Below are positions 1 through 42,756 of a stretch of 42,756 nt of DNA, one piece after another (the stretch's first letter is position 1; the number at the start of each line of letters is the position of its first letter). The DNA lies in the NCBI RefSeq assembly GCF_000337095.1, contig NZ_AOIV01000023.1, forward strand, positions 101,505-144,260, in the 5' to 3' direction. The stretch comes from Halogeometricum pallidum JCM 14848. Its GTDB lineage: Archaea; Halobacteriota; Halobacteria; Halobacteriales; Haloferacaceae. The position numbers were made by a program, and so were the translations under genes. Under the pieces are notes generated by a model, which saw only the letters and a program-made list of their open reading frames with translations, was not told the DNA's origin and searched no databases.

Positions 1-66
1 AACCACCTCAACCTCTCGTCGTTCGTCCAAGAGAAACTTGACGAACTCATCGAAGAACGCTCGTAG
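1..66 (+). CDS. C-terminal tail of a small protein upstream of tnpB (partial)
   Basis: An open frame enters from the contig edge and ends at TAG 64-66, one nucleotide before the tnpB ATG at 67. The 21 visible residues are hydrophilic and helical (NHLNLSSFVQEKLDELIEER, then S). They resemble the C-terminal helix of small ribbon-helix-helix-like proteins that sit just upstream of haloarchaeal tnpB genes. Near-abutting spacing suggests co-transcription with tnpB. Too little is visible to assign a function; the family link is inferred. Confidence 0.45.
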   Translation, partial: NHLNLSSFVQEKLDELIEERS

Positions 67-1348
67 ATGAACTACAACTACAGGTATCGGCTCCGGCCGT
101 CCGACGCTCTCGAAGAGCAGTTAGCGTGGACTGTCGATACCTGTAGACAGGTCTACAACCACTTCCTCCACCGCATGAATCGGAACGGCGACACCTCGGC
201 ATACAGCGAGCAGAAACTCCTGCTGAGCCTCAAGAAGTGGTGGAACGACCTGAAAAACGTTCACTCGAAAGTGCTTCAGAAAGTCGTGCAACGGTTGTAC
301 GACAACCTCTCGACGCTTCGTGGACGCAAAGAGAACGGCTACCGCGTCGGGACGCTCAAGTGGAAAGCCCCGGACGAGTACCGCAGTTTCACCTACAGTC
401 AATCCGGTCACCAGAAGCCTTTGGCTTCTGGTTAGCAACCAGAAAGCTCCGCTTTCTGGTGACGGCTTCAAGCTCAAGAACACGAGCGGTCGGACGAGAT
501 TGTGGCTCTCGAAACTCGGAGAAATCCCGCTCACTTTCCACCGCGACCTCCCCGATGACGCCGACATTAAGACCGTCACGGTCAAGCAGGAACCCACCGG
601 CAAGTGGTACGCCATTCTCGGTGTCGAAACCCCGGACGGCCCGCCGGAGAAACCGGAGAACCCCGAGCGGTGCGTCGGCATCGACGTGGGGATTCTCAAG
701 TACGCTCACGATACGGACGGAACCGCCGTCGAATCTATCGACCTCTCGGACGAACGTGAGCGGTTGGAACGCGCTCAACGCGACCTCTCGCGGAAGGAAG
801 ACGGCTCTGCGAATTGGGAGAAACAGCGCCGCGTTGTGGCCGAACGCCATGCCGAGTTGAAGAACAAGCGCCGCGACTTCCTCCACAAACTCTCGAACTA
901 CTACGCTCGGGAGTACGACTTTGTGTCGGTCGAAGACCTCGACGCGAAGGGTTTGGTCGAACTTCCGGGCAACTCACGGAACCGGGCAGGTGCGGCGTGG
1001 GGGACGTTCCTGCGGATGCTTGAGTACAAGTGCGAACGGGAGGGGACGCACTTCGTCGCCGTGAATCCACGCGGGACGACGAAAGAGTGTGCCTCCTGCG
1101 GGGTTTCGACCGAGAAACCGCTGTGGGTTCGTGAACACTCCTGTCCGGCGTGTGGGTTTAAGGCGGATAGAGATGCGAACGCGGCGTGGAACATTCTTTC
1201 TCGCGGTGTCAAAAAGCGGTTAGGAGCGGGACGCTCCGAAGAAACGCCTGTGGAGGCTGCGCTCCCTGTGGATACGTCCGTATCTGCAAAGCGCGTCGTG
1301 GAAACAGGAAGCCTCACCCTCAAGCGCGAGCCGTCAGGCGAGCGGTAG
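67..1348 (+). pseudogene. tnpB: TnpB (IS1341-type RNA-guided nuclease), frameshifted by a 58-bp insertion
   Basis: TnpB is the RNA-guided DNA nuclease of IS200/IS605 elements and an ancestor of Cas12. The N-terminal part (67-407) reads in one frame. A palindromic insertion at 408-465 then adds an in-frame TAG (433-435) and shifts the frame, and the remainder continues from 466 to the stop at 1346-1348. Removing the 58 bp gives an uninterrupted 407-residue protein of normal family length, with the junction YSQSG-FKLKN. The second part keeps the RuvC motif I Asp (GIDVGI), motif II Glu (VEDLDAKG), a four-Cys zinc finger (CASC...CPAC) and the motif III Asp (KADRDANAAWN). The catalytic half is thus intact but cannot be made as one protein without recoding or reinitiation. 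Confidence 0.9.
408..465. repeat. 58-bp double-hairpin palindromic insertion inside tnpB
   Basis: Two adjacent perfect hairpins lie here: CCAGAAGCC/GGCTTCTGG with loop TTT (411-431) and CCAGAAAGC/GCTTTCTGG with loop TCC (439-459), separated by TTAGCAA. The outer arms TCACCAGAA (408-416) and TTCTGGTGA (454-462) also pair with each other, so the whole 55 bp can fold as one long stem. CGG occurs on both sides (405-407 and 463-465), consistent with a 3-bp target duplication. The insertion is 58 bp, matching exactly the +1 frame change in tnpB. It looks like a very short non-autonomous palindromic element. Confidence 0.8.
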
Positions 1349-1363
1349 GGTGGGGTAGTTCAC
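1220..1363 (+). ncRNA. Candidate TnpB guide RNA (omegaRNA / sense-overlapping transcript)
   Basis: In IS200/IS605 elements the TnpB guide scaffold is transcribed from the 3' end of tnpB through the right end, and the guide is the DNA just beyond it. Sense-overlapping RNAs from IS1341-type tnpB 3' ends have been described in haloarchaea. Here the equivalent region is the tnpB tail and the GTAGGGTGGGGTAG segment before 1363; the natural guide would be read from 1364 onward, inside the mdh 3' end. The 5' boundary is a guess and no expression evidence is available. Confidence 0.3.
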
Positions 1364-2274
1364 GAAATCTCGTCGTACTGATCGCTCAGTTTCTCGGCGG
1401 CGTCGTCCATGAGGTCCCGTTCGTACTCGTCGAGGTCCCACTCGACGACCTCTTCGATGCCGTTCGAGCCGAGTCTGACCGGAACGCCGAAGGCGGTGTC
1501 CTCGTAGCCGTACTCGCCGTCGAGGACGAGCGAACCGGGGAGCACCTCGCCGGTGTCGCGGAGGATGGCCTCGACCATGTGAGCAACGCCCGTCGCCGGT
1601 CCCCACTGGGTCGCGCCCTTGCGGGAGATGACGTCCATCGCGGACTCCTGGAGGTCCGAGAGAATCTCCTCGCGTTCGTCGGCGGTGAACTCGGGGTCCG
1701 CGCCGTCGACGCGAACCTTCGAGAACGCGGGCACCTGCGCGTCGCCGTGTTCGCCGAGGATGGTCGCCTCGACGTTCTTCACGGGGGTGTCGAACCGCTG
1801 ACTGAGAACGTAGCGGAACCGCGCGGAGTCCAGGCGGCCGCCGAAGCCGACGACCTTGTGTCGGTCTCTGTCGCCCGCCTCGTACAGGTGACGGTTCAGG
1901 AGGTCCACCGGGTTCGAGGTGGTGACCGAGACGAAGTCGTCGTTGTGTTCGGCCAGCGACGACCCGATGTCGGCCATGATGGGCGCGTTGTCGCCCGCGA
2001 GGTCGATACGGGTCTGCCCCTCCTTTCGCGGGATGCCCGCCGTGATGACGACCACGTCGGACCCCGACGTATCCTCGTAGCCGCCCTGATACACCTCCGT
2101 GTTCGAGTCGTAGGCGATGCCGTGGTTCGTGTCGGCCGCCTGCCCGACCGTCTTGTCCTCCATGTCCGGGATGTCGACGAAGACGAGTTCGTCGACGATA
2201 TCCCGAAGCGCGAGGTTGTACCCGGCGGCAGCGCCGACCGTCCCGGCCGCACCGACCACGCTAACTTTCGTCAT
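1360..2274 (-). CDS. mdh: Malate dehydrogenase (LDH-like, halophilic)
   Basis: This 304-residue NAD-dependent malate dehydrogenase interconverts malate and oxaloacetate in the cytoplasmic TCA cycle. The N-terminal Rossmann fold carries GAAGTVG (8-14). The substrate-binding arginines are R83 and R89 (IPRKEGQTR), the catalytic pair is D149/R152 ([10 protein letters not shown]), and the proton-relay histidine is H176 (GEHGDAQ). The sequence is very close to the well-studied Haloarcula enzyme over its full length, including the C-terminal YD-IS. The stop codon TGA (1360-1362, complement) lies within the TTCAC at the right end of the upstream IS element, so the insertion sits exactly at the end of the gene without truncating it. 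A TATA-like box 28 nt upstream of ATG suggests a leaderless transcript. Confidence 0.96.
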
Positions 2275-2301
2275 ACCACGTAAACGACGCGTCGGATTCC
2301 G

Positions 2302-2307
2302 ATTAAA
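2302..2307 (-). promoter_or_regulatory. TATA-like box of mdh
   Basis: On the minus strand GCGTTTAATC carries TTTAAT centred about 28-30 nt upstream of the mdh ATG (2274). This is the spacing expected for a haloarchaeal leaderless promoter. Confidence 0.5.
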
Positions 2308-2470
2308 CGCTTCGGAACCGCCCCCTCCGCGCCTCTATCGTCGTATTAGTAGTTCGTCGTTTGTCGAAATCCGTCGACAGCCGAACGGTCGCGACGCCGC
2401 AGTCGTCGGGCGGGGCGGTTCGGTCGGCGGTCCCGGTGGGTTTTTCGACGCACGTGCCCTCCGTCGAGAT

Positions 2471-3238
2471 ATGAGCGATTTCGACAAAGAGGCGGAGCGA
2501 CAGCGTCTCCGCGAGAAGTACGAGAAGGACGCGGAGCGACGCGAGGAGACCCAGCGGATGAGCGAACTCCTCCTGCAGGGGGCGACGATGACGAACAAGC
2601 ACTGCAACCAGTGCGGGACGCCCATCTTCCGCTATCAGGGGACGGAGTTCTGCCCGAACTGTCAGAGCAAGCAGACGAACGCGGCGGCCGAGACGGCCGA
2701 CGCCGCCGCCGCGGACATCGCCGACGGCGAGGCCGGGAGCGCCTCCTCCGACGGCGCGTCGGGGTCCGTCGAAGACGGAGAGTCGGCGGGCGAGGCGGAG
2801 CCGTCGGTGCCGACGCCGGAAGCCGAACGCGACGTGCCGGCGGAGGTGTCCGACGCGGGCGGTGCGCCGAGCACCGAAGCGTCGAACGCGGGGACGGGAA
2901 CCTCGAATGCACGGGCGGGGGCCTCGAACGGCGGGAGCGCCTCGAACATGCGGACGGCGTCGACCGAGGCGGCCGCCGAGGAGTCGGCCTCCTTCGGGTC
3001 CGCTGAGTCGTCGACCGCTCCAGCGACGGGGACGACGGAACCGGCGGGGGGAGCGGCGAAAGCGGCGGATGCGACGAATGCGACGGACGCCTCGATGCGA
3101 GGGGCGCGCGAGGCGCTCCTGCGGGCGATAACGGAGCACGCACGACGGTCGACCGCGACGGAGGAACCGCAGCAGGCGACGGCCCATCTCGAAGCGGCCC
3201 GCGAAGCGGCCGAGGCGCTGGACGCGCTGGACCGATAA
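2471..3238 (+). CDS. Zinc-ribbon protein of the Sjogren's/scleroderma autoantigen 1 (p27) family
   Basis: A 255-residue protein that starts with a charged helix (DKEAERQRLREKYEKDAERR), followed by a C4 zinc ribbon: C45-x2-C48 (CNQC) and C61-x2-C64 (CPNC). This layout matches the Auto_anti-p27 family, widespread in archaea and of unclear function. Residues 70 to about 205 are an Ala/Ser/Glu-rich, apparently disordered linker. The C-terminus is helical (REALLRAITEHARR and a second helix near the end). I chose ATG 2471 because it gives the conserved MSDFDKEAE start; the frame is open further upstream without a family-like sequence. It diverges from mdh and is followed by a stress-protein gene on the same strand. 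Confidence 0.85.
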   Translation: MSDFDKEAERQRLREKYEKDAERREETQRMSELLLQGATMTNKHCNQCGTPIFRYQGTEFCPNCQSKQTNAAAETADAAAADIADGEAGSASSDGASGSVEDGESAGEAEPSVPTPEAERDVPAEVSDAGGAPSTEASNAGTGTSNARAGASNGGSASNMRTASTEAAAEESASFGSAESSTAPATGTTEPAGGAAKAADATNATDASMRGAREALLRAITEHARRSTATEEPQQATAHLEAAREAAEALDALDR

Positions 3239-3280
3239 GCGGCAGACACCTCTTTCTCGGTCGCTCCCGTAGGTGCGTGC

Positions 3281-3670
3281 ATGGATATTCTCGCCCCTAT
3301 CGACGGTTCGGACTGCAGCGACCGCGCCGTGACGTTCGCCGCCGAACTCGCCGCCCGGTTCGAGGCCGAACTTCACGTCGTCCACTTCTCCGACGCCGAG
3401 ACGGACGCGACCGATATCGTCCTCGGACGGGCGCGCGAGGCCGTCGAGTCGGCCGGACTCGACTCGGAGCCGGAGCTGTCTATCCTGGAGATGGACGTCA
3501 CCCCCGGCGACCAAGTGGGTCGGGAGATACTCCGCTTAGTCGAAGAGCGGGGGTTCGACCACGTGGTGATGGGGCATCACGGCTCCGGCACCATCGAGCG
3601 CGCCATCCTCGGCAGCGCCGCCGACACCGTGGTTCACGACGAGAGCGTTCCCGTCACCATCGTACCATGA
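3281..3670 (+). CDS. Universal stress protein (UspA family)
   Basis: A single-domain Usp protein of 129 residues with alpha/beta fold, probably a cytoplasmic dimer. It begins MDILAPIDGSDCS and ends with the nucleotide-binding signature GHHGSGTIERAILGSAA followed by VPVTIVP, the pattern of ATP-binding Usp proteins (G-x2-G-x9-G-S). It starts 42 bp after the p27-like gene on the same strand, so the two may be co-transcribed. Its 3' end overlaps the convergent gene at 3654 by 17 bp. The physiological role is not predictable from sequence. Confidence 0.92.
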   Translation: MDILAPIDGSDCSDRAVTFAAELAARFEAELHVVHFSDAETDATDIVLGRAREAVESAGLDSEPELSILEMDVTPGDQVGREILRLVEERGFDHVVMGHHGSGTIERAILGSAADTVVHDESVPVTIVP

Positions 3671-3926
3671 CGCCCCGGGCGCCGGGGTTCGACGCCGGCG
3701 ACGTCTCCTCGGTGCGCTCGCGTTCGACCCGTCGGCGGAGCGCCTCCGCCTGAATCCGCCTTCGCTCGGCGCTCGACCACTCCGCGTAGGACCGCAGTTC
3801 GCGGTCGGTGGGGGGTGACGGTGCGGTGACGACGCACGCCGCTTCCGGGTCGGTCAGCGGTCGCGTCTCGTGTTGCGGGGTTCCGTAGAACGCCCGCACC
3901 GCACCGGGAGTGAGTTTGACGCTCAT
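3654..3926 (-). CDS. Small haloarchaeal protein of unknown function
   Basis: A 90-residue protein starting MSVKLTPGAVRAFYGTPQH. It has a basic, helical middle (SAERRRIQAEALRRRVERER) and no membrane segment or recognised domain. A good TATA-like box (minus strand ATTACTATAT, 3951-3960) lies 25 nt upstream of the ATG in an AT-rich patch, which supports a real leaderless gene. It converges on the stress-protein gene with a 17-bp tail overlap. Confidence 0.6.
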   Translation of the reverse strand: MSVKLTPGAVRAFYGTPQHETRPLTDPEAACVVTAPSPPTDRELRSYAEWSSAERRRIQAEALRRRVERERTEETSPASNPGARGVMVRW

Positions 3927-3950
3927 ACGTTCTGTATACGCACTGTGAGG

Positions 3951-3960
3951 ATATAGTAAT
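3951..3960 (-). promoter_or_regulatory. TATA-like box of the 3654-3926 gene
   Basis: Minus-strand ATTACTATAT in an otherwise GC-rich setting, 25 nt before the ATG at 3926. This spacing fits a leaderless haloarchaeal transcript. Confidence 0.5.
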
Positions 3961-4027
3961 ATCTCCGACAGCTCAAACGGATGACTTTCTGTCTCCCGGA
4001 ACTGTCCCGAACGTGGGTTACGTCGAC

Positions 4028-6544
4028 CTATTCGTAGTCGGAGCCGACCACGTCTCGGATTCGCTCTGCGGTTACCGCTCCGATTCCGGACACTTCCAAC
4101 AGGTCGTCTTCGCGGGCGGTCATCACCGCTTCGACGGTGCCGAACGCTTCGAGGAGATTGCGCGCGGTGACGGGGCCGATGTCGGCGATGGAGGAGACGA
4201 CGTACTCCTGCTGTTCGGTGAGCGTCTTGGTGCTCTTGCCGCCGTGGACGCTCACCGACCGGTCGCGTTCGGTCTGTTCGCGCGACGCGACGGTCAACAG
4301 TAGTTCCGCCGTGTCCGCCTCGTCGCGCGTCTGCAGGACGCTCACGTCGAAGTCGACGGCCAGCGAGGCCAAAGCGCCGCGAATCGCGCCGGGGTGGATG
4401 TTCCGCTCCTCGTAGAGGCCCTCGCCTTCGAGAATCAAGAGCGGTCGCGCGTACGCCCGCGAGAGGTCGCCCACCTGTTCGAACAGCGACCGGTCGCCGC
4501 CGGTGAGCGTGTCGAGGAAGTCCGAGACGGACTTGCGTTCGACGGCGACGCGGTCCGAGAGCACGTAATCGCCCACCGCGAGCGTTTCTAACCGAGTTTC
4601 GACGCCGTCGCGCGTCGAGAGGTCCTTCGCGATGGAGGAGTCGAGTTCGCGCTGGTCGACGACGATTTCGACCACGTCATCGTCGCGCCCGGCGGTGGCG
4701 ACGGTGCCCTCGGGTTCGGTGTCGAGGGGTTCGTCTCCATCGTCTCCGTCGCCGCCGTCGTCCCCATCGTCGCCTCGATTCGCGTCGTCCTCGGCGCGGG
4801 CTAGCTCCGCGTCCGTCGCGGAGAACTCCGTGAGACCGGATTGGCCGTTCGCTCCCGTCGTCGACGCGGCGTCTGTCGCCTCGCCGTTCGCCGACGCGTC
4901 CGCACCGTTCGGCGGCGCGGCACCGCCTGACTCGCCGGATTCGCCCGACGCGCCGCCGAACGCGTCCAACCCCTTCTGGGAGTCGTCGAGTTCCGCCTCC
5001 ACCTCGTCGGCGACGCCCTTCAGGTCGCGCAGTTCGGACTCCATCTCCTTTTCGCGACGCCGGGAGATCCAGAAGTACGCCTCGTCGCGCGTGTCCTCGG
5101 CCATCAGGACGACGACGCGCCCCTCGGCCTGCCGGCCGGTCCGCCCCTTCCGCTGGATGGAGCGAATCGCCGTCGGCACGGGTTCGAAAAAGAGGACCAG
5201 GTCGACTTCGGGCACGTCCAACCCCTCCTCGGCGACGGAGGTGGAGACGAGCACCTCGAACTCGCCGTTCCGGAATTCGTTCAGCGTCTCCTGTTGCTCC
5301 TTCTGGGTCATCCCGTCGGAGCCGTCCTTGTCGCCCTGACCGACGAACCGCCGGACGTCGAACGACGCCGAGAGGAAGTCGGTGAGCGCCTCGGCCGTGT
5401 CGCGCGATTCGGTGAAGACGATGACGCGCTGGCCGCCCTCGATGCCGAGCGTCTGCGCGAGGAGGATTCGCGTGCGGGAGAACTTGGGGTGGAGTTCGTC
5501 GAACGACTCGGCCTTCCGCATCGCCTCTCGCACCTTGGGTTCGGAGACGAGTCGCTGACTCGCCTTCGACGCCCCCGACGACCGGGCGGCGTTGCGCTGC
5601 CGTTCGAAGTAGCGCCGGACCGATTCGACGGACTGCGTCTCGACCAGTTCGACCGCCCGCCGGAGCTTCATCACCTCCGCGTGCGTTGACATCCCCTTGT
5701 AGCCCTCCGACTTGTCGTTGTTTATCAGCTTCTGCAACTCCGCGCGCATCCCGTTCAACTGCTTCTGCGAGACGTCCGGACTCGTCGTGTTCGTCACGCC
5801 GAGCGACTTCAGTTTCTCCAGTCTGTCCTTGATGACGTCGTTGAGCGCGTCGCGTATCGCCAGAATCTCGTCCGGCAGGTCGATTCGCTCCCACTCCACC
5901 TCGGTGTCGTAGGTGTACTCGTCGACGTCGGCGTCCTCCTCGGTCATCACCTCGACCTCCGAGAGGCCGAGGTTCTCACAGACTTCGAGGATGGACTCCT
6001 CGTCGCCGCCGGGCGAGGCGCTCATCCCCGTGACGAGGGGGTGTTCGGCGTCGGCGTGGTATCGTTCGGCGATGTAGACGTAGGCGTAGTCGCCGGTGCC
6101 GCGGTGGCACTCGTCGAACGTGAGATGCGTCACGTCGCGCAGAGAGATGCGGTTGCCGATGAGGTCGTTCTCCACGACTTGCGGCGTGGCGATGACGATG
6201 CGGGCGTCCTCCCACAGCGCCGCCCGGTCGTCCGGGCGCACGTCGCCGGTGAACACGACGATCTCGTCGTCGGGTATCGTCAGCGCCTCGCGGTAGAAGT
6301 CGGCGTGCTGTTGGACGAGCGGTTTCGTCGGCGCGAGAAAGAGCGCCTTGCCGCCGATTTCGTGGAGGCGTTCGGCCGTGACGAGAAGGCTGACCGTCGT
6401 CTTGCCGAGTCCGGTGGGAAGGCAGACGAGCGTATCCGCGTCGCGTGCGGCGCCCGCCAGCCGAATCTGGTACAGGCGTCGCTCGATGAACGACGGGCTC
6501 AGGAGGGGGTGGTCGACGTGCGAGGGGTCGTCTGCGGCCGCCAT
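4028..6544 (-). CDS. hef: Hef: helicase/nuclease for stalled replication forks
   Basis: Hef (XPF/Mph1/FANCM relative) unwinds and cleaves branched DNA at stalled forks. The N-terminal SF2 helicase has PTGLGKT (43-49) and a DECH box (144-147), then a helicase C domain with the motif VI region (QRKGRTGRQ). An acidic Gly/Asp/Ser-rich linker spans about 525-623. The XPF nuclease domain starts near 624 with VVDQREL and keeps the GD-x(n)-ERK-x3-D catalytic signature (VERKSVSD near 669). Two helix-hairpin-helix motifs close the 838-residue protein (ADIGPVTARNLL, VSGIGAVTAERI). Both activities look intact, as in other euryarchaeal Hef proteins. A CCTTAAC TATA-like element about 27 nt upstream suggests its own promoter. 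Confidence 0.96.
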   Translation of the reverse strand: MAAADDPSHVDHPLLSPSFIERRLYQIRLAGAARDADTLVCLPTGLGKTTVSLLVTAERLHEIGGKALFLAPTKPLVQQHADFYREALTIPDDEIVVFTGDVRPDDRAALWEDARIVIATPQVVENDLIGNRISLRDVTHLTFDECHRGTGDYAYVYIAERYHADAEHPLVTGMSASPGGDEESILEVCENLGLSEVEVMTEEDADVDEYTYDTEVEWERIDLPDEILAIRDALNDVIKDRLEKLKSLGVTNTTSPDVSQKQLNGMRAELQKLINNDKSEGYKGMSTHAEVMKLRRAVELVETQSVESVRRYFERQRNAARSSGASKASQRLVSEPKVREAMRKAESFDELHPKFSRTRILLAQTLGIEGGQRVIVFTESRDTAEALTDFLSASFDVRRFVGQGDKDGSDGMTQKEQQETLNEFRNGEFEVLVSTSVAEEGLDVPEVDLVLFFEPVPTAIRSIQRKGRTGRQAEGRVVVLMAEDTRDEAYFWISRRREKEMESELRDLKGVADEVEAELDDSQKGLDAFGGASGESGESGGAAPPNGADASANGEATDAASTTGANGQSGLTEFSATDAELARAEDDANRGDDGDDGGDGDDGDEPLDTEPEGTVATAGRDDDVVEIVVDQRELDSSIAKDLSTRDGVETRLETLAVGDYVLSDRVAVERKSVSDFLDTLTGGDRSLFEQVGDLSRAYARPLLILEGEGLYEERNIHPGAIRGALASLAVDFDVSVLQTRDEADTAELLLTVASREQTERDRSVSVHGGKSTKTLTEQQEYVVSSIADIGPVTARNLLEAFGTVEAVMTAREDDLLEVSGIGAVTAERIRDVVGSDYE

Positions 6545-6960
6545 TGGGCCCGCTTGGGCGCGATGCGGGTTAAGGCTTAGCGAACCGCGGTGAAAGTGTA
6601 TCTCCGGTCGCGTGCGGTGCTCGCCGGTAGGTATCGTCGGTCGGTGGTTGTCGTCAGTCGGCCGTTATCGTCGGTCAGCGTCGCGGTCGCCCCTCGGGTC
6701 GGGCGTCAGTCGTTCCGACCCGTCTGCGACGCCGTCCGGGATGGACTCGCCGACGAGGTCGGCCCACTCGGCGACGCGGTGGCCGTGGATATCTCGGGTC
6801 ATGCTCTCGCTCGCCACATCTCCTCATGCGTACATAACGATTGTGCAAACCCCACTCGAATCTGGACAGACACGATACGTGAAACGTTGGACGGCGTCGC
6901 GACGAGACCGTCTTTCTCCGCGGCGTCCGAGCTATCTATCGGGGGCCGAATCAGTGTCGG
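6545..6960. other. Intergenic region between hef and the ferredoxin gene
   Basis: About 416 bp. The hef promoter lies next to 6545. The stretch 6600-6720 contains imperfect GTCGGTCGGT-like short repeats. The only coding candidate I see is the minus-strand 50-codon frame at 6665-6817, listed separately. Longer plus-strand open frames here are Arg/Ser-rich and not protein-like. Confidence 0.5.
6665..6817 (-). CDS. Possible small protein (50 aa)
   Basis: The minus-strand frame starts at GTG 6817 (MASESMTRDIHGHRVAEWAD...) or at ATG 6802 and ends at TAA 6665-6667. It encodes an acidic, non-repetitive 45-50 residue product ending in an Asp/Arg-rich tail. GAGGAGAT immediately upstream of the GTG resembles a Shine-Dalgarno sequence. 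The composition (Trp, His, Ile among acidic residues) is haloarchaeal-like, but I do not recognise a family. It lies upstream of hef on the same strand and could also be non-coding. Confidence 0.35.
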   Translation of the reverse strand: MASESMTRDIHGHRVAEWADLVGESIPDGVADGSERLTPDPRGDRDADRR

Positions 6961-7203
6961 TCAGACGACCTGTTCGCCGTCGTCGTCGTACAGTTCGATG
7001 GCGTCGACGGGACAGACCCGCGCGGAGAACTCGGCCTCGAACTCCTCGCCGTCGGGAACTTCGAGTTCGAAGACGCCGTCTTCGACCTCTTCGGCGCCCG
7101 CCAGGTCGGCCTTCCCGTCGTCGAGGTTCTTCTCGAAGGCGTCCCACTCGTCGACGCACTGGAACATGCCGATACAGGTGTTGCGGTCGTAGCGGATCTT
7201 CAT
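6961..7203 (-). CDS. Ferredoxin with a three-cysteine cluster motif
   Basis: An 80-residue cytoplasmic ferredoxin-like protein. The N-terminal motif is C10-I-G-M-F-Q-C16, where the second Cys of a normal CxxCxxC is replaced by Met13. The C-terminal half has ARVCPVDAIEL, giving the usual last Cys-Pro. Three ligands suggest a [3Fe-4S] cluster, or a [4Fe-4S] with a non-Cys ligand, as in other archaeal 3Fe/4Fe ferredoxins. The acidic stretch between the motifs is a haloadaptation. I chose ATG 7203 (MKIRYDRNTC) because upstream codons in the same frame are Arg-rich and lack similarity to the family. It is divergent from hel308; the redox partner is unknown. Confidence 0.85.
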   Translation of the reverse strand: MKIRYDRNTCIGMFQCVDEWDAFEKNLDDGKADLAGAEEVEDGVFELEVPDGEEFEAEFSARVCPVDAIELYDDDGEQVV

Positions 7204-7290
7204 GCCGGGCGTTCGGTGAGGGCGTACAAAGCGGTGACGACGCCGCGACATCGAACGGCGCGCGGCGGCCTTCGCCGACGGGTCCGACAA

Positions 7291-7296
7291 TTTAAA
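7291..7296 (+). promoter_or_regulatory. TATA-like box of hel308
   Basis: TTTAAA ends 25 nt before the hel308 ATG at 7322, preceded by CCGACAA as a possible BRE region. The spacing suggests a leaderless transcript carrying hel308 and cgi121. Confidence 0.6.
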
Positions 7297-7321
7297 CCGG
7301 GTGACGGCTTACTCCGCGCCA

Positions 7322-9781
7322 ATGAGACCGGAGGACGTGCCGGGCCTGCCGGAGGGGGTGCCCGAGCGGTTGCAGTCGGAGGGCATCGAGGAACTGTACC
7401 CCCCGCAGGCCGAGGCGGTGGAGGCGGGCGTGACGGAGGGCGAGAGCGTCCTCGCCTCCGTCCCGACGGCGTCCGGGAAGACGTTCATCGCCGAGTTGGC
7501 GATGCTGTCGAGCGTACAGCGAGGCGGAAAGGCGCTGTACATCGTCCCGCTTCGCGCCCTCGCCTCCGAGAAGAAGGCCGAGTTCGAACGCTGGGAGGAG
7601 TTCGGTATCGACGTTGGCGTCTCGACGGGCAACTACGAGTCCAGCGGCGAGTGGCTCTCCTCCCGGGACATCATCGTCGCCACCTCCGAGAAGGTGGACT
7701 CGCTCATCCGCAACAACGCGGGGTGGGTGAGCGACCTCTCCTGCGTCGTCGCCGACGAGGTGCACCTCGTGAACGACGGCCACCGCGGCCCCACGTTGGA
7801 GGTCACGCTGGGCAAACTGCGGAAGATAAACGCCGGGCTACAGGTCGTCGCCCTCTCGGCGACGGTGGGCAACGCCGAGGAGGTGGCCGAGTGGCTCGAC
7901 GCGACGCTCGTACAGTCGGAGTGGCGACCCATCGACCTGAAGATGGGCGTCCACTACGGCAACGCCATCTCGTTCGACGACGGGAGCCAGCGGGAGGTTC
8001 CGGTCGGGAAGGGCGGCAGACAGACGTCGGCGCTCGTCGCCGACACCCTCGACGAGGACGGGTCCTCGCTCGTGTTCGTCAACTCCCGGCGGAACGCCGA
8101 GGCGGCCGCGAAGCGTCTGAAGGACGTGACGGCGGAGTACCTCACGGGCGAGGAGCGAAGCGAGTTGGCCGAGTTGGCACAGGAGATACGCGACGTGTCG
8201 GACGCCGAGACGAGCGATACGCTCGCGAACTGCGTGGCGAAGGGCGCCGCGTTCCACCACGCCGGCCTCGCCTCCGAGCACCGGCGGTTGGTCGAGGAGG
8301 CGTTCCGCGCCCGGTCGGTGAAAACCGTCTCCGCGACGCCGACGCTCGCGGCGGGCGTCAACACGCCGAGTCGGCGCGTCATCGTCCGCGACTGGCAGCG
8401 CTACGACGGCGAGTTCGGCGGCATGAAACCGCTTGACGTGCTCGAAGTCCACCAGATGATGGGGCGGGCGGGCCGCCCCGGCCTCGACCCGTACGGCGAG
8501 GCCGTCCTCCTGGCGAAAGACTCCGAGACGCGCGACCAACTGTTCGAGCGCTACGTCTGGGCCGACGCCGAACCCGTCCGCTCGAAACTCGCCGCCGAAC
8601 CCGCCCTGCGGACGCACCTCTTAGCCACCGTCGCCTCCGGGTTCGCCCACACGCGCGAAGGACTGTTGGAGTTTCTCGACCGGACGCTGTACGCGACGCA
8701 GACGGACGAGCCCGGACGGTTAGAACGGGTCACCGACACCGTCCTCCGATATCTCGAAGCGAACGGCTTCGTGGAGATGGACGGGGACGACATCTCCGCG
8801 ACGGCCATCGGGCACACCGTCTCGCGCCTCTACCTCGACCCGATGAGCGCCGCGGAGATAATCGACGGCCTGCGCTGGGGCGCCGACCACCGCGAGGAGA
8901 AACTCCGCGCACTGGAAGGCGTCTCAGACGCCGACGCTCGGCGCGCGGCGAGCGACGCCGAGGAGGAGGCGGACGAGTCCGGCGGGTTCCAACGGGCCAG
9001 CGAGATGGTCTCGACGGGAGACGAGGAGGGAGCAGAGAGCGCGGAACCCATCGAGACGGACCGCACCTATCCGACGGCGCTCGGCCTGTTCCACCTCGTC
9101 TCGCGGACGCCCGACATGTACCAACTCTACTTGAAGTCGGGGGACCGCGAGACCTACACCGAGGAGTGCTACGAGCGCGAGCCCGAACTGCTCGGGAGCG
9201 TCCCCTCCGAGTACGAGGACGTGCGCTTCGAGGAGTGGCTGTCCGCCCTCAAAACCGCCAGACTGCTCGAAGACTGGACGCGCGAGGTGGACGAGGACCG
9301 AATCACCGAACGCTACGGCGTCGGCCCCGGCGACATCCGAGGCAAAGTCGAGACGGCGCAGTGGTTGCTCGGCGCGGCCGAACGACTCGCCGGGGAGTTG
9401 GATCTCTCCTCGGCCGTCGCCGTCCGCGAGGCGAAAAAGCGCGTCGAGTACGGCGTCCGCGACGAACTGCTCGATTTAGCCGGGGTGCGCGGCGTCGGCC
9501 GCAAGCGCGCCCGCCGCCTGTTCGAGGCCGGCATCGAGACCCGGAACGACCTCAGACAGGCCGACAAGTCCGTGATTCTCGCCGCCCTGCGAGGGCGGCG
9601 GAAAACCGCCGAGAACGTCCTCGAAGCCGCCGGGCGGCGCGACCCGTCGATGGACGACGTGGACGAGAGCGAGGCCGACGTGCCCGAGGCGACGTTCGAG
9701 CGAGCGAGCGAGCGAACCGAAGGCGGCGGCGACGACGCGGACGACCCGCAGGAGCAGGCCAGTCTGGGTGATTTCGGGTGA
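7322..9781 (+). CDS. hel308: Hel308 (Ski2-like) DNA helicase
   Basis: An ATP-dependent 3'-5' helicase that unwinds forks and lagging-strand structures at stalled replication sites. The 819-residue protein has PTASGKT (48-54), DEVH (145-148), helicase C motifs with [10 protein letters not shown], a winged-helix and ratchet domain, and a C-terminal HhH region ([22 protein letters not shown]). An acidic insertion sits in the 540-590 region. The last residues, QASLGDFG, resemble a PCNA-interacting QxxLxxF motif; that binding is my inference. ATG 7322 is supported by the TATA-like box and by the conserved [10 protein letters not shown] start. Its stop overlaps the cgi121 start by 4 nt, implying translational coupling. 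Confidence 0.96.
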
Positions 9782-10266
9782 GGTTCGTCGAGGGCGTCGC
9801 CGACGTGGAGAGCGTCGACGCGTTCGTCGCCGCCGTCGCCGAGGTGGCCGAGGAGACGGGCGCGACGGTGCAGGTGTTCGACGCGCGGTACGTCGCGGGC
9901 GAGGAACACCTCCGCTGCGCCGTCGAACTAGCCGACCGCGCCATCGACCGGGGAGAGAACGTCGCCCGCGACAGGGCCGTGGAGATACTGCTGTACGCCG
10001 CGGGCCGCCGCCAGATAGACGACGCGCTGACGATGGGCGTCTCCGAGGGCGAGGTGCCCGCCGTCGCCCTCGTCGACGGCGGCGACGAGGCCCGCGCGGC
10101 GGCGGACCTGCGCGAGATGCTGGTCGACGAACGGACGCTCGGACGGTTCGACGGCGAACGGATGCGGGAGTTTTTCGACGTGACCGACGCCGAACTCGCC
10201 GTCGTCGACGGCGACATCGAATCGCTCGTCTGCGAACGCGTCGCGCTACTGAACGTCGAGAAATAA
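9778..10266 (+). CDS. cgi121: KEOPS complex subunit Cgi121
   Basis: Cgi121 is the accessory KEOPS subunit that binds tRNA and stimulates Bud32/Kae1 in N6-threonylcarbamoyladenosine (t6A37) synthesis. The 162-residue product has the typical core [14 protein letters not shown] and [18 protein letters not shown], and ends near the family's usual length. It starts with GTG at 9778 inside the hel308 stop (GTGA overlap), so expression is coupled to the helicase. The other KEOPS genes are not in this window. The hel308-cgi121 pairing is a recurrent archaeal arrangement, as far as I know; a functional tie between the two is unproven. Confidence 0.92.
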
Positions 10267-10276
10267 CTCGAAGCGA

Positions 10277-10297
10277 ACCCCTCCGTTTCGTGTGGAG
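10277..10297 (-). promoter_or_regulatory. ORB-like motif 1 outside oriC
   Basis: The plus strand reads ACCCCTCCGTTTCGTGTGGA plus G. It matches the origin motif ACCCCTTCGTTTCG-x-x-TGGA at all but a few positions, including the G-string and the GTTTCG core. It has the same orientation as the motif 46 bp further on. It is probably an Orc1/Cdc6 binding site, inferred from similarity to the sites next to orc1 in this window. Confidence 0.55.
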
Positions 10298-10322
10298 ATT
10301 CGAACCATCTCTCCGTCGACGA

Positions 10323-10343
10323 ACCCCTTCGTTTCGACTGGAA
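10323..10343 (-). promoter_or_regulatory. ORB-like motif 2 outside oriC
   Basis: The plus strand reads ACCCCTTCGTTTCGACTGGA plus A. Its 14-nt G-string and core half is identical to the site at 32415 inside the origin, and it ends with the same TGGAA. It lies 46 bp from motif 1 in tandem. This is the best-conserved ORB outside the origin region of this window. Confidence 0.65.
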
Positions 10344-10649
10344 AACAGGAGACTGCGCGGCGACGAGGCGTCGAGATGAAATCCGGAGCGGCGATCCCGC
10401 TCGGACGGCTGGGTTACTCAGTAGCGCCGAGAGCCACTAAAGGGATTCGAATCGACGGGGCGCCGTCGAGAGGGAGAGAGGACGGGGGAACAGTGCACCG
10501 TCGTCGACGTACGATACGTGGGTCCAGTTGGCGTCCGCCGACGGGGTCGGGTTCCGAGGCCGTGCGGACGGTCGTACCGAACTCGTCCGTAACGACGTTT
10601 TTCACCGCGGTCTCGTCCTCGAGTCGAAGGAGCGCCTAGTTTCCTCGTC

Positions 10650-11885
10650 TCACGACCCGCCTTCGTATTCTAATCGCACGACGCGCCCGTCAGCGTAGAT
10701 GACGAACGCCTCCTGAGCGCCGTCGTCGTCGACGTCCGCCAGCGTCGCGTGGGTGAATATCGGAACGTCGCGGCCGTACGTCGACAACACGTCGCCGTCG
10801 GCAGGGTCTAACACGGTCACGCTGCCGTCGTTTCCGGCCGCGAGGAGTTCGGGCGAGCCGTCGCCGTCGAGGTCACCGAGATTCGGCGGGGGCATCATCT
10901 GGACCTGGTCGACGACGATTTCGATCGTCCACTCGGTCCGCCCGGTTGCGGCGTCGAGTGCACGAACCGTCCCGTCTTTCGCGGTCACGTACGCCTCGGC
11001 GTCACCGTCTCCGTCGCCGTCGCCGAACGCGTGAACGGCGGCGAACTCGCCGACGCTCGTTCGCCACTCGACCGCGCCGGTACCGCCGTCGACGGCGACC
11101 ACGTCGCCTCCGACGGTCGTGAACACCGCTTCGAGGGCCGGGTCGTCGTCGGCCTGCCCGTGCGTCCCCCACGTCAGCGACCCGTTCTCCGTCACCGTCT
11201 CGTCCCATTCGACGGAGCCGTCTCCGGCGAAGAGAACCGCCTCGCCCGTCCGTCTCCCGACGAGCAGTTCGGGCGAGCCGTCGGCATCGAAGTCGGCCAC
11301 CGTCGGTTGCGCCCAGACGTAGCCGTCGAGGTTCGCGGTCCACAGTTCGGTGCCGTTCGACGCGAAGACGAACGCGGTTCCGGTCACGTCGACCGCGACG
11401 ATTTCGCGCCCGGGCGAGGGGGCGAGGTCGGCGACGAGGGGCTTCGTGTAGCCGTAGTTCGAGAGCCCGAGTCGCGTCCGAACGTCGCCGGACGCCGCGT
11501 CGAAGACCGCGACCTCCCGTTCGGTCGTCGCCGCGAGCACTTCGAGTCGCCCGTCGCCGTCGAGGTCCGCGACCGTCGGGTCGGCGACGGAGTGAATCGT
11601 GCAGTTCGCCGCGGGAAGCGTGTCGTTCCAGACGCTCGACCCGTCGGTCGCGTTCATCGCGACGAGCGCGCAGTTTCCGGTTCGGTCCGCGCCGCTGATT
11701 GGCGCGTACACTCGGTCGTCGCCGACCGCAACGGCGTGGTGATTCGAGGAGATGTCTCGACCGGTGTCGCTCGTCCACGTCGCGTCCAGCCCGTCGCTCC
11801 CGAGTCCGCCGGTGAATCCGAGGACGACGACGGTTCCGAGAACCAGGACGATACCGAGCATCGCGAGGAACGTCGTCGCTCTCAT
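10650..11885 (-). CDS. Exported or membrane-anchored FG-GAP/PQQ-like beta-propeller protein
   Basis: A 411-residue protein with an N-terminal hydrophobic helix (TTFLAMLGIVLVLGTVVVLG) acting as signal or anchor, so the rest is probably extracellular. The body holds about seven propeller blades with recurring calcium-binding DxDGDG-type loops (DLDGDGRLEVL, DFDADGSPELL, DGDGDGDAEAY, DLDGDGSPELL, DVDDDGAQEAF), alternating with PQQ-like strands ending in V-AVDGGTGAVEWRT-like segments. Such propellers bind ligands or partners; no catalytic residues are recognisable. It starts 64 bp after the stop of the membrane protein gene at 11950 on the same strand, so the two probably form an operon. Function unknown. 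Confidence 0.85.
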   Translation of the reverse strand: MRATTFLAMLGIVLVLGTVVVLGFTGGLGSDGLDATWTSDTGRDISSNHHAVAVGDDRVYAPISGADRTGNCALVAMNATDGSSVWNDTLPAANCTIHSVADPTVADLDGDGRLEVLAATTEREVAVFDAASGDVRTRLGLSNYGYTKPLVADLAPSPGREIVAVDVTGTAFVFASNGTELWTANLDGYVWAQPTVADFDADGSPELLVGRRTGEAVLFAGDGSVEWDETVTENGSLTWGTHGQADDDPALEAVFTTVGGDVVAVDGGTGAVEWRTSVGEFAAVHAFGDGDGDGDAEAYVTAKDGTVRALDAATGRTEWTIEIVVDQVQMMPPPNLGDLDGDGSPELLAAGNDGSVTVLDPADGDVLSTYGRDVPIFTHATLADVDDDGAQEAFVIYADGRVVRLEYEGGS

Positions 11886-11949
11886 TCGAACGGAGTTCGC
11901 ATCTCGGCGGACGTGAGCGCTCCGGTATTCCTCCCGGAAGCGCGACGAC

Positions 11950-13395
11950 TCAGGCGGCGACGGGCAGGGAGATGACCCACAGCGAGAGGACGGTGTAGCC
12001 GACCATCAGCGCGACCAGCGGCGCGTGAGCGATCAGCGCCCAGCGCTCCGTGGGCGCGCGGCGCCGAGTGACGGCGTCGGCGGCGACGACGGCGACGACG
12101 TGACCCGCGACGATGAGACACACCTGCATCCCCCAGTACGACGGAAGCGAGAGCCACCACAGCGGGTCGATCGGGTCGAGACCGGCGACGCGCGGGAGTC
12201 GTCCCGCGTACGTCAGGACGTAGCTGAAGGTGTGCGCGAACTCGTATCCCGCCGCGATAGGGAGGAGCGTCGGCGCGAGAACGAGCGATATCGTCGGGAC
12301 GGACCCGCCGTCGGACTCGGCCCGCGACGAGCGTCCCGCACCGGTGCGCGCGACGCCTTCCCGAAGCAGTCGGTCGACGAGGGCCGTTACGCCCGCGAAA
12401 CACCCCACGAATCCGAGTAATCCGAGGCAGTACAGGAGGATACTCACCGTCCCGCCGACGCCGAGCGCCTCCTGTGCGCCGAAGTAGAGGTCGCGGTAGA
12501 TCGGCGACTCGGCGAACCCGTCGAAGGTGACCGTATAGACCATCGCGACGACGAACGCCGCCGCCGTCCGCGAATCGAGCGGTCGAGAACAGGCTTGCCA
12601 CGGGTAGCGAACGGTGAGTTCGACCGTTCCGCGGTCCGTTTCGCGTGACCCGACGGGGGCGACTCTCCCTAGCAGCCGATAGAACACCGCCAGCGGGTCG
12701 GCGTGGTCTAACCACGCGCGGCCGAACACGAACGCGCCGAGTACCATCACGAGACCGTACGACGCGACGACGACGGCGGTCACTTCGGGCAGTTGCGGAA
12801 TCCGGGTGAGGTTCTCGACGACACCGACGAGGAGAACGAATCCGATCAGCGCGGGCCAGTCTCCGAGCCGGTCGGGATACCGCCGGACCCGTATCGGTTC
12901 GCCCTCCAACCGGCAGAGGCCCTCGTAGACCGTCCGCCACGGTGAGAGGATTCGCCACGGACTGCCGAGGAGTATCGAAACGAGCGCGACGCCCTTCAGC
13001 CAGATCGCCCACGTGACGAGCGTCGCCAGGTTCTCGCCCGGAGCGCGCGGCCCGAAGAGTCCGTGTAGTAGCACGGCGAGACAGACGAGGAGGAACCCGA
13101 CACGGCCGAGCGACCGGAGAGCGACGAGGAAACGGCGCGGAATCGCGCCGAGAGTCGCAGTCCGCTCCGGCGTCGAGTCGAGTCGCGCGACGAGGACGGC
13201 GGTCAGGGCGACGGTGACTCCCGCGCCCGCATAGAGTAGTCCCAGCGGGACGGGAGCGTCGAACCGAGTCGAAAGCTGGTGGGCCGCGACTGGACGGGCG
13301 GCGAACGCGAACGCGGCGACAGCTACGACTACGCGTGCGGCGCTCCGATAGGGAACTCGGCCGCGCATCGGTCGAGCTATTTCTTCAGCGCACAA
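11950..13395 (-). CDS. Polytopic membrane protein resembling fenitrothion-hydrolase-annotated family
   Basis: A 481-residue integral membrane protein with about 11-12 hydrophobic segments. The first (VVVAVAAFAFAARPVAA) may be a cleaved signal, followed by HQLSTRF. Distinct features are WLDHADPLAVFYRLLGRVAP and a late TM block with GYEFAHTFSYVLTY. Membrane proteins with this HADPxAVxxRLLGR signature are sometimes annotated as fenitrothion hydrolase in actinobacteria; I would not infer that activity here. ATG 13395 or 13368 (MRGRVPYRS) are both possible. The conserved His/Glu residues in membrane helices (YEFAHTF) could bind metal or haem. It pairs with the downstream propeller gene. Confidence 0.75.
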   Translation of the reverse strand: MCAEEIARPMRGRVPYRSAARVVVAVAAFAFAARPVAAHQLSTRFDAPVPLGLLYAGAGVTVALTAVLVARLDSTPERTATLGAIPRRFLVALRSLGRVGFLLVCLAVLLHGLFGPRAPGENLATLVTWAIWLKGVALVSILLGSPWRILSPWRTVYEGLCRLEGEPIRVRRYPDRLGDWPALIGFVLLVGVVENLTRIPQLPEVTAVVVASYGLVMVLGAFVFGRAWLDHADPLAVFYRLLGRVAPVGSRETDRGTVELTVRYPWQACSRPLDSRTAAAFVVAMVYTVTFDGFAESPIYRDLYFGAQEALGVGGTVSILLYCLGLLGFVGCFAGVTALVDRLLREGVARTGAGRSSRAESDGGSVPTISLVLAPTLLPIAAGYEFAHTFSYVLTYAGRLPRVAGLDPIDPLWWLSLPSYWGMQVCLIVAGHVVAVVAADAVTRRRAPTERWALIAHAPLVALMVGYTVLSLWVISLPVAA

Positions 13396-13629
13396 AACAC
13401 GCGCGGAACGAGCGCACCGTTCGACGCCTCCACTCGCCGAACAGTCTGATGCGCTCTCCGGAACTCCGTCGGGAGTTCCTCGCCTTCTCTCCGAGCACGA
13501 CCGGTGAGACGCTCATGGGACGACACTCACTTCGAGAATGCGCGACGGGTGATGGATACGTCCCCCGTCGAGTGCTCAGAGGTGCGTACCGCCGTAACTA
13601 CTACTCCCGTGAGCGACCTGGTCGCGGAC

Positions 13630-14436
13630 ATGGCTCTAGACCTCCCGCCGATCGGCTTCGGCACGCTCGACATCACCGACGTCGACCTCCTGACCGCCGG
13701 CATCGAGATGGGGTACGAGTACGTCGACACGGCCCAGTTCTACGGGAACGAGTCGGCAGTCGGCGACGCCATCGAACGCGCGGACGTCGACCGCGACGAG
13801 TTCACGCTGGCCACGAAACTCTGGTACGACAGCCTCGGCTACGACGACGTACACGACGCCGTCGAGGGGAGTCTCGACCGACTCGGCGTCGACACCATCG
13901 ATCTGCTCTACGTCCACTGGCCGCTCGGCGACTACGACCCCGAAGAGACGCTCGAAGCGTACAACGAACTCGTCGCAGAGGGGACCGTCTCGAACATCGG
14001 CGTGAGCAACTTCTCGCCCGAGATTCTCGACACCGCCCTAGAGTACGCCGACCCGACGGTCGCCGCGAACCAGATCGAACTGCACCCGCTCCTCCAGCAG
14101 GAGCGCTCGCGCGAGTTCCACCGCGAGCGCGGGGTACAGACCACCGCCTACGGCCCGCTGCTCGGCGGCCGGGCCGAGATGATACCCGAACTCGGGGGCA
14201 TCGCCGAGAAGCACGACACGACCGAGAGTTCGGTCGCGCTCGCGTGGGCCCAGCAGCTCGACGGCGTCATGCCCATTGCGGGCGCGGAGACCGAATCGCA
14301 CCTCCGCGAGAACCTCGACTCGCTCGACCTCGAACTCGACGACGAGGACGTCGAGACCATCGACACGCTCGGCCGAGAAATCAAAGCGTACGGCAGCAAC
14401 GGCGTCAGCATCGACCCGGGCGTCGACCGCCTGTGA
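13630..14436 (+). CDS. Aldo/keto reductase
   Basis: A 268-residue NAD(P)H-dependent (alpha/beta)8 oxidoreductase, cytoplasmic. The catalytic tetrad is visible: Asp in YVDTAQFYGNE, Tyr in the same motif (FYGNE), Lys in LATKLW and His in YVHWPLGD. NADPH-binding elements are GVSNFSPE, NQIELHP and PIAGAETESHL near the C-terminus. ATG 13630 (MALDLPPIGFGT) gives the family's usual N-terminus. Earlier in-frame starts (13552, 13504) would add a Ser/Thr-rich leader unlike the family. The substrate cannot be deduced. A T-run (GCTATTTTTG at about 14521) downstream may terminate transcription. Confidence 0.9.
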   Translation: MALDLPPIGFGTLDITDVDLLTAGIEMGYEYVDTAQFYGNESAVGDAIERADVDRDEFTLATKLWYDSLGYDDVHDAVEGSLDRLGVDTIDLLYVHWPLGDYDPEETLEAYNELVAEGTVSNIGVSNFSPEILDTALEYADPTVAANQIELHPLLQQERSREFHRERGVQTTAYGPLLGGRAEMIPELGGIAEKHDTTESSVALAWAQQLDGVMPIAGAETESHLRENLDSLDLELDDEDVETIDTLGREIKAYGSNGVSIDPGVDRL

Positions 14437-14625
14437 CTCGAGTGTGGGTCGAGAGCGCGCTTACGGGATAGCTGAGTACCGTCTCGGACGGCGTAATCGA
14501 ACCTCGGTCCGATGAATCACGCTATTTTTGACAATCGTCGAGATATGACACGAGTTCGCTCAGCCGTATCATCGCGAAGAATCCGAGCGTACGGCGCAGG
14601 CGCTCGACGGCCTGAAGTCGAAGAA

Positions 14626-14698
14626 TAGTCCCACCAGGATTCGAACCTGGGTCGTTGCCCCCAGAAGGCAACAGGATTGGCCACTACCCCATGGGACT
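14626..14698 (-). tRNA. tRNA-Gln (anticodon CUG)
   Basis: The minus strand folds as a complete 73-nt tRNA. The acceptor AGTCCCA (14698-14692) pairs with TGGGACT (14633-14627), discriminator A at 14626. The anticodon stem TTGCC/GGCAA encloses the loop TTCTGGG, giving anticodon CTG. The T arm is CCCAGGTTCGAATCCTGGG-like. CCA is not encoded (TTC follows the discriminator) and there is no intron. It lies between the aldo/keto reductase and an HNH endonuclease gene, so it is a plausible integration site. Confidence 0.95.
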
Positions 14699-14854
14699 GA
14701 CATGTCTGTCAGCAGCCACCCGCCGGCTCGTACCAACGGGACAACCAACTCTTCCGCCCGATAGCGTATCAATGTTGCGAAACCGCTCGAAGAGCGGCTA
14801 TCGAATCACGTGAACGGCTCTCGGACGAAGCCGGCGGTTCGACGTCGCCGTTTC

Positions 14855-15484
14855 TCAGTCGGCGTCGATACGCTCGTTCGAGACGCGACCGAACTCGGCG
14901 ACCACCGCGGAGGGTTCGAGGCCTAATCGCTCGAATCGGTAGTCGGCGTGCTCCTTTCGGTGGCAATTCGCACAGAGGACGTCACAGCGCCGTATCTCCG
15001 CGCGAATTGCGTCCCGTGAGCGTTCGTTCGAGACCAGTGTGCTGACGCTGGCCGTCTTCTCGACGCCGTCGCGGTGGTGAAAATCGAGACAGGCAGGGTC
15101 GGTCTCCGAACACCGAAGACAGCCGCGGTCGCGTTTGATACCGTGGATCCACGCTCGAAGTCGCGCCCGGCGGTCGAGCGACTGCGTCGCGTTCTGCTCG
15201 CGGTGTCGGTAGTGCCAGCGTTGGTCGACGCTCAGTTCGGCCCATGCATCATCCGAAATATCGACGCCGTCCGGCTTCGAGTGAACGCGGCTGCCGCGAC
15301 TCGCCGCCGTCTCCAACCCGGCCGCTTTCTTCGCGGCGTTCCATCCGCCCATCGTCCGAATAATGGTGGCCGACGCGGGGGTGAGACCCAGCGATTCGTA
15401 CTGGGCCTTCGACGGGGATTCGTCGAGACGATTCGCAGCGGTTCTGAGCGCCTGTCGACAGTCGGCAGGGGAGGTGCTCGCCAT
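14855..15484 (-). CDS. HNH endonuclease with homing-endonuclease-associated repeat
   Basis: A 209-residue protein. The N-terminal 60 residues (CRQALRTAANRLDESPSKAQYE...IIRTMGGWNAAKKAAGL) look like the DNA-binding repeat associated with HNH homing endonucleases. The C-terminal domain has CLRCSETDPACLDFHHRDG and CDVLCANCHRKEH, i.e. two CxxC zinc pairs plus the HH and H of a betabetaalpha-metal nuclease. A free-standing gene next to a tRNA and a repeat-rich gene-free stretch suggests a selfish or mobile nuclease. No intein or intron host gene is visible. Activity looks intact by motif content. Confidence 0.85.
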   Translation of the reverse strand: MASTSPADCRQALRTAANRLDESPSKAQYESLGLTPASATIIRTMGGWNAAKKAAGLETAASRGSRVHSKPDGVDISDDAWAELSVDQRWHYRHREQNATQSLDRRARLRAWIHGIKRDRGCLRCSETDPACLDFHHRDGVEKTASVSTLVSNERSRDAIRAEIRRCDVLCANCHRKEHADYRFERLGLEPSAVVAEFGRVSNERIDAD

Positions 15485-15977
15485 CGCTCGTTTCTGGCGA
15501 GGGACTATTTCTCACGCGGCGGTCACCACTCGGTCCGCGGAATCGACAGCCGAACGCTGGCACAAGTGGCGCGGTGCGCTTCCCGGTGGACACCGCCGAC
15601 GGACGAACGCGAGACAGTGCAGTGCGCTGATCAAGAGACATCAGCCCACTGCCGACTCTCCTCTGGTCTCGGTATTCGAGAGAGACGGTGGAGTGGAAAC
15701 CGTGGGAGACAGATTTGACATATCAGATATCGGGCAGTGGAAAAGAGGGCTAAAATCGGCGTACACCCCCGAAATCTCCGGAGTGTGGCCCGCTGTGGAG
15801 CGTGTAGCGGTGAGCCGAGTCGATAGAGTGGTATTCGATGTTCGATGAGAACAGCGAGTTCGGAGGGGAGCAATTTCTGGTTCTCGGCGCGTCTCGCGGC
15901 CGTGTAGCCGAGAACAGAGCGCACACGAATGAGCGAATGGGTGACTTACGTCGAAGCTCGAAACCGAATTCGACCGA

Positions 15978-16002
15978 TACACCCCCGATTTATCGGGGTG
16001 TA
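15978..16002. repeat. Near-perfect hairpin TACACCCC(C)GAT / ATCGGGGTGTA
   Basis: Eleven-base arms with one extra C in the left arm, separated by TT. The arm sequence TACACCCCCGA also occurs at 15762-15772 next to a weaker palindrome. It could be a terminator-like hairpin, a protein-binding palindrome or a transposon-end remnant. Confidence 0.6.
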
Positions 16003-16095
16003 CTGGGGTTTCAGATGTTGGGGTTCGATTGATTTCAGCGGTGGACCCAACTGATCGTCGTCGGTGCCGTCCGGGTATCGGCTTGTAGGCCCCGC

Positions 16096-16119
16096 TTATC
16101 GGCAGATTTCGGCCGATAA
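16096..16119. repeat. Perfect 8-bp hairpin TTATCGGC / GCCGATAA
   Basis: Arms at 16096-16103 and 16112-16119 with the 8-nt loop AGATTTCG. It shares the TATCGG core with nearby occurrences at about 15728, 15993, 16076 and 16329. Confidence 0.55.
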
Positions 16120-16400
16120 CGTGTTCGTTCGACGGCGACAACTGACCGGCCGAACGCGTCGTCGACGGGGGTCGTTCCACACCCGAAAGACACGGTCTTC
16201 TTCCGGAGGCGAGTGTAGATGTACTCCGCCGAATAACGGATTCAGGCGACTCGTGGGGGTGATCTGCTCGTACAAAGGGGTGTACGCCGAATTCGCCGTG
16301 AAACTATGACGGATTTTGTACCTGACGGTTATCGGACCCAGAGGAGGTATCCAAGCAGTCGGGCGGTCGTTTCTTGAGTCGTCCCTGCGTCGACGCGAGT

Positions 16401-17327
16401 ATGTCAGAGCCGACGTACGTCATCGGTCACCGGAAACCGGACACGGACACCGTCTGCGCCGCGTTGGCGTACGCCGAACTGAAGCGGAAGCGTGGGGAAG
16501 AGAACGTCTCCACGGCCAGAGCCGGGGATCCGAATCCGGAGACGCAGTTCGTGTTGGACTACTGGGACACCGAGGCGCCGACGCTCCTCGAAGACGCGGC
16601 TGGGAAGCAGTTAGTGCTCGTCGACCACAACGAGTACAGCCAGACCGTATCCGGAGCGCGGGAGGCCGAAATCGTCGAAATCGTCGACCACCACCGCATC
16701 GGCGACGTCGAGACGAGCGCCCCGATTCCGTTCCGAAACGAACCGGTGGGGTCGACGGCGACGATTCTGGTCGACCTATTCGACGACGCGGACGCGACCA
16801 TCGACGCACAAACCGCCGGCCTCCTCCTGAGCGGACTGCTCAGCGATACGGTCGTCCTCCGTTCGCCGACGACGACGGAGCGCGACCGAACGGTCGCCGA
16901 GCGACTGGCCGATACCGCCGGCGTCGACATCGAGGAGTACGGCGAGGAACTCCTCGCCCACAAGAGCAAACTCGGCGAGAAGAGCCCCCGCGAAATGGTG
17001 CTGGGCGATTTCAAGGAGTTCGAGTTCGGTTCCAGTCGGGTCGGCATCGGGCAAGTCGAGACGGTGGAACCCGCCGTCGTCTTGGACCGACGGGAGGCAG
17101 TCCTCGACGCGATGGACGACGTCGTCTCCGAACGCGGCTACGACGCGCTTCTGTTGCTCGTGACCGACCTGCTGAAAGAGGAGTCGACGGCCCTCGTGGC
17201 CGGCGACGAAACCGCGACGGTCGAAGCGGGACTCGACGCGACGTTCTCGGACCGAGCGGCGTTCCTCCCCGGCGTGATGTCCCGAAAGAAGCAGGTCGTT
17301 CCGCCGCTCGAAACGGCGTTTGAATAG
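16401..17327 (+). CDS. ppaC: Manganese-dependent inorganic pyrophosphatase (family II, DHH)
   Basis: Hydrolyses pyrophosphate to phosphate in the cytoplasm, pulling biosynthetic reactions forward. The 308-residue protein has the DHH-family metal ligands H10, D14 and D16 (GHRKPDTDT), D75 (VDHN), H98 (VDHH) and D149 (LLSD), closely matching the numbering of the Bacillus enzyme. The C-terminal DHHA2 domain carries the SRKKQ substrate-binding motif. There are no CBS or DRTGG regulatory domains. ATG 16401 gives the standard N-terminus. It is preceded by the repeat-rich gap and followed by a convergent exchanger gene. Confidence 0.95.
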   Translation: MSEPTYVIGHRKPDTDTVCAALAYAELKRKRGEENVSTARAGDPNPETQFVLDYWDTEAPTLLEDAAGKQLVLVDHNEYSQTVSGAREAEIVEIVDHHRIGDVETSAPIPFRNEPVGSTATILVDLFDDADATIDAQTAGLLLSGLLSDTVVLRSPTTTERDRTVAERLADTAGVDIEEYGEELLAHKSKLGEKSPREMVLGDFKEFEFGSSRVGIGQVETVEPAVVLDRREAVLDAMDDVVSERGYDALLLLVTDLLKEESTALVAGDETATVEAGLDATFSDRAAFLPGVMSRKKQVVPPLETAFE

Positions 17328-17455
17328 CGAGAAAAGCCCGCGATACCGTTCGTCTCGGGTTCGGGGTTTCCTCGACGCTTCGAGGGCAAACGTCGAGTGA
17401 AAACGAAGGAGCGGATCGAGGCGGGCGTATCGGGTATCGAGAGCGGTCGAACGAT

Positions 17456-18805
17456 TCAGTCCGCGTGTTCCGTCTTCCCGCCGCCGCCGCCCACGGCGTC
17501 GCGCGCGTTCGAGAGAGTGCGACCGACGAGTTCGGTGAGGCTCTCGCGCCGCTTGAAGAACAGGGCGAAGCCGAGGACGAGGTAGACGGCGGTGTAGGCG
17601 TAGAGGATAGTCATGCTCAGGTTCGTGGCGGCGGGTTCACCGTACGTCTGTATCACGTAGAACTCCGCGAGGACCTGCGTGACGAACAGGACGAGAAGCG
17701 TCACCGCCTCGCGCGTGCTTATCTCGAAGTTCGTCAGGATGGCGATGGCAAAGAGGCTCTGTGCGGCGGTGATCCAGATTTCGGCGGCCTGCTTCGAGTC
17801 GAACGGCAGCGTTCCGATGGCACCGGCGGAGATGGAGTAGACGACGGCGAGCGTCCCGATGAGAAGCGTCCACTGGTTCAGTTTCGAGGAGATCAAGGCG
17901 TTGAACCCCGCGGTGGAGCGCGCCTTGTTCACGAGGTAGGCGACGACGATGAGTTCGGGGCTCTCAGAGGCCAGCGGCGCGAGCCACTGTATCATGAAGA
18001 ACTCGGGAATGCCGTACTGGAGGCCGAGCGTCTCCAACCCCTCGGCGAACGGGTGGACGGCGGTGAAGATGATGGCGCCGGAGAAGGCGAAGCCGGCGAG
18101 GACCGAGGCGATGCGCACGCCCTTCGACTTCTCCTGGAAGTAGGCGGGGACGCCGACGTTCTCCTCGTGTTCCTCGACGCCGCCGCGGATGATGACGAAG
18201 AGATAGAGGACGTAGAGACCGACGAGAAACAGCGTGTCGACGGGGCCGATACCGCCGCTGAAGGGAACGAAGAAGGCGAACGCCGTCGCCGCGAGGAGGA
18301 ACGTTATCTCGGTGGCGATGTCGCGGTCGAGGCCGACCACGTCGGCCATGAATCCCGAGCGGTGTTCGACCGCGGGGTCGGACCCGCTCTTCGCGCGGAA
18401 GATAGTGAACAGGGCGATGCCGGACCAGCCGAGACCGATGAGGATGCGGTTCGCGCCGGTCATGTTGGCGACGGCGAGGTTGGCCGCCTGGTCGGACCCG
18501 GCGCCGGCTTGCCAGGCGTAGAGGGCGTCGACGGCGTACTCGGGGGCGACGGCGAGAACGGCGAGCACGGCGATGGCGAACGCCTGTGGAACGTCTTTCT
18601 CGGCCGTTTCAGCGGCCCACGCCAGCAGGAACGACGCACCCAGGATGGCGAGGCCGGCGACGAGAACGGCCGTGCCGGGAGTGATGTTCTCGCCGGGGTG
18701 AACGGTGCCGTAGCCGCCGTAGGAGAAGAACAGTCCGATCCACGGTACCGTCAGCAACAGTGCGATGACGACGGCGACGAGGGGATGGCGAAGCCTATCG
18801 AGCAT
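17456..18805 (-). CDS. CaCA-family sodium/calcium (cation/proton) exchanger
   Basis: A 449-residue membrane antiporter with about 11-12 TM helices. The two inverted alpha-repeats are recognisable: alpha-1 around AETAEKDVPQAF...LAVAPEYAVD and alpha-2 around PLASESPELIVVAYLVNKAR, both with the acidic residue expected to bind the cation. A cytoplasmic loop between helices carries EEHEENVGVPAYFQEK. It would exchange Na+ or H+ for Ca2+ or a similar cation; ion specificity is not readable. I chose ATG 18805 (MLDRLRHPLVAVV); codons upstream in frame are Arg/Ser-rich and unlike a membrane protein. The C-terminus ends in a Gly-rich, charged tail. Confidence 0.9.
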   Translation of the reverse strand: MLDRLRHPLVAVVIALLLTVPWIGLFFSYGGYGTVHPGENITPGTAVLVAGLAILGASFLLAWAAETAEKDVPQAFAIAVLAVLAVAPEYAVDALYAWQAGAGSDQAANLAVANMTGANRILIGLGWSGIALFTIFRAKSGSDPAVEHRSGFMADVVGLDRDIATEITFLLAATAFAFFVPFSGGIGPVDTLFLVGLYVLYLFVIIRGGVEEHEENVGVPAYFQEKSKGVRIASVLAGFAFSGAIIFTAVHPFAEGLETLGLQYGIPEFFMIQWLAPLASESPELIVVAYLVNKARSTAGFNALISSKLNQWTLLIGTLAVVYSISAGAIGTLPFDSKQAAEIWITAAQSLFAIAILTNFEISTREAVTLLVLFVTQVLAEFYVIQTYGEPAATNLSMTILYAYTAVYLVLGFALFFKRRESLTELVGRTLSNARDAVGGGGGKTEHAD

Positions 18806-19035
18806 TGGTCGGGTAGTGGAAAGACAGGCACCTACGTCTTTTGTTTGTCGGCCCGCTATCGAACAGTTCTCCGAGCTATTGTTCAATTCTCTCGCCGGTT
18901 CAAGTGACGAATAAGATACTCGTCCGTTTACGGAACGTCGAGGAACGAACCGGAGGGTTCGCGCGCCGCACGCCCGACGCGGGCGGCGCGCCGAACCGAC
19001 CACAGGGTTATCCCTCCCATCCGCCTGTAGACGGT

Positions 19036-19395
19036 ATGGCAGACACGAAGAAGGGACGAGAGAAGCAGGCCCGTAACGCGGAGACCCGTCAACAGGAGCG
19101 AGACGTCGCCGAATCCCGCGAACGCGCCGACGAGGCCGAACCGCCCCTCCCCGACGACGAGGTCGAGGAGGGGGACGAGGACGAATCGCCCAGCACGTGT
19201 CACCGTCGCGGGTGCGAGGAACCGGCGGCGTTCGTCGTCCTCGAACGATACCAGGAGGACACCGGGTACGGAGCCGTCGAAGCCGAGGCGTTCCTCTGTC
19301 GGGAGCACACCGCCGAGGAGAGTCCCGTGAACCTCGACGGCGTCTACGACGAGTACGTGTTCCGCGTCGAACCCCTCCCCTCCCGGTCGGTCTGA
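19036..19395 (+). CDS. Haloarchaeal protein with a Cys/His zinc-binding-like motif
   Basis: 119 residues. The first half is a charged, probably helical or disordered region (KKGREKQARNAETRQQERD, then an Asp/Glu-rich run). The second half has C-x4-C (CHRRGC) and, about 27 residues later, C-R-E-H, which could form a single zinc site. I do not recognise a named family. ATG 19036 follows a GC-rich leader and begins the non-repetitive sequence. It lies on the same strand as purO, 90 bp upstream, but purO has its own TATA-like box. Confidence 0.7.
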   Translation: MADTKKGREKQARNAETRQQERDVAESRERADEAEPPLPDDEVEEGDEDESPSTCHRRGCEEPAAFVVLERYQEDTGYGAVEAEAFLCREHTAEESPVNLDGVYDEYVFRVEPLPSRSV

Positions 19396-19455
19396 GCGGG
19401 ACGCGACGGCCCTATCGCCGGCTCCGCGGAGGAAGAACGTGTACAAATCATCACC

Positions 19456-19461
19456 TATTTA
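19456..19461 (+). promoter_or_regulatory. TATA-like box of purO
   Basis: CCTATTTAG in an AT-rich patch, 24 nt upstream of the purO ATG (19486), the spacing of a leaderless promoter. Confidence 0.5.
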
Positions 19462-19485
19462 GCGTCCGTCTATGCACTCTCGTGT

Positions 19486-20064
19486 ATGTACGTCGGACGA
19501 TTCATCGTCGTCGGTCCCGATTTCGGAGCGTATCGCGTCTCCTCCCGGTCGTTTCCCAACCGTCGAGTCGTCGAACGCGACGGCGTCCTGACCGTCGCGC
19601 CGACACCGGACGCCCCCGAGAGCGACAACCCCTACATCTCCTACAACTGCGTCCGCGAGGGGGGCGACGGCGTCGTCGTCGGCAACGGGTCGCACGTCGA
19701 CCCGGTCGCGGAGAAACTCGACATCGGCTACCCCGCCCGCGACGCCCTCGCGGAATCGCTTCTCGCACTCGACTACGAGAAGGACGACTACGACACGCCG
19801 CGCATCGCCGGAGTTGTCGGCGAGGACTCGTACGTCGGCATCGTCCGGAAGGACGCCCTCCTCGTCCGCCCCGTCGAGGAGGACCCCCTTCTCGTCGCCA
19901 CCTACGAGGAGGACGACCCCGCGCCGGTCACCTTCGACGGGAGCGGTTCCCCCGCCGACATCGCCGAACGCGCTCACGGGATGGCGTACGAGCACGCCGT
20001 CTGCGCCGCGGGCGTCACCTACGACGACGGCGACGTGGACGTCGGCTTCTACAACGGCGAGTGA
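19486..20064 (+). CDS. purO: Archaeal IMP cyclohydrolase (PurO)
   Basis: PurO catalyses the last step of purine biosynthesis, closing FAICAR to IMP; it is the archaeal replacement for the cyclohydrolase part of PurH. The 192-residue protein begins [26 protein letters not shown] and has the family blocks [35 protein letters not shown] and the C-terminal [17 protein letters not shown]. Length is normal. No other purine gene is adjacent. The MFS gene converges on it with a 14-bp gap. Confidence 0.95.
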
Positions 20065-20078
20065 GCGAAAGAAGCCGC

Positions 20079-21305
20079 TCAGTGCGACGGTGACGATGAC
20101 GGCGACTTCGGGAGACGGAGCGTCAGGAGGACGACGACGGCGAGCACCGCGGCCAAGAGGACGTAGCCCTCGTCGAAGTAGCCGCGGTCGGCCAGTCCGC
20201 CAAAGAGAACCGGACCTGCCGCGCCGAGCGTCGCCACCGTCGTTCTGACGACGCCGAGGCCGGTGCCGCGGACCTCCTCGGAGAAGGAGTCCGAGAGGAA
20301 CGACTGCGTGACGGCGCCCGACCCGAGCATCGTGCTCACGACGGCGGTGAGGGCGGCGAGCGGCCAGAACCCCTCGACGACCGGGAGGAGCGCCAACCCC
20401 GCGACGGGGCCGACGAGGACGGCGACGAGCGTGCTCCGCATCCCGATGCGGTCGTACGCCGCCCCCGCGACCGGTTTGACGACGACGCCGAACGCGAAGA
20501 ACGCGCTGAACAGCGTCCCCGCGGCGGCGGACGACAGCCCCTTCTGTTCGACCAGGTACGTCGGATACAGCCCCGTGAACGACTGCCAGATGAGGATATA
20601 GAGGAAGAGGATGAACGAGACGAATCCGAGGTTCGAGCCCCGCAACTCCGCGAACACGTCGCGCACGCTCTGCGTCGGAAGCGGGTCCGCGGCCTCGGAC
20701 GCCGATTCGGTGCCGGCCGGGAGCGTCACTCGGACGACCACTCCGGCCACGAGGAGTAGCGGAACGACGAACAGCAGGCCCGCCTGCCAGGCGATGGCCG
20801 CCGCGAGCACCCCGGCGACGGGCGGGAGGACCGTCTGTCCGAGGTCGCCCGTCGCCATCGTCACGCCGAGAGCGCTCCCGATTCGGTCCGGGTATATCTC
20901 CGACAGCATCGTGATGCGCGCGATGGGGTACAGCGACTGTCCGAATCCGACCAGCGCCGTCGCGGCGAACAGGACGAACGCCGTCGGGGCGGCGGCGACG
21001 AGCACCAACGCCGCCGCGGCGAGGACGGCGCCGACGCTCATCACCGACCGCTCGCTGTAGCGGTCCGCGAGGAGGCCGCCGGGGAGTTGCCCGACGGCCG
21101 ACCCGAGCCACAGGACCGTCACGAGAAAGCCCGCGGCGGTGAGGCTGATGTCGAAGGAGTCCCGCAGGTACGGCAGCAAGACCGGATAGATCATCCGCGC
21201 GCCGAGGAGCGTCCCCCACCCGCCCGCGATGGCGACGAGCGACGTTCCTCGGCCGTCGCCCCACAGCGCCTTCATCTCGCCGGCGACGGACTGGAGGAGG
21301 GTCAT
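20079..21305 (-). CDS. MFS transporter
   Basis: A 408-residue major facilitator with 12 predicted TM helices. The motif A-like loop between TM2 and TM3 is GGLLADRYSERS, and a second copy in the C-terminal half is AGAAYDRIGMRS. The substrate is not predictable. ATG 21305 (MTLLQSVAGEMKAL) precedes the first TM. The frame stays open upstream through the divergent phosphoesterase, but that part has no transporter features. It is divergent from the phosphoesterase at 21453 with a 147-bp shared upstream region. Confidence 0.9.
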   Translation of the reverse strand: MTLLQSVAGEMKALWGDGRGTSLVAIAGGWGTLLGARMIYPVLLPYLRDSFDISLTAAGFLVTVLWLGSAVGQLPGGLLADRYSERSVMSVGAVLAAAALVLVAAAPTAFVLFAATALVGFGQSLYPIARITMLSEIYPDRIGSALGVTMATGDLGQTVLPPVAGVLAAAIAWQAGLLFVVPLLLVAGVVVRVTLPAGTESASEAADPLPTQSVRDVFAELRGSNLGFVSFILFLYILIWQSFTGLYPTYLVEQKGLSSAAAGTLFSAFFAFGVVVKPVAGAAYDRIGMRSTLVAVLVGPVAGLALLPVVEGFWPLAALTAVVSTMLGSGAVTQSFLSDSFSEEVRGTGLGVVRTTVATLGAAGPVLFGGLADRGYFDEGYVLLAAVLAVVVLLTLRLPKSPSSSPSH

Positions 21306-21452
21306 TCGGGGGTCGGTGGGAGTTCCCGCGAGCGGCGGATAAGCGTTCACGTACCCGCCCTCGCTCACCGCCTGTCCGCGCGCCCCGCGTCGTCTTCGGT
21401 GGGGAGACGAATCCGCGGGTCGTTTTTGGGGCTCCCTCGCGTACGTCCGGGC

Positions 21453-22112
21453 ATGCGAGTCGCCGTCATCTCGGACGTGCACGGGAACCGAGTCGCACTC
21501 GACGCCGTCCTCGCCGACATGCCCGACGTCGACGGGATAGTCTGCGCCGGCGACGTGGTGGGCTACAACCCCTGGCCCGCCGAGTGCGTCGCCGAAGTCC
21601 GCGAACGGGGCGTGCCGACGGTGATGGGCAACCACGACAGGGCCGTCGCCTCCGGGACGGCGTTCCGGTTCAACGGCATGGCCGCCGCGGGCGTCGAGTA
21701 CACCCGGGAGGTGCTCGACGACGACGCGATGGAGTGGCTCTCGGACCTGCCCGACGAGCGAACCGAGTTCGACGGGCGCGTGAAACTCGTCCACGACCAC
21801 CCGTGGGAACGGGACAAATACACCTACCCCGAGGAGTTCGACGCCGACTTCATCGAGGAGGAGGACGTCCTCGTCCTCGGTCACACCCACGTGCAGGACC
21901 ACCGGGTGTTCGAGGAGGGTATCGTGATGAACCCGGGGAGCGTCGGCCAACCGCGCGACGGCGACCACCGCGCGGCGTACGCGATACTGGATTTAGAGGA
22001 CCTGTCGGTGGAGGAACGCCGCGTCGACTACGACATCGAGGCCGTCGTCGAGGCGGTGAACGAGGCCGGGTTGCCCGAGCGCATCGGAACGCGACTGTAC
22101 GACGGGCGGTAG
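21453..22112 (+). CDS. Metallophosphoesterase (YfcE/MJ0936-like)
   Basis: A 219-residue calcineurin-like phosphodiesterase, cytoplasmic, with a dinuclear metal site. The full motif series is present: DVHGN, GDVVGY, GNHD, a His in KLVHDHP and GHTHVQ, then NPGSVGQPRDGD. This family hydrolyses small phosphodiesters; the natural substrate is unknown. ATG 21453 begins with the conserved MRVAVISDVHGN. Confidence 0.92.
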   Translation: MRVAVISDVHGNRVALDAVLADMPDVDGIVCAGDVVGYNPWPAECVAEVRERGVPTVMGNHDRAVASGTAFRFNGMAAAGVEYTREVLDDDAMEWLSDLPDERTEFDGRVKLVHDHPWERDKYTYPEEFDADFIEEEDVLVLGHTHVQDHRVFEEGIVMNPGSVGQPRDGDHRAAYAILDLEDLSVEERRVDYDIEAVVEAVNEAGLPERIGTRLYDGR

Positions 22113-22275
22113 CCGACGGCGGGTGGCCGACGGCGCGGGACCGTCCCGCGCCGCGTTTCGGCGAGCGTCGTCGCCACCGTCGACGAAACCGCGCGGCCGA
22201 CAGGGATTACCCGTTCGGCGTTCACGTGGCCACAGCGACGGCCGCGCGGCGCCGCGTCGGCCGTCGGCAGCAATC

Positions 22276-22854
22276 ATGTCTCTCTCACTCGTCTCGGTCG
22301 CGGCCGCCGGATTCGCCCTCCCCGGGTTCGGGGACGGAGTCGTCGCCGACGCGGTTCGGGCGGCGAGCGGGTGGGGCGGACTGGCGCTCATTTTCGTCTA
22401 CTCGGTGCTCATCGCCGTCATCCTGCCGCTCCCGGGAGAGGCGGTGCTCGTCCCGGCGGTGGAGGGGACGCTCAAACTCGGCGTGCCCACCCCGGTCGAA
22501 ATCGCGCTCGTCATCGTCGTGAGCAGTCTCGGCAAGGCGCTCGGAAGCGTCGTTGCGCTGTCGCTCGGGCGCCGGGCCACCCGGTCCGGTCCCGTGACCC
22601 GAGCGCTCCAGTCGCTCGGATTCGACCCCGTGGGGTGGTCGACGCGCCGCGTCGTCGAACTGGTCCGGCGATACGGCTACGTCGGACTGGCCGGGACGCT
22701 GATGGTTCCGATATTTCCCGACACGCTGTTGCTGTACGCGTTCGCCGTACTCGACCTCGAACGGATGAAGTTCGCGGTGGCGGCGTTCGTCGGGACCGTC
22801 GGCCGGCTCCTCATCACGCTGTTCGTACTCGAGAGCGTCAGTTCGGTCTCCTGA
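22276..22854 (+). CDS. DedA/VTT-domain-like small membrane protein
   Basis: 192 residues, with four to five hydrophobic segments. The region from PLPGEAVLVPA through SSLGKALGSVVALSLGRR resembles the re-entrant loop and glycine-rich helix of DedA/VTT (SNARE-associated) proteins, and RYGYVGLAGTLMVPIFPDTLLLYAFAV resembles the second conserved block. DedA-type proteins act in lipid or undecaprenyl-carrier flipping in bacteria; the role in haloarchaea is undefined. ATG 22276 starts MSLSLVSVAAAGF just before the first hydrophobic segment. It lies 163 bp after the phosphoesterase on the same strand. Confidence 0.75.
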   Translation: MSLSLVSVAAAGFALPGFGDGVVADAVRAASGWGGLALIFVYSVLIAVILPLPGEAVLVPAVEGTLKLGVPTPVEIALVIVVSSLGKALGSVVALSLGRRATRSGPVTRALQSLGFDPVGWSTRRVVELVRRYGYVGLAGTLMVPIFPDTLLLYAFAVLDLERMKFAVAAFVGTVGRLLITLFVLESVSSVS

Positions 22855-22894
22855 GGCCGGCGGCGGGGAGTGGAACGCGAGCGACGCGGCGGAC

Positions 22895-24256
22895 TCAGTC
22901 GGCCGATGGGGACGCGGCGGCGGGTTCCAGACGCGCCGAGAAATGCCGCAGTTCGCGCATCGGCGGTTCCTCGACTATCTGCAATCCCTCGTAGCACTCC
23001 GCGGACTCCCGCACCGCGGCGGCCGTCTCCGCGACGTGTTCGAGATGTTCGCGCGAGTACGTCCGACGCGGGAGGGCTAATCTGACGAGGTCAGGACGGT
23101 CGGTGCCGGGGAACGCGAACCCGCCGAGTTCGACGCCGCGGACGCCGCCTTCGAGATAGAGCGCGCAGACGAGTTCCTGTCCGGGGAACCGCTCTTTCGG
23201 GACGTGCGGGAGGACGGACTCGGCGTCGACGTAGACGGCGTGGCCGCCGGTCGGTTCGTAGACGGGGACGCCGGCGTCGGTCAGGAGGCGACCCAGTTCG
23301 GCCACCTGTTCGACCCGCTCTCTCACGTAGGGGGGTTCGACGGCCTCTCGGAGGCCGACGGCCATCGCCGCCACGTCGCGCCCGGCGAGGCCGCCGTAGG
23401 TGGGAAAGCCCTCGTAGAGGATGCACCGTTGCTTGGCCGCCTCGAACAGGTCGGGGTCGTCCATCGCGGCGAACCCGCCGATGTTGACGAGGGCGTCCTT
23501 CTTGCCGGACATCGTCACCGCATCGGCGTAGGAGAGTTGTTCGCGGGCGATTTCGGCGACCGTCGCGTCCGCGAACTCGGCCTCTCGCTCCCGGACGAAG
23601 TGGGCGTTTTCGGCGAACCGGCAGGCGTCTATCACGAACGTCGCGTCTATCTCGTCGGCGAAGGCGGCCACCTCCCGCGTGTTGGCGACGCTGACGGGTT
23701 GCCCGGCGACGGAGTTGTTCGTCACGGTGAGGACGACGACCGGAATCGATTCGGCGCCCACGTCCTCGACCAACTCCCACCCCGCGTCCACGTCGAAGTT
23801 CCCCTTGAACGGGTGGTCGGCGTCCGGGTCGCGGGCGAGTTCGTGCGGGCAGTCAACGGGGTCCGCACCCTGATTGGCGACGTGGGCGCGCGTCGTGTCG
23901 AAGTGTGCGTTGTTCGGCACCGCGTCGCCCTCCTCGACGAGGACGCCGTAGACGACGTTCTCAGCCCCTCGCCCCTGGTGTGTGGGGACGACGTGCTCGA
24001 ATCCCATCACCTCGCGGACGGCCTCGCGGAGTTCGCGAAAGCTTCGACTCCCGGCGTACGCCTCGTCGCCGCGCATCAGCGCCCCCCACTGCTCGGCGCT
24101 CATCGTCCCGGTTCCCGAGTCGGTCAGCAAGTCGACGAACACGTCGTCGGCGTCGAGGTTGAAGGCGTTGTACCCGGCCGCGTCGAGGGCCTCCTCGCGC
24201 CTCTCGCGCGAGGGGAGGGTGATGGGTTCGACCATCTTCGCTTTGTAGGAGCGCAT
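22895..24256 (-). CDS. tnaA: Tryptophanase (L-tryptophan indole-lyase)
   Basis: A PLP enzyme that cleaves tryptophan to indole, pyruvate and ammonia. The 453-residue protein has AKMVEPI near the N-terminus, THQGRGAENVV (PLP phosphate site), NNAHFDTTRAH, IDACRFAEN with the PLP-pyridine Asp (D210) and SGKKDALVNIGG with the Schiff-base Lys (K253). A tyrosine phenol-lyase is the alternative, but the gene order lysC-tnaA next to the origin matches Haloferax volcanii, where tnaA is tryptophan-inducible. A 163-bp gap separates it from lysC, leaving room for its own promoter. ATG 24256 and 24235 (MVEP) are both possible. Confidence 0.93.
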   Translation of the reverse strand: MRSYKAKMVEPITLPSRERREEALDAAGYNAFNLDADDVFVDLLTDSGTGTMSAEQWGALMRGDEAYAGSRSFRELREAVREVMGFEHVVPTHQGRGAENVVYGVLVEEGDAVPNNAHFDTTRAHVANQGADPVDCPHELARDPDADHPFKGNFDVDAGWELVEDVGAESIPVVVLTVTNNSVAGQPVSVANTREVAAFADEIDATFVIDACRFAENAHFVREREAEFADATVAEIAREQLSYADAVTMSGKKDALVNIGGFAAMDDPDLFEAAKQRCILYEGFPTYGGLAGRDVAAMAVGLREAVEPPYVRERVEQVAELGRLLTDAGVPVYEPTGGHAVYVDAESVLPHVPKERFPGQELVCALYLEGGVRGVELGGFAFPGTDRPDLVRLALPRRTYSREHLEHVAETAAAVRESAECYEGLQIVEEPPMRELRHFSARLEPAAASPSAD

Positions 24257-24419
24257 ACGGAGAACACGCCGCCCGCCGTGAAGGTGGTTCCCGACGGAAA
24301 TCGGCGGACGAGTGCCAGTTCGAAACTTCGACCGCCGGGATGGGACGACGATGAACGGAGTCGTGCGTCGGCGGGTGGCGGTGTCGAAAGTGGTCGAAAA
24401 GCGGACGCGGCTTCGACGC

Positions 24420-25598
24420 TCAGAACTCGTCTTGGACGATGCTGAGCGTCTCCTCGCGGTCGTCCCACGCGACGAAGATGGCGACGGACGTGGCGGAGGT
24501 GATGACGTCGTGGATGTTGATGCCGGCCTCGGAGATGGGTTGGACGATATCGAGCATGACACCCGGTCGGTTCGGGAGTTCGCCGCCCGTCACGCGGATG
24601 ACGGCGATGCCGTCGTCGACGGTGACCGAGGAGAGCGACTTCTCGTTGACGACTTTCGAGTGCAGGAGGTTCTCGGCCTCCTCGGCGCGGTCCTCGCCGA
24701 TGTAGAAGGTGACCGAGTCCATCCCACTGGCGACGGCGTCGACGTTCACGTCGTGTTCGCGAAGCGCCTGCGAGAGGTCCGCGAGGATGCCCGGTCGGTT
24801 CCGGATGGAGCGTCCCGCGACGGTGACGCAGGCGAGGGGATTCTCCTGCATGTCGATGAGGTTGTGGAACTCACCTTCGATGAGCGTCCCGCCCGTCAAC
24901 AGGTCGCCGTGCTGGTAGTGGACGACGCGGACGCCGAGCGTGTCGTCCTTGTAGGAGAGCGCCGAGGGGGCGACCACTTCGGCCCCGCGGAACGAGAGGT
25001 TCCGGAGTTCGTCGACGGTGATGCGCCCGACGTTCCGCGCCCCCTCGACGACGTGCGGGTCGCCCGTCATGACGCCCTCGACGTCGGTGACGATGACCAC
25101 TTCGTCGGCGTCCATGTAGCGACCCATCATCACGGCCGTCGTGTCCGACCCGCCGCGGCCGAGCGTCGTGATCTCGCCGTCGTGGTTCTGCGCCAGAAAG
25201 CCCGTGATGACGGGGACGACGCCGTCCATCTCCGCCGCGAGTTTCGCGGCGCGTCGCCTCGTCTCCTCGACGTCCACCTCGCCGAGGTCGTTCGTGATGA
25301 CCGGCCAGTCGTCGGACCCGGGTTCGATGAACAGGGCGTTCACGCCGCGGGCGGTCAGCGCCGCCTTCAGCATCCGAACGCTCGTCCGTTCGCCCATCGA
25401 GACGATTTCGGCCCGGTCGCGGTCGTCCGCCTCGAACTGAATCTCGTCGAGGAGGTCGTCGGTCGTGTTGCCCATCGCGGAGGCGACGACGGCTATCTCG
25501 TGGCCCTGTTCGACGGCGGCGGCGACGGAGTCGGCGGCGCGGTTGATCCGGTCGCCGCTTCCGAGGGAGGTCCCCCCGAACTTCGCGACTACTCGCAC
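24420..25598 (-). CDS. lysC: Aspartate kinase
   Basis: Phosphorylates aspartate in the first step towards threonine, methionine and (where present) lysine. The 392-residue monofunctional enzyme starts MRVVAKFGGTSLGSG (kinase signature) and has GRGGSDTTAVMMGRY and VMTGDPHVVEGAR in the kinase domain. Two ACT domains follow (from about residue 255: VTVAGRSIRNRPGILADLS and VTGGELPNRPGVMLDI), implying allosteric feedback by an amino acid. It lies upstream of tnaA on the same strand. Confidence 0.95.
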   Translation of the reverse strand: MRVVAKFGGTSLGSGDRINRAADSVAAAVEQGHEIAVVASAMGNTTDDLLDEIQFEADDRDRAEIVSMGERTSVRMLKAALTARGVNALFIEPGSDDWPVITNDLGEVDVEETRRRAAKLAAEMDGVVPVITGFLAQNHDGEITTLGRGGSDTTAVMMGRYMDADEVVIVTDVEGVMTGDPHVVEGARNVGRITVDELRNLSFRGAEVVAPSALSYKDDTLGVRVVHYQHGDLLTGGTLIEGEFHNLIDMQENPLACVTVAGRSIRNRPGILADLSQALREHDVNVDAVASGMDSVTFYIGEDRAEEAENLLHSKVVNEKSLSSVTVDDGIAVIRVTGGELPNRPGVMLDIVQPISEAGINIHDVITSATSVAIFVAWDDREETLSIVQDEF

Positions 25599-25791
25599 GG
25601 GCCTACCCCCGGCCGATTCGCCCGCAGAGACTGAGACTGGTGCTGTGGCATGCGCGGGGGTAGCGTGGGGCCGCGTATAACTGTGTCTCCCCCTTCAACC
25701 GTTGCCGACGCCGACAGTCCAGAACGACTGACAAGTTCGACTCCCGGGCGGACGGATCGACCGACGACGTCGCGTCCGGCCGACAGCCGCA

Positions 25792-25797
25792 TTTATC
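25792..25797 (+). promoter_or_regulatory. TATA-like box of the 25821 gene
   Basis: GCATTTATCAC, with TTTATC ending 24 nt before the ATG at 25821; leaderless spacing. Confidence 0.45.
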
Positions 25798-25820
25798 ACT
25801 GCTGCGTGGTACCGTACGGT

Positions 25821-26252
25821 ATGGACGCGGAGGTACGCGACGCCCTGGAAACGGACGCCGAATCGCTGGCCGCCATCGCCGACGTACCGACCGACGTGAT
25901 GCGGAACGTCGTCCACGACCGAACGGTCCGCGTGGCCGAACGGCGACGCGAGGGGTCCGACCCGAACGCCGACACCGACGCGACGGACGCGGAACTCCTC
26001 GGATTCGTCGCGTTCGACGTCCGCGACGACACCGTCCACGTCACCCAACTCGGCGGGTCCGCCGAGGCCGTCGAGCGACTGCTGGGCGAACCCGTTCGCT
26101 TCGCCTCGAACGAGCGGTTACGCGTCGAGTACCTCGCGGTCGCGTCGGACACCGAGCACCACGAGGCGGCCGAGCGGGCCGGATTCGAGCGTCGCGGCCC
26201 CGGACCGCGGTTCATGAACGAGGAGACGGTGCGGTTCGGGATGGAGCCCTGA
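25821..26252 (+). CDS. Hypothetical haloarchaeal protein, GNAT-like
   Basis: An acidic 143-residue protein. The N-terminus (MDAEVRDALETDAESLAAIA) and the end (HHEAAERAGFERRGPGPRF) resemble the first helix and the last helix-strand of GNAT acetyltransferases, with a VxYLAVAS strand between. The acetyl-CoA signature (R/Q-x2-G-x-G/A) is not evident, so catalysis is doubtful. ATG 25821 is supported by the TATA-like box. It is convergent with the OYE-family gene, with a 6-bp gap. Confidence 0.6.
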   Translation: MDAEVRDALETDAESLAAIADVPTDVMRNVVHDRTVRVAERRREGSDPNADTDATDAELLGFVAFDVRDDTVHVTQLGGSAEAVERLLGEPVRFASNERLRVEYLAVASDTEHHEAAERAGFERRGPGPRFMNEETVRFGMEP

Positions 26253-26258
26253 CGGCGT

Positions 26259-27380
26259 TCAGTCGTCGGCGCTCGCCTCGGACGGCACTTCGTGGTCGGA
26301 TATCGAGGCGCTGGGGACGAGGAACGCCTGCGGGTCGAACTCGTCGAGTTCGCCGCCAGACCGGACGCGACGCGGCCAGTCGGGGTTGGCCAGCGCTCCC
26401 GTCGCCAGCGTCACGAGGTCGGCCCCCGACTCGACCGTCTCGCGGGCGTCGTCGGGGTCGGTGAGGCCGCCGTTGGCGACGACGGGCGCGTCGCCGTACT
26501 CGACGGCGTGTTCCGCCAGCGTCGGCCCTCCGTCGTCGAACGCCGGCGCCGTGATGTCGGGGTCGGTGACGTGGAGGTAGTCCGCGCCCGCGTCGGAGAA
26601 GGCGCCGAAGAACGCCTCGGCGGCGTCGGCGCCCTCGGCCCACTGGTACTCGGCGTCGCTCACCTTCGTCTGCGAGACGCGGACGCCGACGACGAACTCC
26701 TCGGGCAGTTCCTCGGCGACGGCTTCGACCACGCTCGCGGGGTAGCGAGCGCGCGCCTCCGGGTCGCCGCCGTACTCGTCGTCGCGCCGGTTCGCGTCCG
26801 CCGCGAGGAACTCGTTGAGCAGGTAGCCGTTCGCGGCGTGTATCTCGACGCCCTCGAAGCCCGCCTTTCGGGCGTTCTTCGCCGCCTCGACGAACCCCTC
26901 GCGGGCGTCCTCGAGTTGCTCTTTCGTGGCTCTGTTCGGGACGTAGTACTCCCCGCTCCCGCCGTACGCCTCGGCCATCTCCCCGTCCGGTTGCACGTCG
27001 GAGGGGGCGATGGTCTCGCCGTCGTCGACGTGCGGGTTGCCCTGCGCCTGCGCGCCGGCGTGCATCAACTGCGCGAAGATGGGTGCGTCGGCGTCGTGGA
27101 CGGCGTCGACGACGCCGCGCCACGCCTCGACCTGTTCGTCGGTGACGAGTCCGGGTTGGTTCAGATAGCCCTGACTGTAGGCGTCGTCGGTGTAGGTACC
27201 CTCGGTGATGAGAAAGGAGAACCCCCCGTCGGCGAACTTCGTGTAGTAGCGGGCCATCTCGTCGGTCGCGCGGCCGTCGTCCGTCGCGCTGACCCGCGTC
27301 ATCGGCGCGAGGCCGACGCGACCGTCCAGTTCCCGGCCGTTCAGCGTCACGGAGTCGAACAGCGTGTCCGAGTCGGTCAT
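26259..27380 (-). CDS. NADH:flavin oxidoreductase (Old Yellow Enzyme family)
   Basis: A 373-residue FMN-dependent TIM-barrel oxidoreductase. Family hallmarks are GLAPMTRVSA (FMN/active-site loop), FAQLMHAGAQ (with Gln and His), GFEGVEIHAANGYLLNEFL, NRRDDEYGG, YLHVTD and VANGGLTDP. The HAANGYLL block and the DDEYGG motif are typical of ene-reductases. There is no C-terminal FeS/FAD extension, so it belongs to the short OYE class and not to the dienoyl-CoA reductase class. The substrate is unknown. ATG 27380 gives the usual start. Confidence 0.92.
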   Translation of the reverse strand: MTDSDTLFDSVTLNGRELDGRVGLAPMTRVSATDDGRATDEMARYYTKFADGGFSFLITEGTYTDDAYSQGYLNQPGLVTDEQVEAWRGVVDAVHDADAPIFAQLMHAGAQAQGNPHVDDGETIAPSDVQPDGEMAEAYGGSGEYYVPNRATKEQLEDAREGFVEAAKNARKAGFEGVEIHAANGYLLNEFLAADANRRDDEYGGDPEARARYPASVVEAVAEELPEEFVVGVRVSQTKVSDAEYQWAEGADAAEAFFGAFSDAGADYLHVTDPDITAPAFDDGGPTLAEHAVEYGDAPVVANGGLTDPDDARETVESGADLVTLATGALANPDWPRRVRSGGELDEFDPQAFLVPSASISDHEVPSEASADD

Positions 27381-27517
27381 CGGGCGTAATTGCGTCCGGA
27401 CGCTGAAGAACGGGCGGCGGACGTGTCGCGCCCGCGCACAGTACGTGTGGTACCGAGGGTCGTGCGGCGTCTCGAAGGGAACTTGAGGGACGGGGGACGA
27501 AGGGCGGAAGACGAGAG

Positions 27518-29182
27518 CTACGAGAACTTGCGGACCGTCATGTCGAGCGTATCCAAATCGAGGATGGGCGCGTAGCCTGCGTCGGGGTCGATGTTGACGG
27601 ACTTCTGGAAGTCGGTTTGCGCCTGCCAGCACCCGGAGTTGACGGCGAGGACGTTGTGGTACTTCCCCCAGCCGAGTTTGTGGACGTGGCCCGTGTGGAA
27701 CACGTCGGGAACCTCCTCCATCACGAGGTAGTCCTTCTCCTCGGGCGCGAGGCGGGTGTGGCCGCCGTACTGCGGGGCGACGTGGCGCTTTTTCAGCAGT
27801 TGATACATCGCCTTGTGCGGTTCGTCGTAACTGGCCGACTCGGCGGGGAGTTCGGCGATGACCTCGTCCAAGGAGACGCCGTGGTACATCAGCACCTTCA
27901 CGCCCTCTAACGTCACCGTCGAGGGGTTGCTCGTGATGTGCGCGTCGTGGACGGACATGATGTCGCGGAGGTGCTCGTCGAACCCGGGTTGGGGTTCGGC
28001 GAGGCGGACGGCGTCGTGGTTGCCCGGTATCATCACGATCTCCATGTCGCCGGGCACTTCCTTCAGGTGCTCTGCGAACTGCTCGTACTGGTCGTAGATG
28101 TCGACGATGTCCAACTCCTCGTCCTGATTCGGGTAGACGCCGACGCCCTCCACCATGTCGCCCGCGATGAGGAGATACTCCACGTGTTCGGCCTCCTCGG
28201 TGTGAAGCCACGAGGTGAACCGCTGCCACGCCCCGGTCATGAACTCCTGGCTCCCGACGTGCACGTCGGAGATGAGCGCCGCCTGCACGTGCCTGTCGGC
28301 GGTGTTCGGCTTGTACGTCCGCGGCACGTCCGGGGAGTGCATCGAGTCGACGAACATGATACCCGCGTCGTCCGCGAGTGTTCCCTCGACGGCGATGCAC
28401 TCGTCCAAGAGGAGTTCGTCCACCGCCGAGGCGAACTCGCGGTCTTTCATCACGAGGCAGGGGAACGTCCCCGTCGTGTCCTCCAGTTCGACCAGCCAGT
28501 GACCGCTGGCCGTCGAGCGGATGTCGTTGACGAGGCCGACCATCGCCGCGTCGCTGCCGCCGGACATCGACTGGATGGCCTCGGCGGGCCGGTGGTTCAC
28601 CCGCCCGCGGAGTTGACGCGAGAGCTTCTCGTAGCGGTCCTTGAACACCTTCACGAAGTCGCCGTACTCGCCCGTCCCGGTGCTCTGCCCGGTCATGTCG
28701 TTGGCGACGTCGAACGACCGGAGCGACGGGTCGGGGTTCCGTCCGGCCCACACTCCCTCCGTTTCGGGTGCAGTTGTCTCCGGTTCCGTCGGACTCTCGT
28801 CGTTCGGTTTTCCACTCGAATTAGAGGGGTGGGGGGTAGGGGAGCCGGAGTCGTCCGCGGGCCTCTCGGCCGTCGCGCCGCCGTCCGTCGTCGTCGGTTC
28901 GGCCGCCGGTGGTTCAGCAGTCGAAGGTTCGGCCGTCGTGGATTCGACGGTCGAGGTGAGGTCGGAGACGGGCGCGTCGGTCGCGTTCGGACCGCCGTCG
29001 AGCACCGCACGGACGTCGGCGGCGGTGACGCGGAAGGCGTCGGGGCCGGCGCGTTCGACGGCGCGCGCGAGCGTCGTGCCGGGGTCGGCGGCGCCCGCGA
29101 TGAGCGTCACCGCCTCCCGTTCGGCGTTGTAGCCGTGGCGCGCGAGTTCGCGGACGATGCGGGCCGGCGTCTCCAGAGGCAC
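27518..29182 (-). CDS. polD1: DNA polymerase D small subunit (DP1)
   Basis: The small subunit of the archaeal replicative polymerase D; its Mre11-like phosphoesterase gives 3'-5' proofreading. The 554-residue protein has an N-terminal helical domain, a Ser/Thr/Glu/Pro-rich linker at about 100-150, an OB fold around 200-280 (TASGHWLVELEDTTGTFPCLV) and a phosphoesterase domain with all motifs: ALISDVHVGS, LLIAGDMVEG, MIPGNHDAV, MYHGVSLDE and HTGHVHKLG. All metal ligands are present, so the nuclease should be active. The divergent neighbour is signal peptidase; orc1 and the origin lie just beyond, a typical haloarchaeal origin-flank order. The large subunit gene is not in the window. Confidence 0.94.
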   Translation of the reverse strand: MPLETPARIVRELARHGYNAEREAVTLIAGAADPGTTLARAVERAGPDAFRVTAADVRAVLDGGPNATDAPVSDLTSTVESTTAEPSTAEPPAAEPTTTDGGATAERPADDSGSPTPHPSNSSGKPNDESPTEPETTAPETEGVWAGRNPDPSLRSFDVANDMTGQSTGTGEYGDFVKVFKDRYEKLSRQLRGRVNHRPAEAIQSMSGGSDAAMVGLVNDIRSTASGHWLVELEDTTGTFPCLVMKDREFASAVDELLLDECIAVEGTLADDAGIMFVDSMHSPDVPRTYKPNTADRHVQAALISDVHVGSQEFMTGAWQRFTSWLHTEEAEHVEYLLIAGDMVEGVGVYPNQDEELDIVDIYDQYEQFAEHLKEVPGDMEIVMIPGNHDAVRLAEPQPGFDEHLRDIMSVHDAHITSNPSTVTLEGVKVLMYHGVSLDEVIAELPAESASYDEPHKAMYQLLKKRHVAPQYGGHTRLAPEEKDYLVMEEVPDVFHTGHVHKLGWGKYHNVLAVNSGCWQAQTDFQKSVNIDPDAGYAPILDLDTLDMTVRKFS

Positions 29183-29280
29183 ACCGGTCGAACGGCGACG
29201 TCGAAGAAAAGCGTATTGAAACCCGAGTCGGGAGGGAATCCCAGAACGTTGAAACTTGGCGGCGGAGAAAGCAGGGGTAG

Positions 29281-30159
29281 ATGAACGACGACCAGGGCGA
29301 TACGGGCGCCTCCGACGACGCGCCTCGCCCGAAACCCGACGCGTCGAGTACCGAGTCGTCGGACTCGCCCCTCCATCGACTGCTGAATGCGGAGGACGGC
29401 CCCCTCCTGTTCGTCCGCGAACTGCTGGTGAGCGTCTCCGCCGTCCTCGTTCTCGGCCTCCTCCTGTTCGCCATCGCCGGCGTCTGGCCGCCGATGGTCG
29501 CCGTCGAGAGCGGGAGTATGGAGCCGCACATGCACCGCGGTGACCTCGTGTTCATCACCGAACCCGACCGCTTCACCCCCGACTACGCCTTCGAGGACAC
29601 CGGTATCGTCACCGTCGACATCGGGGACGAACACGGCTACCAGTCGTTCGGCGGGGCCGGGTCCGTCATCGTCTACGACCCGCCGTCGCGGGTCGGGTCT
29701 CCCATCATTCACCGCGCGCGCTTCCACGTCGAAGAGGGCGAGAACTGGTACGAGAGGGCGAATCCCGACTACATCGCCGCGGACGACTGCGAGGAGTTGA
29801 GTTACTGCCCCGCGCCGCACGCCGGGTTCATCACCAAGGGCGACGCGAACGCTCGATACGACCAGGCCAGTCGCATCGCCGAACCGGTTCGCTCGGAGTG
29901 GATACAAGGCGTCGCTCGACTCCGCATTCCCCTCCTCGGGTACGTTCGACTCGAACTGGCGGGGGCGATACTTCCGACGCCCGCGACCGCCGAGACGGGT
30001 AGTCCGGTGCCGACGGCAGACGGGACCGAAGGAGGAGTGACGACGACGACGGCGGAGACGACGAGCGCACCGCCGACTGCGACCGCTTCGAGAAACGGGA
30101 CGCCGACGGTCGAACCCCTCGGTTTCGACTCCGCGGGTCCGACGGCGGGCGTCGCGTAG
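29281..30159 (+). CDS. sec11: Signal peptidase I (Sec11-type)
   Basis: A membrane serine protease that removes signal peptides from Sec-exported proteins. The 292-residue product has an acidic cytoplasmic N-terminus (1-40), a single TM helix (about 48-68, LVSVSAVLVLGLLLFAIAG), catalytic Ser79 in VESGSMEPHMHRGD and catalytic His144 in PIIHRARF. These indicate the Ser-His-Asp type of archaea and eukaryotes. ITKGDANARYDQ supplies the Asp. The C-terminus is a Thr/Pro/Glu-rich tail without a second TM helix. It converges on orc1 with an 81-bp gap that contains an ORB-like motif. Confidence 0.94.
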   Translation: MNDDQGDTGASDDAPRPKPDASSTESSDSPLHRLLNAEDGPLLFVRELLVSVSAVLVLGLLLFAIAGVWPPMVAVESGSMEPHMHRGDLVFITEPDRFTPDYAFEDTGIVTVDIGDEHGYQSFGGAGSVIVYDPPSRVGSPIIHRARFHVEEGENWYERANPDYIAADDCEELSYCPAPHAGFITKGDANARYDQASRIAEPVRSEWIQGVARLRIPLLGYVRLELAGAILPTPATAETGSPVPTADGTEGGVTTTTAETTSAPPTATASRNGTPTVEPLGFDSAGPTAGVA

Positions 30160-30174
30160 AACGGGAGAATCCGG

Positions 30175-30195
30175 TTCGAGTCGAACCGAAGGGGT
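30175..30195 (+). promoter_or_regulatory. ORB-like motif between sec11 and orc1
   Basis: TTCGAGTCGAACCGAAGGGG plus T: the G-string CGAAGGGGT is exact and the TCGAA core is preserved, with about four differences from the best origin site. It is in the 81-bp gap between the convergent sec11 and orc1 3' ends. Confidence 0.45.
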
Positions 30196-30240
30196 TCGGT
30201 GGCGACGGAAGCGGGAGACGAGAAGCGAGCGACGGGAGAG

Positions 30241-32013
30241 TCAGTTGTCGAACCGGGCTTGGACGAACGGTTGCGCGTTCTCGATGTCACCGAGGCGGGA
30301 GTCCGAGAGGAGAACCGCCTCCGTCTCGTCGATGGGAACCGACAGCGAGATCTCCTTCGTCCGACCGTAGCGACCTTTCGAGACGACGACGGCGTTGACG
30401 ATGCCGAGCATGTCGAGTTCGGAGATGAGGTCGGTGACGCGCCGTTGGGTGAGGATGTCGGCGTCGATCTCCTCACAGAGGCGCTTGTAGATGTTGAACA
30501 CCTCGCCCGTGTTGATGTTTCGGACGCCGTTCTTCTCCAAGAGGATGATGGCGAAGAGGACGATTTTCGACTGCGTGGGGAGGGTGCGGACGACTTCGAC
30601 GACCCTGTCGAGTTCTATCTTGTCCTGCGCCTGCCGGACGTGCGCCTCCTCGACGGTGTCGGCCTGCCCGCGTTCGGCGAGTTCGCCCGCGGTCCGGAGT
30701 AAATCGAGCGCGCGTCGCGCGTCGCCGTGTTCCTGCGCGGCGAACGCCGCACAGAGGGGAATCACGTCGTCGGTGAGCGCACCGCCCTTGAACGCCACGT
30801 CGGCGCGGTGCTGGAGGATATCGCGCAGTTGGTTCGCGTCGTACGGCGGGAAGACTATCTCCTCCTCGCCGAGGCTCGATTTGACCCGCGGGTCGAGAAA
30901 GTCGGTGAACTTCAGGTCGTTCGAGATTCCCATGATGGAGATGCGCGAGTTGTCCAACTCGGAGTTCATGCGCGAGAGGTTGTACAGCGTGTCGTCGCCG
31001 GACTTCTCGACGAGTTTGTCTATCTCGTCGAGCATGATGACGACGACGCGTTCGTTGTAGTCGACGGCGTCGAAGAACGTGGAGTAGACGCGGTCGGTCG
31101 GCCACCCCGTCATCGGCACCGTCTCCATCTCCTCGCGGTCGGTCTCCAACTGGTCGATGCGTTCCTCGACGGCGTCGAGCGAATCGAACTCGGTGTCCGA
31201 GAGCAGGTCCGGGGCCTCTCCCGCACGCGCGCTCAGGTCTTCGAGACGGTCGAGTTCGTTCTCGATGACGGAGAAGTTCTTCTCGATGAATTTGTTCGCC
31301 AACTGCGCGAGGACGCGGTACTGCGTGTCCGTCACCTCGCAGTTGATGTACTCGACCTCGCAGGGGACGTCGTACTTCTGGGAGGTGGATTCGAGTTCCT
31401 GGCTGACGAACTTCGCGCTGGCCGTCTTCCCCGTCCCGGTCTTCCCGTAGATGAGGATGTTCGACGGCGTCTCCCCGCGGAGGGCGGAGACGAGAATCGT
31501 CGCCATCTGATTTATCTGCTCGGTGCGGTGAGGGAGTTCGTGCGGGGTGTAGGAGGGGCGGAGCACCTCCTTGTTCTCGAAAATGGGTTCGCCCGAGAGC
31601 AGGTCGTCAAACAGGCCGCGACTGTCGCCGTCCTCTTCGTCGAGGACGACTTCGTCGAGGCTCACGTCGGTCGCCGCCTCGTCGCTCGTCGACTCTCCGG
31701 TCTCGCCGGTGCTGTTGGCGTTTCCGTCCCCGGCGCTCGAACCCTCGGCCCCCGCGCCGTCGACGCCCGGCCCGTCGACTTCGGAGATATCGATGTCGGA
31801 TCCGCTCGGACCGATGCTCTCGCGGATGTCGATATCCTCGGCCGTGACCTCCTCGGCGGTTTCGTCGGCTTTCCCCTCGGCGTCGGTCCGCGTCTCGTCG
31901 TCTCCGCGAGCCCCTTCCTTCGTGTGGGGTTCGTCTCCGGCGTCGGCCTCGGCGTCTCCGACCGCCGAATCCGACCCCTCCTCTCCGTCTCGTGCCGGTG
32001 TGTCGTCGTTCAT
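30241..32013 (-). CDS. orc1: Replication initiator Orc1/Cdc6
   Basis: An AAA+ origin-binding initiator that binds ORBs and loads MCM. The 590-residue protein is unusual in having an acidic, disordered N-terminal region of about 145 residues. The AAA+ core has Walker A GKTGTGKT (190-197), Walker B IMLDEID (D329/E330), sensor 1 around ISIMGISND and sensor 2/arginine near HGDARRALDLLR. A C-terminal winged-helix domain (from about 490; TQRRVTDLISELDMLGIV) contacts the ORB. Insertions between Walker A and B (about 255-310) are typical of haloarchaeal Orc1-1. It reads away from the origin at 32014-33344, and an ORB lies 10 bp upstream of its start codon, which suggests autoregulation. Confidence 0.96.
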   Translation of the reverse strand: MNDDTPARDGEEGSDSAVGDAEADAGDEPHTKEGARGDDETRTDAEGKADETAEEVTAEDIDIRESIGPSGSDIDISEVDGPGVDGAGAEGSSAGDGNANSTGETGESTSDEAATDVSLDEVVLDEEDGDSRGLFDDLLSGEPIFENKEVLRPSYTPHELPHRTEQINQMATILVSALRGETPSNILIYGKTGTGKTASAKFVSQELESTSQKYDVPCEVEYINCEVTDTQYRVLAQLANKFIEKNFSVIENELDRLEDLSARAGEAPDLLSDTEFDSLDAVEERIDQLETDREEMETVPMTGWPTDRVYSTFFDAVDYNERVVVIMLDEIDKLVEKSGDDTLYNLSRMNSELDNSRISIMGISNDLKFTDFLDPRVKSSLGEEEIVFPPYDANQLRDILQHRADVAFKGGALTDDVIPLCAAFAAQEHGDARRALDLLRTAGELAERGQADTVEEAHVRQAQDKIELDRVVEVVRTLPTQSKIVLFAIILLEKNGVRNINTGEVFNIYKRLCEEIDADILTQRRVTDLISELDMLGIVNAVVVSKGRYGRTKEISLSVPIDETEAVLLSDSRLGDIENAQPFVQARFDN

Positions 32014-32022
32014 GCGTGAATA

Positions 32023-32043
32023 ACCCCCTCATTTCGACTGGAA
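32023..32043 (-). promoter_or_regulatory. ORB at the orc1 start
   Basis: The plus strand reads ACCCCCTCATTTCGACTGGA plus A. The site lies 10 bp upstream of the orc1 ATG (32013) and would overlap the orc1 promoter. Orc1 bound here could repress its own transcription. Confidence 0.7.
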
Positions 32044-32207
32044 TACGCTCCGAAAACGGACCGCAACGGGCGGAATGCCGGTCGTATCCGTGGCATTCGA
32101 CCTCAGAACCGAGAGCGGAGCGTCCAGATGATGCAGACGAACCAGACGAAGAGGTGCTACAAAAAACTTGTCTATCGGTCGCACGGTCTCGGGAGAGAGA
32201 GACAGTC

Positions 32208-32224
32208 GTGATAACTATTATCAC
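32208..32224. repeat. Palindrome GTGATAA-CTA-TTATCAC in AT-rich patch
   Basis: A perfect 7-bp inverted repeat with a 3-nt loop, about 195 bp upstream of the orc1 start and inside an AT-rich region (32160-32260). It resembles a dimeric transcription-factor operator; no regulator can be named from sequence. Confidence 0.6.
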
Positions 32225-32414
32225 TCTAGTTCGAATAGGTCGATAATATGGGTATTAAGTCGCTATCGACCGGAAACGGAGGGGTCGCCGACGTAACACG
32301 GGGTCGTTTCGGATGCACGCGAATCCGTAGTTCCCGCTGTACGGTCCGTTCACGGCCGGCTCGGTGAGTCGGGTCGGTCGTAGACTCGAAACGGCGGAGG
32401 CGACCACCTCCCCC

Positions 32415-32435
32415 ACCCCTTCGTTTCGGGTGGAA
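32415..32435 (-). promoter_or_regulatory. ORB flanking the unwinding element (left)
   Basis: The plus strand reads ACCCCTTCGTTTCGGGTGGA plus A, with a C-rich run before it (CCTCCCCC). Its reverse complement is identical over 21 nt to the ORB at 32613-32633, so the two form an inverted pair around the AT-rich stretch. Confidence 0.85.
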
Positions 32436-32483
32436 CGGCGTGAAGGTGGGGGTGGGGGTTCGCGGGCAGTCTGTAAAGCCGGT

Positions 32484-32573
32484 GGTTTTACTATGGTCTA
32501 ATGATTACCAAACCCGTAGTAGAGAAGAAAAGAATAATCACACTGCCTTCTTATCTGTATTAAACTAGGTACG
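32484..32573. other. AT-rich duplex-unwinding element candidate
   Basis: From GGTTTTACTATGG to TTAAACTAGGTA the sequence is about two-thirds A+T, in contrast to the GC-rich surroundings. It sits between the two inverted ORBs, which is the expected position for origin melting. Confidence 0.75.
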
Positions 32574-32612
32574 CGGGCGTCACCGGGACGAGGGGTGGGG
32601 GGTTTCGGCGGG

Positions 32613-32633
32613 TTCCACCCGAAACGAAGGGGT
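32613..32633 (+). promoter_or_regulatory. ORB flanking the unwinding element (right)
   Basis: TTCCACCCGAAACGAAGGGG plus T, followed by GGGGGGT, is an exact 21-nt inverted copy of the left ORB. Both G-strings point away from the AT-rich element. Confidence 0.85.
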
Positions 32634-32787
32634 GGGGGGTGAGGAGGAGACGAGAGCCGAACGGCAGACTAGTCCTCGGCCAGTCGGTCCCGTCGCCTTT
32701 CTGTTCGGTCCCGCCTCGGTTTCGGATTCTGCGGCGAGAGCACTGACTGTGGACCTCTCCCCGATGTCGGACCGTCCTACTCGGTCG

Positions 32788-32808
32788 CTCGACTCGAAAT
32801 GAAGGGGT
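32788..32808 (+). promoter_or_regulatory. Fourth origin ORB
   Basis: CTCGACTCGAAATGAAGGGG plus T, followed by AGGGGGAGG. Core and G-string are conserved, with a C-to-T change in the core. It has the same orientation as the 32613 site, 175 bp further on. Confidence 0.7.
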
Positions 32809-33021
32809 AGGGGGAGGAATGGGGGTACGGCCGAACTGGACGCAGAGTTTCAATTCGCCACCGTTCAGACCTCTCTTTCCGGTCGACTCCGTTTCGGAAC
32901 TCAGCTTCCAGTTTTTGAGTCCGTCGCGCGTCACCGGTTTACTCCACCTCGTCGGTTCGTCCTCTTCTCGCCAGTTCAGTCCTTCCTTCGCCCGGCAAAC
33001 GACATTCGGAGATGAGAGCGA

Positions 33022-33059
33022 TTGGTGACGTATGCCTCGTGACGTCCGCACGTCACCAA
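33022..33059. repeat. 10-bp perfect inverted repeat TTGGTGACGT / ACGTCACCAA
   Basis: Arms at 33022-33031 and 33050-33059 are separated by 18 bp that contain another GTGACGT (33040-33046). It lies between the ORB cluster and the arvA promoter and could be an operator or an origin-associated structure. Confidence 0.6.
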
Positions 33060-33271
33060 GATGTAGAGAGTCACGCCACTCGGGTGAGTATGTAACTCCC
33101 GTGTCTTGTCTTCAAAATACACTCTCTCCCGTCAGATTATCTCTCTATCCACGGAGTATCTCTGCCTGAACGCCACTCCATCGGTTGGTTTCGCTCGTGC
33201 GCCTACTCGGCCGTTAATCGGGTTTCGACCGGATAAAGCAGACGTGAACGTGACTGGCGTCTGACGTAGTG

Positions 33272-33279
33272 CTTAAGTA
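33272..33279 (+). promoter_or_regulatory. TATA-like box upstream of arvA
   Basis: CTTAAGTA lies 65 nt before the ATG at 33345. This would give a transcript with a leader of about 40 nt, consistent with the GGGAGGACAGG Shine-Dalgarno-like sequence before the start. An in-frame GTG at 33291 would be closer to leaderless spacing. Confidence 0.45.
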
Positions 33280-33344
33280 AGCGCAGAAATGTGGTACCTG
33301 CATACGCCCCTCCACGACGGATTCGGGAGGTGCGGGAGGACAGG

Positions 33345-33986
33345 ATGGGACTGCTTACAGGATTACGAGACAGCATCTCACGGGTCGTCGACCGGATGTT
33401 CTCGGACGCAGAGCCGAGACGGATCGGCATCTACGGACCCCCGAACGCCGGGAAGACGACTCTCGCAAACCGTATCGCCCGCGATTGGACCGGTGACGCC
33501 ATCGGCCCCGAGAGCCACGTCCCTCACGAGACGCGCCGCGCGCGCAGAAAGGAGAACGTGGAGATAGAACGCAACGGGAGGAAAGTCACCATCGACATCG
33601 TCGACACGCCGGGCGTGACGACCAAGGTCGACTACAAGGAGTTCCTCGAACACGACATGGAGAAAGACGACGCCGTCCGGCGGTCCCGAGAGGCCACCGA
33701 GGGCGTCGCCGAGGCCATGCACTGGCTCCGCGAGGACGTCGACGGCGTCGTCTACGTGCTCGACAGCACCGAGGACCCGTTCACGCAGGTGAACACGATG
33801 CTCATCGGCATCATCGAGAGCCAGGACCTCCCCGTCCTCATCTTCGCGAACAAGACCGACTTGGAGGACGCGAACGTACAGCGGATATCGAACGCGTTTC
33901 CGCAACACGAGACGGTACCGCTCTCCGCGCTGGAAGGTAACAACATGGACGAAGTGTACGACAAGATAGCGGAGTACTTCGGGTGA
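33345..33986 (+). CDS. arvA: ArvA/OapA: Era-like small GTPase, origin-adjacent
   Basis: A 213-residue Ras-like/Era-like GTPase. G1 is GPPNAGKTT, G3 is DTPGV, G4 is NKTD and G5 is SAL (near VPLSALEGNN). The N-terminus MGLLTGLRDSISRVVDRMFSD is amphipathic and may contact membrane. Homologues were first named OapA (origin-associated protein) and later ArvA, a GTPase required for extracellular vesicle formation in haloarchaea. I chose ATG 33345 because GGAGG precedes it; GTG 33291 is the in-frame alternative. It heads an operon with arvB and arvC, reading away from the origin. Confidence 0.93.
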   Translation: MGLLTGLRDSISRVVDRMFSDAEPRRIGIYGPPNAGKTTLANRIARDWTGDAIGPESHVPHETRRARRKENVEIERNGRKVTIDIVDTPGVTTKVDYKEFLEHDMEKDDAVRRSREATEGVAEAMHWLREDVDGVVYVLDSTEDPFTQVNTMLIGIIESQDLPVLIFANKTDLEDANVQRISNAFPQHETVPLSALEGNNMDEVYDKIAEYFG

Positions 33987-33991
33987 GTATC

Positions 33992-34372
33992 ATGCCTGAA
34001 GTCACACCCGGCGACGACGGGGTGCAGATCGACCTCATCAGCGGAGCCCGTATGGAAGGGCTCGCGAGCATGGAGAAGATCCGTCTCATCCTCGACGGCG
34101 TCCGCGACGGCAACATCGTCATCTTAGAAGAGGGGCTCTCGCCCGACGAGGAGTCGAAGCTCATCGAAGTCACGATGACGGAGATTAGCCCCGACGAGTT
34201 CAACGGCATCGAGATAGAGACGTACCCGCAGTCCCAGGGCGGACAGGGGTTCCTCGGCCGACTGATGGGCAAAGAGGAGACGAAGAAGCTGACCGTCATC
34301 GGCCCGGCGAACCAGATTCAGACGCTGCACAAAGACGAGAACCTCATCAGCGCTCTCGTCTCGCGGAAGTAA
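33992..34372 (+). CDS. arvB: ArvB/OapB (DUF2073) protein
   Basis: A 126-residue alpha/beta protein of the DUF2073 (OapB/ArvB) family, with conserved ISGARMEGLASMEKIRLIL and a C-terminal KLTVIGPANQIQTLHKDENLIS. It is always found with the ArvA GTPase and is needed for vesicle production in studied haloarchaea; its biochemical role is unknown. The start is either ATG 33992 (used here) or GTG 33983, which overlaps the arvA stop as GTGA and would couple translation. No membrane segments are present, so it is probably cytoplasmic. Confidence 0.92.
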   Translation: MPEVTPGDDGVQIDLISGARMEGLASMEKIRLILDGVRDGNIVILEEGLSPDEESKLIEVTMTEISPDEFNGIEIETYPQSQGGQGFLGRLMGKEETKKLTVIGPANQIQTLHKDENLISALVSRK

Positions 34373-34549
34373 CCCAGCGTAGCGTACCACCCGCACCCGA
34401 AGCGGACCACCAACCCAACCCAACCCACACCAGACCACAACGCGCCGCCGGCGCGTTCGAGCGGAGGGGCGGACTCGACTCGTTACGAGACCCCGCCCGA
34501 ACGCCACGAACGCACGGCGGCCGCGACAACCACACGAGAACGGACACAC

Positions 34550-35725
34550 ATGCCCCACCAATGTACGAACTGCGGGAGGGTGTTCGCCGACGGCTCGAAA
34601 GAGATGCTGTCGGGGTGCCCCAACTGCGGCGGCAACAAGTTTCAGTTCAGCCCCTCGAAGGGCGGACGCGACGACGCCGCCGAGACAACCGGCCGCCGAG
34701 AGGCGTCGTCGTCCGACGCGACGGCGTCCTCTGATACGACGACGTCCCATACGACGGGGGCCTCCGACGCGACGACGTCCGATTCGGCGCCGCGGTCGCC
34801 CGACTCGACGCCCTCGTCGGGGCAGACCGCCGACGCGACCGACGCCGAACCCGCAGACGAGACGTCCGGGTCGAACACTTGGCGGCGCGCCGCCTCCCGG
34901 GCGGCCGACGCGGAGAGCGACCCCGACGCCGACGGAGAGACGCGGACCCGGTCGGACCGCGCCGACGGCGTCGACGCCGCCCGGCGCCGCGGACAGTCCC
35001 TCCGCGAGTGGGCGAACTCCCGCGGTTTCGCCAGCGAAGTCGAAGACGCCAAGGACGAGACCACTCTCCGCGAGAACCGCCGACAGACCGGCGACGCGCA
35101 GCGCCTCCCCCCGGAACGTCGGTCGTCGACGGAGGCGCCCGACTCCTCGCAGCCATCTGACCCGGTCGATTCCGCGGGGGCGTCCGACGCCGGGGACCCG
35201 TCCCGTCCCGTAGACGAAACGTCGTTCTCGACCGCCTCGGAGCCGCCGACCGCCTCGAAGTCATCGACCGACCCCGAGGACCGGCCGGCGGAACGCCCCT
35301 CCGAACCGGCAGAACGCCCGTCCGAGCAGACGGAACGACCGTCGGACTCGACGGAAACACCGGACTCATCCACCGGTCGCGCCGCTCCCGACGAGGACGG
35401 CACCGAAGACGACGCGCAGGCGAGCGCCCGGTCCGACGTCGTCTCGCCCGACGAGATTCGCGCCGCTTCCGAGGAGACCCCGCCGACGGACGCGAACGGG
35501 CGCGTCATCGAACCCCAGAGCGACGACCGACCGAATCTCGACGAACTCCGCGAGGAGTTGAACGAGCAGTTCGAGAGCATCAAGATCGTCGCTCCCGGCG
35601 AGTACGAACTCAACCTGATGGAACTGTACGACCGCCCCGAGTACATCATCTCGCTGCGCGAGGACGGCCGCTACGTCATCGAAGTCCCCGACACGTGGGG
35701 ACCGCGCGACGACGACGACCGCTGA
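34550..35725 (+). CDS. arvC: ArvC/OapC zinc-ribbon protein
   Basis: A 391-residue protein. The N-terminal zinc ribbon has CTNC (5-8) and CPNC (about 23-26), followed by GGNKFQFSPSKGG. A very long Ser/Thr/Asp/Glu-rich disordered region covers about 45-320. The conserved C-terminal domain (about 325-385) contains LDELREELNEQFESIKIV and PEYIISLREDGRYVIEVPD. It is the third member of the vesicle-associated ArvABC set. The 177-bp gap after arvB may hold a separate promoter. The linker probably varies in length between species. Confidence 0.9.
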   Translation: MPHQCTNCGRVFADGSKEMLSGCPNCGGNKFQFSPSKGGRDDAAETTGRREASSSDATASSDTTTSHTTGASDATTSDSAPRSPDSTPSSGQTADATDAEPADETSGSNTWRRAASRAADAESDPDADGETRTRSDRADGVDAARRRGQSLREWANSRGFASEVEDAKDETTLRENRRQTGDAQRLPPERRSSTEAPDSSQPSDPVDSAGASDAGDPSRPVDETSFSTASEPPTASKSSTDPEDRPAERPSEPAERPSEQTERPSDSTETPDSSTGRAAPDEDGTEDDAQASARSDVVSPDEIRAASEETPPTDANGRVIEPQSDDRPNLDELREELNEQFESIKIVAPGEYELNLMELYDRPEYIISLREDGRYVIEVPDTWGPRDDDDR

Positions 35726-35886
35726 CCTCGCTCGCCGAATCGATCCCTTCTCCTCCCGTCCGAACCCCTGCGTGTCCGGTCGAACTCGGCGTTTGACCGC
35801 TCTCGGACGGAACTGCCGACCGGGCGGGTACCGGCCCTATCCGCCGGTTGGTGAACGGCTACACGGGTTTCGTCCATCTCCCCGAC

Positions 35887-37356
35887 ATGTCCTCGTCGCT
35901 CCAGCGCCGCGCCCACGACGCGCTGATGCGCTTTCCCGCGCTGTTGGCCCGACTCGGCCTCGTCGACCGCGAGAAGGGGTCGCGGGCGTTCGATCTCGCG
36001 GTGCCGGTGATGGTCACCGGCGGGATGCGGACGCTGCTCAGAATCGCCGACTTCCTGATGGTGAGCATCGCGCTCGGCGAATCGGCCGTCGCGGGTCTCG
36101 AACTCGGCTTTCAGTACTACTTTATCCCGTTCGGCCTCGCTCTCGCGCTGACCAGCGGCACCATCAGCGTCGTCTCGCGGTTCGTCGGCGCCGACGACCA
36201 CGACGCCGCCGACTTCGCCGTCAAGCAGTCGCTGTGGCTGTCGCTGCTCCTCTCGGCGCCCATCACGGTCGCCGGGTGGGTGTACGCGACGCCGCTGGTC
36301 GACCTCCTGACGAACGACCCGGCCGCCATACGACTCGGGAGCGCGTACCTCCGCATCGTCATGCTCTCTGTCGCGTTCCGCTTCTGGAGCATGATCGCCG
36401 CCCGCGCTCTGGCCGGCGTCGGCGACACGCGGACGCCGATGTACGTCCGCGTACTCACCGTCCCGACGAACGTCGTGCTCAACGCCGTCCTCATCTTCGG
36501 GCTGTTCGGCGCGCCGCGACTCGGCGTCGAGGGGGCCGCGTGGGGAACCGTCGCCGCTAACGCGCTGGCGGCGGTCATCTTCTTCGCCGTCCTCGTGTCC
36601 GGACGACGGGCGATTGCGCTCCGACTCGGCGGCAAGCAGTGGGACTGGGACATCGCGGGCGAAATCGTGCGCGTCGGTCTCCCGCTCGCGGGAACGCGTC
36701 TCTCGCGGACGTTCGGGCGGTTCCCGTTTCTCTTCGTCCTCGGCGTCCTCGGCACCGACGTGGTCGCGGCGTACGCCATCGGTCGCCGCGTGATGCTCCT
36801 CGCCCTCATGCCCGCGTGGGGGTACTCGACCGCCGCCTCGACGCTCGTCGGGCAGTCCGTCGGCGGCGGCGACGAGGCGGAGGCGACGGCGTTCGGCTGG
36901 CAGACGCTCCGCATCGCGCTGGTGACGCAACTGCTCGTCGCGGCCGTGCTGTTCGCCGGCGCGGAGTGGCTGGCGCAGTTGTTCCGCGCGGGCGACGTCG
37001 CCCTCACCGCGACGTTCGTGCGCGTGTTCGGTCTCGGCGTCGCCGGATTCAGCGTCTCGCGGACGATGCGCGGCGCCCTCCGCGGCGCGGGCGACACGCG
37101 CTGGCCGTTCTACGGCGCGCTCCTCGGGACGTACGTCGTCCGACTTCCCGTCGCCGCGGCGGCCCTCCCGGTCGGCTTCGGTCTCACGCTGCTCGGAGTG
37201 ACGGTCGCACCCGGTCTCGGCTGGGGTCTGCCGGCCGTCTACGCGGCCATCCTCGGCGACATGTACGCCCGCGGCGTCGTCAACGCCGCGCGGTACCACA
37301 GCGGGAAGTGGCTCCGCGTCGCGCGCGAATCGACCGTCGGGTCCGCGTCGGATTGA
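35887..37356 (+). CDS. MATE-family efflux transporter
   Basis: A 489-residue protein with 12 predicted TM helices in two homologous bundles (PVMVTGGMRTLLRIADFLMV begins the first; IVRVGLPLAGTRLSRTFGRF begins the second). The family features are AGLELGFQYYFIPFGLALAL, GVGDTRTPMYV and GAGDTRWPFYG at equivalent positions of the two halves. It exports cationic or aromatic compounds in exchange for H+ or Na+; substrate unknown. I chose ATG 35887 (MSSSLQRRAHDAL); the in-frame start at 35848 adds 13 residues. A weak ORB-like sequence lies upstream at 35764. Confidence 0.9.
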   Translation: MSSSLQRRAHDALMRFPALLARLGLVDREKGSRAFDLAVPVMVTGGMRTLLRIADFLMVSIALGESAVAGLELGFQYYFIPFGLALALTSGTISVVSRFVGADDHDAADFAVKQSLWLSLLLSAPITVAGWVYATPLVDLLTNDPAAIRLGSAYLRIVMLSVAFRFWSMIAARALAGVGDTRTPMYVRVLTVPTNVVLNAVLIFGLFGAPRLGVEGAAWGTVAANALAAVIFFAVLVSGRRAIALRLGGKQWDWDIAGEIVRVGLPLAGTRLSRTFGRFPFLFVLGVLGTDVVAAYAIGRRVMLLALMPAWGYSTAASTLVGQSVGGGDEAEATAFGWQTLRIALVTQLLVAAVLFAGAEWLAQLFRAGDVALTATFVRVFGLGVAGFSVSRTMRGALRGAGDTRWPFYGALLGTYVVRLPVAAAALPVGFGLTLLGVTVAPGLGWGLPAVYAAILGDMYARGVVNAARYHSGKWLRVARESTVGSASD

Positions 37357-37434
37357 TCGGACTGACCGCCGTCGGTTCCCCTCTTCTCGCTCCGTCCGGC
37401 GGTACCGAACGAGACGACGTTAGCCGATATTGAA

Positions 37435-37442
37435 GCCTTTAA
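37435..37442 (+). promoter_or_regulatory. TATA-like box of the 29-aa membrane peptide gene
   Basis: CCTTTAAG, about 25-28 nt before the ATG at 37468; leaderless spacing that supports the tiny gene. Confidence 0.5.
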
Positions 37443-37467
37443 GCGCCAGCGGTCTCAGCGTGACAGT

Positions 37468-37557
37468 ATGAGCCAAGCGACGAAGATCGTCATCGGTACA
37501 GTCGGCATCTCCGGGGTCCTCGCCATCGCGCTTCTCGCAATCCTCGCGTTCGGATAG
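37468..37557 (+). CDS. 29-residue single-span membrane peptide
   Basis: ATG 37468 to TAG 37555-37557 encodes a short polar N-terminus (MSQATK) followed by one hydrophobic helix (about 7-28: IVIGTVGISGVLAIALLAIL, then AFG). A TATA-like box at the right distance and near-complete lack of waste codons argue that it is real. Small single-span peptides of this kind often associate with larger membrane complexes; I cannot name a partner. It lies between the MATE transporter and the 37639 gene on the same strand. Confidence 0.65.
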   Translation: MSQATKIVIGTVGISGVLAIALLAILAFG

Positions 37558-37638
37558 CGGAGACGGCCACCGGCCATCGAGCACGCCTCGGACGCGGCCG
37601 AACGCACCCCTGAAGGGTTCGGGGCTCGAACGAGGACC

Positions 37639-38445
37639 ATGTTCGAATCTCGCGACCTCGCCGAGGACGTGGCCGCCGTCCGCAACGAACACGCGCCCGA
37701 CTCGCTCGTCCTCTCGGCCGACGCCGACTTCGAGACGATTCCGCCGGCCGCAGCGGAGGACCTCGGCCTCGTCACCGACTCGCTCGACCCGAAATCCTAC
37801 CCCGCCGACTGGCTCCCGGACGACGCGCCGGCGCTGCTCGTCCGCTACGCCGGCCGCGACTTCACCATCGGGATGCCCGGCGACGGTACCGTCGTCTGGA
37901 CGCGACAGACCGTCCCCCCGGCCGTCATCGCCAAGAAGCGCGCCGAGGGGACGCCGACGGACTTTCTCGATTTCCTGTTCGCGGAGGCGTTCGTCCAGAT
38001 AGGAACGGATGCGCCCGAGCACTTTCTCCCCTTCTTCGGCGAGCACTACCGCGAACTCGACGCCGCCGTTCCCCTCCCCCCGAACGACGTCTATCAGATA
38101 GCCGCGGCGCTGTACGAGGCGTGGCTCGGCCTCCAGACTCGGGACACCTTCGCCTCCTGGGAGGAGAACCACCCCAGACTGCACGGCGCGTGGGTCGACG
38201 CCGGCGAGCGGTTGACCGGCCGCCTCGACACCCTGCCCCGCGCCGTCGCCCGCGGGGGAACCTCTTTCCCGGAGGCGACGGAGTACGCCTGCTCGGCGGT
38301 CAAACACGGCCTCGACCTGCCGGCGCCGTTCGCCGCCCTCGACACCGCGGCGTACGTCGAGTACGGCCCGACCTACGGCGTCCGCTGGGCGAAGAAGACG
38401 TTCGAACGGTTGGACGAGGGGGACGGAGAGACCGTCGAGGAGTGA
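37639..38445 (+). CDS. Conserved haloarchaeal protein of unknown function
   Basis: An acidic, soluble 268-residue protein with no signal or membrane helix. Recognisable blocks are VVWTRQTVPPAVIAKKRAEG, FLDFLFAEAFVQIG and YEAWLGLQTRDTFASWEENH. It looks like an alpha-rich haloarchaea-specific family (a DUF of the 7089 type, if I recall correctly). It neighbours another haloarchaea-specific gene that converges on it from 39087, leaving a 63-bp gap. No catalytic motif is seen. Confidence 0.8.
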   Translation: MFESRDLAEDVAAVRNEHAPDSLVLSADADFETIPPAAAEDLGLVTDSLDPKSYPADWLPDDAPALLVRYAGRDFTIGMPGDGTVVWTRQTVPPAVIAKKRAEGTPTDFLDFLFAEAFVQIGTDAPEHFLPFFGEHYRELDAAVPLPPNDVYQIAAALYEAWLGLQTRDTFASWEENHPRLHGAWVDAGERLTGRLDTLPRAVARGGTSFPEATEYACSAVKHGLDLPAPFAALDTAAYVEYGPTYGVRWAKKTFERLDEGDGETVEE

Positions 38446-38508
38446 CGCGCCGTCTCGTCACGGTCGCTCCCGTCACGCCGTTCCCTGCGACCGCTCACCG
38501 CGTCCGCC

Positions 38509-39087
38509 TCAGAACTCGCAGGTGACGCTGCCGTCGACGTCGAGTTCGACGACGCCCTCGAACAGGTCGCGGAACCGCGTTATCGTCTCCTCGCCGTGGA
38601 CTTCGTTCGAGAGGTGGAACAGGCCGACGGCGTCGTGTTCGTCGAGCAGGTCGAGCAGTCGTTCCGTGGCCTCGAAGGCGCCGTCGACGTCGGCGTAGTA
38701 CGCCATCTCCGTCACGGAGTCGACGCTGACGCGGAGTTTCCCCTCGTGGGATTCGAGGAAGTTCCGCGTTTGCTCGACGATGCCGTCCAAGTCGTCGGGC
38801 GAGGAGACGTAGTGGACGTTCTCGGAACTCCGCCGGGAGTAGCCGCGTTCGACCGAGAGCGTATCGAGGATGACCGCACGGGACTCGTCGACGTCGTAGT
38901 GTTCGAGTTTCTGCTCCACCTCGCGGGCCGTCGTCCGAGTGGAGACGACGAGAAAGTGATCGGTGTCGGTCTTCAGGAAGTCGGTGTCGATACGGTCCGT
39001 CTCGCCGATGCTCGGATGCAGGAGAAGAATACCTGTGCCGCCCGGAATCGTCTCCGGGGCGTTCTCGATGGCGAGGGTGTAATCCAT
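38509..39087 (-). CDS. Haloarchaeal RecA-superfamily-like protein (no Walker A)
   Basis: A 192-residue acidic protein with alternating strands and helices resembling a degenerate KaiC/RecA or DUF835-type ATPase fold: GILLLHPSIGETDRIDTDFL at the position of a P-loop, AVILDTLSVERGYSRRSS in place of Walker B, and RVSVDSVTEMAYYAD. The lysine-containing GKS/T motif is missing, so ATP hydrolysis is unlikely. A CTTAAG box (39111-39116) 24 nt upstream indicates a leaderless promoter. It could be a sensor or regulator, as is common for such truncated KaiC relatives. Confidence 0.75.
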   Translation of the reverse strand: MDYTLAIENAPETIPGGTGILLLHPSIGETDRIDTDFLKTDTDHFLVVSTRTTAREVEQKLEHYDVDESRAVILDTLSVERGYSRRSSENVHYVSSPDDLDGIVEQTRNFLESHEGKLRVSVDSVTEMAYYADVDGAFEATERLLDLLDEHDAVGLFHLSNEVHGEETITRFRDLFEGVVELDVDGSVTCEF

Positions 39088-39213
39088 GTCGGGAACTCCG
39101 ACCGAGCGACCTTAAGATTGCGGGTGGGTCTCCGTTCCGTCCGACGATTCCCGGACGGAGAAGTCGCCGGCGGGGCCCCGATTTCCGACGGGCGCGTCTC
39201 GCCGAGCGACGCC

Positions 39214-39666
39214 TCAGAACACGCTGTCGGCCGTCGCCGCGCCGATGACGCTGAACACGGACCCGATGCTCGTCGCTTTCAGCGTCGTCGCCCACATCTC
39301 CCGCTGGAATCCGAGGAAGGTGGTCCCGCCGCTGGCGGCCATATCGCTGAGGAACGTTCCCGGCGCGTCGAACGCCAGCGCGAGGATGAGCACCGAGAGG
39401 TAGGAGACGAGGATGAGCGAGATGAACCGAACCGGAATCCCGAGGAAGTCCTTCTCCCTGTCGGGGTCTCTGTCGTCAGCCTTGTACAGCGTGCCGTACC
39501 CGATAGTGAGGACGATGACGGCGGTGAGCGCTCCCTGCACGGTCGACATGCTCCGCGCGAGGCTCCACACCTCCTCGGTGACGACGAACGGTCCCGCCAG
39601 CAGGAACCCCCCGACGACCTGTTGGGCCGTGTCCGCGAGCGCGAACCGACGGCGTACTCCGACCAT
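39214..39666 (-). CDS. DUF2391-type membrane protein
   Basis: A 150-residue protein with four hydrophobic helices, including VVGGFLLAGPFVVTEEVW, TAVIVLTIGYGTLYK, FISLILVSYLSVLILALAF and TLKATSIGSVFSVIGAATAD. The pattern fits the DUF2391 family of small haloarchaeal membrane proteins of unknown role. I chose ATG 39666 (MVGVRRRFALADTAQQ), 25 nt from a CTTATA box at 39691-39696. The in-frame start at 39714 would overlap that promoter. Confidence 0.8.
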   Translation of the reverse strand: MVGVRRRFALADTAQQVVGGFLLAGPFVVTEEVWSLARSMSTVQGALTAVIVLTIGYGTLYKADDRDPDREKDFLGIPVRFISLILVSYLSVLILALAFDAPGTFLSDMAASGGTTFLGFQREMWATTLKATSIGSVFSVIGAATADSVF

Positions 39667-39805
39667 ACCCCGATGCTGGCGACGGCCCGGTATAAGCGGC
39701 CCGACGTCGAACACCGCGACGACGCCTCCTCGTCTCCACGTCGCCTCCCCGACCCCGCGCCCCGAAATCCGACAGGTTTAGTCGTCCGACGCCGACGCGG
39801 TGGAT

Positions 39806-40525
39806 ATGAGCGTCAGAGACGAGTTCGACGCGTGGGCCGAGGACGGCCGCGACAAGGGGATGGAGGACCGCCACTGGCACACGGCCAAGCACGTCCTCGC
39901 GCGCATGCCGGTCGAACCCGGCGACGTGGTGTTAGACCTCGGGTGCGGGAGCGGGTACGCCGGTCGCGCACTCCGCGAGACGAAGGGTGCGGGCCGCGTG
40001 TACGGCCTCGACGGCGCGCCCGAGATGGCGCGCAACGCCCGGTCGTACACCGTCGACGGCGAGGGTGACGGAACGACCGAAGCGGACGCCGAACTCGGCG
40101 ACGTGGGATTTCTCGTCGGCGACTTCGACGAACTCCCCTTCGCGGACGACAGCGTCGACCACGTATTCTCGATGGAGTCGTTCTACTACGCCGCTGACCC
40201 CGAGCACACCCTCGAAGAGATAGCCCGCATCCTCGCGCCCGGCGGGACGTTCTTCTGCGGGGTGAACTACTACGAGGAGAACGAGGCCTCCCACGAGTGG
40301 CAGGAACGTATCTCCGTCGAGATGACGCGGTGGTCCGGTCCGGAGTACCGCGAGGCGTTCCGGGAGGCGGGTCTGCACGTCGCCGAACAGGACAACGTCC
40401 CGGACCGCGACATCGAGATACCGCCGGCCGAGGCGTTCCCGACGGACGACTGGGAGACGCGCGAGGCGATGGTCGAACGCTACCGCACGCTCGGAACGCT
40501 CCTGACCGTCGGCGTCGCGCCGTAG
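39806..40525 (+). CDS. Class I SAM-dependent methyltransferase
   Basis: A 239-residue cytoplasmic methyltransferase. Motif I is VLDLGCGSGYAGRAL, motif II has VYGLDGAPEM, and DELPFADDSVDHVFSMESFYY and ILAPGGTFFCGVNYYEEN follow. It is closest to the UbiE/type 11 small-molecule methylases. The acceptor is unknown. A TTTA box about 26 nt upstream of ATG 39806 fits a leaderless start; GTG 39800 in frame is possible. Confidence 0.9.
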   Translation: MSVRDEFDAWAEDGRDKGMEDRHWHTAKHVLARMPVEPGDVVLDLGCGSGYAGRALRETKGAGRVYGLDGAPEMARNARSYTVDGEGDGTTEADAELGDVGFLVGDFDELPFADDSVDHVFSMESFYYAADPEHTLEEIARILAPGGTFFCGVNYYEENEASHEWQERISVEMTRWSGPEYREAFREAGLHVAEQDNVPDRDIEIPPAEAFPTDDWETREAMVERYRTLGTLLTVGVAP

Positions 40526-40583
40526 CGGTCCGGACCGCCGCTGGAGCCGTTTTCTCCGCCACTGCGGTCGTCTTCTCTCCCGC

Positions 40584-42131
40584 TCAGTCGTCCGACTCGG
40601 ACGCCAGGTCTTCGACCGCGGGGCCGTCGATGACGCCGCCCTCGTAGTCGAACCGGGAGCCGTGACACGGGCAGTCCCACGTCCGGTCGCCGTCGTTCCA
40701 CTCGACCAGACAGCCCATGTGCGGGCAGACGGCCGAGACGGCGTGCACGTCGCCGTCGGCGTCGCGGTAGACGCCGCAGACGTCGTCTCCGTCGCGGAGC
40801 ACCGTCGCCTCGTCGACGTCGAGGTTTCGCATCTCCTCGGCGCGCGGTTTCGTCAGCCAGTCGCCGACGAACGACGCCGCCACGTCCGCGTTCTCCTTCA
40901 CGAAGTCGCCCGCCGCCGAGGGGGTGAACCGACTCGGGTCGAACACGTCGGCGTGGGGGTTCGGTTCGTCGCGGATCAGGTCGGCGATGATTCGTCCCCC
41001 GGCGGTGCCGTTCGTCATCCCCCACCCGTCGAAACCGGTGGCGACGTAGACGCCGTCGGAGACGGGGCCCATCTCGCCGACGTACGGTAGGTCGTCGACG
41101 GGCGTGAAGTCCTGCGTCGACCAGCGACACTCGACCGATTCCACCTCGAAGTGCTCGCGGGCCTGTCGTTCCAGTCGTTCGTACCGCTGGCTGGTGCTCC
41201 CACCCTTTCCAGTCTGGTGGTTCTGTCCACCGACGAGCACTATCGGGTCGTCGTCGGCGCTGGCCCCGGCCGACCGAATCGAGAGGTAGGGTTCGGACTC
41301 GCGGTAGAAGTGCGCCTCCGTCGGCGGGTCGGCGACGCGAACGCCGACGACGAACGAGTGCTTCGGCGTCTGCCGGGCGAAGTAGCCCCCGCGGTCGAAG
41401 ACGGGAAAGTGGGTGGCGACGACCACGTCGTCGGCGACGACGTTCCCGCGTTCGGTCCGCACGCGGTGCGGCGCGCCCGTATCGAGGTCCGTCGCCCGCG
41501 TCCGCTCGAATATTTCGCCGCCCGCGTCGACGACGGCGTCCGCGAGGGCGAACAGGTACGCCCGCGGGTCGAACTGCGCCTGGTCGTCGAACCGGACGGC
41601 GCCGACGGCGTCCTCGGAGACGGTCACCTCCTCGACCAGCGACGCCGGCAGGCCGGCCCGTCGGGCGGCTTCGACCTCCGACTCCACCGTCTCGCGCTTC
41701 GAGTCGTCCTCCGTGTAGACGTACGCCGGGAGGCGGCGGAACCCGGTGTCGATATCGGCGGCCTCGCACCGGCGTTCAACGTAGTCGATGGCCGCCTCGT
41801 TCGCCTCGGCGTACCCGCGGGCCGTCTCCTCGCCGAACTCGTCGACGAGGCCGGCGTACCGAAAGCCGTGCTGGGAGGTCACCTTGGCCGACGACCGGGC
41901 GGTGACGCCCTCGCCGACGCGTTCGCGTTCGACGACGGCGACGTCGCGGCCCGCCTCCGCGAGTTCCAGCGCCGCCGTGAGACCGGGGATGCCGGCGCCG
42001 ACGACGGCGACGTCCGCGCGCACGTCCGTTTCGAGGGGGTCGTACGGCGGCCCGGACGCCGTGCGGAACCAGTAGGCGTCCCGTTCGGCGGTCGATTCGT
42101 TCCGCTCGGTGGATGGGGTATCGCGAGACAT
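40584..42131 (-). CDS. FAD-dependent oxidoreductase fused to a C-terminal Rieske domain
   Basis: A 515-residue protein. The N-terminal DAO-type flavoenzyme has the Rossmann GxGxxG (VVGAGIPGLTAALELA, near residue 43), a substrate domain, and VATGFDGWGMTNGTAGG in the C-terminal FAD motif. Residues from about 430 form a Rieske [2Fe-2S] domain with CPHMGC and CPCHGS, supplying two Cys and two His. This FAD-plus-Rieske layout occurs in a family of bacterial and archaeal oxidoreductases with unknown substrates; electrons probably pass between the flavin and the Rieske centre. ATG 42131 is followed by an acidic Ser/Thr-rich leader of about 35 residues. It is cytoplasmic by lack of a signal peptide. 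Confidence 0.9.
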   Translation of the reverse strand: MSRDTPSTERNESTAERDAYWFRTASGPPYDPLETDVRADVAVVGAGIPGLTAALELAEAGRDVAVVERERVGEGVTARSSAKVTSQHGFRYAGLVDEFGEETARGYAEANEAAIDYVERRCEAADIDTGFRRLPAYVYTEDDSKRETVESEVEAARRAGLPASLVEEVTVSEDAVGAVRFDDQAQFDPRAYLFALADAVVDAGGEIFERTRATDLDTGAPHRVRTERGNVVADDVVVATHFPVFDRGGYFARQTPKHSFVVGVRVADPPTEAHFYRESEPYLSIRSAGASADDDPIVLVGGQNHQTGKGGSTSQRYERLERQAREHFEVESVECRWSTQDFTPVDDLPYVGEMGPVSDGVYVATGFDGWGMTNGTAGGRIIADLIRDEPNPHADVFDPSRFTPSAAGDFVKENADVAASFVGDWLTKPRAEEMRNLDVDEATVLRDGDDVCGVYRDADGDVHAVSAVCPHMGCLVEWNDGDRTWDCPCHGSRFDYEGGVIDGPAVEDLASESDD

Positions 42132-42224
42132 GGTTGCGCCCCGCCTGCGGCGAGACAACGCAGATACCGACGCCGACAGCAAACGTCTGCCGGCCGACCG
42201 ACACGATCCGCCGAACTGACCCCG

Positions 42225-42245
42225 ACCCCTTCGTTTCGAGTGGAG
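42225..42245 (-). promoter_or_regulatory. ORB-like motif in the 42132-42293 gap
   Basis: The plus strand reads ACCCCTTCGTTTCGAGTGGA plus G, a close match to the oriC ORBs (exact in the 14-nt G-string and core half). It lies upstream of the FAD/Rieske gene and just after the 3' end of the permease gene, about 10 kb from the origin. Confidence 0.6.
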
Positions 42246-42293
42246 ATACCAACAGGTCAGACGGACCGACGCCGGCCGCGCAGGATGGGAGGG

Positions 42294-42741
42294 TCAGAAT
42301 CCGCCGCGACCGCCGGCCCGCCCGCCGAAGCGTTCGATGACGACGAAGCTGAGACCCGTGACCGCGAGGAGAACGCACCCCATCGCCGTCGCTGGGCCGA
42401 GTCGCCTTCCGAGGTAGCGCTGGACGGCGACGGGCATCGTGTAACTATTCGACCCCTCCGCGAGGATGACCGTCGAGTCGAACTCGCCGATGCTGATGGC
42501 GAAGGCGAACGCCGCGCCGGCGACGACGCCTGCGGCGACGAGCGGTAACTCGATATCGAGGAGCGCCCGGACGCGACTCGCGCCGAGCGTCCGCGCGGAC
42601 TCGACGAGTCGCGGGTCGAGGCCGCCGAGGAGGGGGGCGACGTTCCGCGTCACGAACGGGTACGCGCCGACGGCGTGCGCGGCGACGACGGCCAGCGCGC
42701 CGGTCACCTGTACGCGGGTGCCGAACACCACGGTACCGAAC
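42294..42741 (-). CDS. ABC transporter permease, C-terminal part (truncated by contig end)
   Basis: A binding-protein-dependent permease of the thiamine/iron/molybdate-like class. The EAA loop is visible (VESARTLGASRVRALLDIELPL, with the conserved Gly), followed by helices AAGVVAGAAFAFAISIGEFD and AMGCVLLAVTGLSFVVIERF. About 148 residues are visible. The beginning is lost at the contig edge, where the sequence runs into adapter-like bases, so the GTG near 42731 should not be taken as the true start. The ligand is unknown. ATPase and binding-protein genes would be expected beyond the window. Confidence 0.85.
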
Positions 42742-42756
42742 CTGTCTCTTATACAC
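42742..42756. other. Tn5/Nextera mosaic-end adapter remnant
   Basis: CTGTCTCTTATACAC is identical to the first 15 nt of the 19-bp Tn5 mosaic end used in tagmentation libraries (CTGTCTCTTATACACATCT). A coincidental match at the exact contig end is very unlikely. These bases should be treated as residual adapter. Confidence 0.9.

Follow-up and report, generated by a model that had tools for sequence, protein, structure and literature searches.

Among the closest described systems is oriC2D of Haloarcula hispanica, a cluster of 11 ORBs in 722 bp downstream of cdc6E which has no origin activity and restrains oriC2. The cluster lowers the replication of oriC2 plasmids, and two ORBs give an intermediate effect (PMC3936714). 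At oriC1 of the same organism, removing either one of the ORBs weakens replication, and mutating the extended G-string of either stops it (PMC3936714). In Bacillus subtilis the deletion of all six oriC-proximal DnaA-box clusters advances initiation (Okumura 2012, as given in PMC5295017). Little is understood of how archaea prevent a second firing of oriC1, and the sole case of titration that we found, oriC2D, concerns another origin.

Here we describe a tandem pair of ORB-like sites behind cgi121 in the window, by which we mean the whole 42,756-nucleotide stretch of Halogeometricum pallidum JCM 14848 DNA that was analysed. With moderate confidence we propose that the pair forms part of a conserved group of satellite ORBs close to the origin, and that these would limit initiation by sequestering Orc1. 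A satellite is an ORB core lacking the extended G-string, present alone or in a close pair and mostly outside promoters; such sites are found directly past stop codons, in convergent gaps, or in the linker-coding part of the DP1 gene.

The tandem pair and the oriC1 region

Genes were called with a simple codon-usage finder built for this analysis, and ORB-like sites were scored with a matrix trained on 44 oriC ORBs only (training-set median 33 bits, minimum 26.0). The features of the window are:

7301..9781, + strand: hel308 DNA helicase gene (profile matches)
9778..10266, + strand: cgi121 (KEOPS subunit; PF08617, NF011465), the constant neighbour of the slot
10267..10649, no strand: convergent intergenic gap of 383 bp with the pair (gene model and composition); AT-rich core absent
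10275..10298, + strand: putative satellite ORB 1, GAACCCCTCCGTTTCGTGTGGAGA, directly 3' of the cgi121 stop; 25.3 bits on the oriC-only matrix
10321..10344, + strand: putative satellite ORB 2, GAACCCCTTCGTTTCGACTGGAAA, 46 bp downstream of ORB 1; 32.6 bits, exact core
10650..11885, - strand: beta-propeller (PQQ-like) protein gene (profile match, gene context), a neighbour that varies among species
27518..29182, - strand: gene of the PolD small subunit (DP1; NF003116), with an embedded pair in its linker region
28754..28772, + strand: ORB-like site in DP1, antisense member; 17.8 bits
28811..28829, - strand: ORB-like site in DP1, sense member, 57 bp from the other; 14.5 bits
30241..32013, - strand: orc1 initiator gene (Cdc6_C; NF001625)
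32024..32042, + strand: ORB-like site in the orc1 upstream region; 21.6 bits
32413..32436, + strand: left ORB of oriC1 with extended C-string; 34.3 bits, consensus match at 32416
32437..32611, no strand: AT-rich core of oriC1 between the inverted ORBs; up to 67% AT per 60 bp
32612..32635, - strand: right ORB of oriC1 with extended C-string; 34.3 bits, consensus match at 32614
42223..42246, + strand: further putative satellite ORB, CGACCCCTTCGTTTCGAGTGGAGA; 34.6 bits, exact core at 42226

The earlier note had claimed two ORB-like motifs of the same orientation, 46 bp apart and 22 kb from the origin, and both are present on the + strand at 10275-10298 and 10321-10344, with oriC about 22 kb and orc1 about 20 kb away. 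Its ranking of the second motif with the sites inside oriC is also borne out, ORB 2 reaching 32.6 bits against 34.3 for each oriC ORB of the window. ORB 1 is slightly under the lowest oriC ORB of the training set (25.3 against 26.0 bits). The maximum over 1.6 million reversed-sequence positions was 6.5 bits on the same matrix, and a consensus scan of the window gave six matches where 0.00 were expected (100 shuffles, none). Both cores resemble the oriC1 ORB core at these scores and, as judged from their sequence, are real copies of it; neither site has the extended G-string that stands beside the core in a full oriC1-type ORB.

The gap is convergent, the minus-strand beta-propeller gene facing the cgi121 stop at 10266, and with this 3'-3' arrangement the pair is not at a promoter. 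Its GC content is 62.7%, and AT does not exceed 50% in any 60 bp, compared with up to 67% in oriC1. A tblastn analysis of the window revealed no second orc1-like gene besides orc1 itself, ~20 kb from the pair. The absence of a nearby initiator gene and of a strong AT-rich core, also claimed from the letters alone, is thus upheld within the window.

The region around oriC1 has several further features. The ORB-like site at 32024..32042 is 11 bp upstream of the modelled orc1 start and could be autoregulatory. As modelled, the orc1 product has 590 amino acids, compared with ~415 in the family model, and its N-terminal region includes a low-complexity, acidic stretch ~140 residues long; possibly the start codon is wrongly placed. 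A gene for OapB (origin-associated protein, PF09846; 33992-34369) adjoins oriC1, with a small GTPase gene beside it at 33291-33986. Mismatch scans also brought up a variant motif, GAACCCCTTCGNTTCNNNTCGAAC, at 30176-30194, in which TCGAA replaces TGGA; it recurs near oriC1 at ~-2.3, +3 and +4.6 kb, including in congeners, and may be an element different from the ORB. The contig end (42742-42756) reads CTGTCTCTTATACAC, which we take to be a Nextera transposase adapter, i.e. an assembly artefact.

Rarity, clustering and conservation of the sites

The earlier note had suggested a genome-wide scan and held that many random sites, with no conservation of the pair between species, would speak against a function. 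This is not what was found: the motif is rare, its copies lie mostly around the origin in each of the haloarchaeal families examined, and the pair is kept. Pattern searches, on which all genome-wide counts are based, gave five exact CCCCTTCGTTTCNNNTGGA cores in the 4.38 Mb genome, namely two in oriC1, ORB 2, the site at window position 42226 and one at C24:10758. Contig C24 very probably follows C23, because a single contig of congener G003 carries the matching sites, at +20 kb and +166 kb; with the C24 copy so placed by synteny, all five exact cores lie near oriC1. The congeners have a site at a distance (7.6-9.7 kb) similar to that of the window satellite at 42223..42246. A CCCCTTCGTTTCCACTGTA site was also noted ~150-167 kb from oriC1 in four congeners (G000 C24:145231, G003 C1:287013, G004 C1:286892 and G002 C5:104685).

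Motif matches were present in all 59 genomes sampled, from eight families. For 21 Haloferacaceae genomes we counted, among the matches listed, the sites that differ from the motif at no more than one position. Per 10 kb there are 1.25 such sites at a distance of 1-5 kb from oriC1, 0.33 at 5-20 kb, 0.18 at 20-50 kb, 0.03 at 50-100 kb and 0.0003 past 200 kb, and the matches listed for 18 genomes from other families give a comparable gradient. In seven genomes, six represented by 120 kb around oriC1 and the window's own by the stretches analysed, every one of the 44 sites with no more than one mismatch lies between genes, in sequence that is 85-88% coding.

A comparison of the gap in relatives, likewise suggested beforehand, shows the tandem pair after cgi121 in all five genomes of the genus (G000-G004), with a spacing of 46-47 bp; in genus g8, two genomes carry a pair spaced 47 bp in the same slot. 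Most Haloferacaceae have a single ORB on the cgi121 strand, 4-130 bp past the stop, even where Cgi121 identity is only 45-50%. In a motif-anchored alignment the core carries ~1.6 bits per position, compared with 0.07 in the left flank and 0.29 in the outer right flank. Three Halorubrum genomes (L059, L063, L069) have a second, inverted ORB-like site ~64 bp past the first. The slot is lineage-specific and the orientation of its ORB appears to be irrelevant, since in family f2 six of nine genomes have an ORB there, in inverted orientation, and no ORB was found in the slot in the checked genomes of families f3, f4, f7 and f8; other satellites do occur in other families.

The presence of the site follows how far cgi121 lies from the origin. 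An ORB of at least 15 bits within 150 bp of the cgi121 stop was found in 28 of the 38 genomes in which cgi121 is less than 100 kb from oriC1 and in two of the ten in which it is 142-625 kb away, these distances being approximate. Fisher's test gives p=0.003 and a genus-level Mann-Whitney test p=0.006; given the relatedness of the genomes these values overstate independence, the genus tally being the only adjustment for kinship. The site is thus missing from 10 of the 38 near genomes. Weak 11-bit remnants follow cgi121 in two far genomes and one near genome. Both far exceptions belong to genus g24, where the ORB is kept at 177-204 kb and neither orc1 nor oriC was found within 30 kb.

The gene for an 89-amino-acid DUF7553 protein replicates this pattern: of 30 near genomes, 22 have an ORB 1-141 bp past its stop, as does one of six far ones (p=0.016), and all 23 of these ORBs are in convergent gaps. 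Genus g3, in which cgi121 is ~560-590 kb from oriC1 (two genomes with known distance), has the cgi121-tail ORB in none of three genomes and the DUF7553-tail ORB in two of the three, 12 and 54 kb from oriC1.

The DP1 gene was compared in genome stretches of 26 genomes, 23 of which have at least one DP1 site of at least 15 bits. The inverted pair is found in families f1, f3, f4 and f8, usually with a spacing of exactly 57 bp (54 in f8, 69 in G026), and families f2 and f6 mostly have one copy. In the window the minus-strand member has an extended C-string, as an oriC ORB does. Codons of the DP1 sites often end in A or T (GC3 0.47, compared with 0.86 for genes) and the encoded peptide varies; the constraint therefore appears to act on the DNA, by way of rare codons. 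The reading frame at the site is identical in all genomes, so the peptide may also contribute. It is unusual in itself for a putative DNA-binding element to be maintained through rare codons within the gene of a replicative polymerase.

Among the matches listed, 68 of 86 Haloferacaceae satellites within 100 kb face oriC1. A functional orientation bias was rejected, as only 16 of the 38 satellites listed at 1-100 kb in other families do so and the cgi121-slot ORB of family f2 is inverted; on these grounds we take the Haloferacaceae bias to reflect the common descent of a few sites.

Possible roles of the satellites

Of the functions that had been offered for the pair, titration of Orc1 is the best supported, on distribution and architecture, and remains putative as a mechanism. 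Evidence for it is that the sites match oriC ORBs in sequence, are rare, cluster at the origin, are deeply conserved in position, are lost at distance and lack origin architecture; from these points we infer Orc1 binding, competition with oriC1 and an effect on initiation. Orc1 would bind the satellite cores and not build an origin there, the licensing string being absent. Because the satellites lie within ~50 kb of oriC1 they would be duplicated soon after firing, and the number of competing Orc1 sites would double at once. As the new satellites compete with the new oriC1 copies, free Orc1 at oriC1 would drop and re-initiation would be damped. Several points stand against this. A few sites per genome would make a weak sink if Orc1 is neither scarce nor tightly bound, and haloarchaea are polyploid, which complicates timing by gene dosage. 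The site is also missing from ten near genomes, kept at a distance in g24 and absent from the slot in the f3, f4, f7 and f8 genomes checked.

The main rival to titration is that bound Orc1 plays a structural part, from which a very similar distribution would be expected: Orc1 at the satellites would mark, loop or anchor the origin domain, in a layout like that of bacterial parS around oriC, with only indirect control of replication. Clustering at the origin, the preference for gene tails, loss at distance and the indifference to orientation seen in f2 all suit it. The satellite gradient is much tighter than that of parS, no partner protein was identified and no archaeal precedent was found in the literature searched, and we think this role unlikely. 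A broader possibility, for which our confidence is low but somewhat greater, is that Orc1 occupies a conserved, orientation-indifferent array of satellites round oriC1, the DP1 pair included, and so would define an origin domain with a parS-like layout or couple initiation to fork passage through the first tens of kb. If so, haloarchaeal Orc1 would do more than start replication. Control of transcription, with Orc1 either regulating the neighbouring genes or halting transcription that heads towards the origin, is quite unlikely in our view. The roadblock variant may be entertained, the ORB-like site close to the modelled orc1 start would suit autoregulation, and a paralogue, Orc1-2, regulates transcription in archaea in response to DNA damage (PMC9738581). 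Local regulation, as raised in the earlier note, fits poorly with the 3'-3' gap here, with the convergent position of all 23 DUF7553-tail ORBs, and with a cgi121 slot that elsewhere usually holds its ORB well upstream of the next gene (mostly 150-800 bp away); the site also tracks distance to oriC1 rather than the gene.

The idea of a secondary or dormant origin, which may be extended to an MCM-loading site during fork restart, has on its side the intact ORB core, the inverted arrangement of the DP1-embedded pair, like that in oriC, and the dormant origins of Haloferax mediterranei (PMC4595724). The pair itself is tandem, with neither inverted ORBs around an AT-rich core nor an adjacent orc1/cdc6 gene, and at the extended G-string positions satellites average 1.65 C out of five compared with 4.9 in oriC ORBs. 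As H. hispanica oriC1 is weakened by loss of either ORB and stopped by mutation of either G-string, and oriC2D alone has no replicating activity (PMC3936714), the idea fares badly. Lacking inverted ORBs, an AT-rich core, an adjacent initiator gene and the extended G-string, the pair is probably not a replication origin, and this rival as a whole is very unlikely; solitary ORBs near an origin are not in themselves evidence for a second one. That the sites are neutral remnants of former origin copies or of local duplications would agree with the smooth fall in density away from oriC1. We disfavour it as the most improbable of these explanations: the core is kept behind the same genes in many genera and the flanks are not, the DP1 sites use rare codons, and the satellites lack the C-string that borders oriC ORBs. 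The link to the Hel308 helicase suggested by the position of the pair was rejected, as the cgi121-tail ORB tracks distance to oriC1 (28/38 near, 2/10 far). It is usually gone where hel308-cgi121 is far from the origin, and other satellites stay near oriC1.

Comparison with known systems

Solitary origin-proximal ORBs were not described in the literature searched, from which subscription journals were mostly absent, and priority is not certain. The proposed titration by satellites is directly testable, since they form a small, named and conserved set round the most conserved archaeal origin, each member of which can be deleted and most of which are in non-coding gaps.

With the ORBs of haloarchaeal oriC1 the satellites share the core ACCCCTTCGTTTCNNNTGGA; they differ in lacking the extended G-string, an inverted partner at ~200 bp and an AT-rich core, and most end in TGGARA where oriC1 ORBs end in TGGAAC. 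Like datA and DARS of E. coli they are non-coding loci, putatively bound by the initiator, whose position with respect to the origin is conserved. Those loci, as described in PMC4585315, are few, unique and act by nucleotide switching on DnaA, whereas the satellites give no sign of ATP hydrolysis or exchange. The B. subtilis clusters are likewise initiator boxes near but outside the origin, but they bind bacterial DnaA and are clusters rather than single boxes; a cluster restored at various locations still helped (PMC5295017), whereas for the satellites nearness to the origin seems to matter.

As with oriC2D, the satellites are haloarchaeal ORBs which lie outside an origin, show no origin architecture of their own and are proposed to titrate the cognate Cdc6. 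That system is one dense cluster beside oriC2-cdc6E, whereas the pair described here consists of two boxes and the satellites elsewhere are mostly single sites over tens of kb, forming singles or close pairs of oriC1-type ORBs up to ~50 kb round oriC1. By this analogy the satellites appear to resemble oriC2D and the B. subtilis clusters but, their sites being dispersed, we do not file them as members of either.
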